Shown: positions 1-64,000 of the stretch, in pieces
Numbering within the stretch: position 1 is the first letter of the stretch
How the letters are laid out: the number at the start of each line of letters is the position of its first letter
Assembly: GCA_034687125.1 (NCBI GenBank)
Contig: JAQGBZ010000047.1
Location: 124,001-188,000 of the forward strand
Direction: 5' to 3'
Length of the DNA: 64,000 nt
Origin: Neelides folsomi
Taxonomy: Eukaryota; Arthropoda; Collembola; Neelipleona; Neelidae
Translations under genes and position numbers: made by a program
The notes under the pieces: model-generated
Database searches by the model: none
Told to the model about the DNA's origin: nothing
Seen by the model: the letters and a program-made list of their open reading frames with translations, nothing else

Positions 1-50
1 TTCTGGTTGGTGGGGAAAAGATATGAGGAATATTCATTTAAAATTTCTAC

Positions 51-3000
51 CCGATGTTGTCGACCAAAGTGAGGAGTTCGCCGTACTCCGTCCGAGCTTC
101 CAAATTCCGTGCAAAGATTCCGAAGGCGGAGGAGGGATCAATTTCTATCCGGAGTTGAAGTTCTTCTCCAAGTCCCACCACCGACGCGTCTTGACCATTC
201 CGCATTACAATCCTCATTCGAACATTGGGAGTTGGAGCCGTGTTGGTCACGATGTTCGTCCCAGTCGGTCGAAATGGCACACTGTGAAAAACTCTTCATT
301 AAATACTACTCAAATCTCCTACTCGGGGAATCAAAGGATTGATGACAATTTTGTGAATAATATATAATTTAGTGGCTATCTCTTTTAGATCATCCGGTTC
401 AACAAATATTTGCTCCAATCCGCTTTCTCATCTCCCCGAGAGCCCTTTTAGATGATGAGTTCTACTGGGCCTCGAGGGTGCTTTAAATATGTAAATATCC
501 CTATCAGACTCACAGAAGAAGAACCAAAACCTCTTACAAATTCTTCCCTATTAAATATTCAAAGTTGGATAGATCAACTTTTTTACTCGCTCAAACTTTT
601 ATTCAATTTCTCTCACCGCTCCTCGTATTAACTTCATAACTTCATTTCTCATCTAGATTAAAATTTCCATATATTGAATGGTCCATTATTCCATATAATA
701 TAACTTATCAATTTTGATAGAAGTATAAAACTGCTTATATATTTACGTATTCCACACTTACTAAAAGTAGATATCATAGGTATAAGGATTAAGGTCATAT
801 CATAAACATTTCCGCCCTCAACCTTCAAACCCAATGATGGTGAAGAGGATCAACATTTGATGAACTGAAATTGACCATCCGGTTTGAAAAATATCGGGGA
901 TAAGTTTTGGACCTCTTGGAGAAGCAATAAGATGAAAGGGGATATTTATATATATATATTGTATAGTTCCAATATGTGAAATCTGAAGAGTCCATCACCC
1001 TCCTAAATCCCTATGATAGAGAAGTCAAAAGGACAGATTAGATTTATTGGATCCAGCGACCCATCCAATTCACACGGCCCTCATAACTTCTCCATTCCAA
1101 AACAAAACATATCGCGCCCCATCCTTTCGCCCTTACAAAGGGCTTCAAGACTGATCAAATGATAATGTCCCTCTGATTTATGGATCTTATTTTATTACCT
1201 TACAGGATTTCATGTGGAGTGGAAGTTGTTTAGACCTTAATAAATTTGTACACAAATAGCAATCAACGTCCTTTGGTTTGCTATTTCGGTATTTGAGGGG
1301 GGAAAGGGTTTATGGCCACCTTTATGTTCCTTTTAATCAACTTCCACCTAGCCAATGGCTCACACAGATGGACCTAAAATAAATTGCCCAATCATTTACT
1401 CATCAACCCCACAACGTCACAACTTTCCAACAAAAGCAGTACATTTGGACATTGAGGGACGTTGGTGGTTGATCATTGCCCAACATGGAAATGTATTTTT
1501 TGCCCTCAAATGATGATGGAAATTGACCGGAAGTGTAACTCTCTTTTTTGCAGAATGTGTATGATTTGGATAATGGTAACGGAAGTTGATTGTTCCTGGA
1601 CAATGTCCTTCCGGTCTAATTGGCAGGTGACTCACGTGACTGAGATGCCGCCGCCCTCATGGTCTCTGGATCCGGGACCTCCGTTAGGTGCATAGGACAC
1701 GGTCTGGTCATTGGCATCAAAGGAGCATTCAACCCTCACGGTTTTGTCCGACTCTTGCATGATCACCGGATTTTGCTGGATCACTACGTGGTTCACATAT
1801 CGCCCTCGACCCTGCACAATCAATCAAAATAATAATTAAAATAAATTCCAATCAAAGGAATCATCCATCCCCCCATTTTATGAACCCCCGCCCCATTGGA
1901 TTTATTTAGGAGTCAGAGGAGCAGAAATGGAATAAATCCGAACCCGCAGACGCCCATTTGCTTTCTTGTGCCCATAAATAACACTTTCCTTTTTCCTCCA
2001 TCCAAGAAGGGAAATTTAGTAACAAAGGGAGTAAATAACATAATTCTGGGCGGTTTGATTATAAGCTGGAACTTCCCCAGCAGTTGTTGGTTATTAAACA
2101 AGAGCTCCTTGGGAGAGTCATTATGAATGTTGGGTGGGATGAGGGATGGCTGATAAAAGGAGTTCGCCGAGTGTGTTGGATTGCCCTATCTGTTAGGCTA
2201 AAGGTAATAACTTCAATTTTCGAGCACTCCGTAAATTCCCCGGGTAATGTAGCAGGGAAGATTGGAAGTCCTTGCCTGTTGAAGTGTTCCGCACTGAGTT
2301 CCCAAAGAAATCCTCAAAACGACTTGACTTCGATCTCCGCCCATTTCAAAGCAGGACTGAGGATTCCCCGTCGCAAACACCCGCCCAGCAAAAGGAGTCC
2401 CGAAATTAATCGTCACCATCATGTCTGAAGGCGTGCAATCCACGCGAACTATTAATGACACAAAAGTCGGATTATCAGAATGAATGGTCCCATACATCCA
2501 AATTAACTACATCATTATCAAATATTTAGCAAGTGGAATTTTAACTTTAATCCAAATATCCAGTAATAGCATTCATAAATATGGATTTGAATAAATTGTA
2601 AGCTGAGTGTTGAAATGAATTGTAATAATAGCGACCGTTGTTGCAGGCCCCTCTTTCGCCGTAGAAAAAATCCGGATCGGGTATCAGTGTTTGTCCCGCT
2701 CCTGTCGAGTGCGTGTCGTCTGAAGAGAGCAGACATTCTCGACGATAGGCGTGGAAGGAGAAAGCCCGACATGGGAAGTCTTGTTCAGTGTCACAGGCCC
2801 GTCGACAATCCTCTCCGTTGTACATACGAGGAATGAACTTGTCAGCCACGGGCAAGTATCGTCCGGGAGTGTCCGAATACTCGCAATGCGGTGGAGCTAA
2901 AATCCACAAAATCCGTCACTTTCATTTGTAAAGAGAAAAAGGGGTCCTTGCCTGGGGCGCATTCGTTCTCCATGTAATCAACGTCAGGACCAGTTGCTTT

Positions 3001-6000
3001 CCTAAAGCTCTCAGGCCGCGTTCGTCTCGTCTCGCTGCTAAGTTTACAAAGACGATCTCGACCATAATAAGTGATGGATCTGGAAATAAATTCAAAATTT
3101 TAATAATAAACAAAATATTCAAAATCTTATTTAATTGAGAAATGTAAGTGTATATTGTAATACAATAGTAATTTTAATATAATGTCAAAATGAATTTATT
3201 TTACCTGCAAGGTCCACGTGGAGCACGAAGACATTCATCTTGGCATTGTCTTCTGTTGTAAATATTCCGAATTTCCAAATCCCCAGGCCCAACGAGTTCA
3301 TGTTCCGGCACGCGAGTGAAAGTCCAAAGCTTTCCACAGGCCCTTTCTGAAATAAACGTTCATTGATCTCTGTGATTTTCAAATGGAAATGAATGATTGA
3401 CCTCTTAGGCAAATCTTTTCAAAATGAATGAGGTCGGCCGAGGGATGGAGAAGGGAAGAATCCGCTTCTGAAGATCTGTCTAAACTGTAACATCTTTGAC
3501 CGTTGCTTCTGAGTGGTTCAATGGACACGGCAAGGCATCTGTCTCTTAAATGTTCGCATTCCTTCAGGCATTCCCCAGTCACCCCGACGTCGGAACGAGT
3601 TGGAATCGCCTCTCTATTAAACAAAATAAATTATTAAAAAATTCATGTTTCTCATTTATTTATTGATTAATTTAATTTTTAATAATTTAATTAAGTGAAT
3701 GTTTCATGTGTAATAGTTTGTTTCTATTTACTTTCTTGCTCCGTTGTAAGTATGGCCCATGACTTTTTCATACGTGACCGTGTAGCGGCACCTGTACGGC
3801 GTGAGATCAGGATCCAAGTAGTTGCCCGGTTCTTGGCTTCCCGGGTAGCTAGATGGAGGATATGGTTCCCGACTCGGGAAAGAGTCCCTTGTGGGGGCAA
3901 AGGGGTCTCTCGCTGCTGTAGGATATTGGTAATACGGATCCCGACTCGGATAAGGTTCTCGGTCCCTCGTGAAGGGATCTCTGTCTCGCCCTCCCGGGTA
4001 ATCTCGGTCCCTGGTGGGATATGGATCTCGGATCCCCCCGGGGTATCTGTCTCTTGTGTAAGGATCTCGAGCCGAAGATGGAAACGGTTCCCTTATGGTC
4101 GGATATGGCTCTCGACTTGATGGCGGGTAAGGGTCGCGGCTCGTTGGCGGGTAGGGTCTCGGATCCGAAGGGTATGGCTCTGGTCCGGGTGGATAAGGTC
4201 TTTGTTCGCCCGTGTAAGCCCCGCCTGGGATGTTCCTTGGGTCGCATTCTCTCTCCGAGTAGACGGCTCCAGGTTGGGCTTGGAAAGCGTTGGGTCCAGC
4301 CGCTCCTGCTGCGTCTCCGCTCAGCAAACAGATGCTGTTACTCACGCTCTGAGTCCCTTGCTAAAAATACAAATCCTCAACTGTTCTTCACCACAATGTG
4401 AATCTCACCGGAGTAAGGAAGGAATAGGAACGGCAGTTGAAGTCACGTTCCTTGTCGCAGGCTCGTTGGCAAATTCCGTCGTTCACGGCTGGCTCCGCTT
4501 TGTCCACGTAGATAAGATATCTGTCCCGTTGTTGGTTCTTGTAATTGCATTTCCGGGACTCTGTATTTAAATAAAATCCTTACATTAAACAATAAACATA
4601 AACAATGAAGTAATATTACTCAATTGAGTACTAAACTAAATATTGGAGTAAATAATTAACAAAAGACTGAGGTAAATGTTGAATTAAATATTGAATTAAA
4701 TAGGTGTGGGTTTAATTCGTAATGGAATTGATTTGGGTGGCGTGATTGTGGTTACGTGGGGCGCATTGATTCTCCAGGTAATCGGAGTCGGGGGCGGCGA
4801 TGAATCCTCTTGGTTGAGTGAATCTGTCTTCTGTGCTCAGACGACATTCCTTCTTTTTCCACTCGTAAGATGCAGAACGGCAGATGAACCTTCGTTCTTG
4901 CAAACACCGATCCTCGCATTCTGTTTTCTTCACGTCACGATAAACCTCTCGGTCAAACCCGCGTAGTTGAAAGTTCGGAATTCGTTCAAATGTCCATAAA
5001 AGCCCACATCCTCCGCCTTAATAATTAACAACATGCAAATTATCCCATGAATAACCAAAATTATATTTTGCTCATCTTCAGCAATTTACATATTTCCAAG
5101 AATTACATTTAAAATTAAAAAGTAATAAGTAATAAAAAAATACCTTTGAGGCAAATGCCTTCAAAATATGCCACTCCGGAGGATCTTCTCAAATCATAGC
5201 GAACCTCGTCATTTCCAAATTCCAAGGCCGAACATTCATTCCGATTGTAGTCGAGATTGAACGCGTGGCATTTGACATCACTTTCGCATCTCTTTGCACA
5301 TCTGTCCGAAATGCCCCGAGCCGCATCTCGATATAGGAGATAACTATGTCCGCGGTCCAATTCGTATCCAGACACCTTTTCATAAGTCATCCGTCCAAAG
5401 TGACATCGGCCGACTGTTTACCAAACAATCCTTTTATTATTTCAATTCATCAAAATGGATATTTTAATCCCCAAGTTTTCAACCAACTCAACCAATGAAC
5501 AAACCATAGATTTTATCCACCATACAAGTATCAGTTGTCACGAGCTCATAAAATATTTACAAAGTAATATCATTTAGGTATCTATATTCTACAAAGCCAT
5601 ATAAAGTACATATACATATCCATTTATCATATCATAGTATATTATCATTATTATTTCTACATAGGAAATACCCATGTAGGTAATACACGTAGTTAAATAA
5701 ATTATTTAGGAGCAATATGGATAAGAATTAGAGCTATTATGTAAGAAAGAGAATGAAGAAACTTGTATAGTTTTTTTACTCTGCGTGGCTGTGTTCCCAG
5801 GCCCAGGATGTCTGTCTGTAATTGCATTGCTGCTGAATCCTGTACTCGGCCCTGTGCGATCCGCAATTGGCCCTGAGCTCGGTCCAACTTGCACATTTTT
5901 GCAATTCCGCTCAAAGTAAATCGTTCCCGGTCGTTTTTGAACTGCTTCGTCTCCTCCAGAAGCTGAAATAAAAAATAAAAAAGTGAGCCCAGGTGGGTGG

Positions 6001-9000
6001 CCACCCAAACATCCAACCTACCTTTGTCGTCTCCTGAGATGAAGCATTGTGAAGCGGGGCCGTAGAAGGAATACGATCGACACACGAAATCCCGGTGAGT
6101 GTTGCACCGCTGTTCGCACTCTGTCTCACTCCCAACACTTGCAATCACCGTGTCCAGGTAACGAGGATGGGAATCTCCAATGTTATCGAAAGTGCACCGC
6201 TTGTCAGCTTAAAAAATCAAAAACATCACTACTACACACTCTAAATAATACATTAGTTAATAATTAAAGTAATTACAATTTCATTAATATTTAAATTACA
6301 ATTGGACCCAATTTACAATAAATCAAATATAATAATTCCAATATAAACCGATATTGGTTAAGTGGAAATACCAATTTTATACAAGTGTATACTATACCTA
6401 ATATACCATACGTTTTAAATAGGTGTACATAAAATGCATGGCATTTATTGGTATTTATATTTAATTTATTTAAATTTATTTCATTTAGGCTATATGATTT
6501 AATTTACATAATATCGAATTTCCATTTAAATTAGTATTTAACAATTAAAAAAGCATTTTACGTTCAATGCATTGATTTTCCAAGTATTCGATGTGCATTG
6601 GAGCTTCCACAAAGTCATTAGGACGAGTTCTTCGATCTTCCCGACTTAGACGGCATTCCGTAGTTTGTGTATGGTACTCAGCGGATTTGCATACAAACCG
6701 TGTTTCGGCCAGACATCGTTCCTCGCAATCTCTCCTGCTTGGAACATGGTGAAGGACGAGATCGTCATGACCGCGGAGTTCCCTGGCCGGTCGTCGTTCA
6801 AAAGCCCAAGCTCGCCCTCGACATCCGCGCGTATTCCCTCGAAGGCAAATCTTCTCAAAGTAATTTTGACCGTCCCGCCTTGTGAGTTCTTCTCCGCGTC
6901 CTTGAGTATTCCGGTCAAGTTTGAAACATCGCATGGCCGAGTGGTCGACGAGAAAAGAGGGACAGTCGGCACCCGCATCCCGACAACGCTCCACGCACTC
7001 GATTGTCACTCCAGGGGCTGTGGCTGCAAGGGTGATCGCTTCCTGCTTAGCTGTTCTTAGGAAATGACCTGTGACCTTTTCAAAAGTGAACAGCCCGCCC
7101 TCGCAATGATCTGAAAGACATTGAAAAATTAAAACGTTTTTTATCCAACTTCTTTCCGATTTGATTCATTGGATTCATTTTATTCATCTTGGATGAAAAG
7201 GTTTGGGAGTTAAAAAGGTCAAACGGTTAACAAAGGAAGACTTAGATATTTAAACAGGATTTATTTTCTTGGAGTGTCGTCGTAAATAAAAGGCCTTACT
7301 TATAGAGCATTGTTTTTCCGAAAACACAGCACCCCTTTTATGGGGAAGCGGAGCTCCCATGAGGCTCACAGAATCATCGGCACTCAGGTAACATCGATTT
7401 TCATCTGCTGCAAAGGATGTGGATCTACATGTGAACGTCCTCGCCTGCGTTCAAACAAACTTTTGTTTTTTGTGCAAATAACGCATAGTAGGTGATAGGC
7501 TTTCATATACCGGAGGGAGTCAAATCTATTTATATAAAGATTATAAAGGGAAAGAGATTCGGAAATCATTGAGACTCGAGGACGTTAAATGAACGAGTAG
7601 AGGAAATTAAATTGGGAAAGTTTTTTTTTATTAAATGCCCTCACGTGATCACACAGCGACTCGCAGTCTTCTCTGGACGCCGCAAATTGAAGGTCGTCCA
7701 TTGAGATCACAGACACGTCTTGTCTTGCAGCGTACCGACAATCGGGGAGTTCTGAATTATATATTCAACCAAGTTAAATTATTAATTAACTTAAATCTGC
7801 TTTTTATCTTAAAATGGTTAAATGCAATGAATGGGCGATTGAATGTTCAATTTGTTAAATTACGCTTCACGCATTGATTTTCCAAATAGTCGACGGCAAT
7901 TCCCGGCTGTCTTCTAAACGCACTCGGTTGAGTTCTCCTATCTTCTCGACTTAGCCGGCAAATCTTTAAAGACTCGTCATACTCCGCAGACCTGTCAATT
8001 AAATACAATGAAATGGGAAACTAAAATAACTTGATTCAGATAATCGAAATAAATTTAACAGAATTGACATAATAAATTTAATTAATTATTTAAAATGAAT
8101 TATTGAGATTGTATTTAGAAGAAACAATACAAGGCAAATATTTAAAATAGGATAAACTTATTTCTTTTATTTCTTAACCTGCAGGCGAAGTCTGTTTCGA
8201 GAAGGCATAATTTCTCACATTCAACTTTGGATTGAACGCCTCGTTCTTCTTTGTCGTCAAACCCGTCCAGAAATGCCCCTAGAACACGTTCAAAAGACCA
8301 AAGACGATCTCCACACGCTTGTTGGAAATTTGGAACTGAGGAAAGGTGAGGGAAAATTAATTCGATCCACTTAAACTAAGATAATTAATAATAATATTTG
8401 AATTTTGAATCGTTATTAAATTAAAACTAGAATTTACCTCCGCGAAAACAAACTTTTTCAAAGTAATTGGTCCTCGGATCCTCTCTAAGTTTGTCTCGAC
8501 GACCGACGGAGTCTCGGTCATTCGAATCGCATCTTGATTTGTCATAATCTTAAGAGGATAAAATGAATCAGTTTAATTTTCCTTCAAAGTCTTCAATTTC
8601 GTTAAATTCTTTTAAAACCGGGCCTCATTTTTGAAGTAAAATGGCATCTTATAGTTTCTAAACACAATCTAGTCGAATCTCTCAAGATCATAAGGTAATA
8701 TTTAACCCAACAATTAAATCTAATTTCAATATGAAATGAGTTTCACATAAAATAAAATACATAGTCGTCAATACATATAAGTAGAGTAAAATCCTAATTA
8801 AGTGTAAATAATCACTTTGTGACTCGAAATGCTTTCTCTTCATCATAATTTTAATAAAACTACATATGTAGTAATAATAAAACAAACTGGTGTAACGATA
8901 CGGTTAAATGAATTCGTTAGTTTTTCTATGTACATTCAATAATTCGCTGTTTAAAGTTCCTCACTGATTGCGATAAGAAAATAATTGAAAAAATAAGGAA

Positions 9001-9844
9001 CTTTATGTAAATACAAAGGTCCTTATTCGACTTCCTATCTAAACTGGGCCCCTTAAAAGTGTTTTTCCATAGTTTTGCCCTAGTTGTATATGTAATTACA
9101 TAATTAAAAAGATTAATTGTTTAAAATATTTATAGCATTGATATGGAACGTGAAGTCAAAAAACGGTGAATGCCACATTAAAGAGCTTTAAATTCTGTAT
9201 AGTATATTATAAAATGAAATGAATCGCTCGGTGTGGTATATAATATATTTTTTAATTTCATGCATTAAAATACATTTCAAATGGTGTAGTGACCCTCACG
9301 GGATGATTTTTGATTGGCGAAAGAGGCGTGAAGTCAATATAAACGTTGAATTTCCTAAATCCTTATACATCTCTTATATAAAGAAAATATAAAGAAAATC
9401 TCTCGGTGTATACATGCCTAAAACCTTAGTTGATTCGGACCCAATTATGCCCAAAGTTAAATAAGGACCTTTGTATTAGTGAGGAAGAGGAAAATAAATT
9501 AAAAATCTTACCAACGGTGAATGCTTTGCAAGTTGTGCTCTGTCGGCAAACTGCAGTGCAATCCCTCGTTACTGCCGCACCAGGCTGATGAAGAAGTCCC
9601 TGTGATTCCGACTCCGACATTGCCATTCCCGTTGTCTTCTCGTACGTCTCAACGCCTCCGAAACATTGAGCTAAATCCAAACAAAAATATAAAATCATCC
9701 CAATCGTTTCACATGATAAAACCTCTTCATGTTTCACATTTTAATTAAAAGTGTCAATTAGATAATTGAATTACCTCCGACTCCTCCGCTTTTCTGAAGA
9801 AGGATCCCAAATATGAAGAAAAACGACGAAAGTTCCCGCAACAT
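51..9844 (-). CDS. NompA/NOAH-like apical extracellular matrix protein (12 PAN domains + ZP domain), 3' end cut by window edge
   Basis: Exons: 9775-9844, 9512-9670, 8438-8548, 8179-8335, 7864-7991, 7645-7751, 7300-7444, 6562-7110, 6022-6207, 5780-5962 (donor could be 5763), 5144-5413, 4756-5016, 4409-4560, 3732-4360, 3402-3613, 3205-3346, 2952-3079, 2636-2896, 2276-2448, 1636-1811, 51-281; all phases agree, about 1476 residues so far. The first exon encodes a start Met and a hydrophobic signal peptide (FFFIFGILL). Twelve cysteine-rich PAN/Apple modules follow (residues about 24-1283), with repeated endings such as NYFEKICLRG and YLENQC. A ZP-N region starts near 1284 with four cysteines (VDC, QSC, TQC, VEC). 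The rest of the ZP domain, a cleavage site and a membrane anchor should lie beyond position 1. PAN-ZP proteins of this type (Drosophila NompA, nematode NOAH-1/2) form extracellular links between cuticle and epidermis or sensory dendrites. That role is inferred here; the family assignment is firm, one-to-one orthology is not. Confidence 0.88.
2636..9670 (-). repeat. Four tandem A-B-C PAN triplets within the NompA/NOAH-like gene
   Basis: Three PAN subtypes recur in fixed order. Type A has a YEKVTG-like opening and ends FEKICLRG. Type B has LWTFER and ends YLENQCAP. Type C opens C-x-Y/F, has a YL(D/I) motif and ends FxERxC. Triplet 1 is exons 7300-9670, triplet 2 is 5780-7110, triplet 3 runs from 5413 to about 4230, and triplet 4 from about 3800 to 2636. 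Nearly every module boundary is a phase-1 intron, so modules could be duplicated without breaking the frame. Two junctions lack an intron: A/B of triplet 2, fused in one exon, and C/A between triplets 3 and 4, fused through the proline-rich linker exon. Confidence 0.8.
3798..4203 (-). repeat. Proline/arginine/tyrosine-rich repeat linker inside the PAN-ZP protein
   Basis: About 135 codons of exon 3732-4360 encode degenerate repeats built on R-D/E-P-Y/F-P units (for example RDPYP, REPYP, RDPFA). They lie between PAN 9 and PAN 10, that is between triplets 3 and 4. The DNA is correspondingly repetitive. Low-complexity Pro/Tyr linkers are common in cuticle-matrix proteins and may be extended or cross-linked; that is inference. 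A shorter Gly/Pro/Ser linker follows PAN 6, between triplets 2 and 3. Confidence 0.85.
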
Positions 9845-11152
9845 TTTTAGCAGAGGAGAATCAAAAGGTCGGCCCTGTTTACAGGAAATTGAAGAAGGAA
9901 TCAATAAATATTTACTTAATAAATCCCAACTAATCACAAATTAACTCAACATCTTAAAAATTCTTCTCCGTCCTAAACCCCCATTTCCACTAACTACAAA
10001 GTTGATCAATGCGTCAACTTTTAATTTTATGAAAATTGATTAATTATGAAAATTAGTTATTAAAATTTAAAAAATGCCGCTTGTTTTAACAACCGCTTCA
10101 TGGAGGTGAATTATGTGAGTGAACTGGTGCATTTAATGAATAGGAATCCCAACATGGTCGACTCATTAACTGCGAGGTTTGGGGGGGAGGGGAATTTGCG
10201 GACGGAACGTTCGTTTTGATTTGAATGGTAAATAATGATTTTTGGTCCATTGTTGTCCGAGTTGGGTGATGAAGTTTGAGTGGCCTGGGCGTGTCCGAAG
10301 GTTCTCCATGTACCGTGAGTTGGCATGGACCAGAGCGGTTCAAATGGTTTGAGTTTAACTTCCGGCCCTCATTCCCCCTCGACAATAATCAATTATCTCC
10401 TCATCTCCAATCCCACATCTAATCCCATTCGAAGGTGAAAGGAGTTTCACCAACTTACAATATCCATATTACAGGTAGGAATGGAAAACACATTTCCGCT
10501 ATACATTACTCATCATTCTCATCATACATACAACAACTCCCGTATCATCCCAATGTGGCCAATCACTTTTTTTATATTAAAGTTCAATATACTCATACAT
10601 ATACATCGTATATTATATTGAATGCATATACCATCCATATAGTGTATTCTATTTATATAAGCATGATCCTGCCAAGTGAAATTCACATAATATTTACACT
10701 TGCATAGAAAAATTATAAAGACCAGTTTGTGAATGAAATCAATGATATAAAAATGGTAAAGATTTGCGTAAAAGCTATGTATTGATTTCCGAGTATTGAA
10801 GAAGATGAAGATTGGCATTGGGAGGTGTAGGATGGATAAATGAATTAAGACGAGTTGAGGGATGAAAGGATGAATAGTAAATAATTAGAAAGGGGTTTGG
10901 TAATAAGGTCAGAGGGCTTGAATCCCTCACCCTCCCGCTTCCGCTGAACCCAAATTAAATTAATGGTGAGGAATGGAATGATGCTCCGAAGGCGACGATC
11001 CAAAATTGGGTCACTCAAACCCACCTTCACCCAACATCTCTTTATAATTTTATATGGAGATATATGAAAAGTCGAAAAGCGGGATCAGCCCTGTCGGACC
11101 TCTTTGGTTAATCTCTGACTTCGACACTTGCGCCAACATCCTTATGTTACAA

Positions 11153-11180
11153 CTTATAACTTATAAGTATAAGTTATAAG
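11153..11180. repeat. 28-bp AT-rich near-perfect palindrome
   Basis: Thirteen-base arms (CTTATAACTTATA and its reverse complement) are separated by two bases. In AT-rich DNA such palindromes can arise by chance or by repeat expansion. No function is claimed. Confidence 0.6.
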
Positions 11181-12075
11181 TATAATACTACTTCTATATA
11201 CTAAAGACAAAAGATATGCTTATTATATCCAAATATGGTGGGAGATGAGGAAACGGGAGTTTTTATTAATTAAAATCGCTTTCCCAAATGGGAAATCCTC
11301 CAATTATTTCATCATACTTCAATCCTTACGGCCTCAACTCTGGAACGTGAGAATTAAACATCGATGTGACATAAGACAAAGGGACAAATGACAAAAATTG
11401 TCATTCAGTTGGGTAAGTTAATTCATAATTAATTGCTTAAAATGCAAATGTTCGTTCATGAACCTCGACCTGGGCGAATGAAAGCGTATCTTTTGGAATT
11501 TCTCCTCTTCATGGCTCCCTTTGTCAATTTTGGCTAATGAAGAAGGAAGGATGAGAAATGAGATTTGGAATTCATTGTTTTCCTCCTCGTCGGATGAGCT
11601 CAAATGAAATTCAATTAAAATCCATATCTCCGCTTCATCGACAACGGGGGGGAAATTGAAGGTTTTTTTCCAAAAAGATTTTTTAGAAATTCCTTTTAAC
11701 CGAATCCACCCGCAGGTTTAATGTAAACCACACAAAAGCAGGATTAATCCCAGAACGTTTTTTCCTCAATAGAAGCGATTAGCTTACAAATTTGCAATCA
11801 TCCTTAATAAATGGTCATTATGAACACATTTAAGAAGCTAAGTATTTAGATAAAACCTTGGGCTGGGAGGAATATGACGAAAGATCTTTAGAAATTGAGA
11901 ATAATAAAGAAATAAATTTTCCTAGCAGGTTGTAAGGTTTTAAATTGGTCAAATTCAACATTCCAGGTGTGTGTATTCATCAACTGATTTTGAAAGGGAA
12001 TCCCCAACAACTCACCTTGAGCTAATGGGGAAAAAGAAAAGGAAAGGAGAAAGAAAAGGTGAAAGAATTTTTTAC

Positions 12076-12169
12076 CTTCCGTCTTGGCCTCATTGGGGAT
12101 CCGGGGAACTTGCGAGTCCCGAGTTCCCCCGGGAATGCCAGTTGTGAACAAAGGGCTCGTTGAGAACCA
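12076..12169 (-). other. Exon-like GC-rich block with good splice signals
   Basis: On the minus strand this 94-bp block is preceded by a pyrimidine-rich acceptor (cgcccttacag) and followed by a donor (GGAAG|gtaaaa). One frame is open throughout, starting WFSTSPLF and ending NEAKTE, in phase 1. That phase is compatible with the next acceptor at 11533, where one reading continues with AKIDKGS. No domain is recognisable. It could equally be an untranslated leader exon of the PAN-ZP gene downstream. Confidence 0.25.
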
Positions 12170-13619
12170 CTGTAAGGGCGGGTCACTTGAACCTTCACTC
12201 CACGTGGGTGATTTGGGGTGGTTTGGCGGATATTTGAAATGGGTTCGGATAATTCGGGGTTTGGGTGGTTTTTTGGCAATTATTTATTTGTGGTTATTAG
12301 CGACGATTCCACGACGCTTCCAGCCTCGATGGTTGACGAATACTGGACGCAATCAGAGAGGCGATCTACGTGGAAAAAGGTGGGGTGATTTTGGGCGAGC
12401 AGGGGGGAGGAAGTGACCATTTCATGCTCTGGATTTTCCTATTCATAATGTCCGGCCCTCTCCACTTCCGCTCCTTTGCATGATTCCAATCCAGAGAGTA
12501 ATGAGAGATGAACAATGGACCCCCGAAACGAGAATCGGAATATCTCCGAGGACTCGACGGAGGTTTCTAACTCCCCAAATATATCTCTTTTGTCAAATCC
12601 TCTTTCATATGTGTATATACATTACATACCATCATCATGTCCATGTATGATGTAAATGTACAGAGATGTACTTAACATTAATTATATATCACTAAATTTG
12701 TAAACAATATTTATTAAGTGTGTGCACATTTGAAAATATCGTAATATTTCTCATTTGACAATGTATGCAATGCATTAAGCTGGGAGTTGGGATCATTAGT
12801 TTAAATATTTCCACTTTCTTTAATTCAAAGGAAGAAAGTGAAGATTTTTCCTTTGGGCATTAAATCAACTTGACAGAGATGAAGATTTTTATAATTTTAT
12901 TTGAAAACTTCTGCTCATATGAAGGGAATGGAGATTTTTAATGAAGAGAGTCAAATGATTCAATAGTTAAAATGAACGTTAATGGAGAATAAACCAAGGG
13001 TGAATTTTGTTTGGGTGGGAAGTTGAGCTCTCTACTTGGGGGAACTTTCACTCAAAAATTCAATGTTGGAATTTCATCCTTTGATAAGGAATTAATCTCT
13101 TCATTCAAACCCCCGATCTAAGGTGAAAACTTTTCTGATTTCTCGTCCATTGACTCTTTACCCCCTCTTTGAAAAAATGTCTCCTGGTTCAGAAATATTA
13201 ACAAAATGGATTTCAATTTTCCAATAGCTTCATTTGATAATTACATTGTTCATAATATTCATCAATAATATCAAAAAAGTAATTTTACAAGCAACAGCAA
13301 TGATTCTGTCCAACTGTCCAGTCATGTTCATTTTTTCATTATTATTGGTTAGAGGAAATTCCAACAATTGATCCGTTACATACTTCAGAATGCCTCAATT
13401 GGTCATCAATCCACTGGGGAAAATATTTTGCAAATCATGGTGGAAATGGCTAAAAAAATAGATTACAATCCACATGTAAATTGGCGGATATTGGAAAGAT
13501 CTTTTGGTCATATTTTAGTGTATGAATCACCGTTATTCCAACCTCAGTTTTAAACAAGGTTTAAAACCTCTGTAAGTTTGATCCCAATTACTTTTGTTTG
13601 TCCTATTGTTGGCCAAGGG

Positions 13620-13759
13620 CTTCCCATCGAGCCGGGTGAATGGGGATTTTATTAATTGGGGGTGAACGGTCGCGGATAATGAGCGGCTGCCGGAACTGAC
13701 GATGAGTCCGAGTTGTTTTTTTTACTTCCACCCGGTCCATGCGCTTAGCCGCTGTTAAG
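13620..13759 (+). other. Probable 5' non-coding first exon of LDAH
   Basis: A GC-rich island in AT-rich surroundings ends in a near-ideal plus-strand donor (TTAAG|gtaagt, intron from 13760). The first good acceptor downstream is at 14851-14852 (tctcttcaacag), 57 bases before the LDAH start codon. The short frame at the island stops quickly, so it is best read as untranslated leader. The transcription start is unknown; the left boundary is approximate. Confidence 0.45.
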
Positions 13760-14070
13760 GTAAGTAGCCGATGAGATGTGCGTGTCGCTTCCTCTTCCCC
13801 TTATTTACTCATTTCCACGTCCCATTACCAGACACATTTAACCCCAAAGAGAATCAAAAATTTTTAACCACAGTCAGACCCAGACGACCACATGGAGTTT
13901 AACTACCATTATCTCTATCAATAGTTTAACCACCATTATTATACCTCTAGGACAATTCAAAATTGCTACAATCTAATCAAATTGGGAAAATGTTACATAT
14001 ACTTGTAAATACTATAATATAACATGTATGGTATAACTAATGTACATGAAAAGCCAAGTGAAATATACAG

Positions 14071-14174
14071 AGGGTGAAAAGAGAAAAAAAACGCTTTAAA
14101 AATTTGCCGCTATGAAGATTATGCATATTAATTAACATTAAGACCACCAGCGTTTTTTTTTCTCTTTTCAACCT
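14071..14174. repeat. Inverted repeat / hairpin, 25-26 bp arms
   Basis: The left arm 14071-14095 and right arm 14149-14174 are reverse complements except for one mismatch and one A/T indel. They share the core TGAAAAGAG plus an A-run and ACGCT. The spacer is 53 bp. It lies in the proposed first intron of LDAH. It could be a tiny MITE remnant or a structured RNA; no target-site duplication is clear. Confidence 0.6.
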
Positions 14175-14909
14175 TTACATATGTTACATATAAGATATTA
14201 GGTATGCAGATGTTTAGAGTCAAGAAATCCAAGATGAATATCAAATATGGAATTTAAGCTTATAAAGATTTATGTTTATTGCATTTCATATGAATCTCTA
14301 TGATTTCGTAGTTCTCCGTATATGAACATGTGTTATTGTACTTAATGTTATACTTATATTTAAGTATCTACTATACTACACATCTGTACATAAGTATATT
14401 TATAATACACATAAATAAATAAGTACATAGATATACTTTCGCGTATATTTAGTATATATAAGTATTCTTTTTGAGTAAAATGAGTGTCAGAAGTTTTGAA
14501 CAAATTTGCCACAATGATTGATGTATGAGGGAAAAGTGTTGATAAAGTTTTATGCGTGGATTGGAAATACTACTTAGGTAATATGTATAAGTATAAATAG
14601 TATATTTAATAGAAGACTATTTTACTAAATAAAATTTATGTTTCTTTCAAAGAGATGAAATTTATTTGGTCTCTTTGGTAACATTTAATAATTAAATATG
14701 CCAAAATCACGTGAGCGTATGGAAATGCATTGTTGAGCGATAGTTTTTATGATAGAGAGAAATGATTGAATCAATTAAAGGTTAAAGTCTCGAGATAAGC
14801 AGAGTTGAATCAATTCCTTCCAATCCACTCATTCTCTTTTTCTCTTCAACAGTCCAATTGGGAAGTTGAATCTCTCTCTCTTGCAAGTGACCAAATTGAT
14901 TGATTGAAG

Positions 14910-16240
14910 ATGGAAGAAGGCAAATATTCCGATCGGCTCATTCACGGACTTCCCACGAGCTTTCTCACCTATGGAAAAACCATCGACGACAATTTGATGG
15001 ACTGTAAATATCTTCTGCTCATGATACCAGGTGATTTTTTAATATTGTTAATTCTAAACTCATTTTTTCAATTTAAAGGTTCAAAAGACTATAAATCAAA
15101 TTAGTCATAATTGTTTGTTGATCATTTTTATAACATAGAATTGTATGTTGATCATTGGGAGCTTAATCATTAAAAATATTTTTAATCTAAAGGAATTGAA
15201 AGTTTATAATTATTGGAATTAATTATTGGATGGATGTTTGAAGGCAATCCGGGGCAGATCGAGGCGTATCGCGTGTTTTTGTCAGAGCTTTACCAAGATC
15301 TTCGATCTCAATTTCCACATCTCTCCATTCCGGTTTGGGGAATTACTCACGGAGGACATCAAGAAGGACAAACAAATGTGGCTGGTCCAAACCTCAAGGG
15401 TATTTTCCCCCTTTAAAATTAGTATTTAATTAACTTTGGATAAAAAATGTAATATATTAATAATTTTAAAAAAATGAGTCTTTCAATTATGAAATTTTAA
15501 AAATTGAGGCGAATGATAATGAATTTTTTTCAGAATTTCCCAACTTGTATGATCTCGAGGGCCAAATCGAACATAAAATGGAGTTTGTTCGTCAAATCTT
15601 GCCCCCTCATGCTAAAATCTTGCTTTTGGCTCATTCCATCGGTGCCAAGATGTCAATCGAGTTGGTGAAGAGAAACGAACGATTTGAAAAACAGCTCCTT
15701 CGCGGGTTTTTGCTTTTTCCGACCATAGAGCGAATGCGGGAAACTCCGAATGGGAAATCCCTCACACCGAAGCTGAGTCTCCAGCGGATCATCTTCCTCC
15801 TTCTGGCTCCCGTCTTCTGGATGCCTAAATTCCTCCATCGTCTTGTGCTTAAATGCATCTTGTGGCCTTCAGCACCCCCGCCATGCGTCCTCGACTCCGG
15901 CCTCAATCTGTTCAATAAAAACATCCTGGAACGGGTGTTGTGGTTGGCCAAGGCGGAAATGGACCAAGTGGTTGATCTGGACGTGGAGGGGATTGCAACC
16001 CACAAGAGCAAATTGTTCTTCTACTGCGGGACCGAAGACCATTGGGCTCCGCTCCACTACTTGGCTGACATGCTCCAGGTCTTGCCGACCCTTGAGTATG
16101 AAGTTTGCTCTCATGGGATCAACCACGCGTTCGTGATCGAGTCCTCGTCCCTCATGGCAAAAATCCTGAAACCCAAGTTGGCCCAAACCATCCATCAACA
16201 CCTGATCCCCCTTGGAAAGTTAATGGGAAGGGATGAATGA
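14910..16240 (+). CDS. LDAH: Lipid droplet-associated hydrolase (LDAH / C2orf43 family)
   Basis: Three coding exons: 14910-15030, 15244-15399 and 15534-16240, both introns phase 1. The product is 327 residues, close to the roughly 325 of human LDAH. The alpha/beta-hydrolase features are visible: an oxyanion-side motif MIPGNPGQIEAY near residue 38, the nucleophile elbow AHSIGA with Ser127, Asp261 in GTEDHWAP, and His290 in GINHAFV. A hydrophobic stretch after about residue 150 (ILFLLLAPVFW-like) is where the family associates with lipid droplets. Vertebrate and fly members sit on lipid droplets and affect sterol ester or triglyceride turnover; the substrate is debated. The start ATG at 14910 follows an acceptor at 14852. 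The gene stands alone between minus-strand genes. Confidence 0.93.
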
Positions 16241-16288
16241 ATTGATTCTCCCACAATGGTGGTCCTTGAGACGAGGGTGAAGCCATGT

Positions 16289-16294
16289 AATAAA
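16289..16294 (+). terminator. Polyadenylation signal of LDAH
   Basis: A canonical AATAAA lies 49 bases after the LDAH stop codon, implying a short 3' UTR. Confidence 0.65.
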
Positions 16295-19200
16295 ACCCAA
16301 TGCCAAATGGGCCATTGTTGGGCCTGGAACTACGCGATTGATTACACAAACAAAGAAACATTGTTTATTTACCCATCTTATTCATCTTTAGGAATTACAT
16401 GGCGGTGTACACAATGATTTAGGAAAATAACGAGACTCGGAGTCTCCATTACGCCCCATGTGTAGATTCCCAAATGAGCGTCCAAATCCACACCTCCACC
16501 TGCCTAGCTCCGAAGGCCCTGCTAATTAACGACTAACTTCTACAACTAACTTTAAATATTTAAAGTATTAACTCACCAATCCATCCACAATACTCACAAT
16601 CACCAATACACCTATGGGTAGGGATTTTATGAATTGACACAATCATAAAATGATTAATTAATAATAAAATCCCCGCTGTCACCTTCCACATCTTCTGAGG
16701 TGCAGACGAACATTTTATTTAATTTCCCACCACTATCTTTGAACCAAAAGATACTAAAACCTGCTCAAATATCATAAATGTTCGAATGTAATCCATGCAT
16801 GTGTATTTTACACAATTCGTTTCTTGTCGCACTTTGTACATAATTTCATCATTATGGAATCACTTCCGTAATAATTTAAACATGTCAATTAATTCAATAG
16901 CATTTGATGAAGGAACAATTTCTTAGAAATTACTCAAAAATTTTAACAAATCCATCAAACTCTTAAATTAGTTAAAACAATTTTAATTGTTTATAAATAA
17001 GTTAAATTAGTTCCTCAATACCCCTTAATTCGGTAAAGTACATTTAACACATTGGATGTCGACTACTTAAATATTTATATAAGCTATTCCTTATAAACTT
17101 ATGCTTTCTCTTACATTTATTTATAGGGCTATTTCCTTATACTTGAGGGCATGTTATTATATTTATAGGTATTTATATATACTATAATATATAATGTTGT
17201 ATATTACATATATTTATGCTAATTACACATGTTATATAGTGTATGAATATATTTTACTTGAGTTCAGGTTCACAAATTCGTTCATCATGTTTTATCTTTA
17301 CCAAATACTTTTAGAATCCACTCGTGAAGGAATTCCTATTTGAGAAATTTTTCTTAATTATTTAAAATTTAAATAATTGAATTATAAAAACATCTTTTTT
17401 ATTATAAATTACACAAGGAGTAGAATACTTTTATTGAATTGATTGCATTTTGTAGAGGTACGTTCTATTTGCCTTAATTTACTTATTCGGTGTAATAAAA
17501 TATCTACCTTATTCTTAGTTATTTCATATATTATTTAATAATTAACCACAACGGCTTAATTTCATATAATCTTCATTACGCGGTTTCACATCATGTTAAT
17601 ACTCAAATGGCTCATAGCAATTACCTCCGGTTTTTAACCACATTTGAATGGCGGAGTTAAATTGAAATCTGAGTGTTGATCAAATTTTCTATCTAAAAAC
17701 ACATTGGCCGCATTTAATTTTATGAGTTTCTCCAGTTACCTCTGGTTAGTTACCTCTCATTACTCTTCTAAGCTAATTAACCAAGGGGTAAATGTATAGT
17801 CATTTCTCATTTGGCACAATTTCGAAATTTGAACATTTTAGCATTAGGTATGTGCATGCACCGGATGACTCAACACAGAAGTTGAATAAAGGTTGTGAAA
17901 GTGATACCAGGTATGTTAAGGTTAGGCATCTTGTAGGAATTTCCAATTTGATCAAAAGTTCTAGGAAAGTAATTTACCAAGTTTTTGATTCACTTTACCA
18001 TTAGACATTATTAAGTAATTAGATATCTTAATGTGGTTCTTAATTATCTCCATTGAATCCTCTTGTTTATTGACCCTATGGATTGAGGATTTTTCAAATC
18101 CTCTTTTTACTTTTTTTACCAACCAGTCAATTCTCGTATCTCTCCTAAAAATGCAGTTCGAGTTGCACTCAAGCATTTCATTAAAATATATCCTATATAA
18201 ATACATACAAGTAGATTGTACCTACTTATATATATATATAAACTATTCCTCCACACTTAATATTCATTTATTTCTCTCATTAGGTTGACCTTGATTAGCT
18301 TAAAGGGGTTTAATTATCCACTCTTATAACAATAATTTAATTTAAATTTAAATTTATTACTATTCAATAATTCTATTTACTTAAGAATGTGTATAATATG
18401 TAATTTAAATTACTATTTAATATACATAGTATGTTACTATCAGTATATGTATAAGTGCCTCATCGGATAAAAAGCAATTAATGTGATTGGAAATCTAAAA
18501 CTCACTTATTGCTCATTCTCTCCGGTTTCTTATTTGTAATTGTTTGACTCCAAACCATGTGGGGATTTTAAATATTTACAAATTTTGATTGAAAGGAATG
18601 AAAATGGGAATTATGGGAGGAATCGGAGTTGAGTTGATGAGGGACGGACAAATTGGTTAGTTTCTTATAAAGAGATCTCTGTAATATTTATGATCTGACT
18701 TTCTATTCCTAATATTTATAATCATCAATCACAACTTGGATATTACACAACGCTCCGAATGGGACTTCTAATCATTTCTACATGGGTAAATTGGCTAACC
18801 ACAAGTTTGATTTAATTCAGTTATTTCTTCCCTGGCTGACCAAACGCTGCCTCAATTCCATCCATCATTTACACTTGTCATCTCCATGAGATGCGGTTTG
18901 GAAAATAAAAAATATATTTTTTTATAATTTCATCCCATTAAATATCAATTATTAATTACAATTAAAATTACAGTTTTGAGAAATATACAAATGAGGGTTG
19001 AGGGGAATTGTAAACTTAATTTTAAATTTTTCCCATTTTCCACGCTCCAAATTGAATGAGAGGAAACGGTTATTTAAAATAACTTATTTTCACTTATTTA
19101 ACTATTTTTTAAAAACATCGCAAGTTGCAGTTGACTAATAACTTCTAAGCAAGACTAATTATTATTTGCCTGTGTCGCTTTTAGGTATCTAAAAAATCCT

Positions 19201-20273
19201 TACATGTAATACATATACTAGATTATTATACTTACTCATGTTTCTCCGCTATAATTACCCTTCAAGTTTTCCATTACATTAAATGTTTAATCCATCTAAC
19301 CTTCATAATACAATAATTCTTATTTGATTTAAATAGGCAGAACGAATGCCACGGCTAATTCTTTTAATTTAATTAAAGCCGATATTTAACCCTTAAAACT
19401 CTTATCAATTTTCATCATTGGCCTATTTTAAAAGCTTGTTGTGCAATTACAAGATAAGTCCAGACTTATATAATATTCATATTTATCATTCCACTTGAAT
19501 ATAGAATATATATATACATTTCAATCAATACCTCTAGACAAGACTACTTATTGGTATAAGCATTATCTTTTATTGCATCAAGCAAATTATAACCACCCTG
19601 CGTTAATTAAACGCTTATTGAATATTTCATATTTTAATATCTACATAATGATAATATGAGTAATAGTATCCTGTACTAACTTCAAGTATTTATATCAGTA
19701 CCTACATGCGTAAGTCATGTGTATTCATCTAGGTACACATGTAAGTACATAATTATACGTTTAAATGGTAATTAAATTGGTTATCTTTTTGCAATTGCAA
19801 TAGATAATAGCCAATGCAAATACTAAGTTCTTAAAGCTTTTATATCTACATACATGTGTAGGTACTCTCATATAAGAATTAGTTAATACATTGTGATCAC
19901 TAATCCAAAATCTTTATATTCCACAATAATAGCTCGAATATGTACCATTTTAACAGTTTCGTCTCACGAGTCATTCACATGATGTTGAACAATGGCGGAA
20001 AGTTGGTGAAGTTTGGATGATGATTCAAATGGGAGCGAACAAGTTTTGGGTGTATATTTAAGTACAATAGGTCTACTGCATCAAGGTGTTTCCTTGAGTG
20101 GTGTTGAAGGATGGGGGTTTTGGAATGATGAGATTCCTCATGGGGGTTCTCATCTGGATGTCTGAGGTGTGTTAGCATTTGAGATGCTTACTATTGATTA
20201 TTTCAGCCTCCTTCCATCGAGTCGGACCGAGACGCCCGAGTCCGGAATGTGGGAATAATTATGAACCAATTTC
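16295..20273. other. Gene-poor intergenic region between LDAH and SLC4A11
   Basis: AT-rich sequence with many short runs of TATA/GTATA-type palindromic tetramers and no convincing exon on either strand. The last few hundred bases before 20274 are probably the SLC4A11 3' UTR; I did not find a clear AATAAA for it. A 67-codon minus-strand open frame at 19975-20178 is His/Pro/Asn-rich with no splice context and is not annotated as coding. Confidence 0.5.
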
Positions 20274-23200
20274 TCACTGGTGCTCCCCGTCCAACGCGTC
20301 CAAATACTTTTGTTCCACAAACAGCGGAACCACCTTGTGTCTGAAAACAAAAAATAAATTGATCCTTAAGAGGAAATAAAACTTCCCAAGAAGAGGGAAA
20401 ATAAAACCCCAAGAGGGGAAATTGAATTGGGGCAAAGAAGTATGTGAGGGGATTTGGGTCCTTTTACCGTATAGGAAGCAGGAGGAACAAAGTAATGGGG
20501 AAAATCATCTTGACGTAGGCGATGGGGAAGAAGCCGACGAAGCACATGGCAGTCAACTGCATCACCTGACTAGCCGTAAATTGATGAATCTTCCGCTGTG
20601 GAACCCGCCGGATGTAATGGTTCGGTGGGTAGGCCGCCTTTAACATTTAAAACATTCCCATTTAAACAACCAATTAAACATTATTTAAATATCCCTTAAA
20701 TTGAACCCCAAACTCCTGGTTTTATTAAACTCGTTTTGAATCTCAATTATATACATATAAGTATTTCATAATAATTAAGCCACAATAATTCCTCAGGTAA
20801 TTCGTTCTTACCTGTTCCATGAAGAGGAGTGTGATCCTTTCGAACATTTGATTCCCGTTGAGTGCCGTAACTGCCATGTAAAGGAAGAGGCCGTCGAGAA
20901 CGGCGATCGGTATGTGTTTCAACGGGTAGGGCAGAAGGAAGATGGAGAGTCCGATCAGAATGTGGGAAAAGATACCCGTCAAACGCGTCTCCCGAACTCG
21001 CACAATTCTTAAGGAAATTAAAAAGTTGTGAAAACTTTCACAAAACTTTTCTCCTTCAATATTATTCAAAATTGATGATTATATATAAAAATATTTTCGA
21101 GTCATTTGTCCATAAGGAAAATGTTGAGATTCATAATTGAATAAGAAAACTATGATGTAATTGGTTAAATAAACCTACTAATACTTAAAATTAAAATACT
21201 TGTCTACTCCAATGAAGTGGAATTGGAAGCAGAGCAATTAAATGGGCATTAAATATTAAATCCTATTTACTTTCTAGTCAATATTTATAAAGGTTTTTGA
21301 GTAAATTCGCCAAGCATGCGAATTCTTTTTAACTGTGAATCTTTGAGGAGGACCGTGAAAGAGAATCTCATTAAAACCTCTTTTGTGGTCCCAAGTCGAC
21401 CCCAGAGCCTTGTGGGGGAGAAATGGTGAATAAATAATGAAAATCTCCGAGTTCCTTCCTCCACGGGCCATTGGGAATGTTGGTCATAAGAAGTGAAATG
21501 ATAAGTTTGATAAGCGGTGAGGAATTAGGGGAGGGAAGGTCGGGCATTTTGTGTAATCTCCCCGGCTTTGTCCCTCACTTAATGACTCAACTTTTCTTTA
21601 ACTAATACTCTTGTAACTATGATATCTAATATGTACAATACATGTCTCGTATCAATACCTATATATAATATTTAATAAACATGGTTCTTATTACATTTCG
21701 TAGACGTGGCCTTGGTCGACTCTTTCTTCCACGTCAGCCAGGCTCCGCATATGGAGCGGGGAGTGCGGGAGCGTCGCGTGCATCCAAGGCATCGTGAACA
21801 TCGATAACCCGGCGTTGATCAAAGCGACAATAAGGAGATCCCAATGGTAGGCTGGCCCTTTCTTCAGCCTGTTAAAATTATAGTTCACGTCAACTACTTA
21901 ATTAATAATTACATTACTATGTTTAGCTCAATAGCCGCTTTTAGTACATTATATTTAGCACATGTCGCAATATTAAATACAAGATTTCGAATATTTATCA
22001 TATTTAGCATATATTGAAATGTGGTAAGTCGTTGTATTTAGTATGAGGTTTCTTTTTTGATATCTTGGTGAACTTATACTCGAGTATAAGTTCAAGATGG
22101 TAAATATATACTTGAGGTTAAGTTTGAAGTGGATAAGTTGTAAAGTTTTATCCTTACTTGTTACATGGATTGTTGACCATCGCACTTGTTATATTTTGAT
22201 CCATGAAGATGAGGAGCGAAAGAGAAAAGCCGAGTCCGATGGAGCAGAAAATGGCAGTCCAAGAAAGCTTCTGCATGCTGGCAATTTGAAAAATTGTATG
22301 GTCGTCATATCTGAACCGCTCAACTGTTAAGACACAAAAATTCCGTCAACAAAGCACTTTACGACTTGCCTATTTCCTTATTTATTTCCTCGTATTTACG
22401 TGTACAACATATTATCCCGCTTTCATTCTCTTTTCATTTTCATTTCTTTTTTATCCTTTATGGACCAACTTACGCGTCACAGCTTGGAAAAGGTATGAGC
22501 CAATGACGCTGAGCGTCAACACTGCAACCGGGAGCGAATAATCGGCCAATGCCTCGCGCTTACTTGCTTGCAAATACGGCCTGTAAAATGATGAAGGTAT
22601 GAGACCTGTAGCTCGGACATTTATTTATTTATATTTCATCTCTTCATCGGACGTGGGAAAAACCAATTACGTTTTATTGAAGTTGTAAAGTGAAACACCG
22701 AGCCAGAGAGTTCCCAACATGAGGAATAAAAAGAGAATGGAGGAGTCGCGCTCGCATGGACCGTACGCCGGGTCCCAAAATGACGAGTTGGCCAACGTCC
22801 CAGTTTTCCCCATATTGGCAAGCCAAGTGACTGGAGGAGACTCACAATTAATAAAAACAAATGACCAATTGACTCAATTCTTACCTGGATCTGTTTGATT
22901 CATCGCGCTCGTCATGCTTTTATCCAAATCAAAAGCTTTACAATTTGGGTTGTTGTAATTGTCCTGAAAGTCTGGAAATGATGATGGATGAGGATTAGAA
23001 TCCGAGATTGGGTGATAATTAAATATCATTGTGGTGTGGAGAATTGAATGTTAAATAACTTTAAATGACTTGCGAAAATGAAACCACGAACAATTGATCA
23101 TGGTTCAAGTCCAAGGATGGTAAAATATACATGGTTCAAGTCAATGAAATAATAAATATAAAAATATCAAATAAGCAATCATTAACATTAAGGTTTAAAT

Positions 23201-26200
23201 AAAAAATTAATTATATAAAATATTTAAAAGAAATTCCTTACTTTTGATTGTATCTCTCAGAGCGTCAACGGAGAAAGCGATGGAGATGAAAAGAGCAAAT
23301 ATTTCTTCTGTTGACCTTGTGGACCATCGCATGAGCCGGGAAACGTCTAGGAAAGCGTAGAGAGCCGTGAAGAGCGAACTCCAAAGCCCCACACAGCAAT
23401 ACAAGGCTTCAAAGTCAACCTCAAAGTCTTCGGCCAGAGCGTAAACAACTAATTATGGGAAATAAGAAAATAATTAATCTAAAATTCAAAGAGTTTTAGT
23501 TCCTGTCCATTAGTTAAAAAGTTAAAATGGCCTTATGCATGATTTAGATGTGTATTTGAATTTGGATGAAGTGGGTAGATAATTATTTAATTTGTTATTA
23601 AGACATTGAAGGCATTGATGAGTCATTTGAAGAAATTAAGGTCACTTACTTTTGACAAAGAGACAAAGAGGTGCCGTGGTGAGAAGGATGTTAAGCGGCT
23701 GACCGGAGAGAACGACGTAAACGAGCTCGCCGAGTGTTTGCCCCACAATCACCTTCTTCACATCTGGGAAGGAGAAAGGGTCATTTGAGGTCATTTATGC
23801 ATTTGAACCCTCACCGATGATTCCCTGTGTGGTGTGATCGTTGAGGACTCCGAAGGCAATGGACGGAAGGATACAAGCAAAGTAGAGGAAAAACGTCGTG
23901 GAGATTGTCTTCTGAATTGTCTTGTAGCCGACCACTCCATCCCGATAATCAGAGATGTAATGGGGGAGCCGTCGCTTTAAATCTTCTTTGATCCCCGTTC
24001 CAAAGCTGAACCAATTCTCCTTCTGCAACCACCAAACCCAATGAACCCAACGACCTCGAAATAGCCATGAAAGGAACACTAAATTATGCCAATGGGAATT
24101 TACGCGCTGAGTGCCGGTTTGAATCGGCGGTTCCCCTGACGGCGGCTCGGGGGCAGTTTGCTGTTGCGAGAGATCCTGAGCTTGTTTGAGGATCAGTCGC
24201 TTAAACTCTTCCTCTGTTTGGGTCTCGAGTAGCGATTGGCGAAATTCCATGTCGCAAAAAATGGTGGAAAAAGTCCGACCTGTCTCAAGAGCATTTTTTG
24301 TCCCTTTCTGGATGTCAAAAGGGCCAAAAAGGAAATTAATATTTTGCCAATTATAATATAGTAGTATAGGTATATGGAAATATGGATCCATATTAATTTA
24401 TGAGAAAATGGACGTTTTGTAAAAGTAGCGGGTTTTAAGGACTTTCGCAATGTTTAGGATTTAGGCTGGTTTTATGGATTGGTTAGGTTATTGTGAGGTT
24501 TTTATTAATTAATTTTTAAATTTTGCATAAATAATTACATACCTCCTTGCTCGGACAGAGGACGAGTATGAAAAGCCGAACCTCGTGGCTCGTCCGTCCA
24601 AAATTTGCAGGGTGTTTGAGTCTGGCAATGGCGACGTGACGTCTCTGGAGCGACGGCAGGTTGCAGCTGGAAAACCATTTTTATTATTACCCAACTCGTT
24701 ACGTAGAAATTTAAAAATAATGAGGGCTCATTTCTCACATGGCACAAATCCAAGACTGGTCGTAGTCGAAGGAGACGCCTTCGCTCCCCGTCGTCCCTTG
24801 TATTGTCCGCGCCAAGAGATGAACTGCTCAATAAATTACGCCTTTGTACTTTTCACAAATAATTTTCTTCCTTGGGGAAAAAACTCACCCAGAGAAAGTG
24901 TTCCTAATAAATAAAACCTTGGAATGAAATCCCTAAATTCCCTCCGCTTCTTGTCAAATCATTATTTCCCAAATTCCAAGTTAAGTAATAATGGGGATTA
25001 ATTGATTTACACATCTATACAGCTTGTAGTGATTTAATGAGGTGAAATTAATGGAAGTGAACGCCCAGGGATCCTTGGGGATCTTAATGGCCGAAACAAC
25101 CCAAAATGTCTCCAATGTTGTGTTTGGGCCAAAGTTGGGGAAAAGTTGGTCTGTGCAGGTGAGAGATGTTCTCAAGGAGAGGTGAATGATTAATTCGGAG
25201 CTCTTAATTAATTAAAGAAATTAAAAGTAAAGGAATTTATTCCGGATAGAAGAGACTTTTAATTTCTCCAACTTTCCCGACTCTCGAGATTGAATGAACA
25301 AAGTTTCCCAAGGACTTTTCTCCAAACTCCCCCAAACATTCCAAATATTCGCCAGATGAGGGGTTGGGAAGATCACAACTTTTTATTTCCTTTTTTCCAA
25401 CAGGGTTCAAGGTGAATTTCTCTCATGTTAATTAATCATCCCAAATGGTAATCATATTCCACCTCGACTTTGCTAAATTAGAAAGGAGAAAACAATGGGA
25501 AGTTCAACCAAAGTCAGTTCATCATCTTCAAAATCCATTTTTTCTCAAATACAAACCTGTATTTACCGGGTTGGATTCACCTTGGTTAGAACTTTTAAAA
25601 TGGTTTCGGAACAACAGCCGTCTTGAATTGAATATTGACCTGGCGAATGGCCAAAGGTCTTTTTCGGTAATGTGGAATAAAAGTATTATTGCAGATTTGG
25701 AAAACTTTTAAAGTTTCTCCAATGGGACGACAAGGGAAAGTCTCAAAAGTTCTTTGAATGGAATTCTTTCGCCCGTGGGAGGAAAAACTCTTCAAAAACA
25801 TTCTTAAATAATATTATTATATATACTATAGTATACTGTATATAAAGTATACTATAATATATATTGTATAATATGTATGTACATATTATACATATAAGTA
25901 AGTACATTATTAAATATCTAGTAGTAATATATAATCTACGTACATAATAATTAATCATTTTACTTAACATGACTCATATTCTACATGTTTTGTAAGATGT
26001 AATAACATAGTATATTAGCATATTAATGCTGTATGTAATGTACCATATTTCAGAACATGTGTATATGATATGCGATATGTATTTGTATGTGTGGGTGTTT
26101 ATGTGTAGGTAATTAAGGAATATGAATGAATGCACATGGGTGGCTATTAGCCTGATTTAATATTGAATTTAATAGGGATGTAAAAGTGGAGGATTAGAAT

Positions 26201-28646
26201 TCATAGCTTCCATAAACTGCCTAATAAATGATAAGATTTGACTAACGGCTTAAACTCTTCCTAATTCTACCAATTAATTCCTAATCTTCTTTTACCTATA
26301 AATTATCACCATTATTTTCCTTCTAAATGACATTTAAGCCAGAAGGTCGTATGTTTCCTGGTGCATGATTTTGACTACTTATATCATAATTATGATTCTA
26401 AAAATAAATACAGGGAGACTCAAATGAATTAAAATGTATATTTAATATCTCATATGCAAATATTATTTTTTCCTCCTTTTCAATTAATAAAAAATCTTTC
26501 ACTTGGCCTCAAATGATCCAAAAAGGGTTTTTATCGATAATCGGAGTGAAAGTAAAATGTTGAAGGGAAATTGAGAAAAATGGATCTCTGCTGTGGTGTG
26601 AAATTAATAAAGCTGTCGTCCATCGCCCATAATGAAAGAACTCCACAAAGGAAAATATCCAATGAGCTCATCAGAGGAAGATTCCTCGGGAGAAAAATGA
26701 TAATCAATAAACTGAGGAATCCTTGTGGAAACTTCTTCCCTGATGACCCAAAATGGAGGTTTGGAAGAAATGGAGGTTGGAAATCAAATTGAAAACTAAA
26801 TGTTTAATTTCAGAATATTCTCAGGGTTTTTCACATATGTTGAAAATTGAAATGGAATCCTTAATTTATTAATTTTATTATCAAAGGTCCCGTGAGAGGG
26901 TCAATGGAATTGAAATTGAGCTCCCAACTTCCCTCCCAACATCCCAATTAGTTCCAAGTTGAACAAAAGAATGTGGGAATTTGAATTGAATGAACCTTAT
27001 GATGAATTGCTAATTGGGGAACAATAAAACGATCCAACTTCGCCATGGCTAATTAATTAACATTGCAATTCGTACAACACAACCTTTGGGCCCTTGGAAT
27101 TATCATTTTTTTGATCATTAGCCACAATATACATTTGGTCAGCATTTGGTCATTATATTATTATTTGACAAATTGACGAGGAATGCAATAAGCAATACAT
27201 GGAGAATATAGTCGGATTGGACAAAGTCTGTGCAGGTATATTGTTTTGTCAAAGACCATAAATTGAACCATCAACGACATGAAAGAGGAGAAATTTGTGT
27301 CAAATGACTCATTAACGTGGTTGAAAATGAAACGTCGAAAGTTTCCCAATTCAAAGGAATAATTCTTCAGTTCCACTCAAATTTCATCAACGGTCAGATT
27401 GAGAATTTCAATCACTTTGAAATTGGCCAATTGATCATATTACATCATTTAATCCCCCATGTATGATATTTGAAACCCTTTTGATTGAAATATTAAATTC
27501 CGTTTATATTTAATGGAAATATCTACATGCTTAAAATTGTTGGAAAATACCATATGAGTACCTAGAATGTTTATATGCTAAAAGTGTGTATGAATAGTGA
27601 ATAGAAGTAAAATAATTTAATTAAGTACCTGAATCATGTGCAAAAAGAGAAGACTTCACTTCGGCCATTGTGCATTGCGGTTCTTCGTCTGCTTTAAACA
27701 ATTTTGCCAACATGACGTCCACGACGCCTTCAAGTGAAATCTCGTTGAGGTCGAGTAGAAGCACGGCCTGGTTGAGGAAATGGGCCACATCCAACGTCGC
27801 TCTCACCTCCGACCCGAAATCCTTCATGGGCACCTTCTGCAAATGAATAGCGAGCATGTAAGGCTCCTCCACCTCCTCCGTCTCCTCAAGTTCTTCTTCT
27901 TCAGGTTCCAAAATGGGAGTTTCCTCTACTTCCACAGCCACCGACGACTTCCGCCGCTCAACCAAAACCACCGGGCTCGGGGGCTTTTCTTCCTCCACAG
28001 ACGCTTCCAGTGGATTCTGCGACACCGGCGGGGAAATTGAAAGTCGCCGCAAATGGCGTCTGAAATTCCCTTCTTCCTTTGTCAGCGACTTCATGTCGAA
28101 CTGAGCCACAGAGCGACGTTTGAGCAGTGGCGGCTTGACGGGCAAATTGGTCGCATTGACCGGCCCGGCCGCCTGCCACGATCCGTACAAGTTGGGGTAA
28201 GGAAGGGTCAGAGAGCAACGACGAGTTTGTTGAACCACCGGCTGTGGCACGGGCTCTTGCGGCTTCGGGAAAACGTTCATGTGCGACCCCGTGTCAACGA
28301 GGAACGAAGACCGACGGATCAACTTCCGACCACTTGAGTGATACAATGAAGATCTTTTAGGACCGGAGGAAAAGCCTTCGGTGGAAATTGTCCCAGCTGA
28401 CCCGCTCCGACCTGTCGACCGAGTCCCGACCTCTTCCATTTCTTCCTCGTCACCGTTCTCCTCCTCGAGAACAGTTTCCGCTATGGGGATGGAGGCCATG
28501 GGAGACAATTCCCCGCGACCTGTCGGGCTTCGAGACCGGGATCTTTTAATTTCCTTAGGAGAGACGGGGAGTTGAAGATGGGCGGCTTTTTCCTCCGGGG
28601 TCGCCAACGGAGGGTCAACGCCGATTTTTTTCTCTTCTTTGCTCAT
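20274..28646 (-). CDS. SLC4A11: SLC4A11-type bicarbonate-transporter-family membrane protein (complete, 15 exons)
   Basis: Exons: 27629-28646, 24739-24823, 24543-24666, 24104-24307, 23815-24022, 23650-23763, 23242-23448, 22885-22971, 22671-22830, 22474-22580, 22158-22323, 21695-21868, 20812-21007, 20468-20637, 20274-20340. They close in frame to 1028 residues. Human SLC4A11 is about 890; the excess is an acidic/Ser/Arg-rich N-terminus. Hallmarks are the cytosolic RTIQG and TEEEF segments, [12 protein letters not shown] before the first helix, [65 protein letters not shown], and a C-terminus [13 protein letters not shown] matching the human ending. A loop after residue about 640 has NQT and NSS sequons. 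Members of this branch conduct H+/OH- or NH3-coupled H+ and water across the plasma membrane rather than bicarbonate. A11 identity is strong; transport specificity is inferred. Confidence 0.93.
24824..27628 (-). other. Large first intron of SLC4A11
   Basis: This 2.8-kb GT-AG intron (donor gtacct at 27628, acceptor ttgagcag at 24824) separates the unusually long first coding exon from the conserved cytosolic exons. It is AT-rich, with an A/T palindrome-rich block near 25806-25930. No nested gene was recognised; short frames at 25445-25711 and 26571-26792 lack coding character. Confidence 0.6.
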
Positions 28647-31600
28647 TTCGATTCAATTTCTATCACAACGATACCAGGAATTTACAATTAAATTCTGTAC
28701 ATTGAAATTCCATATTTCTTCATTAATATCTAATTAACTTTTCGTACAGCTGTCCCTCAATGTATTGAAAAATTTCATTCTTTTAGCTCTGGGTTTTAAG
28801 AAAATGGTGAGATTTGAATTTGAGGTCATTAGATTTCCTTTTTTAAATCCCCACTTTGATCTCAAGCGGGTGAAAAAGTGAAAGTTCATACATTTTGAAG
28901 TCTTGGGAGGTTTTGGAATCATTGGAGAAATTGAGAGGTTTGAAGAGATCAGGTAAGGAGTTTTTTTGAGAGTTGGGAAGGGCAATTAACTCCCACTCAC
29001 CTTCAAACCCAATTTCCTCTTTCTCCACTTGAGAAATGATGGGCGGTTGAACTGAGAATCAAACACATCCCAAATGAACCCAAACCTCCAATCCCAAGAC
29101 CCAAAGACGTAAACCTAAAGAAATTCAAACCCCGGGTTTGGTGGCCAATTCCCTCAATGGGATGAATTTCTCTTTAATTGGAATTTGGGATTAGAAATTG
29201 ATCAATTCCTTGGAATAATTAGAACCCGTTTGAGATTGAGTTGGACATGAAAGGGAATTCCTCTCACGAGAATTAACGCCAATTGAAAGCGAGTCAAATA
29301 CCCGTTTGGGCCAATCCCCTTAACTGGGGCTTTGAGAATGAAATTTTACATTTTCTATCCAAAATCAAGGAAAGAGTTGAAATGTTGGGAAAATTTGAGG
29401 GGTTTGGAAATCGTGGGGTCGTAAAATGATCAGCTTCGCCGATTTAACTCAATAACTTTCATTTGGATCTTCCTACAACGGGGTTTTATTGTCAAGAACG
29501 GTCTTACCTTTACAATTCCCCTTAAGATCTCACATCCAACAGAATGGGGTCAATTTATCCAATCACAAATTCCCCATCCCAATCTTCCCATCCAATAAAT
29601 TGAACCTGGAACCGATTTATGTAAGTTGGAATGATTCTGATAACTTTTTTATATTTATTTTCCAAAGGTACAATTTAAACTTTTGACCGTTGATTCAAAG
29701 AGGAACGAGGGAAAAAATGTCAAGAATGAAATTCATCATTTCTTTCTTATCATTGTTGTAAGATGAGGGAAAGTTAAAGGGGGGAATATGACACTTTGAA
29801 ACAATTTCTTCAATCTTCAAATATTACTCAACTTTTGACCTCAACTGCACGTCACCAATCACCCGTTTGAAGAATAAATATTATAATAAATATGATATAT
29901 TTATAATTCTCATATACAATATATTTAAATCTCTTTCCTAATAATATTATATACTGTATTATGGTAAGTAGGCTAAATATAAGTATAGCACCAAATTTAT
30001 CTCTCTTTATATATTGGGCTTATATTGGGTTTAGGTATATATATGGTATATGTATTGGGTTGATCTGTGAGGGTCAATTAGAATTTTTTAATTTATTTGC
30101 GTATACTTTGGTATATTTGATTATCTTTGCTTGTAAGGTAACTACAGGGGGAAGGGATGAATGGGCAGAGCGGAGGAGTCGGACTGAGAGTTTTTTCCCA
30201 ATTCCCCCCAATGCCTATCTTCACCGGCGCATTCCAAATCGGATCCGAGCCTTCCCGACCTTCGGCCCGCCCGGACCAGCCACCGCCACCCAAACTTTCT
30301 CCCTACGAGCCCTTAATGCCTTTAATACCTCACACTTCTCATTTGAGGCGAACATAACCCTTTGATTTCAACCCATCATTTTACTCCTCCTTTCACCCAA
30401 ACATTCAATCCAATATTTCCCATAACTCTCAGACCTCCTGTTTTATATCTCAAATCAAATCCTCGTTTTTTTAAATATTGGGAATAATCTAACCAGTACA
30501 TGAAATATAAAATACGTATATCAAGAGATGTTAGAACTTCTGTGGAAGGATGTTAAGAATAAATATTTGAATGGGAATTATATAAATATTTAATGAGAAA
30601 TCTTTGAATCTTCAATTGTAGCATTTCTTTCAGAGATTTCGCGGTGAGTGAAATGATGAGTGAATTGAAGAAATCTCCTGATCAGTGGGGAGATGAAATG
30701 AAAGAAAAATGAGGAATTGAGTCATAAAAATCCTCGCGTGATGAATAAAGATAGAAATGTTTCGGAGACATGCGAGAATTTCAAATTCCACCCGACACTT
30801 TCCCATTTTCCCCATGTACTCAAAAATACATAGTCGGATAATGAAGGAATGTAAAAAGTACAAGTCGTTTTCCCTTTAATTATTTCTTAATTGTCTCCAT
30901 GTCTTTATTACCAATGGGGACATATTTATTTATCTATCCACAGGACATGTAGATTATATACATACATAATTACATTATCAACAAATTTAGGGTCATTTTT
31001 AGTAACAAATTGATAATAAGTTTAAAGTATTTGGCATTGTGAAGGGATCGGCTGTAGCAAGGGAAATAAAGGGAGAGAAAGATATGGAACTTCTTTGAGG
31101 GGATTTGTGGGCGGGGAGGAGACCTTGGATTTGTCTGATAGTCACAAGATATGATTGATGATTTGCATTATCTCTTTTTGGAGAGGGACAATTTAACGCC
31201 TTTCCAACCACCTCAATTCAAAGCTCTTCGCTCAATCACAACTTTCCCTTTTTTTTTTACTACAAACAACATTCAATCCACAATCTCAGCTCAAAATTAA
31301 TCCAATTACAAATATTTGGATTCATTCCAGTAACCCAATTAATTTATCAGTTAGAATCTTTTTCGGAATTTGATGGCAAAAACCTTTTTTTCAATTCGAA
31401 TCTTTATCTTCTTAGAATTCATTTTCATATAAATACATATATTGGATATATGTATATAAAGCTTCATTTTCATTAGGTTCATTTTGGTAGTTTTCTTCTT
31501 TTTTTGTTCTTGAAGATTTGTCTGTTGATATGATGATTTTATGGTGATTATTCTCATTAGTGTTGCTTGATGATTTTGGAGGTTTGATTTGAATTTTGTT

Positions 31601-31683
31601 GATTGAGCGGCGGAATGCGGGGCATTGGGATTGGTATATATGTTAATAGATATTTCTTTGTATGGTGATGGGATTTGACTTAC
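28647..31683. other. Upstream region of SLC4A11
   Basis: Contains the untranslated leader and presumably a promoter of SLC4A11. A GC-rich island at about 30140-30345 is open in more than one frame on both strands: a plus reading starts with an ATG at 30157, and a minus reading ends near a donor-like CGCCG|gtgaag. No domain is visible in either, so it may be a leader exon or a CpG-type promoter rather than a gene. The rest is AT-rich filler. Confidence 0.4.
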
Positions 31684-34600
31684 CTCGTGCTTGAGATACA
31701 TGAGGTTCACTTCTTCCCCGTCATCTGAAAAGAAAAGGAGATTATTGATTGGGTCAATACCCACTCGCCCATATCCATACACTTTCTCCTCCATTACTCC
31801 CCACTTTACTCTCATAATACATTAACATATCCAGTGAAAGACAAATCAATTTTATTAGATCATTCAATCCACATCCGCGAGATATCATATCATCCCTGGA
31901 ACTTGAGACAACCGAAATGTATCCAAATCCTCAATTATATACTATTGTATGGAATAAAAATACTACCAAAGCTCTATAAATACTTTATTCACTACTGTAT
32001 GACAAATATGATTCTTAACATCCTTATACTATACTACTACACCAATTGTATTGGTAATAAATACCATTTAATTTGATATATAGTTATATTTATTATACAT
32101 TGTTATTGTTGGTTAATTAAATATTAAATAATATATATTACATCTCCTGGGGAAGTTTTATAAAAGTTTGGATGAAAAGAAGGGATCAAAATGTGTCTTT
32201 GAGATTAATAATGAATTAATGAAAAGAAGATTATTTTATTAAAAAAGGGCTATAAATCGCGGGGCCGTGAGATTTGATAGGCGGAAATATCCCAGAGATT
32301 AAACTTCTTTCTTTCACATCTCTCTTGGTAGGTGATTGGGCCATGTGTAAATATCCCAATGGGGTTGATTTCCATTTATATTGTACATTTCATTTTTGAG
32401 AAGGAGTGTTTGGAGGGTTGAATTAAAAAGGGGGGATCGGGGGGGATCGGGGCGAAGGGAGAAGATCGTTGGAGCCACCGGGAGAAGACGGGTGAAAAAT
32501 TCCACATCATCAACTTGAAGTCCCTGCGAAGGCATCTGGGAAAATCAATAGGAGACCTCTTTGCGAAAATCCAGTCCCTCTGCGAATCTGTGGAAGTGTA
32601 AACCTTTTCCCTTCCCTCTTCTTTCGCCGCCCGAGAGACGACGAGGACGAGTTGCCCCGCAGAGAACTCCCGCACTTTATTACTACTTACAACCAAATGC
32701 CCGGGCACCGAATCTCGCTCTGGAGCGCCCTCTTACTCAAAAAACCCAAATCCTCTCTCCCAACCACCCACAGAAAAACTTTCTCTGCTTTCACCCAGGT
32801 GGCAAAATTTAACCGTTTTCCTCCAACTTCCGTTTTCCTTTAAAACCATAAATGTTAATTTAAACTTGGTTCAAATAAAAACGAATTTGTAAAACCCCAT
32901 AAGAATAATATGAATATTATCATTAATTCTAATTATCCTTTAACAAATTAATTATAATTACATTGCAGGTTAAAAAATGGAGTTATAAATGTTATCGTTT
33001 GATTTGTTTTATAAAAATGATATTTAAACATTACATACATACATGGATTTTGTAATATAAAATACGTATCATACATACGGTACTGGTTGTTGTATATATA
33101 CTAATGCCCTGTATTAAGAAGATCTTTTAACAAAAATTTAAATAAAACCAACCCTTTTGTTTTAATTTTCAATTTTCCTAACATTTTCTCTTCTAAGTGA
33201 ACCATTGAAAATTATTTTCCATTTTGTTCCCTTTTACGAGGAAGGAATTTGAGTTTGGTTGAGAGCGGACGGAAGAACTTTCCTCTTCATTTCCATCCCA
33301 GGAAAGTCAAAGTTGAATCTCTCCCCATTTTAATGTCTTTCCCATAAGTTTCATCATCAGTAATCAGCGATTACCTTTTATTATTCCTCTCTAATTTATT
33401 CTATTGGTCCAAGAAAAACCCAAAGAACTTCTCCTTTATGAATAATAAACTTTCTTCCCCCTTCTTTTATGACCAAAGAACCCAAGGATCAAGAAGAGAG
33501 GACAAAATAATAAAACATTTCCATTTGAAAGCCTTTAAATAATAAATTCCAAATTTGTTTTTGAGTCTTTGCAAATGGAATTTAAGCATAAAACTTGATG
33601 AGTATTTCAAATTTAACAACATTCCTGGCATCTCTTTCTTTACATTTAATTAAATATAATTTTCTATATTCTAAAATATTTATTGCAAGTTTATTTAAGG
33701 CCACGAACTTCTCATGTTCTGACATTAGTTTCAATGTTTATCCACGCTTGAGTAAACTGAATGATAATTATTCCACTTTATTCAAATGTTAAATAAAGAT
33801 CACTTTACTGATGGGCCATGTGAATTATTAAAAGGCACATTGCCGTATAAACTTAGTGGCTACTAAAACGTAGGAGGTAAATGTTTGACAGGTAAAACGT
33901 AGAAGGATGTTTTGCAAAGTCAGGAAATTGGGATCAAACTTTCATGCCAATTTGAATAAAGACCCATAAAGAGTAAATGAAGAGAAGGCGGAATGGAATG
34001 AGTGTTTTATTGAATGTCTCTCTTTAATCTTAAATTAATCTCGTGGTGGAAGAAGACTCAGAATTGAAGCCCTCAGCTTCCGCCCTCAATTATTTATTCT
34101 CATCAATTTAACCCCCTCAGCTCCCCACTTTGAGGAATTAAGACAAGTTGAAAAATGGAAGATCCCTTCTTGGAAAATAATCCAAACATAAAGCGCGACC
34201 TCCCACAACTAAATCAAAAAATTAAATAAATGCTATTTACAAAGAAAATATATGTATTTATGCATATTTATTTATGTGTATAATGTATGACTGTATTTAC
34301 TAACTTATGACTGATTGCATATCATGGACCTATCTATCTTCTTAGATATTTACTTAAACCACATAAAATACCTATTACGTGTGTTTTACGTATAATATGT
34401 ATTTTACCCATATTTACATAATATAATGTATGGGTGGATTATATTAAATATGTAGGATACATTTGGTGAATGTAAAGAAAGGGTAAATTTGTTGAAGGGT
34501 CCTTGGACCCTCGAGCTAATTATTTTCAAGCTTCGATGACTTTCCTCATTTCACAATTCCTTTTTCATTTCTTTCGAGCTCATCTTTCCCCTCAACAAAT

Positions 34601-36501
34601 AGGAAAATGATGAAATGAGAAATTGTTGAGAATTGGAAATCATAATAACATTTTTTAAATTAAAATTTATTTGGAAAGAAAATGAGTTTTTTTTGTAAAA
34701 AAACCGCTTGGAATCTCCAATTTGTGCCCTCATTTGGCATAAGCAAATATTCCTTTGTTTGCCAATTTCTCATTCAATTCTCAACCAAATGGAGTTTGTC
34801 TTTCAATTAAAGCCCATGAAAGCCTTTTCTACCTAATTGTGTATTTACTTGTGTGTAGTCATTATTTGTAATTATTCTGACAACTGTTTCCTAACTTTGG
34901 ATTTCTTACAATGAGACAATAAATAATGAGATTTGTCCAACATAACTAAATAAATCCTAATGGGATTATACAACTCCCTGATTTCCCCCTGTCAAAACAA
35001 AGGGAATTCTCTAATGCTTCTTTACTCAATTAACACTCCACACAATTCATTTCATCCCAATATTTAAATGTAGCTCCACACACATAGAGTCTAAAAATGG
35101 TATATAAAAGTACTACATACATCCTTGCATACATATGGCCTACTAAATATATAATCCTATTATTCCTATCTTCCTACCATTTAGATGTTACATACTATAG
35201 TATACAGTATGAAATATCTATTGCTCAAGTATAGCTGATATATTATTTTACTGTATGTGCTTAAGTACATTCCTTTCAGTGTGGTTTCAATATCAACAGC
35301 AGTGTTTGAGTTTGAGTATTTTGACTTTACAGTCATTTTCTTCATGCACGAGGGAGATTGTTAATAAAAGACAAGGTGACGGCGTTATTTGGGGGAATTT
35401 TATTTCCTGGGGAAACCTTTCTCCTTCCCATGAGAGAATTCTCCATTGTCATTCCAATCCTCCTCTGGAACTCTTCGAGTCCTTCCAAACTCTCATTTTA
35501 ATTTTAAATTCTCCCTCTCCAAACTCACAAGCCTTAATTCCCCCAAAACTCACACTTTCTCTTTAACAGACTTTAACTATATACTAAATTCAAGTATAAC
35601 CTACAAAATGTATAAAATACGAACAAAATACAAAATTTGTTTTAAAAATATATAGAATAAGGGTAATAAAATATATATTGTGAATATATAAGCAGATTTT
35701 TCAAAAGATTTTCCGTTTTGATAACATTTGAACCCTTTGGTTGATTAATCGTTAATTGGTTGTAGTAAGTGTAGGTTTAATGGATTTGTATTTATTTATT
35801 AATTTAGTGGGGTATTGGGGTGAGAGGGATCTTCCGGCACATTTGGCCCCTTAATTAATTTACAAGTCGAATTTCCTCGTACGGGTTTAAAAGATATGTA
35901 CTTGTATGTATTTATATATCCTCAATAATCCATGGTTTTCCCCAATACGTCCTAAATGTAAGTCCATTAAAGAAGATTACTTTTCAATTACTTATGTCTT
36001 ACGCAGGCCCATAGTTCCTCAAAAGAGTCAAAGGACTTTTTTGATCCTTCTTGGCTGCATAGGAAATTTCCTCTTTGATATGATTTAAGGAGATTTTTAG
36101 GGCTCAATCTGATGGGAAGATTCTATTATGTTTAACTTAATAAAATGTCCGGGCTCTGTGCATGATGAAATGATGTTATGATAATGGATATAAGAACGAC
36201 TAGTAAATATGACAAAGCACATGGGCTGCTATATGATGCGCCAAATTATCAGGATTTATACTCTTAGTATCCCCCGGGTTGTCATCAGTTGTTGATCCGA
36301 AGGGATTAGTGGAAGGGTGTTAATTACCAAAGGACATTGATCATCATTAGAAGTCTTACCATACACAAGGACCCACTCGTCGTTTCTGTAAATCCAAGTG
36401 GAGCATGGGGCTGTGGGCTTTTTGGCCGAGTCAGAACTCCCGAATCGGCGCATGGACCCTCGGAAAGATCCCCTCAGTCTCCGGATACTCATCTTCACTT
36501 C
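31684..36501 (-). CDS. Two splice-compatible exons of an unrecognised minus-strand protein (partial)
   Basis: Exon 36360-36501 follows a good acceptor (ttctgacag), contains an ATG at 36492 and opens with a basic stretch MSIRRLRGSFRGSMRR. It ends TATG|gtaaga in phase 1. Exon 31684-31724 follows cttttcag and ends CACGAG|gtaagt. It joins in the matching phase to give WVLVYDDGEEVNLMYLKHE across the junction. That segment looks coding, not random. I do not recognise the family and cannot find the remaining exons before SLC4A11. It could be a separate small gene, the start of a gene whose 3' part I missed, or alternative 5' exons of SLC4A11; direct joining to the SLC4A11 first exon is out of frame. 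Confidence 0.35.
31725..36359 (-). other. Intron or intergenic DNA with a GC-rich island
   Basis: If the two flanking exons belong together this is a 4.6-kb intron. It contains a GC-rich, G-run-rich island at about 32400-32720 with open frames on both strands and a minus-strand acceptor-like site before 32535. No domain could be read there. The remainder is AT-rich with no recognisable gene. Confidence 0.35.
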
Positions 36502-39500
36502 CTGTCAGAACAATTGCGTTAAAGGGTAAATTCCCAATTATTCCCCCCCCCCATTTTCCATCCACTTTCTCCGCCATTCATCCGCACGGTGTCCAGAAAA
36601 AAACCCAATTTAAGGAATTTGGGTCCCAATTGAAACCAATGTTTTGTTAATTCCAATTTAACACATGCTTCATCTTTATCATCCCATGGAATTTGGTCCT
36701 TTGTGGCAATGAGCCAGAATGAATTAATAGGTGAAATACTGGAGTTTGAGCAAAAGCTCACCTGTTACTCCTTCATACATATTTAAATAGTTTAAATTCG
36801 TAATGGGTCCTGGGAAGGTTTCATAAAACAAATAGACAAATCACCTTTTCCACCTCCAGATATGTTTCAGTAGATCACAATTACTAATGAAGATAAATAG
36901 GTCTTTTAATTTCCTTTAAATCCGTCTCGACTTCCCGCCGGCCACCCACGGACAGGTTTTTCGCCCGGGTCAAAAGACTTTAATCTTCTTAAGACCGAAC
37001 CCCCATGGAGGAACTCTCCCTCCCGGCAACCCAATAAATATCCCCCAACACGGGGTAAGGTGAGGAATGATTCAAATTCGACGACTCCCCATATGTTCTT
37101 TAAGAGCAACTTAATGTTGTAAAAGGGTCATAAATCCCATTTCCCTCCGTTATCCCTTTTTACAACATGAGCAGTTACATCACACCGCTCTCCATTAAAA
37201 ACTGTCTAAAAATAAGGAAACCCCCAATGTGGGATCCTTCAAGAAATGAAATGTGGGCGAAAGATTTAAAAACCATTTCATCACACCCAAACCACAATTC
37301 AAAATATTTTTCCAATGCGCTCTCTGAGTGTATAAATACATAAATAACCTCGGAAATTTAGCCGTCAATTGTTCATCAATTTCTTTCAACTCATTTCATT
37401 ACACCTCGGTTTTTGTACCAATAAACGACCAATTGTTGAGAATCCAGTAATTCCCTTATTGGTGGCAAAATCGAGAGTTTTAAATGTCAAGGATCCAAAT
37501 GTGAACATTTTCCTGATCCAAAGCTAGAGCTTTTTTCATTAGTTTTCCCAACTTGAGTTGGAAGGATTTTGAAGGAGGATCTTTATTTAATTTACCTCCA
37601 CTCAATTTCCTCTTAAAGGGGGAATAAGATGATGGTGAAGAAGGTGTGGATTCGATGGAGGATTTGTGAGATTTGCGAATGTCGAGCGAAGGAAGTAATT
37701 TTCCCCAACCTCTCTAACAAGAATTTGATGAATTGGCGAGGAAAGTTAATTAAATCATTTCACCTACTCTAACTTTCCCTTTTCAACATATGAGCCTTTA
37801 TATATTATATAGAACGTAAAATTCGGTATTGGAGTTAAAACCTTTCGTCTAGTGTATAAACATATAAGTCCTAATATTACGGCATATACCGTGTATATAT
37901 ACTCTATTTTCTTAGAGAACAAGGACCCTTATATATTACATACCTACATAGTAGGTAATAGTATCAGCTGCATCAAGTATATGGGCAGTATACATATCAG
38001 TGTATGCGTATATATTTAATACAATGCATACATAACATTTTTATTATAAGTAAACTTAAGTTTAGGTATATATAATATTAATATGTAGAGTATGTAATAT
38101 TTATTATTAGTAGAACTTATCCATCCTGTGAATTGTGTAGCTTAGAAGCTTCGACTCTTCCAAATACATTTTGAAAGTTTTTTTCAACTTGTTGAAACGA
38201 CAAATTTCCATTTTGTCACCTTGAAAACCTTCGTCTCTTTCCCATGTGAAGGATTTGAATGGAAGTTTTTTAAATAGGGCCTTTATTTACTTTGGGGATC
38301 TCAAGCTTGAGGATTTGGCGAGATTTTACATGTGAATAAAAGGTTTCCTTATAAATTTCTTGGCTCATTCTCGATGTTAAAAAAGGGTTGTTCAAATATT
38401 ATTTATTGCTATTTACATTCAGCAAGTCAACAAAGATCATGTTTTTGAGGACACGTTCGATTCAATTTCCCCTCACATTGGATTTATTCTAAATAAAAAG
38501 TAGGGAAATATTCCAAGACTTCTCAGATGTATTATTAAAATGAATAAATTTATTTTACCTTTATGAGCTCAACTCAATAGAGCAGAGCTCAATAAAAATT
38601 ACATTTTTTTCATCAATTTCCCAATTTTGCGAAAGTGGAGTTGGATTTGAGCAATAAGATGGAAGTTGAGAAAGGTTTGCTCAAAAGCTTCCCGTTTCTT
38701 TTAATGTAAGAAATCCATAAAGATTGAATGAACAAAAACGCTGACTGAGTCGGAAGGAAATAAAAAAGTTCTCAATTTCCTCGGAGAAGGGGAATTATGG
38801 AGATGACATACAACCGCCGAAAATGAGGAGATCACAAAGCGAGTCTTTTCAGAGGGTCGAATTATACCAAGGAGCTTCGCTGAATTCGAATAAGGAATTA
38901 TGGAATCTAATTACCGGATCTGGAAAATAATACCCTGGGTTAAATATTCCAATAGTTCGGAGAGAGAGACCCAATACATTGGATAGTTCTATTGGGCAAG
39001 GTTTGAAATGAGGAGCGACACATTCAGAGACTCCAACTTTACCACCAAAAGTCAAAAGTTGACAGTTTGGATGGAGGTTGTAGATCTCGGCGGTTGAGTC
39101 ATCACCTCGCTCCTTTCCGACCCGGGAAGTGAAGGGACGAACGGACCCGAACGCCCATTCCCCGAATGTCACTCTCCATTTTGAGAACAATTGATCTTGG
39201 GATTTTAAATCTGGGAGAGATGTAAATGCCTGATTGATGGGGATGGGAAGTAAAGGACCGTGGGAGATGCACAAAACACCTTATGCTCACTTACTTCACA
39301 AATGATCCGAAACCTGAAGCTGAAACAAATGGATTTGCAGGTTTCAAATTGGAAACACTTTCCCTTCATCTCTCTACATCATCCTTAAATTGTAAGTGCT
39401 CTGAGTCCCATCAATAAAAATAAACAGTATACAAAATACAAACAATTTACTCAAATCACGCTATTTAAGTCCAAAAGGATTTTACAACAAATCCTTCAAT

Positions 39501-42500
39501 TCAGATATATAAATCATGCAATTGATACGCATACTAAATATATTGGTATATTTATTTAAATACATGTCTACTTATTTAGTTCATATCACAAAACGAGTGA
39601 ATTTAAAAATTGCCTATAAAAGTTCCTAATGGCTTCTGATGAATAATTCATTTTCAAGATGCAGATGAAGCCGTGAACAAATCCTCATTGGAATTTCCAT
39701 ATTCTCCATTTCAGTCCTGGATTGCGTACTTAGATTTAAATAACGCCCTGGTTTTAATTTTAATTGACAAGAAGGGAAATTGTGAAGGGGATTTAAAATA
39801 GAGGAAAGAGGAGGAAATATTTATTTACTTAATTCAAGACCCAACTTCAGGCTGTTGATTGAAGAAGAAAAATAAGGGCAAAAGTCCCTTGAGGGAACTC
39901 AAAAACATCTCAAGAGATTTCTCCTTTCAACCGCCATCAACTTGGGCCAATCTTCGAGTTGATCAGAGAGTTAAGTCAATAAGCTCCAAATTTATGAATC
40001 ACGTCCAGAGACTCTCAGAAGTTACAGGTACAAAACAAGGGCTAATTAAATCAACATAGATATCCAATATAAATTTATATTTACATTGTAAATCGATGTA
40101 TATTATATAATAACATGTTCAAAACATTGATCCTTTGACATCAGCCATATAAAACCTACCATAAAAGGAAATGTCCCAAATAAAACGTTTATTAAGAACA
40201 ATTCTAAGATTTAAAAAATACAAACTAATATTACTATTTATCATATAGTATAGTATTTATTATACTTAAGTATAGGATATACTTAGGTGTGTATAGCTAC
40301 CACAGTAGTTATGTCAAATACATAATACTTTTTGTTTATTTTAAAAAATAGTATCCAATTTTTATTAAAATGGTCCTTCCGCACAGAGCAACTCTCATAC
40401 TTACAAATATTGTACAAACATATGGGATGTAAAATTAATAAAAAAATGCCATTTGCTCCGATTTTCCCACTCATATTTGACCTGGAGAGTAAAAGGTATA
40501 TATTTAATAATATGTTGGAGGCTAAGATGGATGAGTGGAATTGAAAAGGGAGGATCAAACGGCCGCCAAACTTCCAACATCTCTCTTTGAATGGTAAAAG
40601 AGTGACTTTGGGCCAAACTTCTCCTTCACCCCTCCGTTGGCAGTAAATAAATGGGCAAATGTATGGAGACTCCTTTCAATAGACATCTCCATTTGTTTGC
40701 ACAATTTAAAAAAATCTGCAGAGCGTCAGTCCATTTATTATTCTTTCGACCAAATCCAACCATTTTGGACGTGAGAACCAATGGACAAATTCCACCATAC
40801 GGATTTTCTTTCACTTCAATGCCGAGGTAATTAATGGGCAACAAGAAGTTGAATTAAATTAGCTAAGAAAAATTGGGATCTTTTATCACGTCCGCAGACC
40901 AAGACGTGGGGATATTTATCACCTGGTTATATCAAATATCACATCTTTTAATAACAAGGACCACATGGTTAGATATATTAAATATTACATAGAGTAAATA
41001 GATACATATAAGATATATTTATTACAAGACATCTCATACTTTTCTCGTGGGAGAAAGAGGGAAAAGTTATATGTGAAATAATAGTAGTAGTGAATAGCCC
41101 TTGGCGGTCAACCGCTCACGGAAATCCTCAAAATCGTTATATGTATGATATACAATATATACTGTATATTAAAAGGGGAATTGATCATTGGGAAAAGTGT
41201 GGGTGTGTCGGAGGAAGAATATTTTTATCTTTGGGGATAAGGAACAACTTCCCAAATAACACTTTCCACTTTCTTTCCCCAAGTTCTATTGTGGTTGCAG
41301 GGAATGGTTTGAGTAGGGGTTACCTATCTGATTGGATATACCTATCCCACCTGTACATTATGGATATGGCGGGCATTAAGTGGAAGATCTCTCTTATGAT
41401 CTTTCTGGTGTGTGGAGATTGTGCATCACTTTCCTTAAAGGGGAAACCACTCGGATAGGTAAAAAGATTAAATGAAGGATCTCGAGAGATTTTCCTCTCT
41501 CATTTACCCAACTTTACACGAGAGAGAAAATCTATGAAGATGAAGTCGAAGATTCCTCTGCCAACTTCCCACATTGACAAAAGTACAACATATGATACAC
41601 CAGAGCACAAATGGTAAATTAATACAATGCGGGCCTTTCCATTTCTAAACAATTCCCAAGAGTTCTCATAGCCCAACTTGTAAAACGTAAGCTTATTAAA
41701 ATACGAACAAAAAACTTGGAATTGAAATCCCAATCCCATATTTAAATATAAACTTAAATAATTTTAAATTTTTTCTAATAAATCCCAGCTTGACATTTTT
41801 TGGCAAAGCGACAAATAAATATCAATTTCTCAATTGGTCTCATAATTGTCCACATTTTGGCTCAATCATTTCAATGAGTTTTTTGGAATATTCAAAGGGG
41901 GAAAATGCGTTTTAAAATTTGTGAGATCCTCCGACAAAGGGGAAATGGGGTAATGTCTTGAGGGGAAGATTGGGAATTGAGCTGAAGGAATTAATATCGC
42001 GTGATTTATTGTTCCCTTCTCCCCCCTCAAAACATTTCTTTCAGATTGTTTGCCAAAGTTGGGGTTGAGGAACAGCCGAGGGAAATCTCCAACACAATTG
42101 AAAGATGGTCCAATTTCATCTTTCTCTTCATTTGCGAATAAAATCCCTCACTTTTCCCCATGGCTTCTACTTCTCAAAGAGAACGGGGAACACACTGTTG
42201 CTCCCAAAGACCCTGAAGGGAATAAAGGGATATATGGATTCATAATCATAAAAAATCATATCTACTTAATGGTATTAGTCACTATATCCCTACTAGTTGT
42301 AGGCTTGTAGTCGTATGAGTAATATCCTATCAGTATTAATAAATGCAATGATCATTCCATCAATTTATTAGTAGATTAAAAAACGGATATTTATACCAAT
42401 GGATTTAAACTGGATATTTGAGAGATTTCTTTGGATTGGAAAATTGAATCAGTTTTTTGTTTCCTTATACATACGTTATAGTTCATAGTGTTCACAAAGT

Positions 42501-42838
42501 ATATGAAAAGTCCATATATTTGGGTATATAAAATATATTGAGTTCGCCCAATAGGATTTTTTGCCCCATCACCTCTCACGGAAGTGGAAGAGAAATAAAC
42601 CAAGGAAATGTTGACAATAATGGGAAAGGAGCTCATGAAGAAAGCAATTGACAAAAGGTTTCTTTCCTTTCTTTCCAATGAATCTCCCTTTGTTGTTTCA
42701 CACGTCCATTGATTGACATTATAAAGGGAAACTCTGAGAGCACGAGGAACGAATTCACCCAAATCGGAATTTATATATACGTTGGGCAAGGCGTGAATTT
42801 AATATCAGAGGAATTTGGCAAAGATTTGTTGGACGTAC
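36502..42838. other. Gene-poor region with one exon-like block
   Basis: AT-rich DNA containing the exon-like segment 39106-39210 noted separately. A plus-strand open frame at 39859-40059 has only a TTG at its start and is not accepted. An open frame at 41090-41458 shows no domain or splice support. No repeat element was recognised. Confidence 0.4.
39106..39210 (-). other. Exon-like block with strong acceptor, short MESDIRGM reading
   Basis: On the minus strand a strong acceptor (ttacatctctcccag) precedes 39210. An ATG at 39179 opens a 25-codon reading (MESDIRGMGVRVRSSL...) reaching a possible donor GCGAG|gtgatg after 39106. The phase does not fit the next exon candidate at 36501 in frame, so if both are real this is more likely a leader with a small upstream frame. 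Confidence 0.25.
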
Positions 42839-43144
42839 CTTGTTGGGTTTGGGTTGGTGAAAATAGAAATGTTGTTTGGTTGACAAGTTGAGCGTGTAGG
42901 GTGGTCGATGGGTGGGGGACGTGGAGAGGACTCAACCTTCTCCTTTGGACTCCGTGGGGAAAAAGAGACGGAAGTCGGCGGGGAAGGGCGCCTTAAGATC
43001 CGAAGGGAGGCTGCGTTATTTAAACCATTACAACCACTGCGCCTGCTGCACACAACCACACACAACCAACTCAACAAAGTGAACCAAGGAGCTCGGCTCC
43101 TTTGACCCAACGGTCGGGACAAAAAATAACACTCGTCCACCTGC
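42839..43144 (-). other. Probable 5' leader exon of a minus-strand transcript
   Basis: A roughly 300-bp GC-rich block is bounded on the minus strand by an acceptor-like ttattcag upstream and an excellent donor AACAAG|gtacgt at 42839. One frame is open throughout (about 100 codons, Pro/Ser/Arg-rich) but begins without an ATG. The CA-rich ACACAACC sequence near 43060 looks like untranslated leader. It could be the first exon of the transcript containing the 36360-36501 exon. Confidence 0.3.
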
Positions 43145-44188
43145 CTGAATAAACTAAAAGGATTTGACGACTCGTGCCAATTTCACAGTGCCAGGCAAAC
43201 ACCTCGACTTAGACACTCCTTAACATATTTATTACTCATGATAAATACTCAAATGGGAATTTTTCGATTATTGGTATAGTACCTATACGCCTGGTTCAAT
43301 TTATTTAATTATTAACAAGTGCTCGGGAGTTTTTTGGCAAATGGGAATAAAAGTTTAAGAGGAAAAGTCGAGATCCGAAATTGAAGTTTTGGAATGTGGA
43401 TTTTTTTTACTTTCTCTCCCTTTGTGCCGCCTTCGCTCTCTTTCTTTCGTTTCATCGCCAAATTGCAATTGTGAAGGAATTGTTGGATGTGGAAACAATT
43501 TCGATTCAATGAGATGGGTGGAAAACGATTGGGGCATTTTTGGCACATTGTTTTAAACTTCATCATTCCGAACAAAAATTCCCCCCTGACATTTCCCCTT
43601 AGACAACGTTTATTGAATGTGTATTTTTACATCAACAGCCATCTGCTTCAACTCATCTCAATATGCAAATCAATATCTCCATACTTTAAACCTAAGAAAA
43701 TAAAGATCCAAATCCAATTATACTTTATGCCTAAGGCTGTTGTGGCTAAGAAACTTCGTACCGAAAGTAAATGATGCTTTGACTGCGGAACAAGATACGG
43801 TTCACGTTTAATATATTTTCAAAGAGAGATTTAATGGGTTTAATAAATTGCAATTACGCATTAAAATGATCTTATAACAATTTATTGATACATTTTTATA
43901 TTCAATTTCAATATAAATAACAATATAGTTTGTTAATAACAATTAAGATAACAAGCGGCATGATTTTGGCAAATACATATACATATTTTTAAATAAGTCT
44001 TCCAGTAACAAATAAAAATTTGTAGTTACATATTTTGCATTGTCCAAATCACAATCTTTCATCTAGTTTTTTAACATTGTAAATAACAATAACTCAAATT
44101 AAAAAAATTTCTATAACTGCTTACATATTTATTATTATTATTTGAGCAATAATTAAAAAGGTGAACGAATGTTGGTATGTTATGTATG
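43145..44188. other. Spacer downstream of the gustatory-receptor-like gene
   Basis: Probably the 3' UTR of the minus-strand receptor plus spacer. A minus-strand AATAAA (plus tttatt at 44128-44133) about 60 bases after the receptor stop is a plausible polyadenylation signal. Short open frames at 43312-43774 show no domain. Confidence 0.45.
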
Positions 44189-46438
44189 TCAATTCGAGAA
44201 AGCGAGTCCCCAAACAAAAACTCCAGAGGCGATGAGGGCGAAAGTGAGGGCGAGGGCGGAGGCGGCCACTGGAACTCCTACGACCTTCACCTCCATTTTT
44301 AGTGTGGAAACGAAGAGGAGAAAAGAGTCGAGGTCAGTCTGTGGAGTGTCTTGGTATCCAAACGGTCGCATCCTCACCAAATGACCCAAATCACCGATTT
44401 TCCTTACGGCACTGGAAAGCTTCGAGGCCTTCAAAAATCAAAATTGTTATTATTTTAAATACTCGTATATAATACAGATATTTATTGAAATGAGTGAATA
44501 CTCGAGATTTGGGGCTTATTAAAGACATTGAAATGTTAATGGGACGGTGACAGGATTAACTAAAACAATTGATTCACCTGGAGAATGGGTAGAATGAACA
44601 ACAAGGCCCAAAGAACGGATGTCAACCCGAGTGATAAAACATCCTGGAGGGGAATCATCGAGTTTGAGCCATTTCGTATAAGGAAGCTTAAGCTGGAGAC
44701 GAACAGCGCCCCGTTTAACACAATCAGCGGACTCACACCAAGGCCCAAGTCAGAATTGATGTAATTCAGCAACTTCCTCACTTCTCCTATTTCCTTCAAA
44801 AAACGAAATGGTGAAGGAACTTAAACCATAAAAATCCATCCAATAAAACTAAAAAAATCATATTTTTAAATCAAATACCATTTCCCATTTCCATCTTAAC
44901 TTTAATATCCAATAATATCCAAACCCATGAACATATTTTTATAAATATATAGGTAATACATGTACTATGCTTAAATATAATATGTAGGTCGTAGGTATTT
45001 CAGTATTGGTATAATATTACTATGTAAAAAATATGTAATTTTTGTGTGCATACCTTGATGCAATCCATGAGGGTAATGGAGTGTTGCTGAACTCTGTCTT
45101 GGAGGAGGTCGAGGTAGAGCGCGATGCATCTGCAATGTATGCAGAAGCTTATGATTACAGTCACTTCCACTGCGTCCTGCCAGGATGTCAAAAGAGCCAA
45201 AGACCCCACCACCACCACGTGCATTTCCTCCCTGGATATTCCAAGTTTCCGAAATGAGTAAGTGAGGGAGGAGGAGGGAGGAAAACCCACCCAACATTCA
45301 ACCAAACATTTACGAACACTCGCTCCATTGAAATCTGGAGGAGTTGGGCCGCCGCGGAAAGGGCAACCCAAGTGGCCGAGAAGACAATGAGTCTTTGGAA
45401 TGTGCGGAAAAGCCGTCGTTGATGATTGAAGCTCCCATGGGCATGAGCGGCTTGGATGAAAACCTGAAAATTTAATTAAATCATTATTCGCAAACAAATA
45501 TAAATGTTCAAATGTAACAATGTTATTTCTTTATTAATTAAGATTATTTTCAATTTCAAAGAATTGTTCTACCCTTTCCATTAAGTTCTGAAGCTGCTCA
45601 TCTTCGTTTAACCGATAGAGGTAGATCATGTATAGGAAGGATGAGAAATGAAAGAGAGACGGAAGAACGTGGGAAAACAAAGGATTCCCCTCACAGATGT
45701 TGGATCCAAAAGTAATTTGAGACCCTTTGATCATCCCGGAGTCATAAGAGAAACCACGGTCACGGCTCAAGAAACAAAAAACCCAATATAATTAATTACA
45801 CTTGTCCATCTTGGAAAATACAATATTGATTAAATATTATTACTTGTTCCTTTTAGTAATTGAATGTAATTGATCATATTTTTATATCATATTTCCCATA
45901 TACCTAGTAAATATCTATAACTAACATTAAGAATTTTAATGTTCAATTGTAATGTTCAATAATTGTTCAATTGTAGATCTAAATATAAGTAAGTGTAAGT
46001 AAGTACCGATAGCATGTCAAATATTGGAGAATGTATCCGGCAAGCAAAAGAGCTGTAACCAAAACGAGGTACAATTTGTTGAGGTAAAGTGAGAAAGTGC
46101 ACATGATGGCTGAATCGGATGTGATTGGCTTCATCCCCATCACCCCAAGGAGTCTTAAATAAGGCCCAAGGATCCGTTTGGAGTATCTGAATTCATATAG
46201 GAAGGAGTGTATTGGAAAACATGGCCTTCTCCCTCACCTGAGAACTCCTGAAATGGACGAAGACTCTACCGAAGGGAATTCTCTGAAGGAGGAGGCCTAA
46301 ACAAACAAGGATGGAGATGGCGAGGAAAGTTTCCCAACTTACGTCGTTGCTTTCGATGAATTGATGGGGCGTTGAGGGAGGTTCTTGACCGATTTTGGCA
46401 TTCCCGGCCTCGACGTCAGAAAACTCGCCACTCGCCAT
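44189..46438 (-). CDS. Gustatory-receptor-like seven-transmembrane protein
   Basis: Eight exons: 46343-46438, 46238-46296, 46007-46186, 45573-45765, 45291-45463, 45054-45231, 44578-44793, 44189-44428. They close in frame to 444 residues, the normal size for arthropod gustatory receptors. Seven hydrophobic helices are visible: about 82-103, 141-162, 201-220, 237-274 (one long segment), 315-334, 344-364 and 414-442. The N-terminus is short and hydrophilic. The layout matches the 7tm_7 family: an intracellular N-terminus, RYSKRILGPYLRLLG just before helix 1, and a compact C-terminal exon with a conserved-position Asp/Leu/Leu segment ahead of helix 7. The family's usual TYhhhhhQF motif in helix 7 is not recognisable (GVFVWGLAF instead), so this is a divergent or lineage-specific member. 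Ligand-gated channel function and taste role are inferred. Confidence 0.68.
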
Positions 46439-48543
46439 CGGTTCGGATGGAAAGAGCTGTGGAGAAATACTAAAACTTTTTTCAAACTCCCTTTTCCATA
46501 AAAATAGCCGACTTCATCAATAAAAAGAAGTATCCAAATAGGGACCATATATGGAAATATACTAGGGAGGGGCTATAAAATGTCCGGATTTAAATTTCGA
46601 TTTTTAAAAAAACTAAAAACTTTTATTCAAAGAGTAATATGTCAAAATGAACAATAATATGTAGCAATTAAAATATATTACTTATTAGAAATTTCATCAC
46701 TTGTTCTTGACACGGAGCATATTTGTCATGATGGCTTTGTCTATACTTGAACGAATTCTTTCAATGGTATGCTTTTACTACCATTTGGTTAAATATTATT
46801 TGAATCTTTCAATATTTGAATGATATATGGGTTATTCTTATGCGGAAGTATGATATCTCTGATAAAATAAAGATGCTTAAATAGCCAAATGTTGACACAT
46901 AGGCTCCGTGTCAAGAACAAGGGATGAATTTTCTAATAAGAGATATATTTTAATTGCTACATATTATTGTTTATTTTGATATATTACTCTTTGAATAAAA
47001 GTTTTGTTTTTTTAAAAATCGAAATTTAAAGTCGGACACTTTATAGTCCCACCCTAGTATACTATATATATATCAAATTGGTTGGGGTTTGTATGGGAAA
47101 GACCTGAAGGCAAAGAAGTTCATGGAAATGACTCAAATCACTCAAATCAAATTCATCGTGTTGATTTCGGCCCATTGTGAGTTTGTCAGATATCTTTAGA
47201 TTCATTATCTCCCCCAAGTACATTCGAACTTTATTAATCGTTTTTACCTTCTTGGTAGCTCACACATACAAATACTTGTGCGTTATTAAATAGAGAAGAG
47301 ACATATAACTTATCTGTATATGTATTACCTTTGCTTGATAATATTTATTATTTCAAATGTTGGAAATGAAGGTCATTTTTTCAACATTTTGGTGAACCAA
47401 GAAAAAATTGTCAACACAATTTGTCATCATTTGAATTCAACCTTACTGTTATTTACCTGAATCAAATAAGGAAAGAATTAATTGTTGAGAAACTTTCCAA
47501 TCACCAATCATCCAGATTTTTTCCAAATTCCATTTGGTAATTTGTCAGAGATCTCAGTCCGGAAACCAGATTGAGAATTTCATCGGGCATTGCTGGATAA
47601 ATGACGTATGCAGAATTTCAATATTGAGACTACCAAAAAAGTTTATAGATTTAGATTTTTATTCATTTTTACTTTTTGAATTAGAACACTTGACATCTTG
47701 GGTGTAAGTTCCATTTATTTTTTTACAAAAAATGTAATAACACAAAACTTATAATTAACGTATAACAAATGGGGATATAAGAAAAATAAGAGAATATTTA
47801 ACTAAAATTATATTTCTAATTAATATATAATTATGCCTTCCTACTACTAATCATCGTCATGTCATTTGAAATGAAAGGATTGTTTTAGAAGAAATTATTG
47901 CCTGTAAAGAAGCCTGTTTGTATTTCCAAATTAATAAACGTATTAAATACTTTACCAGGACCAGGCTGAAGAGTTGAATTGTCAAGTTGAGAAGAATGTG
48001 ATTTTGATTTTTTAAAAAGTATTAAAATTATAATTATAACTTAAATTACACGAAGGAATAGTTTTATGCAATACCATTTGAAATCTTCGACTTGCTTGGA
48101 GGAAGGATCGTGTGACACTTGGCAATATGAGACTTGATACAGTCCATATGAACCGAGTGCATATTCGTATAAAATACAAACCGTCTTTTAATTTCATTTC
48201 ACTCTTCATTATCTAAATAGTGTATGTATTTGCAAGTGAAACAATTTGACATTTAAATTCTTAATTGACATTGACATTCCGATATTTGGAGGGAAGGTTA
48301 TTTAATTACAAAAAACGTGATAACAGGAATAGAATACTGAACTTAGTCATATACTATAAATATTACAACCAATACATGACATTCATAATGTCAAAATATC
48401 CGCAAAGATTGTAAAAATAACATTGAATACAAAATCGAACATTGAATCTGATTGGAGTGTGAGTGCGTGAATGTTCCTTTTGGACCATATGTGTGTTGGA
48501 ATAATTTGAATACTTCATGGTCGTTGTACTTTGTCAATTCGCG
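46439..48543. other. Intergenic region containing the inverted-repeat element
   Basis: Between the receptor's start and the tetraspanin's stop. It holds the 496-bp element at 46562-47057 only about 125 bp upstream of the receptor start codon. The rest is AT-rich; the part next to 48543 is probably the tetraspanin 3' UTR. A weak open frame at 48012-48209 has no support. Confidence 0.5.
46562..47057. mobile_element. 496-bp mariner/Tc1-type MITE or foldback element with long terminal inverted repeats
   Basis: The left arm 46562-46718 and right arm 46903-47057 are reverse complements at roughly 90 percent identity by eye, with small indels. Both begin CTAGGG and end inward at GACACGGAGC. TA dinucleotides flank both ends (46560-46561 and 47058-47059), the target duplication typical of Tc1/mariner elements. 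The central 184 bp has no transposase frame, so it is non-autonomous. Arms this long with so short a core suggest a foldback built from two inverted copies of one end of a larger element. It lies in the upstream region of the receptor gene. Confidence 0.88.
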
Positions 48544-51500
48544 TCAGAGAGAGTCTCTAAATGTTTCACTCGTGTTGTCTGAATCTCCATGGTAAAGTTG
48601 TCTGTTCGACGACGTCCTCGACTCGTTCCGCTTTGCCTTGCTCTTCTTGGCAAGGGCGTGGAGTGAGAAGGCCGCGGTGACGACGGACAAAACCTGAATG
48701 CAGACGATGCTCACAATCACAGTCACCCAAATGTATTTGTTTGCATCGAGCCATCCTCGGAGCTCCACGTTGCAACTCGACTGGAACAAAAAGATGAAGT
48801 GTTGGATTAAAAAAGATCACTCCGATTAACCAGCTTTTATGATTCACATCTATTTTAACTAATGAATACAATGAAAAAGTGAAAGGGAAACTAAAAACAT
48901 ATCAAGGGATACTCATATCAAAGTGATATACTATACATTACAAACATTATATAAGGATATAAACTACTTATTTGTTAGTTGTATTTATAAAAATAGGAAT
49001 ATAAAAAGGTATAAACTATTTTAAGCTTACTTGCTTTAGCCGCTTTTCTCCGTCGTGGGTTTCATAGCAGGATGGGTCCATTAGGTAATTATTATCTGCA
49101 AACTCTCTTGGTCCTTTAAATCCGCAACAGCCAAGCTACACAAATCAAAATAAATTTAATTGTAACATGTATATCCATTGTATTTGAAATTATATAAAGA
49201 TGATTGACACTCATGTATGTACTACATATATGTATTTATGTAAACCTATATGTATGTAGTATACTAATGTATACCTAGTACATATTTGCTAGTTTTTAAA
49301 TAAGTATAATATATGTTAGTGCCACCTGCTACATGTAAACTTAAAACTTTCTAATGAGTCTTTCAAAGAAATTGAAAAAAACCACATTAATGTGTTGGAT
49401 GGTTTGGTTATTCTCATCTATGTCTGACAAACTTATACAATAGGTAAATACATATATGTCTACCAAACTCTACCAATTTGCAAAACAATTTGTGGCTTTT
49501 AACGTCGTTTGTTGAAGATTTGTAAATAACTTCGGTTAGGAAGTAAGAAAAGGACACGTGTTCACTTTTGAGGATTTTAGCTAAGGAATTTGACAGAGTA
49601 AAAGTTATTGAAATCCTTGCTACTTTTGAATGGAAAATATTTTCTAATCTTGCAAATTTTCTAAATTCTAAAATAGTGAACAAATGGCACTAATGCTAAT
49701 TAAAAATAAAAAGCTCATAAACTGAATATGAAAATCATATTAAACACATTTCTACTAATTCCTAATCCATGTGCGTTTTTAATCAGTCAAGATATTATTC
49801 CAAGTACAAGTACCATAATAAGCTAATAAGATAAATTTAAGAGGATTTTTTTTGGATATATAATGATATGAAGTAAAGGAGAATTTCTCTAAGGGAATTT
49901 CTCAATGAGATAAAAGAAAGAGTTTTATTAAAATGATTCCTTCATCAAAACTCTTCTTTTTCATCTTCATTTGTAAGTTGTACAAAATGTACTTTTGCAT
50001 AAGAACCTATGTAATATATATCTTAAATAGGTATATTTTACATTCAGTACGTTATTAAATTGTTTAAATAGGATGAATAGTTTAATAATTAGAAATTCAG
50101 ACTTACCATTAGCTTAGTAATAATGTAATAAATATTCAACAATAGAATTAAGAAGATTAAAAAAAACTTACGGAAGATTGTATGAGGTTCCTGGTGCTTT
50201 GATTCACTTCCATCCACCCATGCCGAAGAATTTCCTCGACCTGTGTCATAAAGAAAAAAACCATTGATAAGTAATGCCAATATAAATACGTCTACTTAGG
50301 CACATATAGGAATATTTAAGTATTATTTACACATAATGTATGTTTAAAAGGAACATTGAGGTTTGAACGTGAGGAAGAAGGTGCGGAAATGAAAGTTTCG
50401 CTACTGTAATTGACTCCATGAACCCAATCTCCCTGACTTGCGAAAAATGTCACTTTGCCCATGTCCTACATCTCCTCATTTGAATGAGCTCGGAAAATTG
50501 TCTTCATTCTCCGAGATCATCCCTCATTGTTGTGGAGGCCCCCGAAGACATTGAGGATTGAGAATAAAACCTCCGTCGGTGCTCGATCCCTTTTCCCTCA
50601 TTCCAAGACTTCTTTTGTTCAATTTTCTTCTTCCTTCCTCGTCATTTGGATCCTCTAGACCAAGTCACTTGAGAAAGTGAATCCTCTGTCTTTCCCTTAC
50701 AACTCATTTCAATTACACATTCAGACCATATTCTATTTAACTATACTTATCATACAAACGATATACATACCTACTATAATACCATATACGTATACAGTAC
50801 CGTATGTATTTAGCTTACAAGTTAAGAATGTAACATAAGCTGAGATACTCAAATACTTATAATGTGTATAATGCTTTTCTGCATCTCTACACAAATTCTC
50901 ATTTCTATCCTATTCTTACATACTTTGCGGAATTAATTGTGATGAGCCAATGTGCGTGTTAAACAAATATAATCTTTGCTAATTTGACCTAAAGACCTAA
51001 ATTATTCAAATAAACAAATGTCATAGAGTTCTTATTTATCTATAAAAATTTTCACACGTTATAAATTATAATAAATAATTGAACTCACTAACCCTGCAAG
51101 TTAGTTATAATATACTTAATATATGCGATACATCCTTTTACCCCCATTAACATTTAACATCGCTAGTTAAGTATAAACAAGGATAAAATCGAAACTAACC
51201 AATGTTAACATTCCAGTTAAACAAAATTGAGAATAATCATCCTTATAATTGTTATAACGAACAGGATTAAACAATGGATCCGCAGTAAATAGTTAAATGA
51301 AACTTTTAAATCGTATTGAATTAAATTGAGCTTGAACTGATTCTGCTTCTTTATCAAGAGAAACTTAAACTGACTTTCATTTCTTAAAAATTGCCTTCAA
51401 TTTAATGATGGCTGGAAACAAATTGTCATTTTGAAAGTTATCATATATCGTTTAGTATATATCTGTATATCTTACTTATATATCAATAGTACATATACTT

Positions 51501-54500
51501 ATATTATACTAAATACTTATATGCACATAGGCATGCACTTATTTATTACACCTAAATATGTAAATCATTATAAAATTAAATATTATTCAATATAGGTTCA
51601 TAAAACTCTTGTGTTTATATTTTTAGCCACAACGCTTGATTTCTCTTTCTTCACTTGTTACACTTTTCTATACTAAATATATCACATATGACGATGACTA
51701 TTTTTTAAATTTTCAGTCTTTCCTATAAAAACCTTTTGAAACGTCGAATCATCATTCATAAAACATTAGATATATCCTACTTATGTATCTATAATATTTA
51801 TCTCATATTATAAGTGTGTAGCATGTGTGTATATTATTGTATGGACAGGAGCTATTTAGTATAAAATCCATAAAAGTAAAAAAAGCCATATAAGTGTTTC
51901 CATTAGGAGTTAAAATGTGTACAAGACTCGTCTGTTGGCAAGAAAAAGGAAATTTGGTTCTTCCTTTGAGTCACTCCACTTTCTTATTGTTCTCCACGCG
52001 AGAAGAACCGCATTAAACTCTCGACAATAACCTTCTTTTTAATACCATTTGATATACCTTTACAATATCTCAGCTTTGTGCCAAAAATTACCTTTGGTTG
52101 TAAAGGCTCAATCTCAATGAAAATAATAAGGGATATAAAGCCTTAATCAGTCGACCATTGTTGAACAAAGGATGAGGAGGATCGCATAAATTGAGAACAA
52201 TTCTCAAAATTAGAAAATTAATTCTAGGCGGTTTCGTGGATTTGAGCAAGCCTTTAATTACCATATGATTTATTGCTCATTTGCTCCCCATTTAATATCT
52301 TCCTTAATAGCTTTATGAACCTTAAAGAAGGAAGTTAAGTTTCCTAATAAATATTTACATAAACTACGTTCAACTCTATGTTTATATACTGGTGATCTAG
52401 AAACATAGAAGCCATTTATTTGACCTGACGTGGGAGATGATAAAATAATAAGGCTGTCTTAAGTCGCTTATCTCTCATTTACTAAACTCTTTATGAGCGA
52501 ATTAAACGGAGGTGAGTCAACCGTCAAATGTGACACAAGTGTGAAAGGTGATTAAGGTGATTAAGGAAGGAGTCTTACTTCAATCCTTGATATTTGAAGA
52601 GCGAGGACTCCGCCAACAGCCGAAGTAACCGTTACAACCACCATGACGATGAACTAAAAATATAAATCATACCATCATATGCAATTATTTAATGTTTACA
52701 TTAATTCGTATATCTCTGCTTCCTATACTTCTTCATTAAGAGAACCAAATAAGTTAAATAAATCAAATAGCAAGATTAATGTGGTTTGAGAAAGCGTATA
52801 GTTAACATTCAATTAATTGGTTGAATCCTCCCTTGAGCTCCGACTCCAACATTAAGTATTTCCGGGCTGGGAAACAATAAGGATTGTGTGTAGGTCAAGG
52901 GAGAAGGGTCAAATGGGTGAGTTTGGCTTACAAGACGGATGATGCAGGCAGTTTCACTCGTTCCTGCTACCCATCCCACCAGTCCGGTAAAGAACAATGT
53001 AAATCCAATGCCGATCACTATGTAAGTCAGGATCTGTTGAAGCATGAGAAAAGGAAAGAGTGATGAGAATTGGGCCAACCGGCATAAGTGATAGTTATCT
53101 CTTTCTCCACACGAGTCACCATTTAATGGAACTTGGATATATCCTTAAACTATCTAAGATAAACAACACATATTAATATTAACTATGGTGGGTATTTGGA
53201 AGTTGGTTCAAATTGAAACTTAAATTTAAATCTTTTGAATAGAAAACTTGACGTCCAACTCCACGGGTAATTTATAACTCAACGAGCCTTGGCTAACTGA
53301 CCATATCTCAAAATATGTGTCGAATGTAGGGAAGTGGGCAGAACTGTCCAATGTCCTCAATCAATTTATCCACATGTCTACTAAACAGTTCTTGCAAAAG
53401 TGTTAAAGTTAACTTGGAAATCTCTACGTAATTTACAATTATCATTCATCTTCGCATCATTAAACCGAATCTTTCTCTCGTTATTTCTTTATATCTTAAT
53501 ACACTAACTTACGAGACAATTTCGATGGTTTTTTTAATACTTAATAATAAATGAATATCTACTTTTACAAGCATAAATAATCCATATAGAAGTTCATTTT
53601 TATATTTTAAATGTACTTTTAACATAAATTTACATCACCAGTATATACTAGAGGTAGATTTTTGGTATGTATAAACCGTAATGGCAATTAGTAAACTGAC
53701 AAGTACAGGACATATGTAAGTACATTTAAACTAATGGTAAGTATAAATATTAATAAAATGAGGAAAAGGGAGAAGAAAAGAGAGAAAATTAATAAGAAAA
53801 ATGAAGTTGGCTGTGATTAGTAATAGAAATTATAGTTAACTATAAATTGCATCCTAATTGCTGTCGTGCTAATTCCATTGTGGAGATTGACTGATTGAAA
53901 AACTCCACTTGATGAAAGGATAATGATGTTTATGAAAGGAATAGGAAGGTGGTGGGATGTCAGCCAGCCTCATACCAACCCAACACTTCCCAACAGCTTA
54001 ATATCTTTTAAGAATATTTCGCGGCTAGGCTAGGAGAAGAAGAATAACATTTAACATTCAGCCTCTTAGATCTTCTCAAATCCGTTGGGAGATTGAATGG
54101 GAGATTGTTGGACCTCGTCGTCGCCTACTTTTCCACTTCCAGATGGTGGAAGAAATGGTGGGCAATTAAGTCTATTTATCCTCCAAAGACCAAATCAGTC
54201 TGAGATGATTCGGGAAATAATAAATAAATAATGAGCTAAGAGTGTGGAGCAATTTGTTCTCAAGTGAAGAACTGAAATTAATAGGAACTTGTGGAGCTTC
54301 AAATAGGTCACGTCCCCAAGAAGAGAGAAATGAGAGAAGGAAAGACAGTCAAGATTTCCTTGTAGGAACCTGAAGGAGCTGATGGGAATTTTTTTTATTG
54401 AGGATTCCATTGGGCCCGTGTCGGTTGGGTTTCGGAGCGTCGTCCACTCACCCGTGCCGACTCGCTTCGTCTCCCCATCTGCCCCACCACCCTACTTTTT

Positions 54501-57414
54501 TACCTTTTAATTAAACTCGGATGGTCGGAGACGCCGCAAGAATCAAACACCCAGGAACTTACGAGGAATCAAATGAAAAACTTTGGGAGGAAAAGTAAAT
54601 AAACAATTCAGCCCATCTGGCTTCAATTCCTCATCCAAATGGCTCCTATGCTATTTGCAATGATTTGAATATAAAAGGTATTGGCAGTCATTTTACCTCT
54701 ACATATGTAAGTACTACTATTTATCTATATAGGCAAATAACGTTATATTACCTCTAACATGAAAAAGGACAGTTGTTAATGAGACACTTTTATGTTCTCT
54801 GTTTTTTCATGTAAAAAACGATAATGGTCATTGGTTCAAAAGATTCACAAATGTGGATACGAAAAGCTCCATGAGCTTTTACTATTATTGCTCCGCCATT
54901 TAACTATTTTAGTAGGGATAAAATGCTTTTAGCAATGTATGATAAAATATACATATAAATGATATTAGTTCGTTAGTATATCAAACTACATATTTAATAT
55001 TTACATAAAAGCCGACTGTAAATTCACATTGAATGTAAAATAACAAAAGCAACAAGTTAAACCTCAAGGTACATTGTATAGCTTTAGTATCCGCTGTATT
55101 TATATATGCTTGCACATTTGCATCCTGTTTAATTAAACCCATTGTGAATTTCCCCCTCAAATGACCCTTCCGTTGGAAGAGGAATATTGCAGAAAATAAT
55201 TAAGCTCAAAAAGTAGTAAAATCCCTCATTTGCTCCAAACCTCAACTTTCCTTATCCAAAATACATGTAAATACAGATATACCATATACCTAGTAAATAC
55301 AGATACTTATACTTATAATATTAAAATACATTTTGAAGGGATCCTTCTCATAGTCATTCAAAGTATACAATAAACATATGTTTGGCAATGATACGCCTTA
55401 AAGTTTTCGAATCGACTTATAAAAACTTTATTGTGCTATAGATCCATAAAGATTTAATCGCCTTACTCTCCATAAGTAGAATAAATGTTGAGAGTATTTT
55501 TCTATTTAACTCTCTTACAATGTCCACAAATCTCTTTTCCATCCACAATGGCACACTTCATATGTTCACATTCTTCACATTTATAGGTATAATATAATAA
55601 TACATATCTCTACGCATATGTGTATCTGTATTCTAAATGCATGTTCCTGTTACTTTACTAATATACCTAAGCTCTGTTTACAACAATAATAAAAAACGAA
55701 GCTTTCACAGTTTTGTGACTTTTACAAAAAGTTATGTATATATGTATAAGAAGCCATAGCATGATGGAGATTACCTATGTATTTATATAATAAGTATCTA
55801 TCTACCTATATAAGAATGGGTAATCTCAATATTTAATATTTATAGCCAATTCTTTGTATTCTTCTAGAATTCCTTTGCGATATTTTGGACATAAAGGGTG
55901 TCAAAATTGATCTTGACAATAAGTAACATAATGGTCGAGTAATATTTTTAAAATATTTACATACATTACTAAAATGTGGTCTCTGCTATGATATTTACAA
56001 ATGTCTATGGGTTTTTTGTTAAGCATTGAGATCTGTGAGACAGGAACTTTAGATTTAGATTAAGAGTGATGAGTAAAAATGACATTATTTTTTTCCCACT
56101 CATGTATCTACAAATACATACTTGAGACCGTAGACCATGCAGAAATGTTGAGACAGATAGGAATAGTTCAATCTTACTACTGTAGGTATATCTTTAACTC
56201 TTTTTTGACGCTTGACGGCCTGAGGTTTACTTTTCAAACGTCTTCAATCTTAAATGCCAACATTTTACAAGCTTGTCATTGTTTAGCTAATGTAACTAGT
56301 ACACAAGATATCATCATATAAACCCAAATAAGTATGTTTTTCCTGGACTTTGTCGCAACTAACTGAAAATATTTTGATTGATCTGCTAGTACTACATGTA
56401 TTCTTAATGGGAAGATTGTATACTTATAATTAATATCTCATTGTTAGTTAATTGAAAAGTCTTACCAAAGTCCCGGACTGGAATTTCTGAATGGAGACGG
56501 AGGTTGAGAGAATCCAGGCAACATAGCCGATGATAGTCGACCCCACGAGCTGAAAAAATGAAAATGAAAATGAAGTTCCGGATTCACGGGTGAAGGAGCC
56601 CTTGAAATCCTCCAAAATCCACTCACTGACTCTTTTAATCACCATTTGACTCCTCCAATGTCGATCCCTTCCCTGGTTATTCACAATCACAATCCATCTT
56701 ACAAATCGCTCAAACGTAAAGATTCTAGAGATAGCTTTTTTCCATCTTAACATCACTATCAACTCCCTCGTTTCTCTCATCCACTATAATAAGCCTATAT
56801 ATAATTGTTTCTAATATTTACAATATATTACCTATGTAGTAATGGTAATGGACATGTTCCTCATATTATTCTACAATAACATACCTTACATATAAATATG
56901 TAATATACTCGTATATTACATTTGTATACGTAACATTATAATAATAATTAAAGGCCGTCAGACTATATCACTTTCTTACCCTTAGTAAATATGTTACAAC
57001 TATCAGTAGTTCAAGTCTTGAAGTTCATAAGAATATTATTTTTACATCACTGCCTTTCTTTTTGAGATGTTTGACCTTTCTAATCACTTCGAACTTCAAA
57101 CATTACGCCTAAACTACAAGATGATTATCATTAAATAAAATCTCTTTACCTCCCTAATTGAAAGAACACAAAAATTATAATCTTTACTTAATGTTAGAAA
57201 AGTATAAAAATCTTTGAAAATTTAAAATAAAAATTTCAAAATAAAACTCCTCAAAATTTTTTAGTAAACATATTATGTATATAACATTATGCAAATATTT
57301 CTATAAATAATTAATTAATAAAATAATTAAATATGAGTTTACAAAAACGATGATAGCGAGTAGAGTGAGAATGTGGCCGAGCCACCCTGAGGTGACCCGG
57401 GATCCTTTCTTCAT
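48544..57414 (-). CDS. Tetraspanin
   Basis: Seven exons: 57343-57414, 56466-56549, 52932-53033, 52579-52653, 50172-50240, 49031-49135, 48544-48780. All introns are phase 0 and the product is 247 residues. It shows four membrane helices (about 12-42, 53-76, 82-108 and 187-210), a small loop, and a large extracellular loop with the diagnostic LGCCG motif (Cys137/138) plus Cys157 and Cys172. That is the minimal four-cysteine arrangement. A sequon N-Q-S sits at residue 124. The cytoplasmic tail is Lys/Ser/Arg-rich (KKSKAKRNESR). Tetraspanins organise membrane microdomains with integrins and other partners; the specific subfamily is unclear, and the usual Cys after helix 2 is reduced to SETACIIRL. 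Introns of 3.4 and 2.3 kb make it the most spread-out gene here. Confidence 0.92.
49136..57342 (-). other. Intronic DNA of the tetraspanin gene
   Basis: Introns 57342-56550, 56465-53034, 52931-52654, 52578-50241 and 50171-49136. The two largest (3.4 and 2.3 kb) were read on both strands. They are AT-rich, with clusters of TATAC/GTATA-type short palindromes, and hold no convincing nested exon, RNA gene or transposon. Confidence 0.55.
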
Positions 57415-57440
57415 TCCTTCTTCGTCCACGTGGGGTGCAT
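57411..57440 (-). promoter_or_regulatory. Ten-codon uORF overlapping the tetraspanin start codon (ATGA)
   Basis: An upstream ATG at 57440 opens MHPTWTKKE and stops with a TGA that overlaps the tetraspanin ATG (sequence GGAATGAAG). Start and stop share two bases, the arrangement seen in termination-reinitiation control. If the leader is transcribed from upstream, ribosomes would meet this ATG first. The alternative is that transcription starts between the two ATGs. Confidence 0.5.
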
Positions 57441-57927
57441 GAGCGCGGCGGAAGCGTCTGGTCGATCCAACCGAGAGCCAACAACTGAAGAGTTGAAGAC
57501 TGAAACCCTAGCAGCTCCTCTTCCTCCCTACCCTACTTTACTGCACACGCCCCAAGTAAAGGTACATGCACCATCTCCCACCCCATCATGCCAAAGAGAA
57601 ATGGTAAGACTTGCAGGTACGCATTTTATTCAAAATATTTCTTCAACAAGAATAGAATATATATATATAAAACTTAAGAGCGATAATCAATGAGGGACTC
57701 GGGCGAATCAAGGCACTTCATTTTGAATCGCATTTTATCATATTTGTATATATTCGTATAAAGCTTATATACCGTCGTAGAAGTGAATACAAAATTAATA
57801 ATTTATAAATAAATGAGAGGACTCCACGGTTCATTTTCATTTAACTTCTTGGTTCATTCGTAGGACCTCGATGATGTTGGAGAAAGTTGATGGTCTTGAC
57901 ACGGGAAGTTTAATTTGATTAATTCAA
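57441..57927. other. Tetraspanin leader/promoter and BSDC1 3' UTR
   Basis: The GC-richer part at about 57441-57600 is the likely leader and promoter of the minus-strand tetraspanin. The part next to 57927 is the 3' UTR of the minus-strand BSDC1-like gene. The two genes lie in tandem on one strand, 513 bp apart between stop and start codons. The plus-strand open frame at 57430-57693 is judged a composition effect. Confidence 0.45.
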
Positions 57928-60619
57928 TTACTCGGAAGTGATGTCTCCTTCGGGAGAGACAAAAGCGAAGCTCGAAGAAGAGCTGGATGAAAGTTGGGCT
58001 CCGGAAGCACTGGAACGGCGAGAGTGCCCGGCTTCCTCACCACGAATTTCCTCCTCGTATTCGGACAAAATCCGTGTTTGGTCTTCTTCAGAAATGCTCT
58101 CGTCAACTAAAATAAAAAAATATGTCAAAAACATTTAAATTCAATTCTTACAATATTGGCCACATGGCCCAAAATACAACAATTTGTAAAAGTACTCTAA
58201 AGTAAAATCGTAATAAAAAATAAATGTGAACTTGAAGATATATTCTAATAAACTAATTTTGTCTAATGACCACCATACAATATGTATAACAATTTAAAGA
58301 CCATGGGCATTATTGTCAATATTCGCCAATTAAGTTCAATGTAAATGAAAGAAAGAGTTGATTAAGCAAGAACATTTTAAATTAAATCGCAGTCGGTCAC
58401 TTTACTAAATTTACTACAAAATTACAATACGGTCACTAAATATAAGCAACAATAATACCATAATTAATACTGAGGTTACAAAGTTTATTTGTTTTCTCAA
58501 AATGGACTTTAGATCTCATTAATTGAAATTCACAAGTAAGGGTCTGAATTGGGTCATTTTCCTTATTAATCTCTCGTTCCGTATCGGAAGAGCGAGACAA
58601 TGGGACTGAATAGCCAATACCTTCACAATTCTTTATGCACCTCATGGTTTGAATGGAAAGGTGTTGGATCTTTGGGTCGACTGGCTACCTCATTGGCCCT
58701 TGAGGTGGTCGAGGACCATTACCTCCATTATACATTTCCCTCAACATTCCTTTCTAATTGGCTGGAAATAATGGAACGACGCTGGTTTAGTTAACATTTA
58801 TAATACAATAAATACCCTTTCTCATTATTCCTCATTATACAGAAGATCATTATTTAATGGTATTATTCATCAATGTCAGGTTCATTAAGGGTATTTGCCG
58901 AGATTGGAGTATGTTTGTATTGAATTAAATCTTTAATTAAAATTAATGTACTATAATTGTAAAATCAACACTTAAAGTGTATAATTTATAATATTTTTAC
59001 TATATATATTTTCTACTTATTGTATTCAAATTCTTATTATACTCGTACGCTTATTGTATAATTATTGCATTAAAAATTGTAATTTTAGGGTTCACTTAAC
59101 TACCTTACTTGTAGCATAGGCCGTGATCTCTAGTTCGTCTAGCAATTGTAAACTAATTATTATGTAATATTTTTGAAATTTGCTTTTCTGAATAAAATCC
59201 ATTACATTACATTACATTGGAGGCAGAGCAAAAATTTATCATAATACAACATTTAAAATCCAAATGAAATTTTAATTCAATGTCAGTAAAATAATAGATT
59301 TATATATCCCAAGGGCTCAATATTATTGAGTGAATAACCAATATCCTATTTATGAATTCTTCGTTTATTACATTTAATTTGAACTAAATAATTATAAAGT
59401 TAAGGTTATCCTTAAAAGAGAGGGGAAATATCAGTCAAATGTTGATTGCATGAACCTGTTGCTTATTTATTCCATTATTTATTATATTGTAAAAGTGCAA
59501 GGCTATAATATTGCTTATTGGTTTATTTAATTTACTGCACTTCATGGAAATATTTATTATTGTTTGAATTGAAATTCTTGATATTAGTTATTTTACTCCA
59601 TACATAGAAAGAACCCATTACATTAAAGAGACATGGATACTTAAGAAAAAGCATAGTGTCTTAAAAATTCAAAGAACTTACTAATAGGGGCGTCGATTTC
59701 TAAATCCATTGATGTTGTAACTTCAAGAGCTTTGTATTGCTCAGTGATGAGATGTACTTGATAGTAGTACCGCTTCCAAAAAGGCTCATTTGGAATTCGA
59801 TCAGGCACCAAATTAGAATGAAAAAGCTGCAAATATGGATTTGCATTCAACGCCTCTGCTATATCCGCTTCCATGCTTTCAAAATCGAAAGTAGCCAAAA
59901 ACTGGAAATAAAAATCCAAATATTAGAACATTCTTTCCCAAACTTTAATTTTCTACCATGTATAAGATCACATGTTCTATAAGTTAATAGAAATACAATA
60001 TTTAAAATAATCCAAATATAATTAATTTCCATTACTTTATCGTAATCCTCCTTGTCAGCTGGATCTTCAAAGAAAATGTCCGTGTCCAATGGGATGGCGT
60101 AGATTCGTGCCTGCATGCGATTCGTAACAGGTTTTGAATGTTGAACCGTCACCTCCTCGTCGTCGTCATCGGGTCCGACTCCAAATACGGAAGAGACTTG
60201 TTCAAGGATCCCGGTCATTGTGCTTCCAACGGAACTAACAGCCGTTTTGGCCGATTCTTCAAGATTCAGTTTGTCCTTCAGCTCTCGTCCAGCTTCTTGG
60301 ACAGTCGCACTGAACTCCGAGATGTCCTGCTTAAGATAGTTGAACATCTCAGAAGATTTGCCTTTGGCTGTAAAAAAGGAAAAAAAAACATGGTTAAAAA
60401 GGTTAATTGTGTTAAATGAGTTAATTGCCCCTTCCAACCACATTATGCGCAATAGGGAATGAATTGGGTGGAAGCAGGTGTTTAGAAATTACCTGTGGCC
60501 AATGTCCCCGACAGCCATCCTGACCAACTAGCACCGGCCGATTCGTCCCCCTCGACCTCTGTGACCTTCTCTTTCTTCTCCTCCAACGGTGGCTGATTGG
60601 GCTGATCTTTCTCCTCCAT
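57928..60619 (-). CDS. BSDC1: BSD domain-containing protein (BSDC1-like)
   Basis: Four exons: 60493-60619, 60036-60367, 59682-59901, 57928-58106, giving 285 residues. The N-terminal half resembles human BSDC1: a WSGWL motif near residue 32, then a helical stretch SSEMFNYLKQDISEFSATVQ parallel to the human KSTEALEFMKRDLTEFTQVV. This is followed by an RIYAIPLDTD segment and a BSD domain (about 154-205) with the signature FWKRYYYQVHL, F194-W195. The C-terminus is acidic then Ser-rich and ends EGDITSE; the longer C-terminal region and terminal EWEDWE-like motif of vertebrate BSDC1 are missing. BSD domains occur in TFIIH subunits and synapse-associated proteins; BSDC1 itself has no well-defined role. 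SYAP1-type proteins are the main alternative but lack the N-terminal match. Confidence 0.85.
58107..59681 (-). other. Intron 3 of the BSDC1-like gene
   Basis: A 1.6-kb AT-rich intron (donor gtaagttc at 59681, acceptor tttattttag at 58107). It carries the retroelement-tail-like segment at 59085-59218. An open frame at 58600-58794 on the opposite strand lacks splice context and domains. Confidence 0.55.
59085..59218 (+). repeat. Possible 3' end of a non-LTR retrotransposon with ATTAC tail
   Basis: A moderately GC-richer block (CTTGTAGCATAGG, CGTGATCTCTAG) runs into TTTTCTGAATAAAATC and ends in a short ATTAC repeat (three units and a partial, 59201-59218). A polyadenylation-like hexamer followed by a simple tandem tail is typical of 5'-truncated LINE or SINE insertions. 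No coding remnant is visible. It lies antisense to BSDC1. Confidence 0.4.
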
Positions 60620-60865
60620 GTCTTGGGGTGGGAAATTAAAACCTCTGGACTAAAATGCGTCTGATGACCTGAGAGGGGGAATCCAAGGGGAATGAGGGTG
60701 TTTCGACTCCTCGGCCACCAGATGGCACCAAGGGCGTTTTCTCTTCCAACTTTTCAAAGATTTCAAAAAGCCGCTCTGTCCGCTTCAAAGAGATTTCTGA
60801 TTTTATCCAGCAACCCCACGTAGGTCCGGCCAATTCCTCCCGTCTGGACCAAATTCCCTCACGTC
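60620..60865. promoter_or_regulatory. Bidirectional promoter region between BSDC1-like gene and TMED2
   Basis: Only 246 bp separate the divergent start codons at 60619 (minus) and 60866 (plus), so both promoters and both leaders must share it. It is GC-richer than the surrounding intronic DNA and has no obvious TATA box, as expected of housekeeping gene pairs. Confidence 0.6.
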
Positions 60866-61998
60866 ATGGCTCAAATCCTCATCGGTGAGTGAAGGAGGTC
60901 AACCCAGGTCAACCAACTCATTTTTTGACATTCTTTCCAGGAAACTGCCTTTTGGGTCTCCTCATTTTCTTTTCCTGTCTTCGTTTTTGCCTTCCATATT
61001 TTGTCACCGTCGATGCCCATGCCGAAGAGTGCTTCTTCGACAAAGTTCAAAATGGAACCAAAATGAGTAAGTTGAAAGCATTTAGAAGTGTTTTAAACTC
61101 CCAGGAGTGGATCTTTACCACAGCCAGCAATTATATGATTATGCCATCAACTTAAGATAATTAAATGTCATGTGACTGTGTATGTTCATAAATACCTGAC
61201 TGGGCCATTTTAACACTTACATTTAAAAAAGTTGGCTCAGATAGTTAAAGACAATTTTATCTTCTCAATAATTATTTTTTTGACATTTTGGAGTTTTCCC
61301 ATGTCAAGTTGGGTCATAATCTCAGAATAAATTTTGACATTTAATCATGGTCTTTTGACAGGTTTGACATTTGAAGTCATTGAAGGCGGTTTTTTGGATA
61401 TTGATGTTCGAGTTCATGGACCAGATAACGAAGAAATCATTTCAAAGGAACGGGAGAGCAATGGGAAGATTACTTTTGCGGCTGGGAAAACTGGAGCTTA
61501 CACTTACTGCTTCAGTAACAAAATGTCCACGATGACACCAAAGGGAGTCATGTTCTCGATGGATATTGGCGAAACTCATGCTGCAGTTACTCAAGCCGAT
61601 GGCGAAAGTAAAACATTTTTGCACATAAGTTTCAATGAAATTAATTTAATTAATTATCAATCCTTTATGAAGGGCTTTTGACATTATATAACATATTATG
61701 TAAATACAAGGGAATTTTTACAATTATGAAAGGTCAACGGCTAATCTTAATTTAATTGGATTTAGATCATCCCAACAAACTGGCTGAAATGATTAAGGAA
61801 CTCTCTACGGCCCTTGTGGGTGTTAAACACGAGCAGGAGTATATGGAAGTCCGTGACAAGATTCATCGAAAAATCAACGAGTCGACGAATACTCGAGTTG
61901 TTATGTGGTCATTCTTTGAGGCGGTCGTGTTAGTCGCTATGACCGTAGGCCAAGTCTATTACTTGAAAAGGTTCTTTGAAGTTCGGCGTGTTGTGTAA
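60866..61998 (+). CDS. TMED2: p24-family cargo receptor TMED2 (p24 beta)
   Basis: Four exons: 60866-60884, 60941-61066, 61362-61607, 61766-61998, all introns phase 1. The product is 207 residues (human 201). A signal peptide occupies about 1-27, then a GOLD domain with the invariant DAHAEECFF and [13 protein letters not shown] motifs; their cysteines form the family disulphide. A coiled region [19 protein letters not shown] follows, a membrane helix at about 177-197, and the tail [10 protein letters not shown], identical to vertebrates. That tail binds COPI and COPII coats, so the protein cycles between ER and Golgi, sorting GPI-anchored and other cargo as part of p24 hetero-oligomers. The first exon encodes only six codons. 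Identification is certain. Confidence 0.98.
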
Positions 61999-62091
61999 AA
62001 AATTCCTCCAACTACTCATCCTCTAAATTGCTTGTTTTGTTTTTATATGGAAAAGTATTAGAAAAAGAATTTGATCTGTATGGGATTTATG

Positions 62092-62097
62092 AATAAA
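62092..62097 (+). terminator. Polyadenylation signal of TMED2
   Basis: AATAAA lies 94 bases after the TMED2 stop codon. Confidence 0.7.
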
Positions 62098-62124
62098 TTG
62101 TGTTTAATTTTATTACAAATGTTC

Positions 62125-62130
62125 TTTATT
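62125..62130 (-). terminator. Likely polyadenylation signal of CYB5D2
   Basis: AATAAA on the minus strand (plus TTTATT), about 160 bases after the CYB5D2 stop; a second copy lies at 62109-62114. It is only about 30 bp from the TMED2 signal on the other strand, so the two 3' ends abut or overlap. Confidence 0.5.
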
Positions 62131-62288
62131 TTAAAAGTATGAGCAGACTCATTGTTTATATAAATAGTTAGTAATTAGTATTACATAGTCAAATAATTAA
62201 CAATATTTTGTGCACAACTTTGCCAAGGGCAATTAATTTGTCAATGAGTTGAGGAATCTTTTAAGTGACTCAGGTATTAGGATAAATA

Positions 62289-63811
62289 TCATTTCTTTTT
62301 TTCCTTCGTAGGAGGAAGAAAACAGTTTTCTCCATTTTCATCGCAATTATCGTAGGGCTTGACACGTGGGTCATCGAATCGATCTGGATGAACACAGGCA
62401 CAGCGGACGTGCTTATTTTGTTCACGAAATTGGTGAGGATATCCATCCCATTCTCGATTCACTCCGCCGCTACAATACATTTTAAGAATTAATTAAATGT
62501 TATTTTATAAAATTATAATTTAAATCTTGTTCCAAATGAGTCGATTTCATGTATGGTAAAAGCTGATTCAATTTTAAACACGAACGTTGGATAATTTTAT
62601 ATTGATATTTTTTCTAATTCAATTCAATTATAGTGTAAAATATTTATTTTTATTAAATACCTTTGACCCGAACACCACAAACGCGATCCAGTCGCTGCTT
62701 TCCATTCAACATTGCACAGCGGAAATTGATTCTTTAAGTCTTCATCTTTTTTGGCATCAACTTTGGCAGCTTTTAAGGATTTGTGATAAAATTCCATAGC
62801 TTTGGTTTCTTTCCCAGCAGAGTCGAAAAATGTTCCAATGTGATAACCTGACCAAAATAAAAATGACATATGTGTTACCTTCTTGATAATGAAAATGAAC
62901 AAAGATTTATTTAAAATTTCATTTTAAAGACTAACACCATTTGATAAGTTCACTTACCAATATGTTTGTACGTCTTGTGGTCTTTATAAAACTTAATCCA
63001 TGTATCTATTCCAATGAAACCATCAGCTTCGAGATCAGTCAAATCACTGGTTAAGCCTTTATCATCAAATTGGCCTGATATAAAAGCTTTCGTTCCATCT
63101 TTACCTACGTAATTAAATGTAATTAAATTAATATTGAGCCAAAGAATTCCATTAGGAATTTAGGATGTATTTGATTTATTAAAATGGAATATTTAAATAT
63201 TTACCAATGAAGCCGAAATAATTTCCTCCTTTGCCATAGTAATTCGCTCCATCACTAACATCAAAAACGTGACCGAGGATGACTAGATAGAGCTTTCCCC
63301 CTTCTTTGTACATGATGTCGTCATCGGTCATCAATTTGAGAGTTTCTTGAGATGTGTCTGAATGCAAGTCTTTTTTCCCCTCTCGAGTCTTCTCTTGGGT
63401 TTTCTCTTGAGACTTCGGCTTATGGAAATATTCCCCAAATTTCGTGAGTCCAGGAATATAATCTTCGAGTGCGATAACAGTCTTGTGTACTTCTTTAGAA
63501 ATGTCAAAGTTAAATACCTTTTTTTCTTTGATCAAAAAAGCTACAACGACTATCATCACAATGAAGGCAATATTGCGCCTAAAAACCCCTGCATAGTTCC
63601 TCGCATTCCCTTGATGCCCAATGTTCACCCCCGGCCCAGGCCCAGGCCCCACTTCATTTTCTCCGTCCTTAAAAGAAGATAAAATTCCCACTGATAAATA
63701 TTAATTGGTAAATAAGATGGATAATTGTAAAATTGTAAATTATTATACATTATAATGAAATCAGAATAGAAAAAATGCCATGTGTTTACACGCCGAGATA
63801 AAACTTACCAT
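62289..63811 (-). CDS. CYB5D2: Neuferricin (cytochrome b5 domain-containing protein 2)
   Basis: Five exons: 63809-63811 (start codon only), 63205-63667, 62958-63104, 62661-62847, 62289-62469, giving 326 residues. An N-terminal Gly/Pro stretch precedes a membrane helix at about 33-47 (NIAFIVMIVVVAFLI), and a charged linker follows. The cytochrome b5/MAPR-type domain (about 114-205) has LVILGHVFDVSDG and YYGKGGNYFGFIG. The C-terminal neuferricin module has FPLCNVEW, GSRLWCSGQ, SGGVNREWDGYP and VRCACVH. The family uses tyrosine rather than paired histidine haem ligands; mammalian neuferricin is a membrane-associated or secreted haem protein linked to neurogenesis and cytochrome P450 support. Human protein is 264 residues; the extra length is N-terminal. 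The ATG ends exon 1 exactly (AAATG|gtaagt); the acceptor ttcttttaag at 63668 joins it in frame. Confidence 0.9.
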
Positions 63812-64000
63812 TTAACTTCTTTTTATTCGAATGTTAAGTCGAAATGGGAATTTGATTTCAAATCGAGTTCAGGTTTGAGACATTAATCAAATTGATTAAA
63901 TATTTATGGAATGACTGTGCGAGTGATTCTAAATTAACTGAGTATTTAATCAAGTTTGTATGAGAAATGTTTTTGCCCTGAGAGTCGAGTAGTGTAGACA
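63812..64000 (-). other. CYB5D2 leader and promoter, to window edge
   Basis: AT-rich sequence upstream of the minus-strand start codon at 63811; the transcription start is not identifiable. No further gene is visible before the edge. Confidence 0.45.

Follow-up and report, generated by a model that had tools for sequence, protein, structure and literature searches.

A PAN-ZP gene with four A-B-C triplets of PAN modules, and single triplets in its sister genes

Results

The DNA analysed here (the window, 64,000 nt, to whose positions all coordinates refer) carries on its minus strand a gene that we model as 21 exons running from 9844 to 51, in a single open frame with 0 stops in 1482 codons. 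The model was built from DNA alone, with splice sites picked by frame and consensus, and two of its introns have GC donors. The encoded order is a signal peptide, twelve PAN modules (A-B-C, four times) and a ZP module, as expected of the PAN-ZP protein announced in a preliminary description of this DNA; the span given there, 2636-9670, was correct, exon 2 starting at 9670 and the exon of C4 ending at 2636.

Exon 1 (9775..9844; this and all features below lie on the minus strand) contains, by translation and splice model, the start codon and the signal peptide MLRELSSFFFIFGILLQKSGGVG, the latter judged by eye and hydrophobicity. In the first triplet, A1 (8439..9665; exons 2-3, with a 963-nt internal intron) scores 29.5 bits against the Pfam PAN_1 profile and is assigned to type A by leave-one-out profiles; it is followed by B1 (7865..8315; exons 4-5, with a phase-2 intron after FAC; 59.9 bits) and C1 (7301..7740; exons 6-7; 35.2 bits). 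Exon 8 is common to A2 (6836..7105), whose 21.4 bits equal the PAN_1 cut-off and which leave-one-out places in type A at 74.9 bits, and B2 (6563..6823; 54.5 bits); C2 (5895..6196; 44.0 bits) occupies exons 9-10. Beyond a 41-residue linker in the spliced model (5406..5894; exons 10-11) come A3 (5015..5405; exon 11, its last codon finished in exon 12; 30.8 bits), B3 (4757..5008; exon 12; 58.4 bits) and C3 (4238..4549; exons 13-14; 25.3 bits). The linker that the spliced model places before the last triplet (3791..4237; exon 14) is 149 residues long, rich in Pro, Arg, Tyr and Asp, and contains 11 (D/E)P(Y/F) motifs; it leads into A4 (3345..3790; exons 14-15, the last codon finished in exon 16; 22.7 bits), B4 (2953..3338; exons 16-17, with a phase-2 intron after GPC at the same site as in B1, and a GC donor at exon 17; 56.3 bits) and C4 (2637..2885; exon 18; 44.3 bits). 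The spacing between triplets is thus uneven: 2 residues between C1 and A2, 41 between C2 and A3, and 149 between C3 and A4.

The part of the ZP module inside the window (51..2636) has its first codon split between exon 18 and exon 19, the latter with a GC donor, and continues through exons 20-21. Left of the window (C47:114001-124000) lie the end of ZP-C, a furin-type site (RRRR) and a probable membrane span; we recognised the span from its hydrophobicity, and the connection of its exon to the one with the furin-type site is putative. With that proviso on the span, the layout matches that of the PAN-ZP family: signal peptide, PANs ahead of ZP, furin-type site, C-terminal span.

Introns lie at nine of the 11 module joints, all nine in phase 1, and phase 1 also applies to the intron ahead of A1 and to the one that separates C4 from ZP. 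Exon 14 holds the end of C3, the 149-residue linker and the start of A4, so that triplets 3 and 4 share a continuous reading frame. Right behind the fourth cysteine of B, a phase-2 intron is common to B1, B4 and the B module of the C1 gene (one of the sister genes below), and it is absent from B2 and B3.

The twelve PANs in fourfold A-B-C order are borne out by every module. PAN_1 had 12 matching stretches along the spliced protein (E 3.3e-101), all 12 modules taken singly reach or exceed the Pfam cut-off of 21.4 bits (B 54.5-59.9, C 25.3-44.3, A 21.4-30.8, with A2 exactly at the cut-off), each has six cysteines, and leave-one-out profiles returned the correct type for 12/12. Identity within types is 36.9% vs 21.1% between types, a difference matched by 5 of 20,000 label shuffles; grouping by triplet instead of type gave a negative difference. 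In the 12-module tree, for which the program flagged long branches, support was 100/99 for A, 79/93 for B and a weak 62/20 for C, and the tree needs two type changes in all, the minimum, a value as low in 0/200 shuffles. When nine modules of the sister genes were added (a divergent PAN gene on C491 was excluded from the trees), A was still one group, and B and C took three changes each instead of one. The predicted grouping by type was found in the 12-module tree, but the parallel branching among triplets predicted with it was not clearly recovered. Of the terminal signatures assigned to each type, those of C and A are looser than stated. FxERxC appears as FSEKQC in C1, YFERNC in C2, YSEREC in C3 and YGERGAC in C4, and FEKICLRG occurs in A2 alone (FEKVCFRG in A1, FEGICLKG in A3, FEKICLRE in A4). 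A structure search with B2 gave plasminogen as its sole match, a weak one (E 0.21).

The genome has three further genes (C238, C1 and C5) that resemble the window gene in having a PAN triplet, a ZP module, a cleavage site of basic residues and a hydrophobic span, and differ from it in having one triplet each instead of four. In the C238 gene A-B-C and ZP are followed by RRKRS and a hydrophobic span, and its A/B, B/C and C/ZP joints each carry a phase-1 intron; the C1 gene has A-B-C, ZP, RRKRR and a span, and the C5 gene three PANs, ZP, RRRRR and a span. Eight of the nine sister PANs pass the PAN_1 cut-off, the exception being the A module of C238 (20.3 vs 21.4 bits). Profiles trained on the window modules also typed eight of nine as expected from position, the C of the C1 gene narrowly (33.9 for C vs 30.0 for B); the first module of the C5 gene, with its ends corrected, was not typed A (A 8.2, B 12.9, C 14.9 bits) and is still a PAN. 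A further candidate, C411 (E 2.8), was rejected as a PAN gene, there being no profile match under 0.05.

Against Pfam the window ZP is sub-threshold for both ZP-N (19.5 of the required 24.7 bits) and CUT_N (20 of 27 bits); an alignment of 255 columns shows 37% identity with its C238 counterpart, which itself scores 32.7 bits for Zona_pellucida, above the cut-off of 24.6. Of the ten cysteines retained in the C5 gene the window ZP has eight, the fifth and seventh being missing; both are also absent from the ZPs of the C238 and C1 genes. A whole-genome search for the ZP family, blind to introns, hit five places, none of them in the window gene or its three sister genes, and a structure search with the ZP module returned an antibody chain only (E 0.36).

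The four window triplets are 33-41% identical to each other (mean 37.1%) and 30-36% identical (mean 33.1%) to the triplet of C238, the closest sister gene; the gap between the means is 4.1 points (bootstrap 0.7-7.8). In trees of concatenated triplets, a clade of the four window triplets appeared in 28% of bootstrap trees (AU p 0.30), and was neither recovered nor rejected. With the A2-B2 exon as sole query, no relatives were found in scans of viral_contigs or genome_contigs, neither of which is an animal collection. The mitochondrial contig of the genome, with its genes assigned by eye, has an arthropod-like gene order and does not by itself point to a crustacean host.

Discussion

We propose, with a probability of roughly 80%, that this locus is one gene for a secreted, membrane-released protein of the apical extracellular matrix, in which the A-B-C triplet is the evolutionary unit: standing once before the ZP module in the sister genes, it would have been multiplied to four here early in the family. 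The A-B-C unit is old, because single copies stand in three sister genes with eight of nine modules typed by position, and the ancestral triplet suggested previously is to this extent upheld. Judged on sequence, the fourfold repetition is probably old too, rather than a recent novelty. A recent date for the lineage-specific expansion first put forward for it found no support, the window triplets being nearly as far from each other as from that of C238; since these identities are so close, we hold a recent expansion to be the less likely reading. It would have to start from one triplet whose copies then diverged fast enough to seem old, and we consider this unlikely: the window triplets are slightly nearer to each other than to that of C238, by those 4.1 points, and the window gene alone expanded among the four PAN-ZP genes examined, but the copies have diverged about as far as have the ZP modules of the window gene and C238 (37% identity), and the intron within B is present in B1 and B4 but absent from B2 and B3.

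Still less probable, in our judgement, is a division of the locus among at least two genes (one for a secreted six-PAN protein with triplets 1-2, and another for a six-PAN-ZP protein) or the production of transcripts with fewer triplets. The frame of exon 10 does continue to a stop ~75 nt past the chosen donor, and inside intron 10 lie three ATGs that lead into short hydrophobic stretches. However, similar hydrophobic ATG frames occur in six of the 19 other introns (2, 4, 6, 8, 19 and 20), an in-frame stop with no start codon behind it precedes exon 11, no joint loses the reading frame with the splices we chose (intron 10 being in phase 1), and triplets 3 and 4 are united within exon 14. It is also possible, at somewhat less than even odds, that the window gene is orthologous to NompA, with a function in the cap or sheath linking sensory cilia to the cuticle. 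The architecture is shared, and cysteines 5 and 7 of the C5 set are missing from the window ZP, just as NompA is stated to have lost the Cys5-Cys7 bridge (PMC7456536); but both cysteines are missing in C238 and C1 too, and therefore this loss does not single out the window gene.

As a single gene, the locus most likely encodes a ZP-polymerising apical-matrix protein with PAN arms, by analogy with relatives from which polymerisation, cleavage and matrix contact are all borrowed. The protein would be delivered to the apical surface, where cleavage at RRRR would release the ectodomain; the ZP module could then polymerise at the interface of cell and cuticle, while the PAN arm (~1,260 residues, including a long and a short linker) may extend from it and repeatedly contact the neighbouring matrix. 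The PANs of C. elegans LET-653 bind a fibrillar luminal matrix and its ZP binds the apical-membrane matrix, LET-653 without PANs being partly functional (PMC4970718), and the ZP of Drosophila Trynity alone suffices for matrix formation, with its PANs dispensable (PMC12758534); a key role of the twelve PANs is therefore not assured.

More tentatively, at a little short of even odds, we suggest that A-B-C is an inherited super-module of the whole PAN-ZP family, of which the number differs (one or four), such that a cuticle-anchoring protein's arm length and binding valency would change three modules at a time. NompA has about five PANs. Published numbers that are not multiples of three might reflect under-counted weak A modules, or losses. 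If this is so, it would help to account for the unequal PAN counts among family members, and array length would be worth examining in NompA-like tethers; it also predicts that in any arthropod or nematode genome the PANs ahead of ZP come in threes with types kept. The A-B-C unit with its phase-1 intron borders gives a clean evolutionary unit for proteins tying cells to cuticle, and leaves unchanged the accepted view of how PAN-ZP proteins work. A literature search, with subscription papers mostly outside its scope, found no description of a PAN triplet or of a twelve-PAN ZP protein, and the accessible portions of PMC4883753, PMC7544507, PMC2063515, PMC8777253, PMC11398461, PMC7712855 and PMC4550925 gave nothing on PAN numbers.

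Comparison with known PAN-ZP proteins

Within the same genome, the C5 gene differs from the window gene also in retaining ten ZP cysteines and in a first module that is not typed as A. Among published proteins, Drosophila NompA is similar in having a signal peptide, PANs, ZP and membrane span (PMC5769628) and in the absence of the Cys5-Cys7 pair of ZP-C (PMC7456536); its location in sensory organs is established, whereas the window gene is known from sequence alone. C. elegans NOAH-1 and NOAH-2 share several PANs, a ZP, a tetrabasic site and a span, with at least four PANs implied in NOAH-1 by the phrase “the last four”, but have ten ZP cysteines vs eight in the window gene (PMC5769628). Drosophila Trynity, Nyobe, Neyo and Morpheyus likewise place PANs before ZP and a span (PMC6303098; PMC12758534). 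Furin-cleaved Trynity has three PANs, a ZP and a span (PMC12758534; PMC6303098), which in number equal one A-B-C unit, in contrast to the twelve PANs, in four sets, of the gene described here.

Gene structure and module content

The minus strand was translated in three frames and splice sites were picked by frame and consensus, which gave for the PAN-ZP gene a model of 21 exons, beginning with an ATG at 9844 and a hydrophobic leader, reaching down to position 51, and free of stops across its 1482 spliced codons. Two of its 20 introns (17 and 19) have GC donors; these GC-AG sites, with GCAAGG donors, adjoin 2952 and 2276 (minus strand). The gene extends leftward into C47:114001-124000, the stretch directly left of the window on the same contig (JAQGBZ010000047.1), where the ZP-C end (CPRDPNVFPG...FCQDLCQP) is followed by VRCQGNLESFGRRRRS, containing a predicted furin-type site. 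Farther on, and provisionally linked to the furin-type exon, lies a putative membrane end, consisting of a hydrophobic span and then basic residues.

The preliminary description had placed twelve PAN modules at 2636-9670, and this is confirmed, since all twelve reach the PAN_1 cut-off when tested singly (A2, the A module of the second triplet, exactly) and each has six cysteines; on the spliced protein PAN_1 gives 12 matching stretches (E 3.3e-101). Mean identity among the aligned modules is 36.9% within the types A, B and C, as against 21.1% between them, a contrast equalled by 5 of 20,000 label shuffles of the 12 modules, and leave-one-out profiles, from which the tested module was excluded, named the correct type for 12 of 12. 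In a maximum-likelihood tree of these modules the types form three sides (support 100/99, 79/93 and, for C, the weakest group, 62/20) with two type changes, as few as which were seen in none of 200 shuffles. Of the expected pattern, three type clades with parallel branching, the type groups are thus present, whereas parallel branching is not seen, yet also not contradicted, because C is weak, the tree program warned of long branches, and the branching order of the four triplets was not recovered.

Spacing of the triplets is uneven: from the C of one to the A of the next there are 2 residues (triplets 1 and 2), 41 residues (triplets 2 and 3) and 149 residues (triplets 3 and 4; 3791-4237, minus strand). 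This longest linker is rich in Pro, Arg, Tyr and Asp and contains eleven (D/E)P(Y/F) motifs. The ZP module directly adjoins C4. Introns lie at nine of the 11 inter-module joints, all nine in phase 1, the phase also found at the joints preceding A1 and following C4. Boundaries of uniform phase, as here, are typical of modules whose exons lend themselves to duplication.

If the exons belonged to two genes, the break would likeliest fall at intron 10 (366 nt, between triplets 2 and 3), where the frame of exon 10 reaches a stop about 75 nt beyond its donor and where three ATGs with short hydrophobic frames occur. However, comparable ATG-hydrophobic frames are present in six of the 19 remaining introns, the sequence upstream of exon 11 has an in-frame stop and no start codon, and the exon 10/11 joint holds the frame in phase 1; exon 14, moreover, unites triplets 3 and 4.

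Origin of the A-B-C unit and of its multiplication

A PAN_1 search of the assembly (75.1 Mb, 840 contigs, threshold up to E 10) gave at least 21 places, at least 10 of them on the window's contig inside this gene. Among the other places, three loci, named here after their contigs C238, C1 and C5, can be read as PAN-ZP genes: in each of them a set of three PANs is followed by a ZP module, and both a basic cleavage site and a hydrophobic span are present; eight of the nine sister modules pass the PAN_1 cut-off, the exception being the A of C238 (20.3 against 21.4 bits). Profiles trained only on the window modules typed eight of nine as predicted from position, the C of the C1 gene by a narrow margin; they did not assign the first module of C5 to type A, even with corrected ends. 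In the tree of all 21 modules A remains a single group (96/96), while B and C show three changes each, with long branches and unsettled bootstrap: the C of the C1 gene stands among the B modules, and the B of that gene and the C of C5 stand together beside them. In C238 the A/B, B/C and C/ZP joints each carry an intron of phase 1, and a phase-2 intron right behind the fourth cysteine of B is common to B1, B4 and the B of the C1 gene. Together, the typing and the intron positions in the sister genes suggest that the A-B-C unit most likely predates their separation from the window gene, which supports the ancestral triplet proposed earlier. A fifth locus, on contig C491 (C491:11018-12795), has divergent PANs and stands outside the trees; like the window gene with its long linker, it has low-complexity stretches rich in Arg, Asp, Pro and Tyr, which lie close to its PANs.

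The window triplets are 33-41% identical among themselves and 30-36% identical to that of C238 (means 37.1% against 33.1%; difference 4.1 points, bootstrap 0.7-7.8), and their mean identity to the C1 and C5 triplets is 29.2%. A clade of the four window triplets is not rejected (AU p 0.30) but was not recovered, appearing in 28% of bootstrap trees. The simplest reading would be that the multiplication took place soon after the split from C238, or at the same time, and because of this a recent form of the lineage-specific expansion first suggested is unlikely and finds no support in these identities. Fast divergence of young triplet copies might mimic such age, and is a possible alternative to early multiplication. 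Scans with the A2-B2 exon returned no relatives in viral_contigs and genome_contigs, neither of which is an animal collection.

Neighbouring genes and mitochondrial contig

Elsewhere in the window are exons of a lipid-droplet-associated hydrolase (15470-16234, plus strand; PF10230, 150.9 bits), a bicarbonate transporter (20749-24397, minus strand; PF00955, 61.6 and 91.2 bits) and an emp24/p24 (GOLD) protein (61331-61678, plus strand; 67.6 bits), and a cytochrome-b5-like match under the cut-off (63185-63700, minus strand; 17.2 bits). The mitochondrial contig of the assembly (15,157 bases) was translated with code 5 and its genes named by eye: nad2-cox1-cox2-atp6-cox3-nad3 are grouped, nad6-cob lie on the same strand as these, and nad1, nad4 and nad5 lie on the opposite strand, an order close to the arthropod ground pattern.

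Proposed working and comparison with known PAN-ZP proteins

Judged by its modules, the window gene is a four-triplet member of the already known PAN-ZP matrix family. Drosophila Trynity has three PAN domains, a ZP and a span (PMC6303098). It is cleaved by furin, and matrix formation in cultured cells depends on its ZP and can proceed with the ZP alone, the PANs being dispensable there (PMC12758534). LET-653 attaches to a fibrillar luminal matrix through its two PANs and to the apical-membrane matrix through its ZP (PMC4970718). By analogy, we infer that the window protein would polymerise via its ZP at the apical surface, and that its long PAN arm would make contact with neighbouring matrix. 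Twelve PANs could provide a longer tether or just more binding sites, both being candidate roles.

The ZP module of the window gene scores under the Pfam cut-offs, is 37% identical to that of C238 over 255 aligned columns, and the latter exceeds the Zona_pellucida cut-off; a genome-wide Zona_pellucida search, blind to introns, gave five places, none in the window gene or its three sisters. The window ZP has eight cysteines; relative to the ten present in the C5 gene (C5:368647-371406), the fifth and the seventh are missing, as they also are from C238 and from the read part of the C1 ZP. This suggests two ZP subtypes among the PAN-ZP genes of one genome.

NompA, of which the window gene may be an orthologue, belongs to the cap and sheath by which sensory cilia are attached to the cuticle (PMC2882365, PMC6031363). 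It is described as having lost Cys5-Cys7 (PMC7456536), like the window ZP, but C238 and C1 (in its read part) are alike in this, whereas NOAH-1/2 are described with ten ZP cysteines (PMC5769628) against the eight found here. The window ZP therefore leans toward NompA rather than NOAH in its predicted cysteine pattern, though this likeness is not unique to the window gene.
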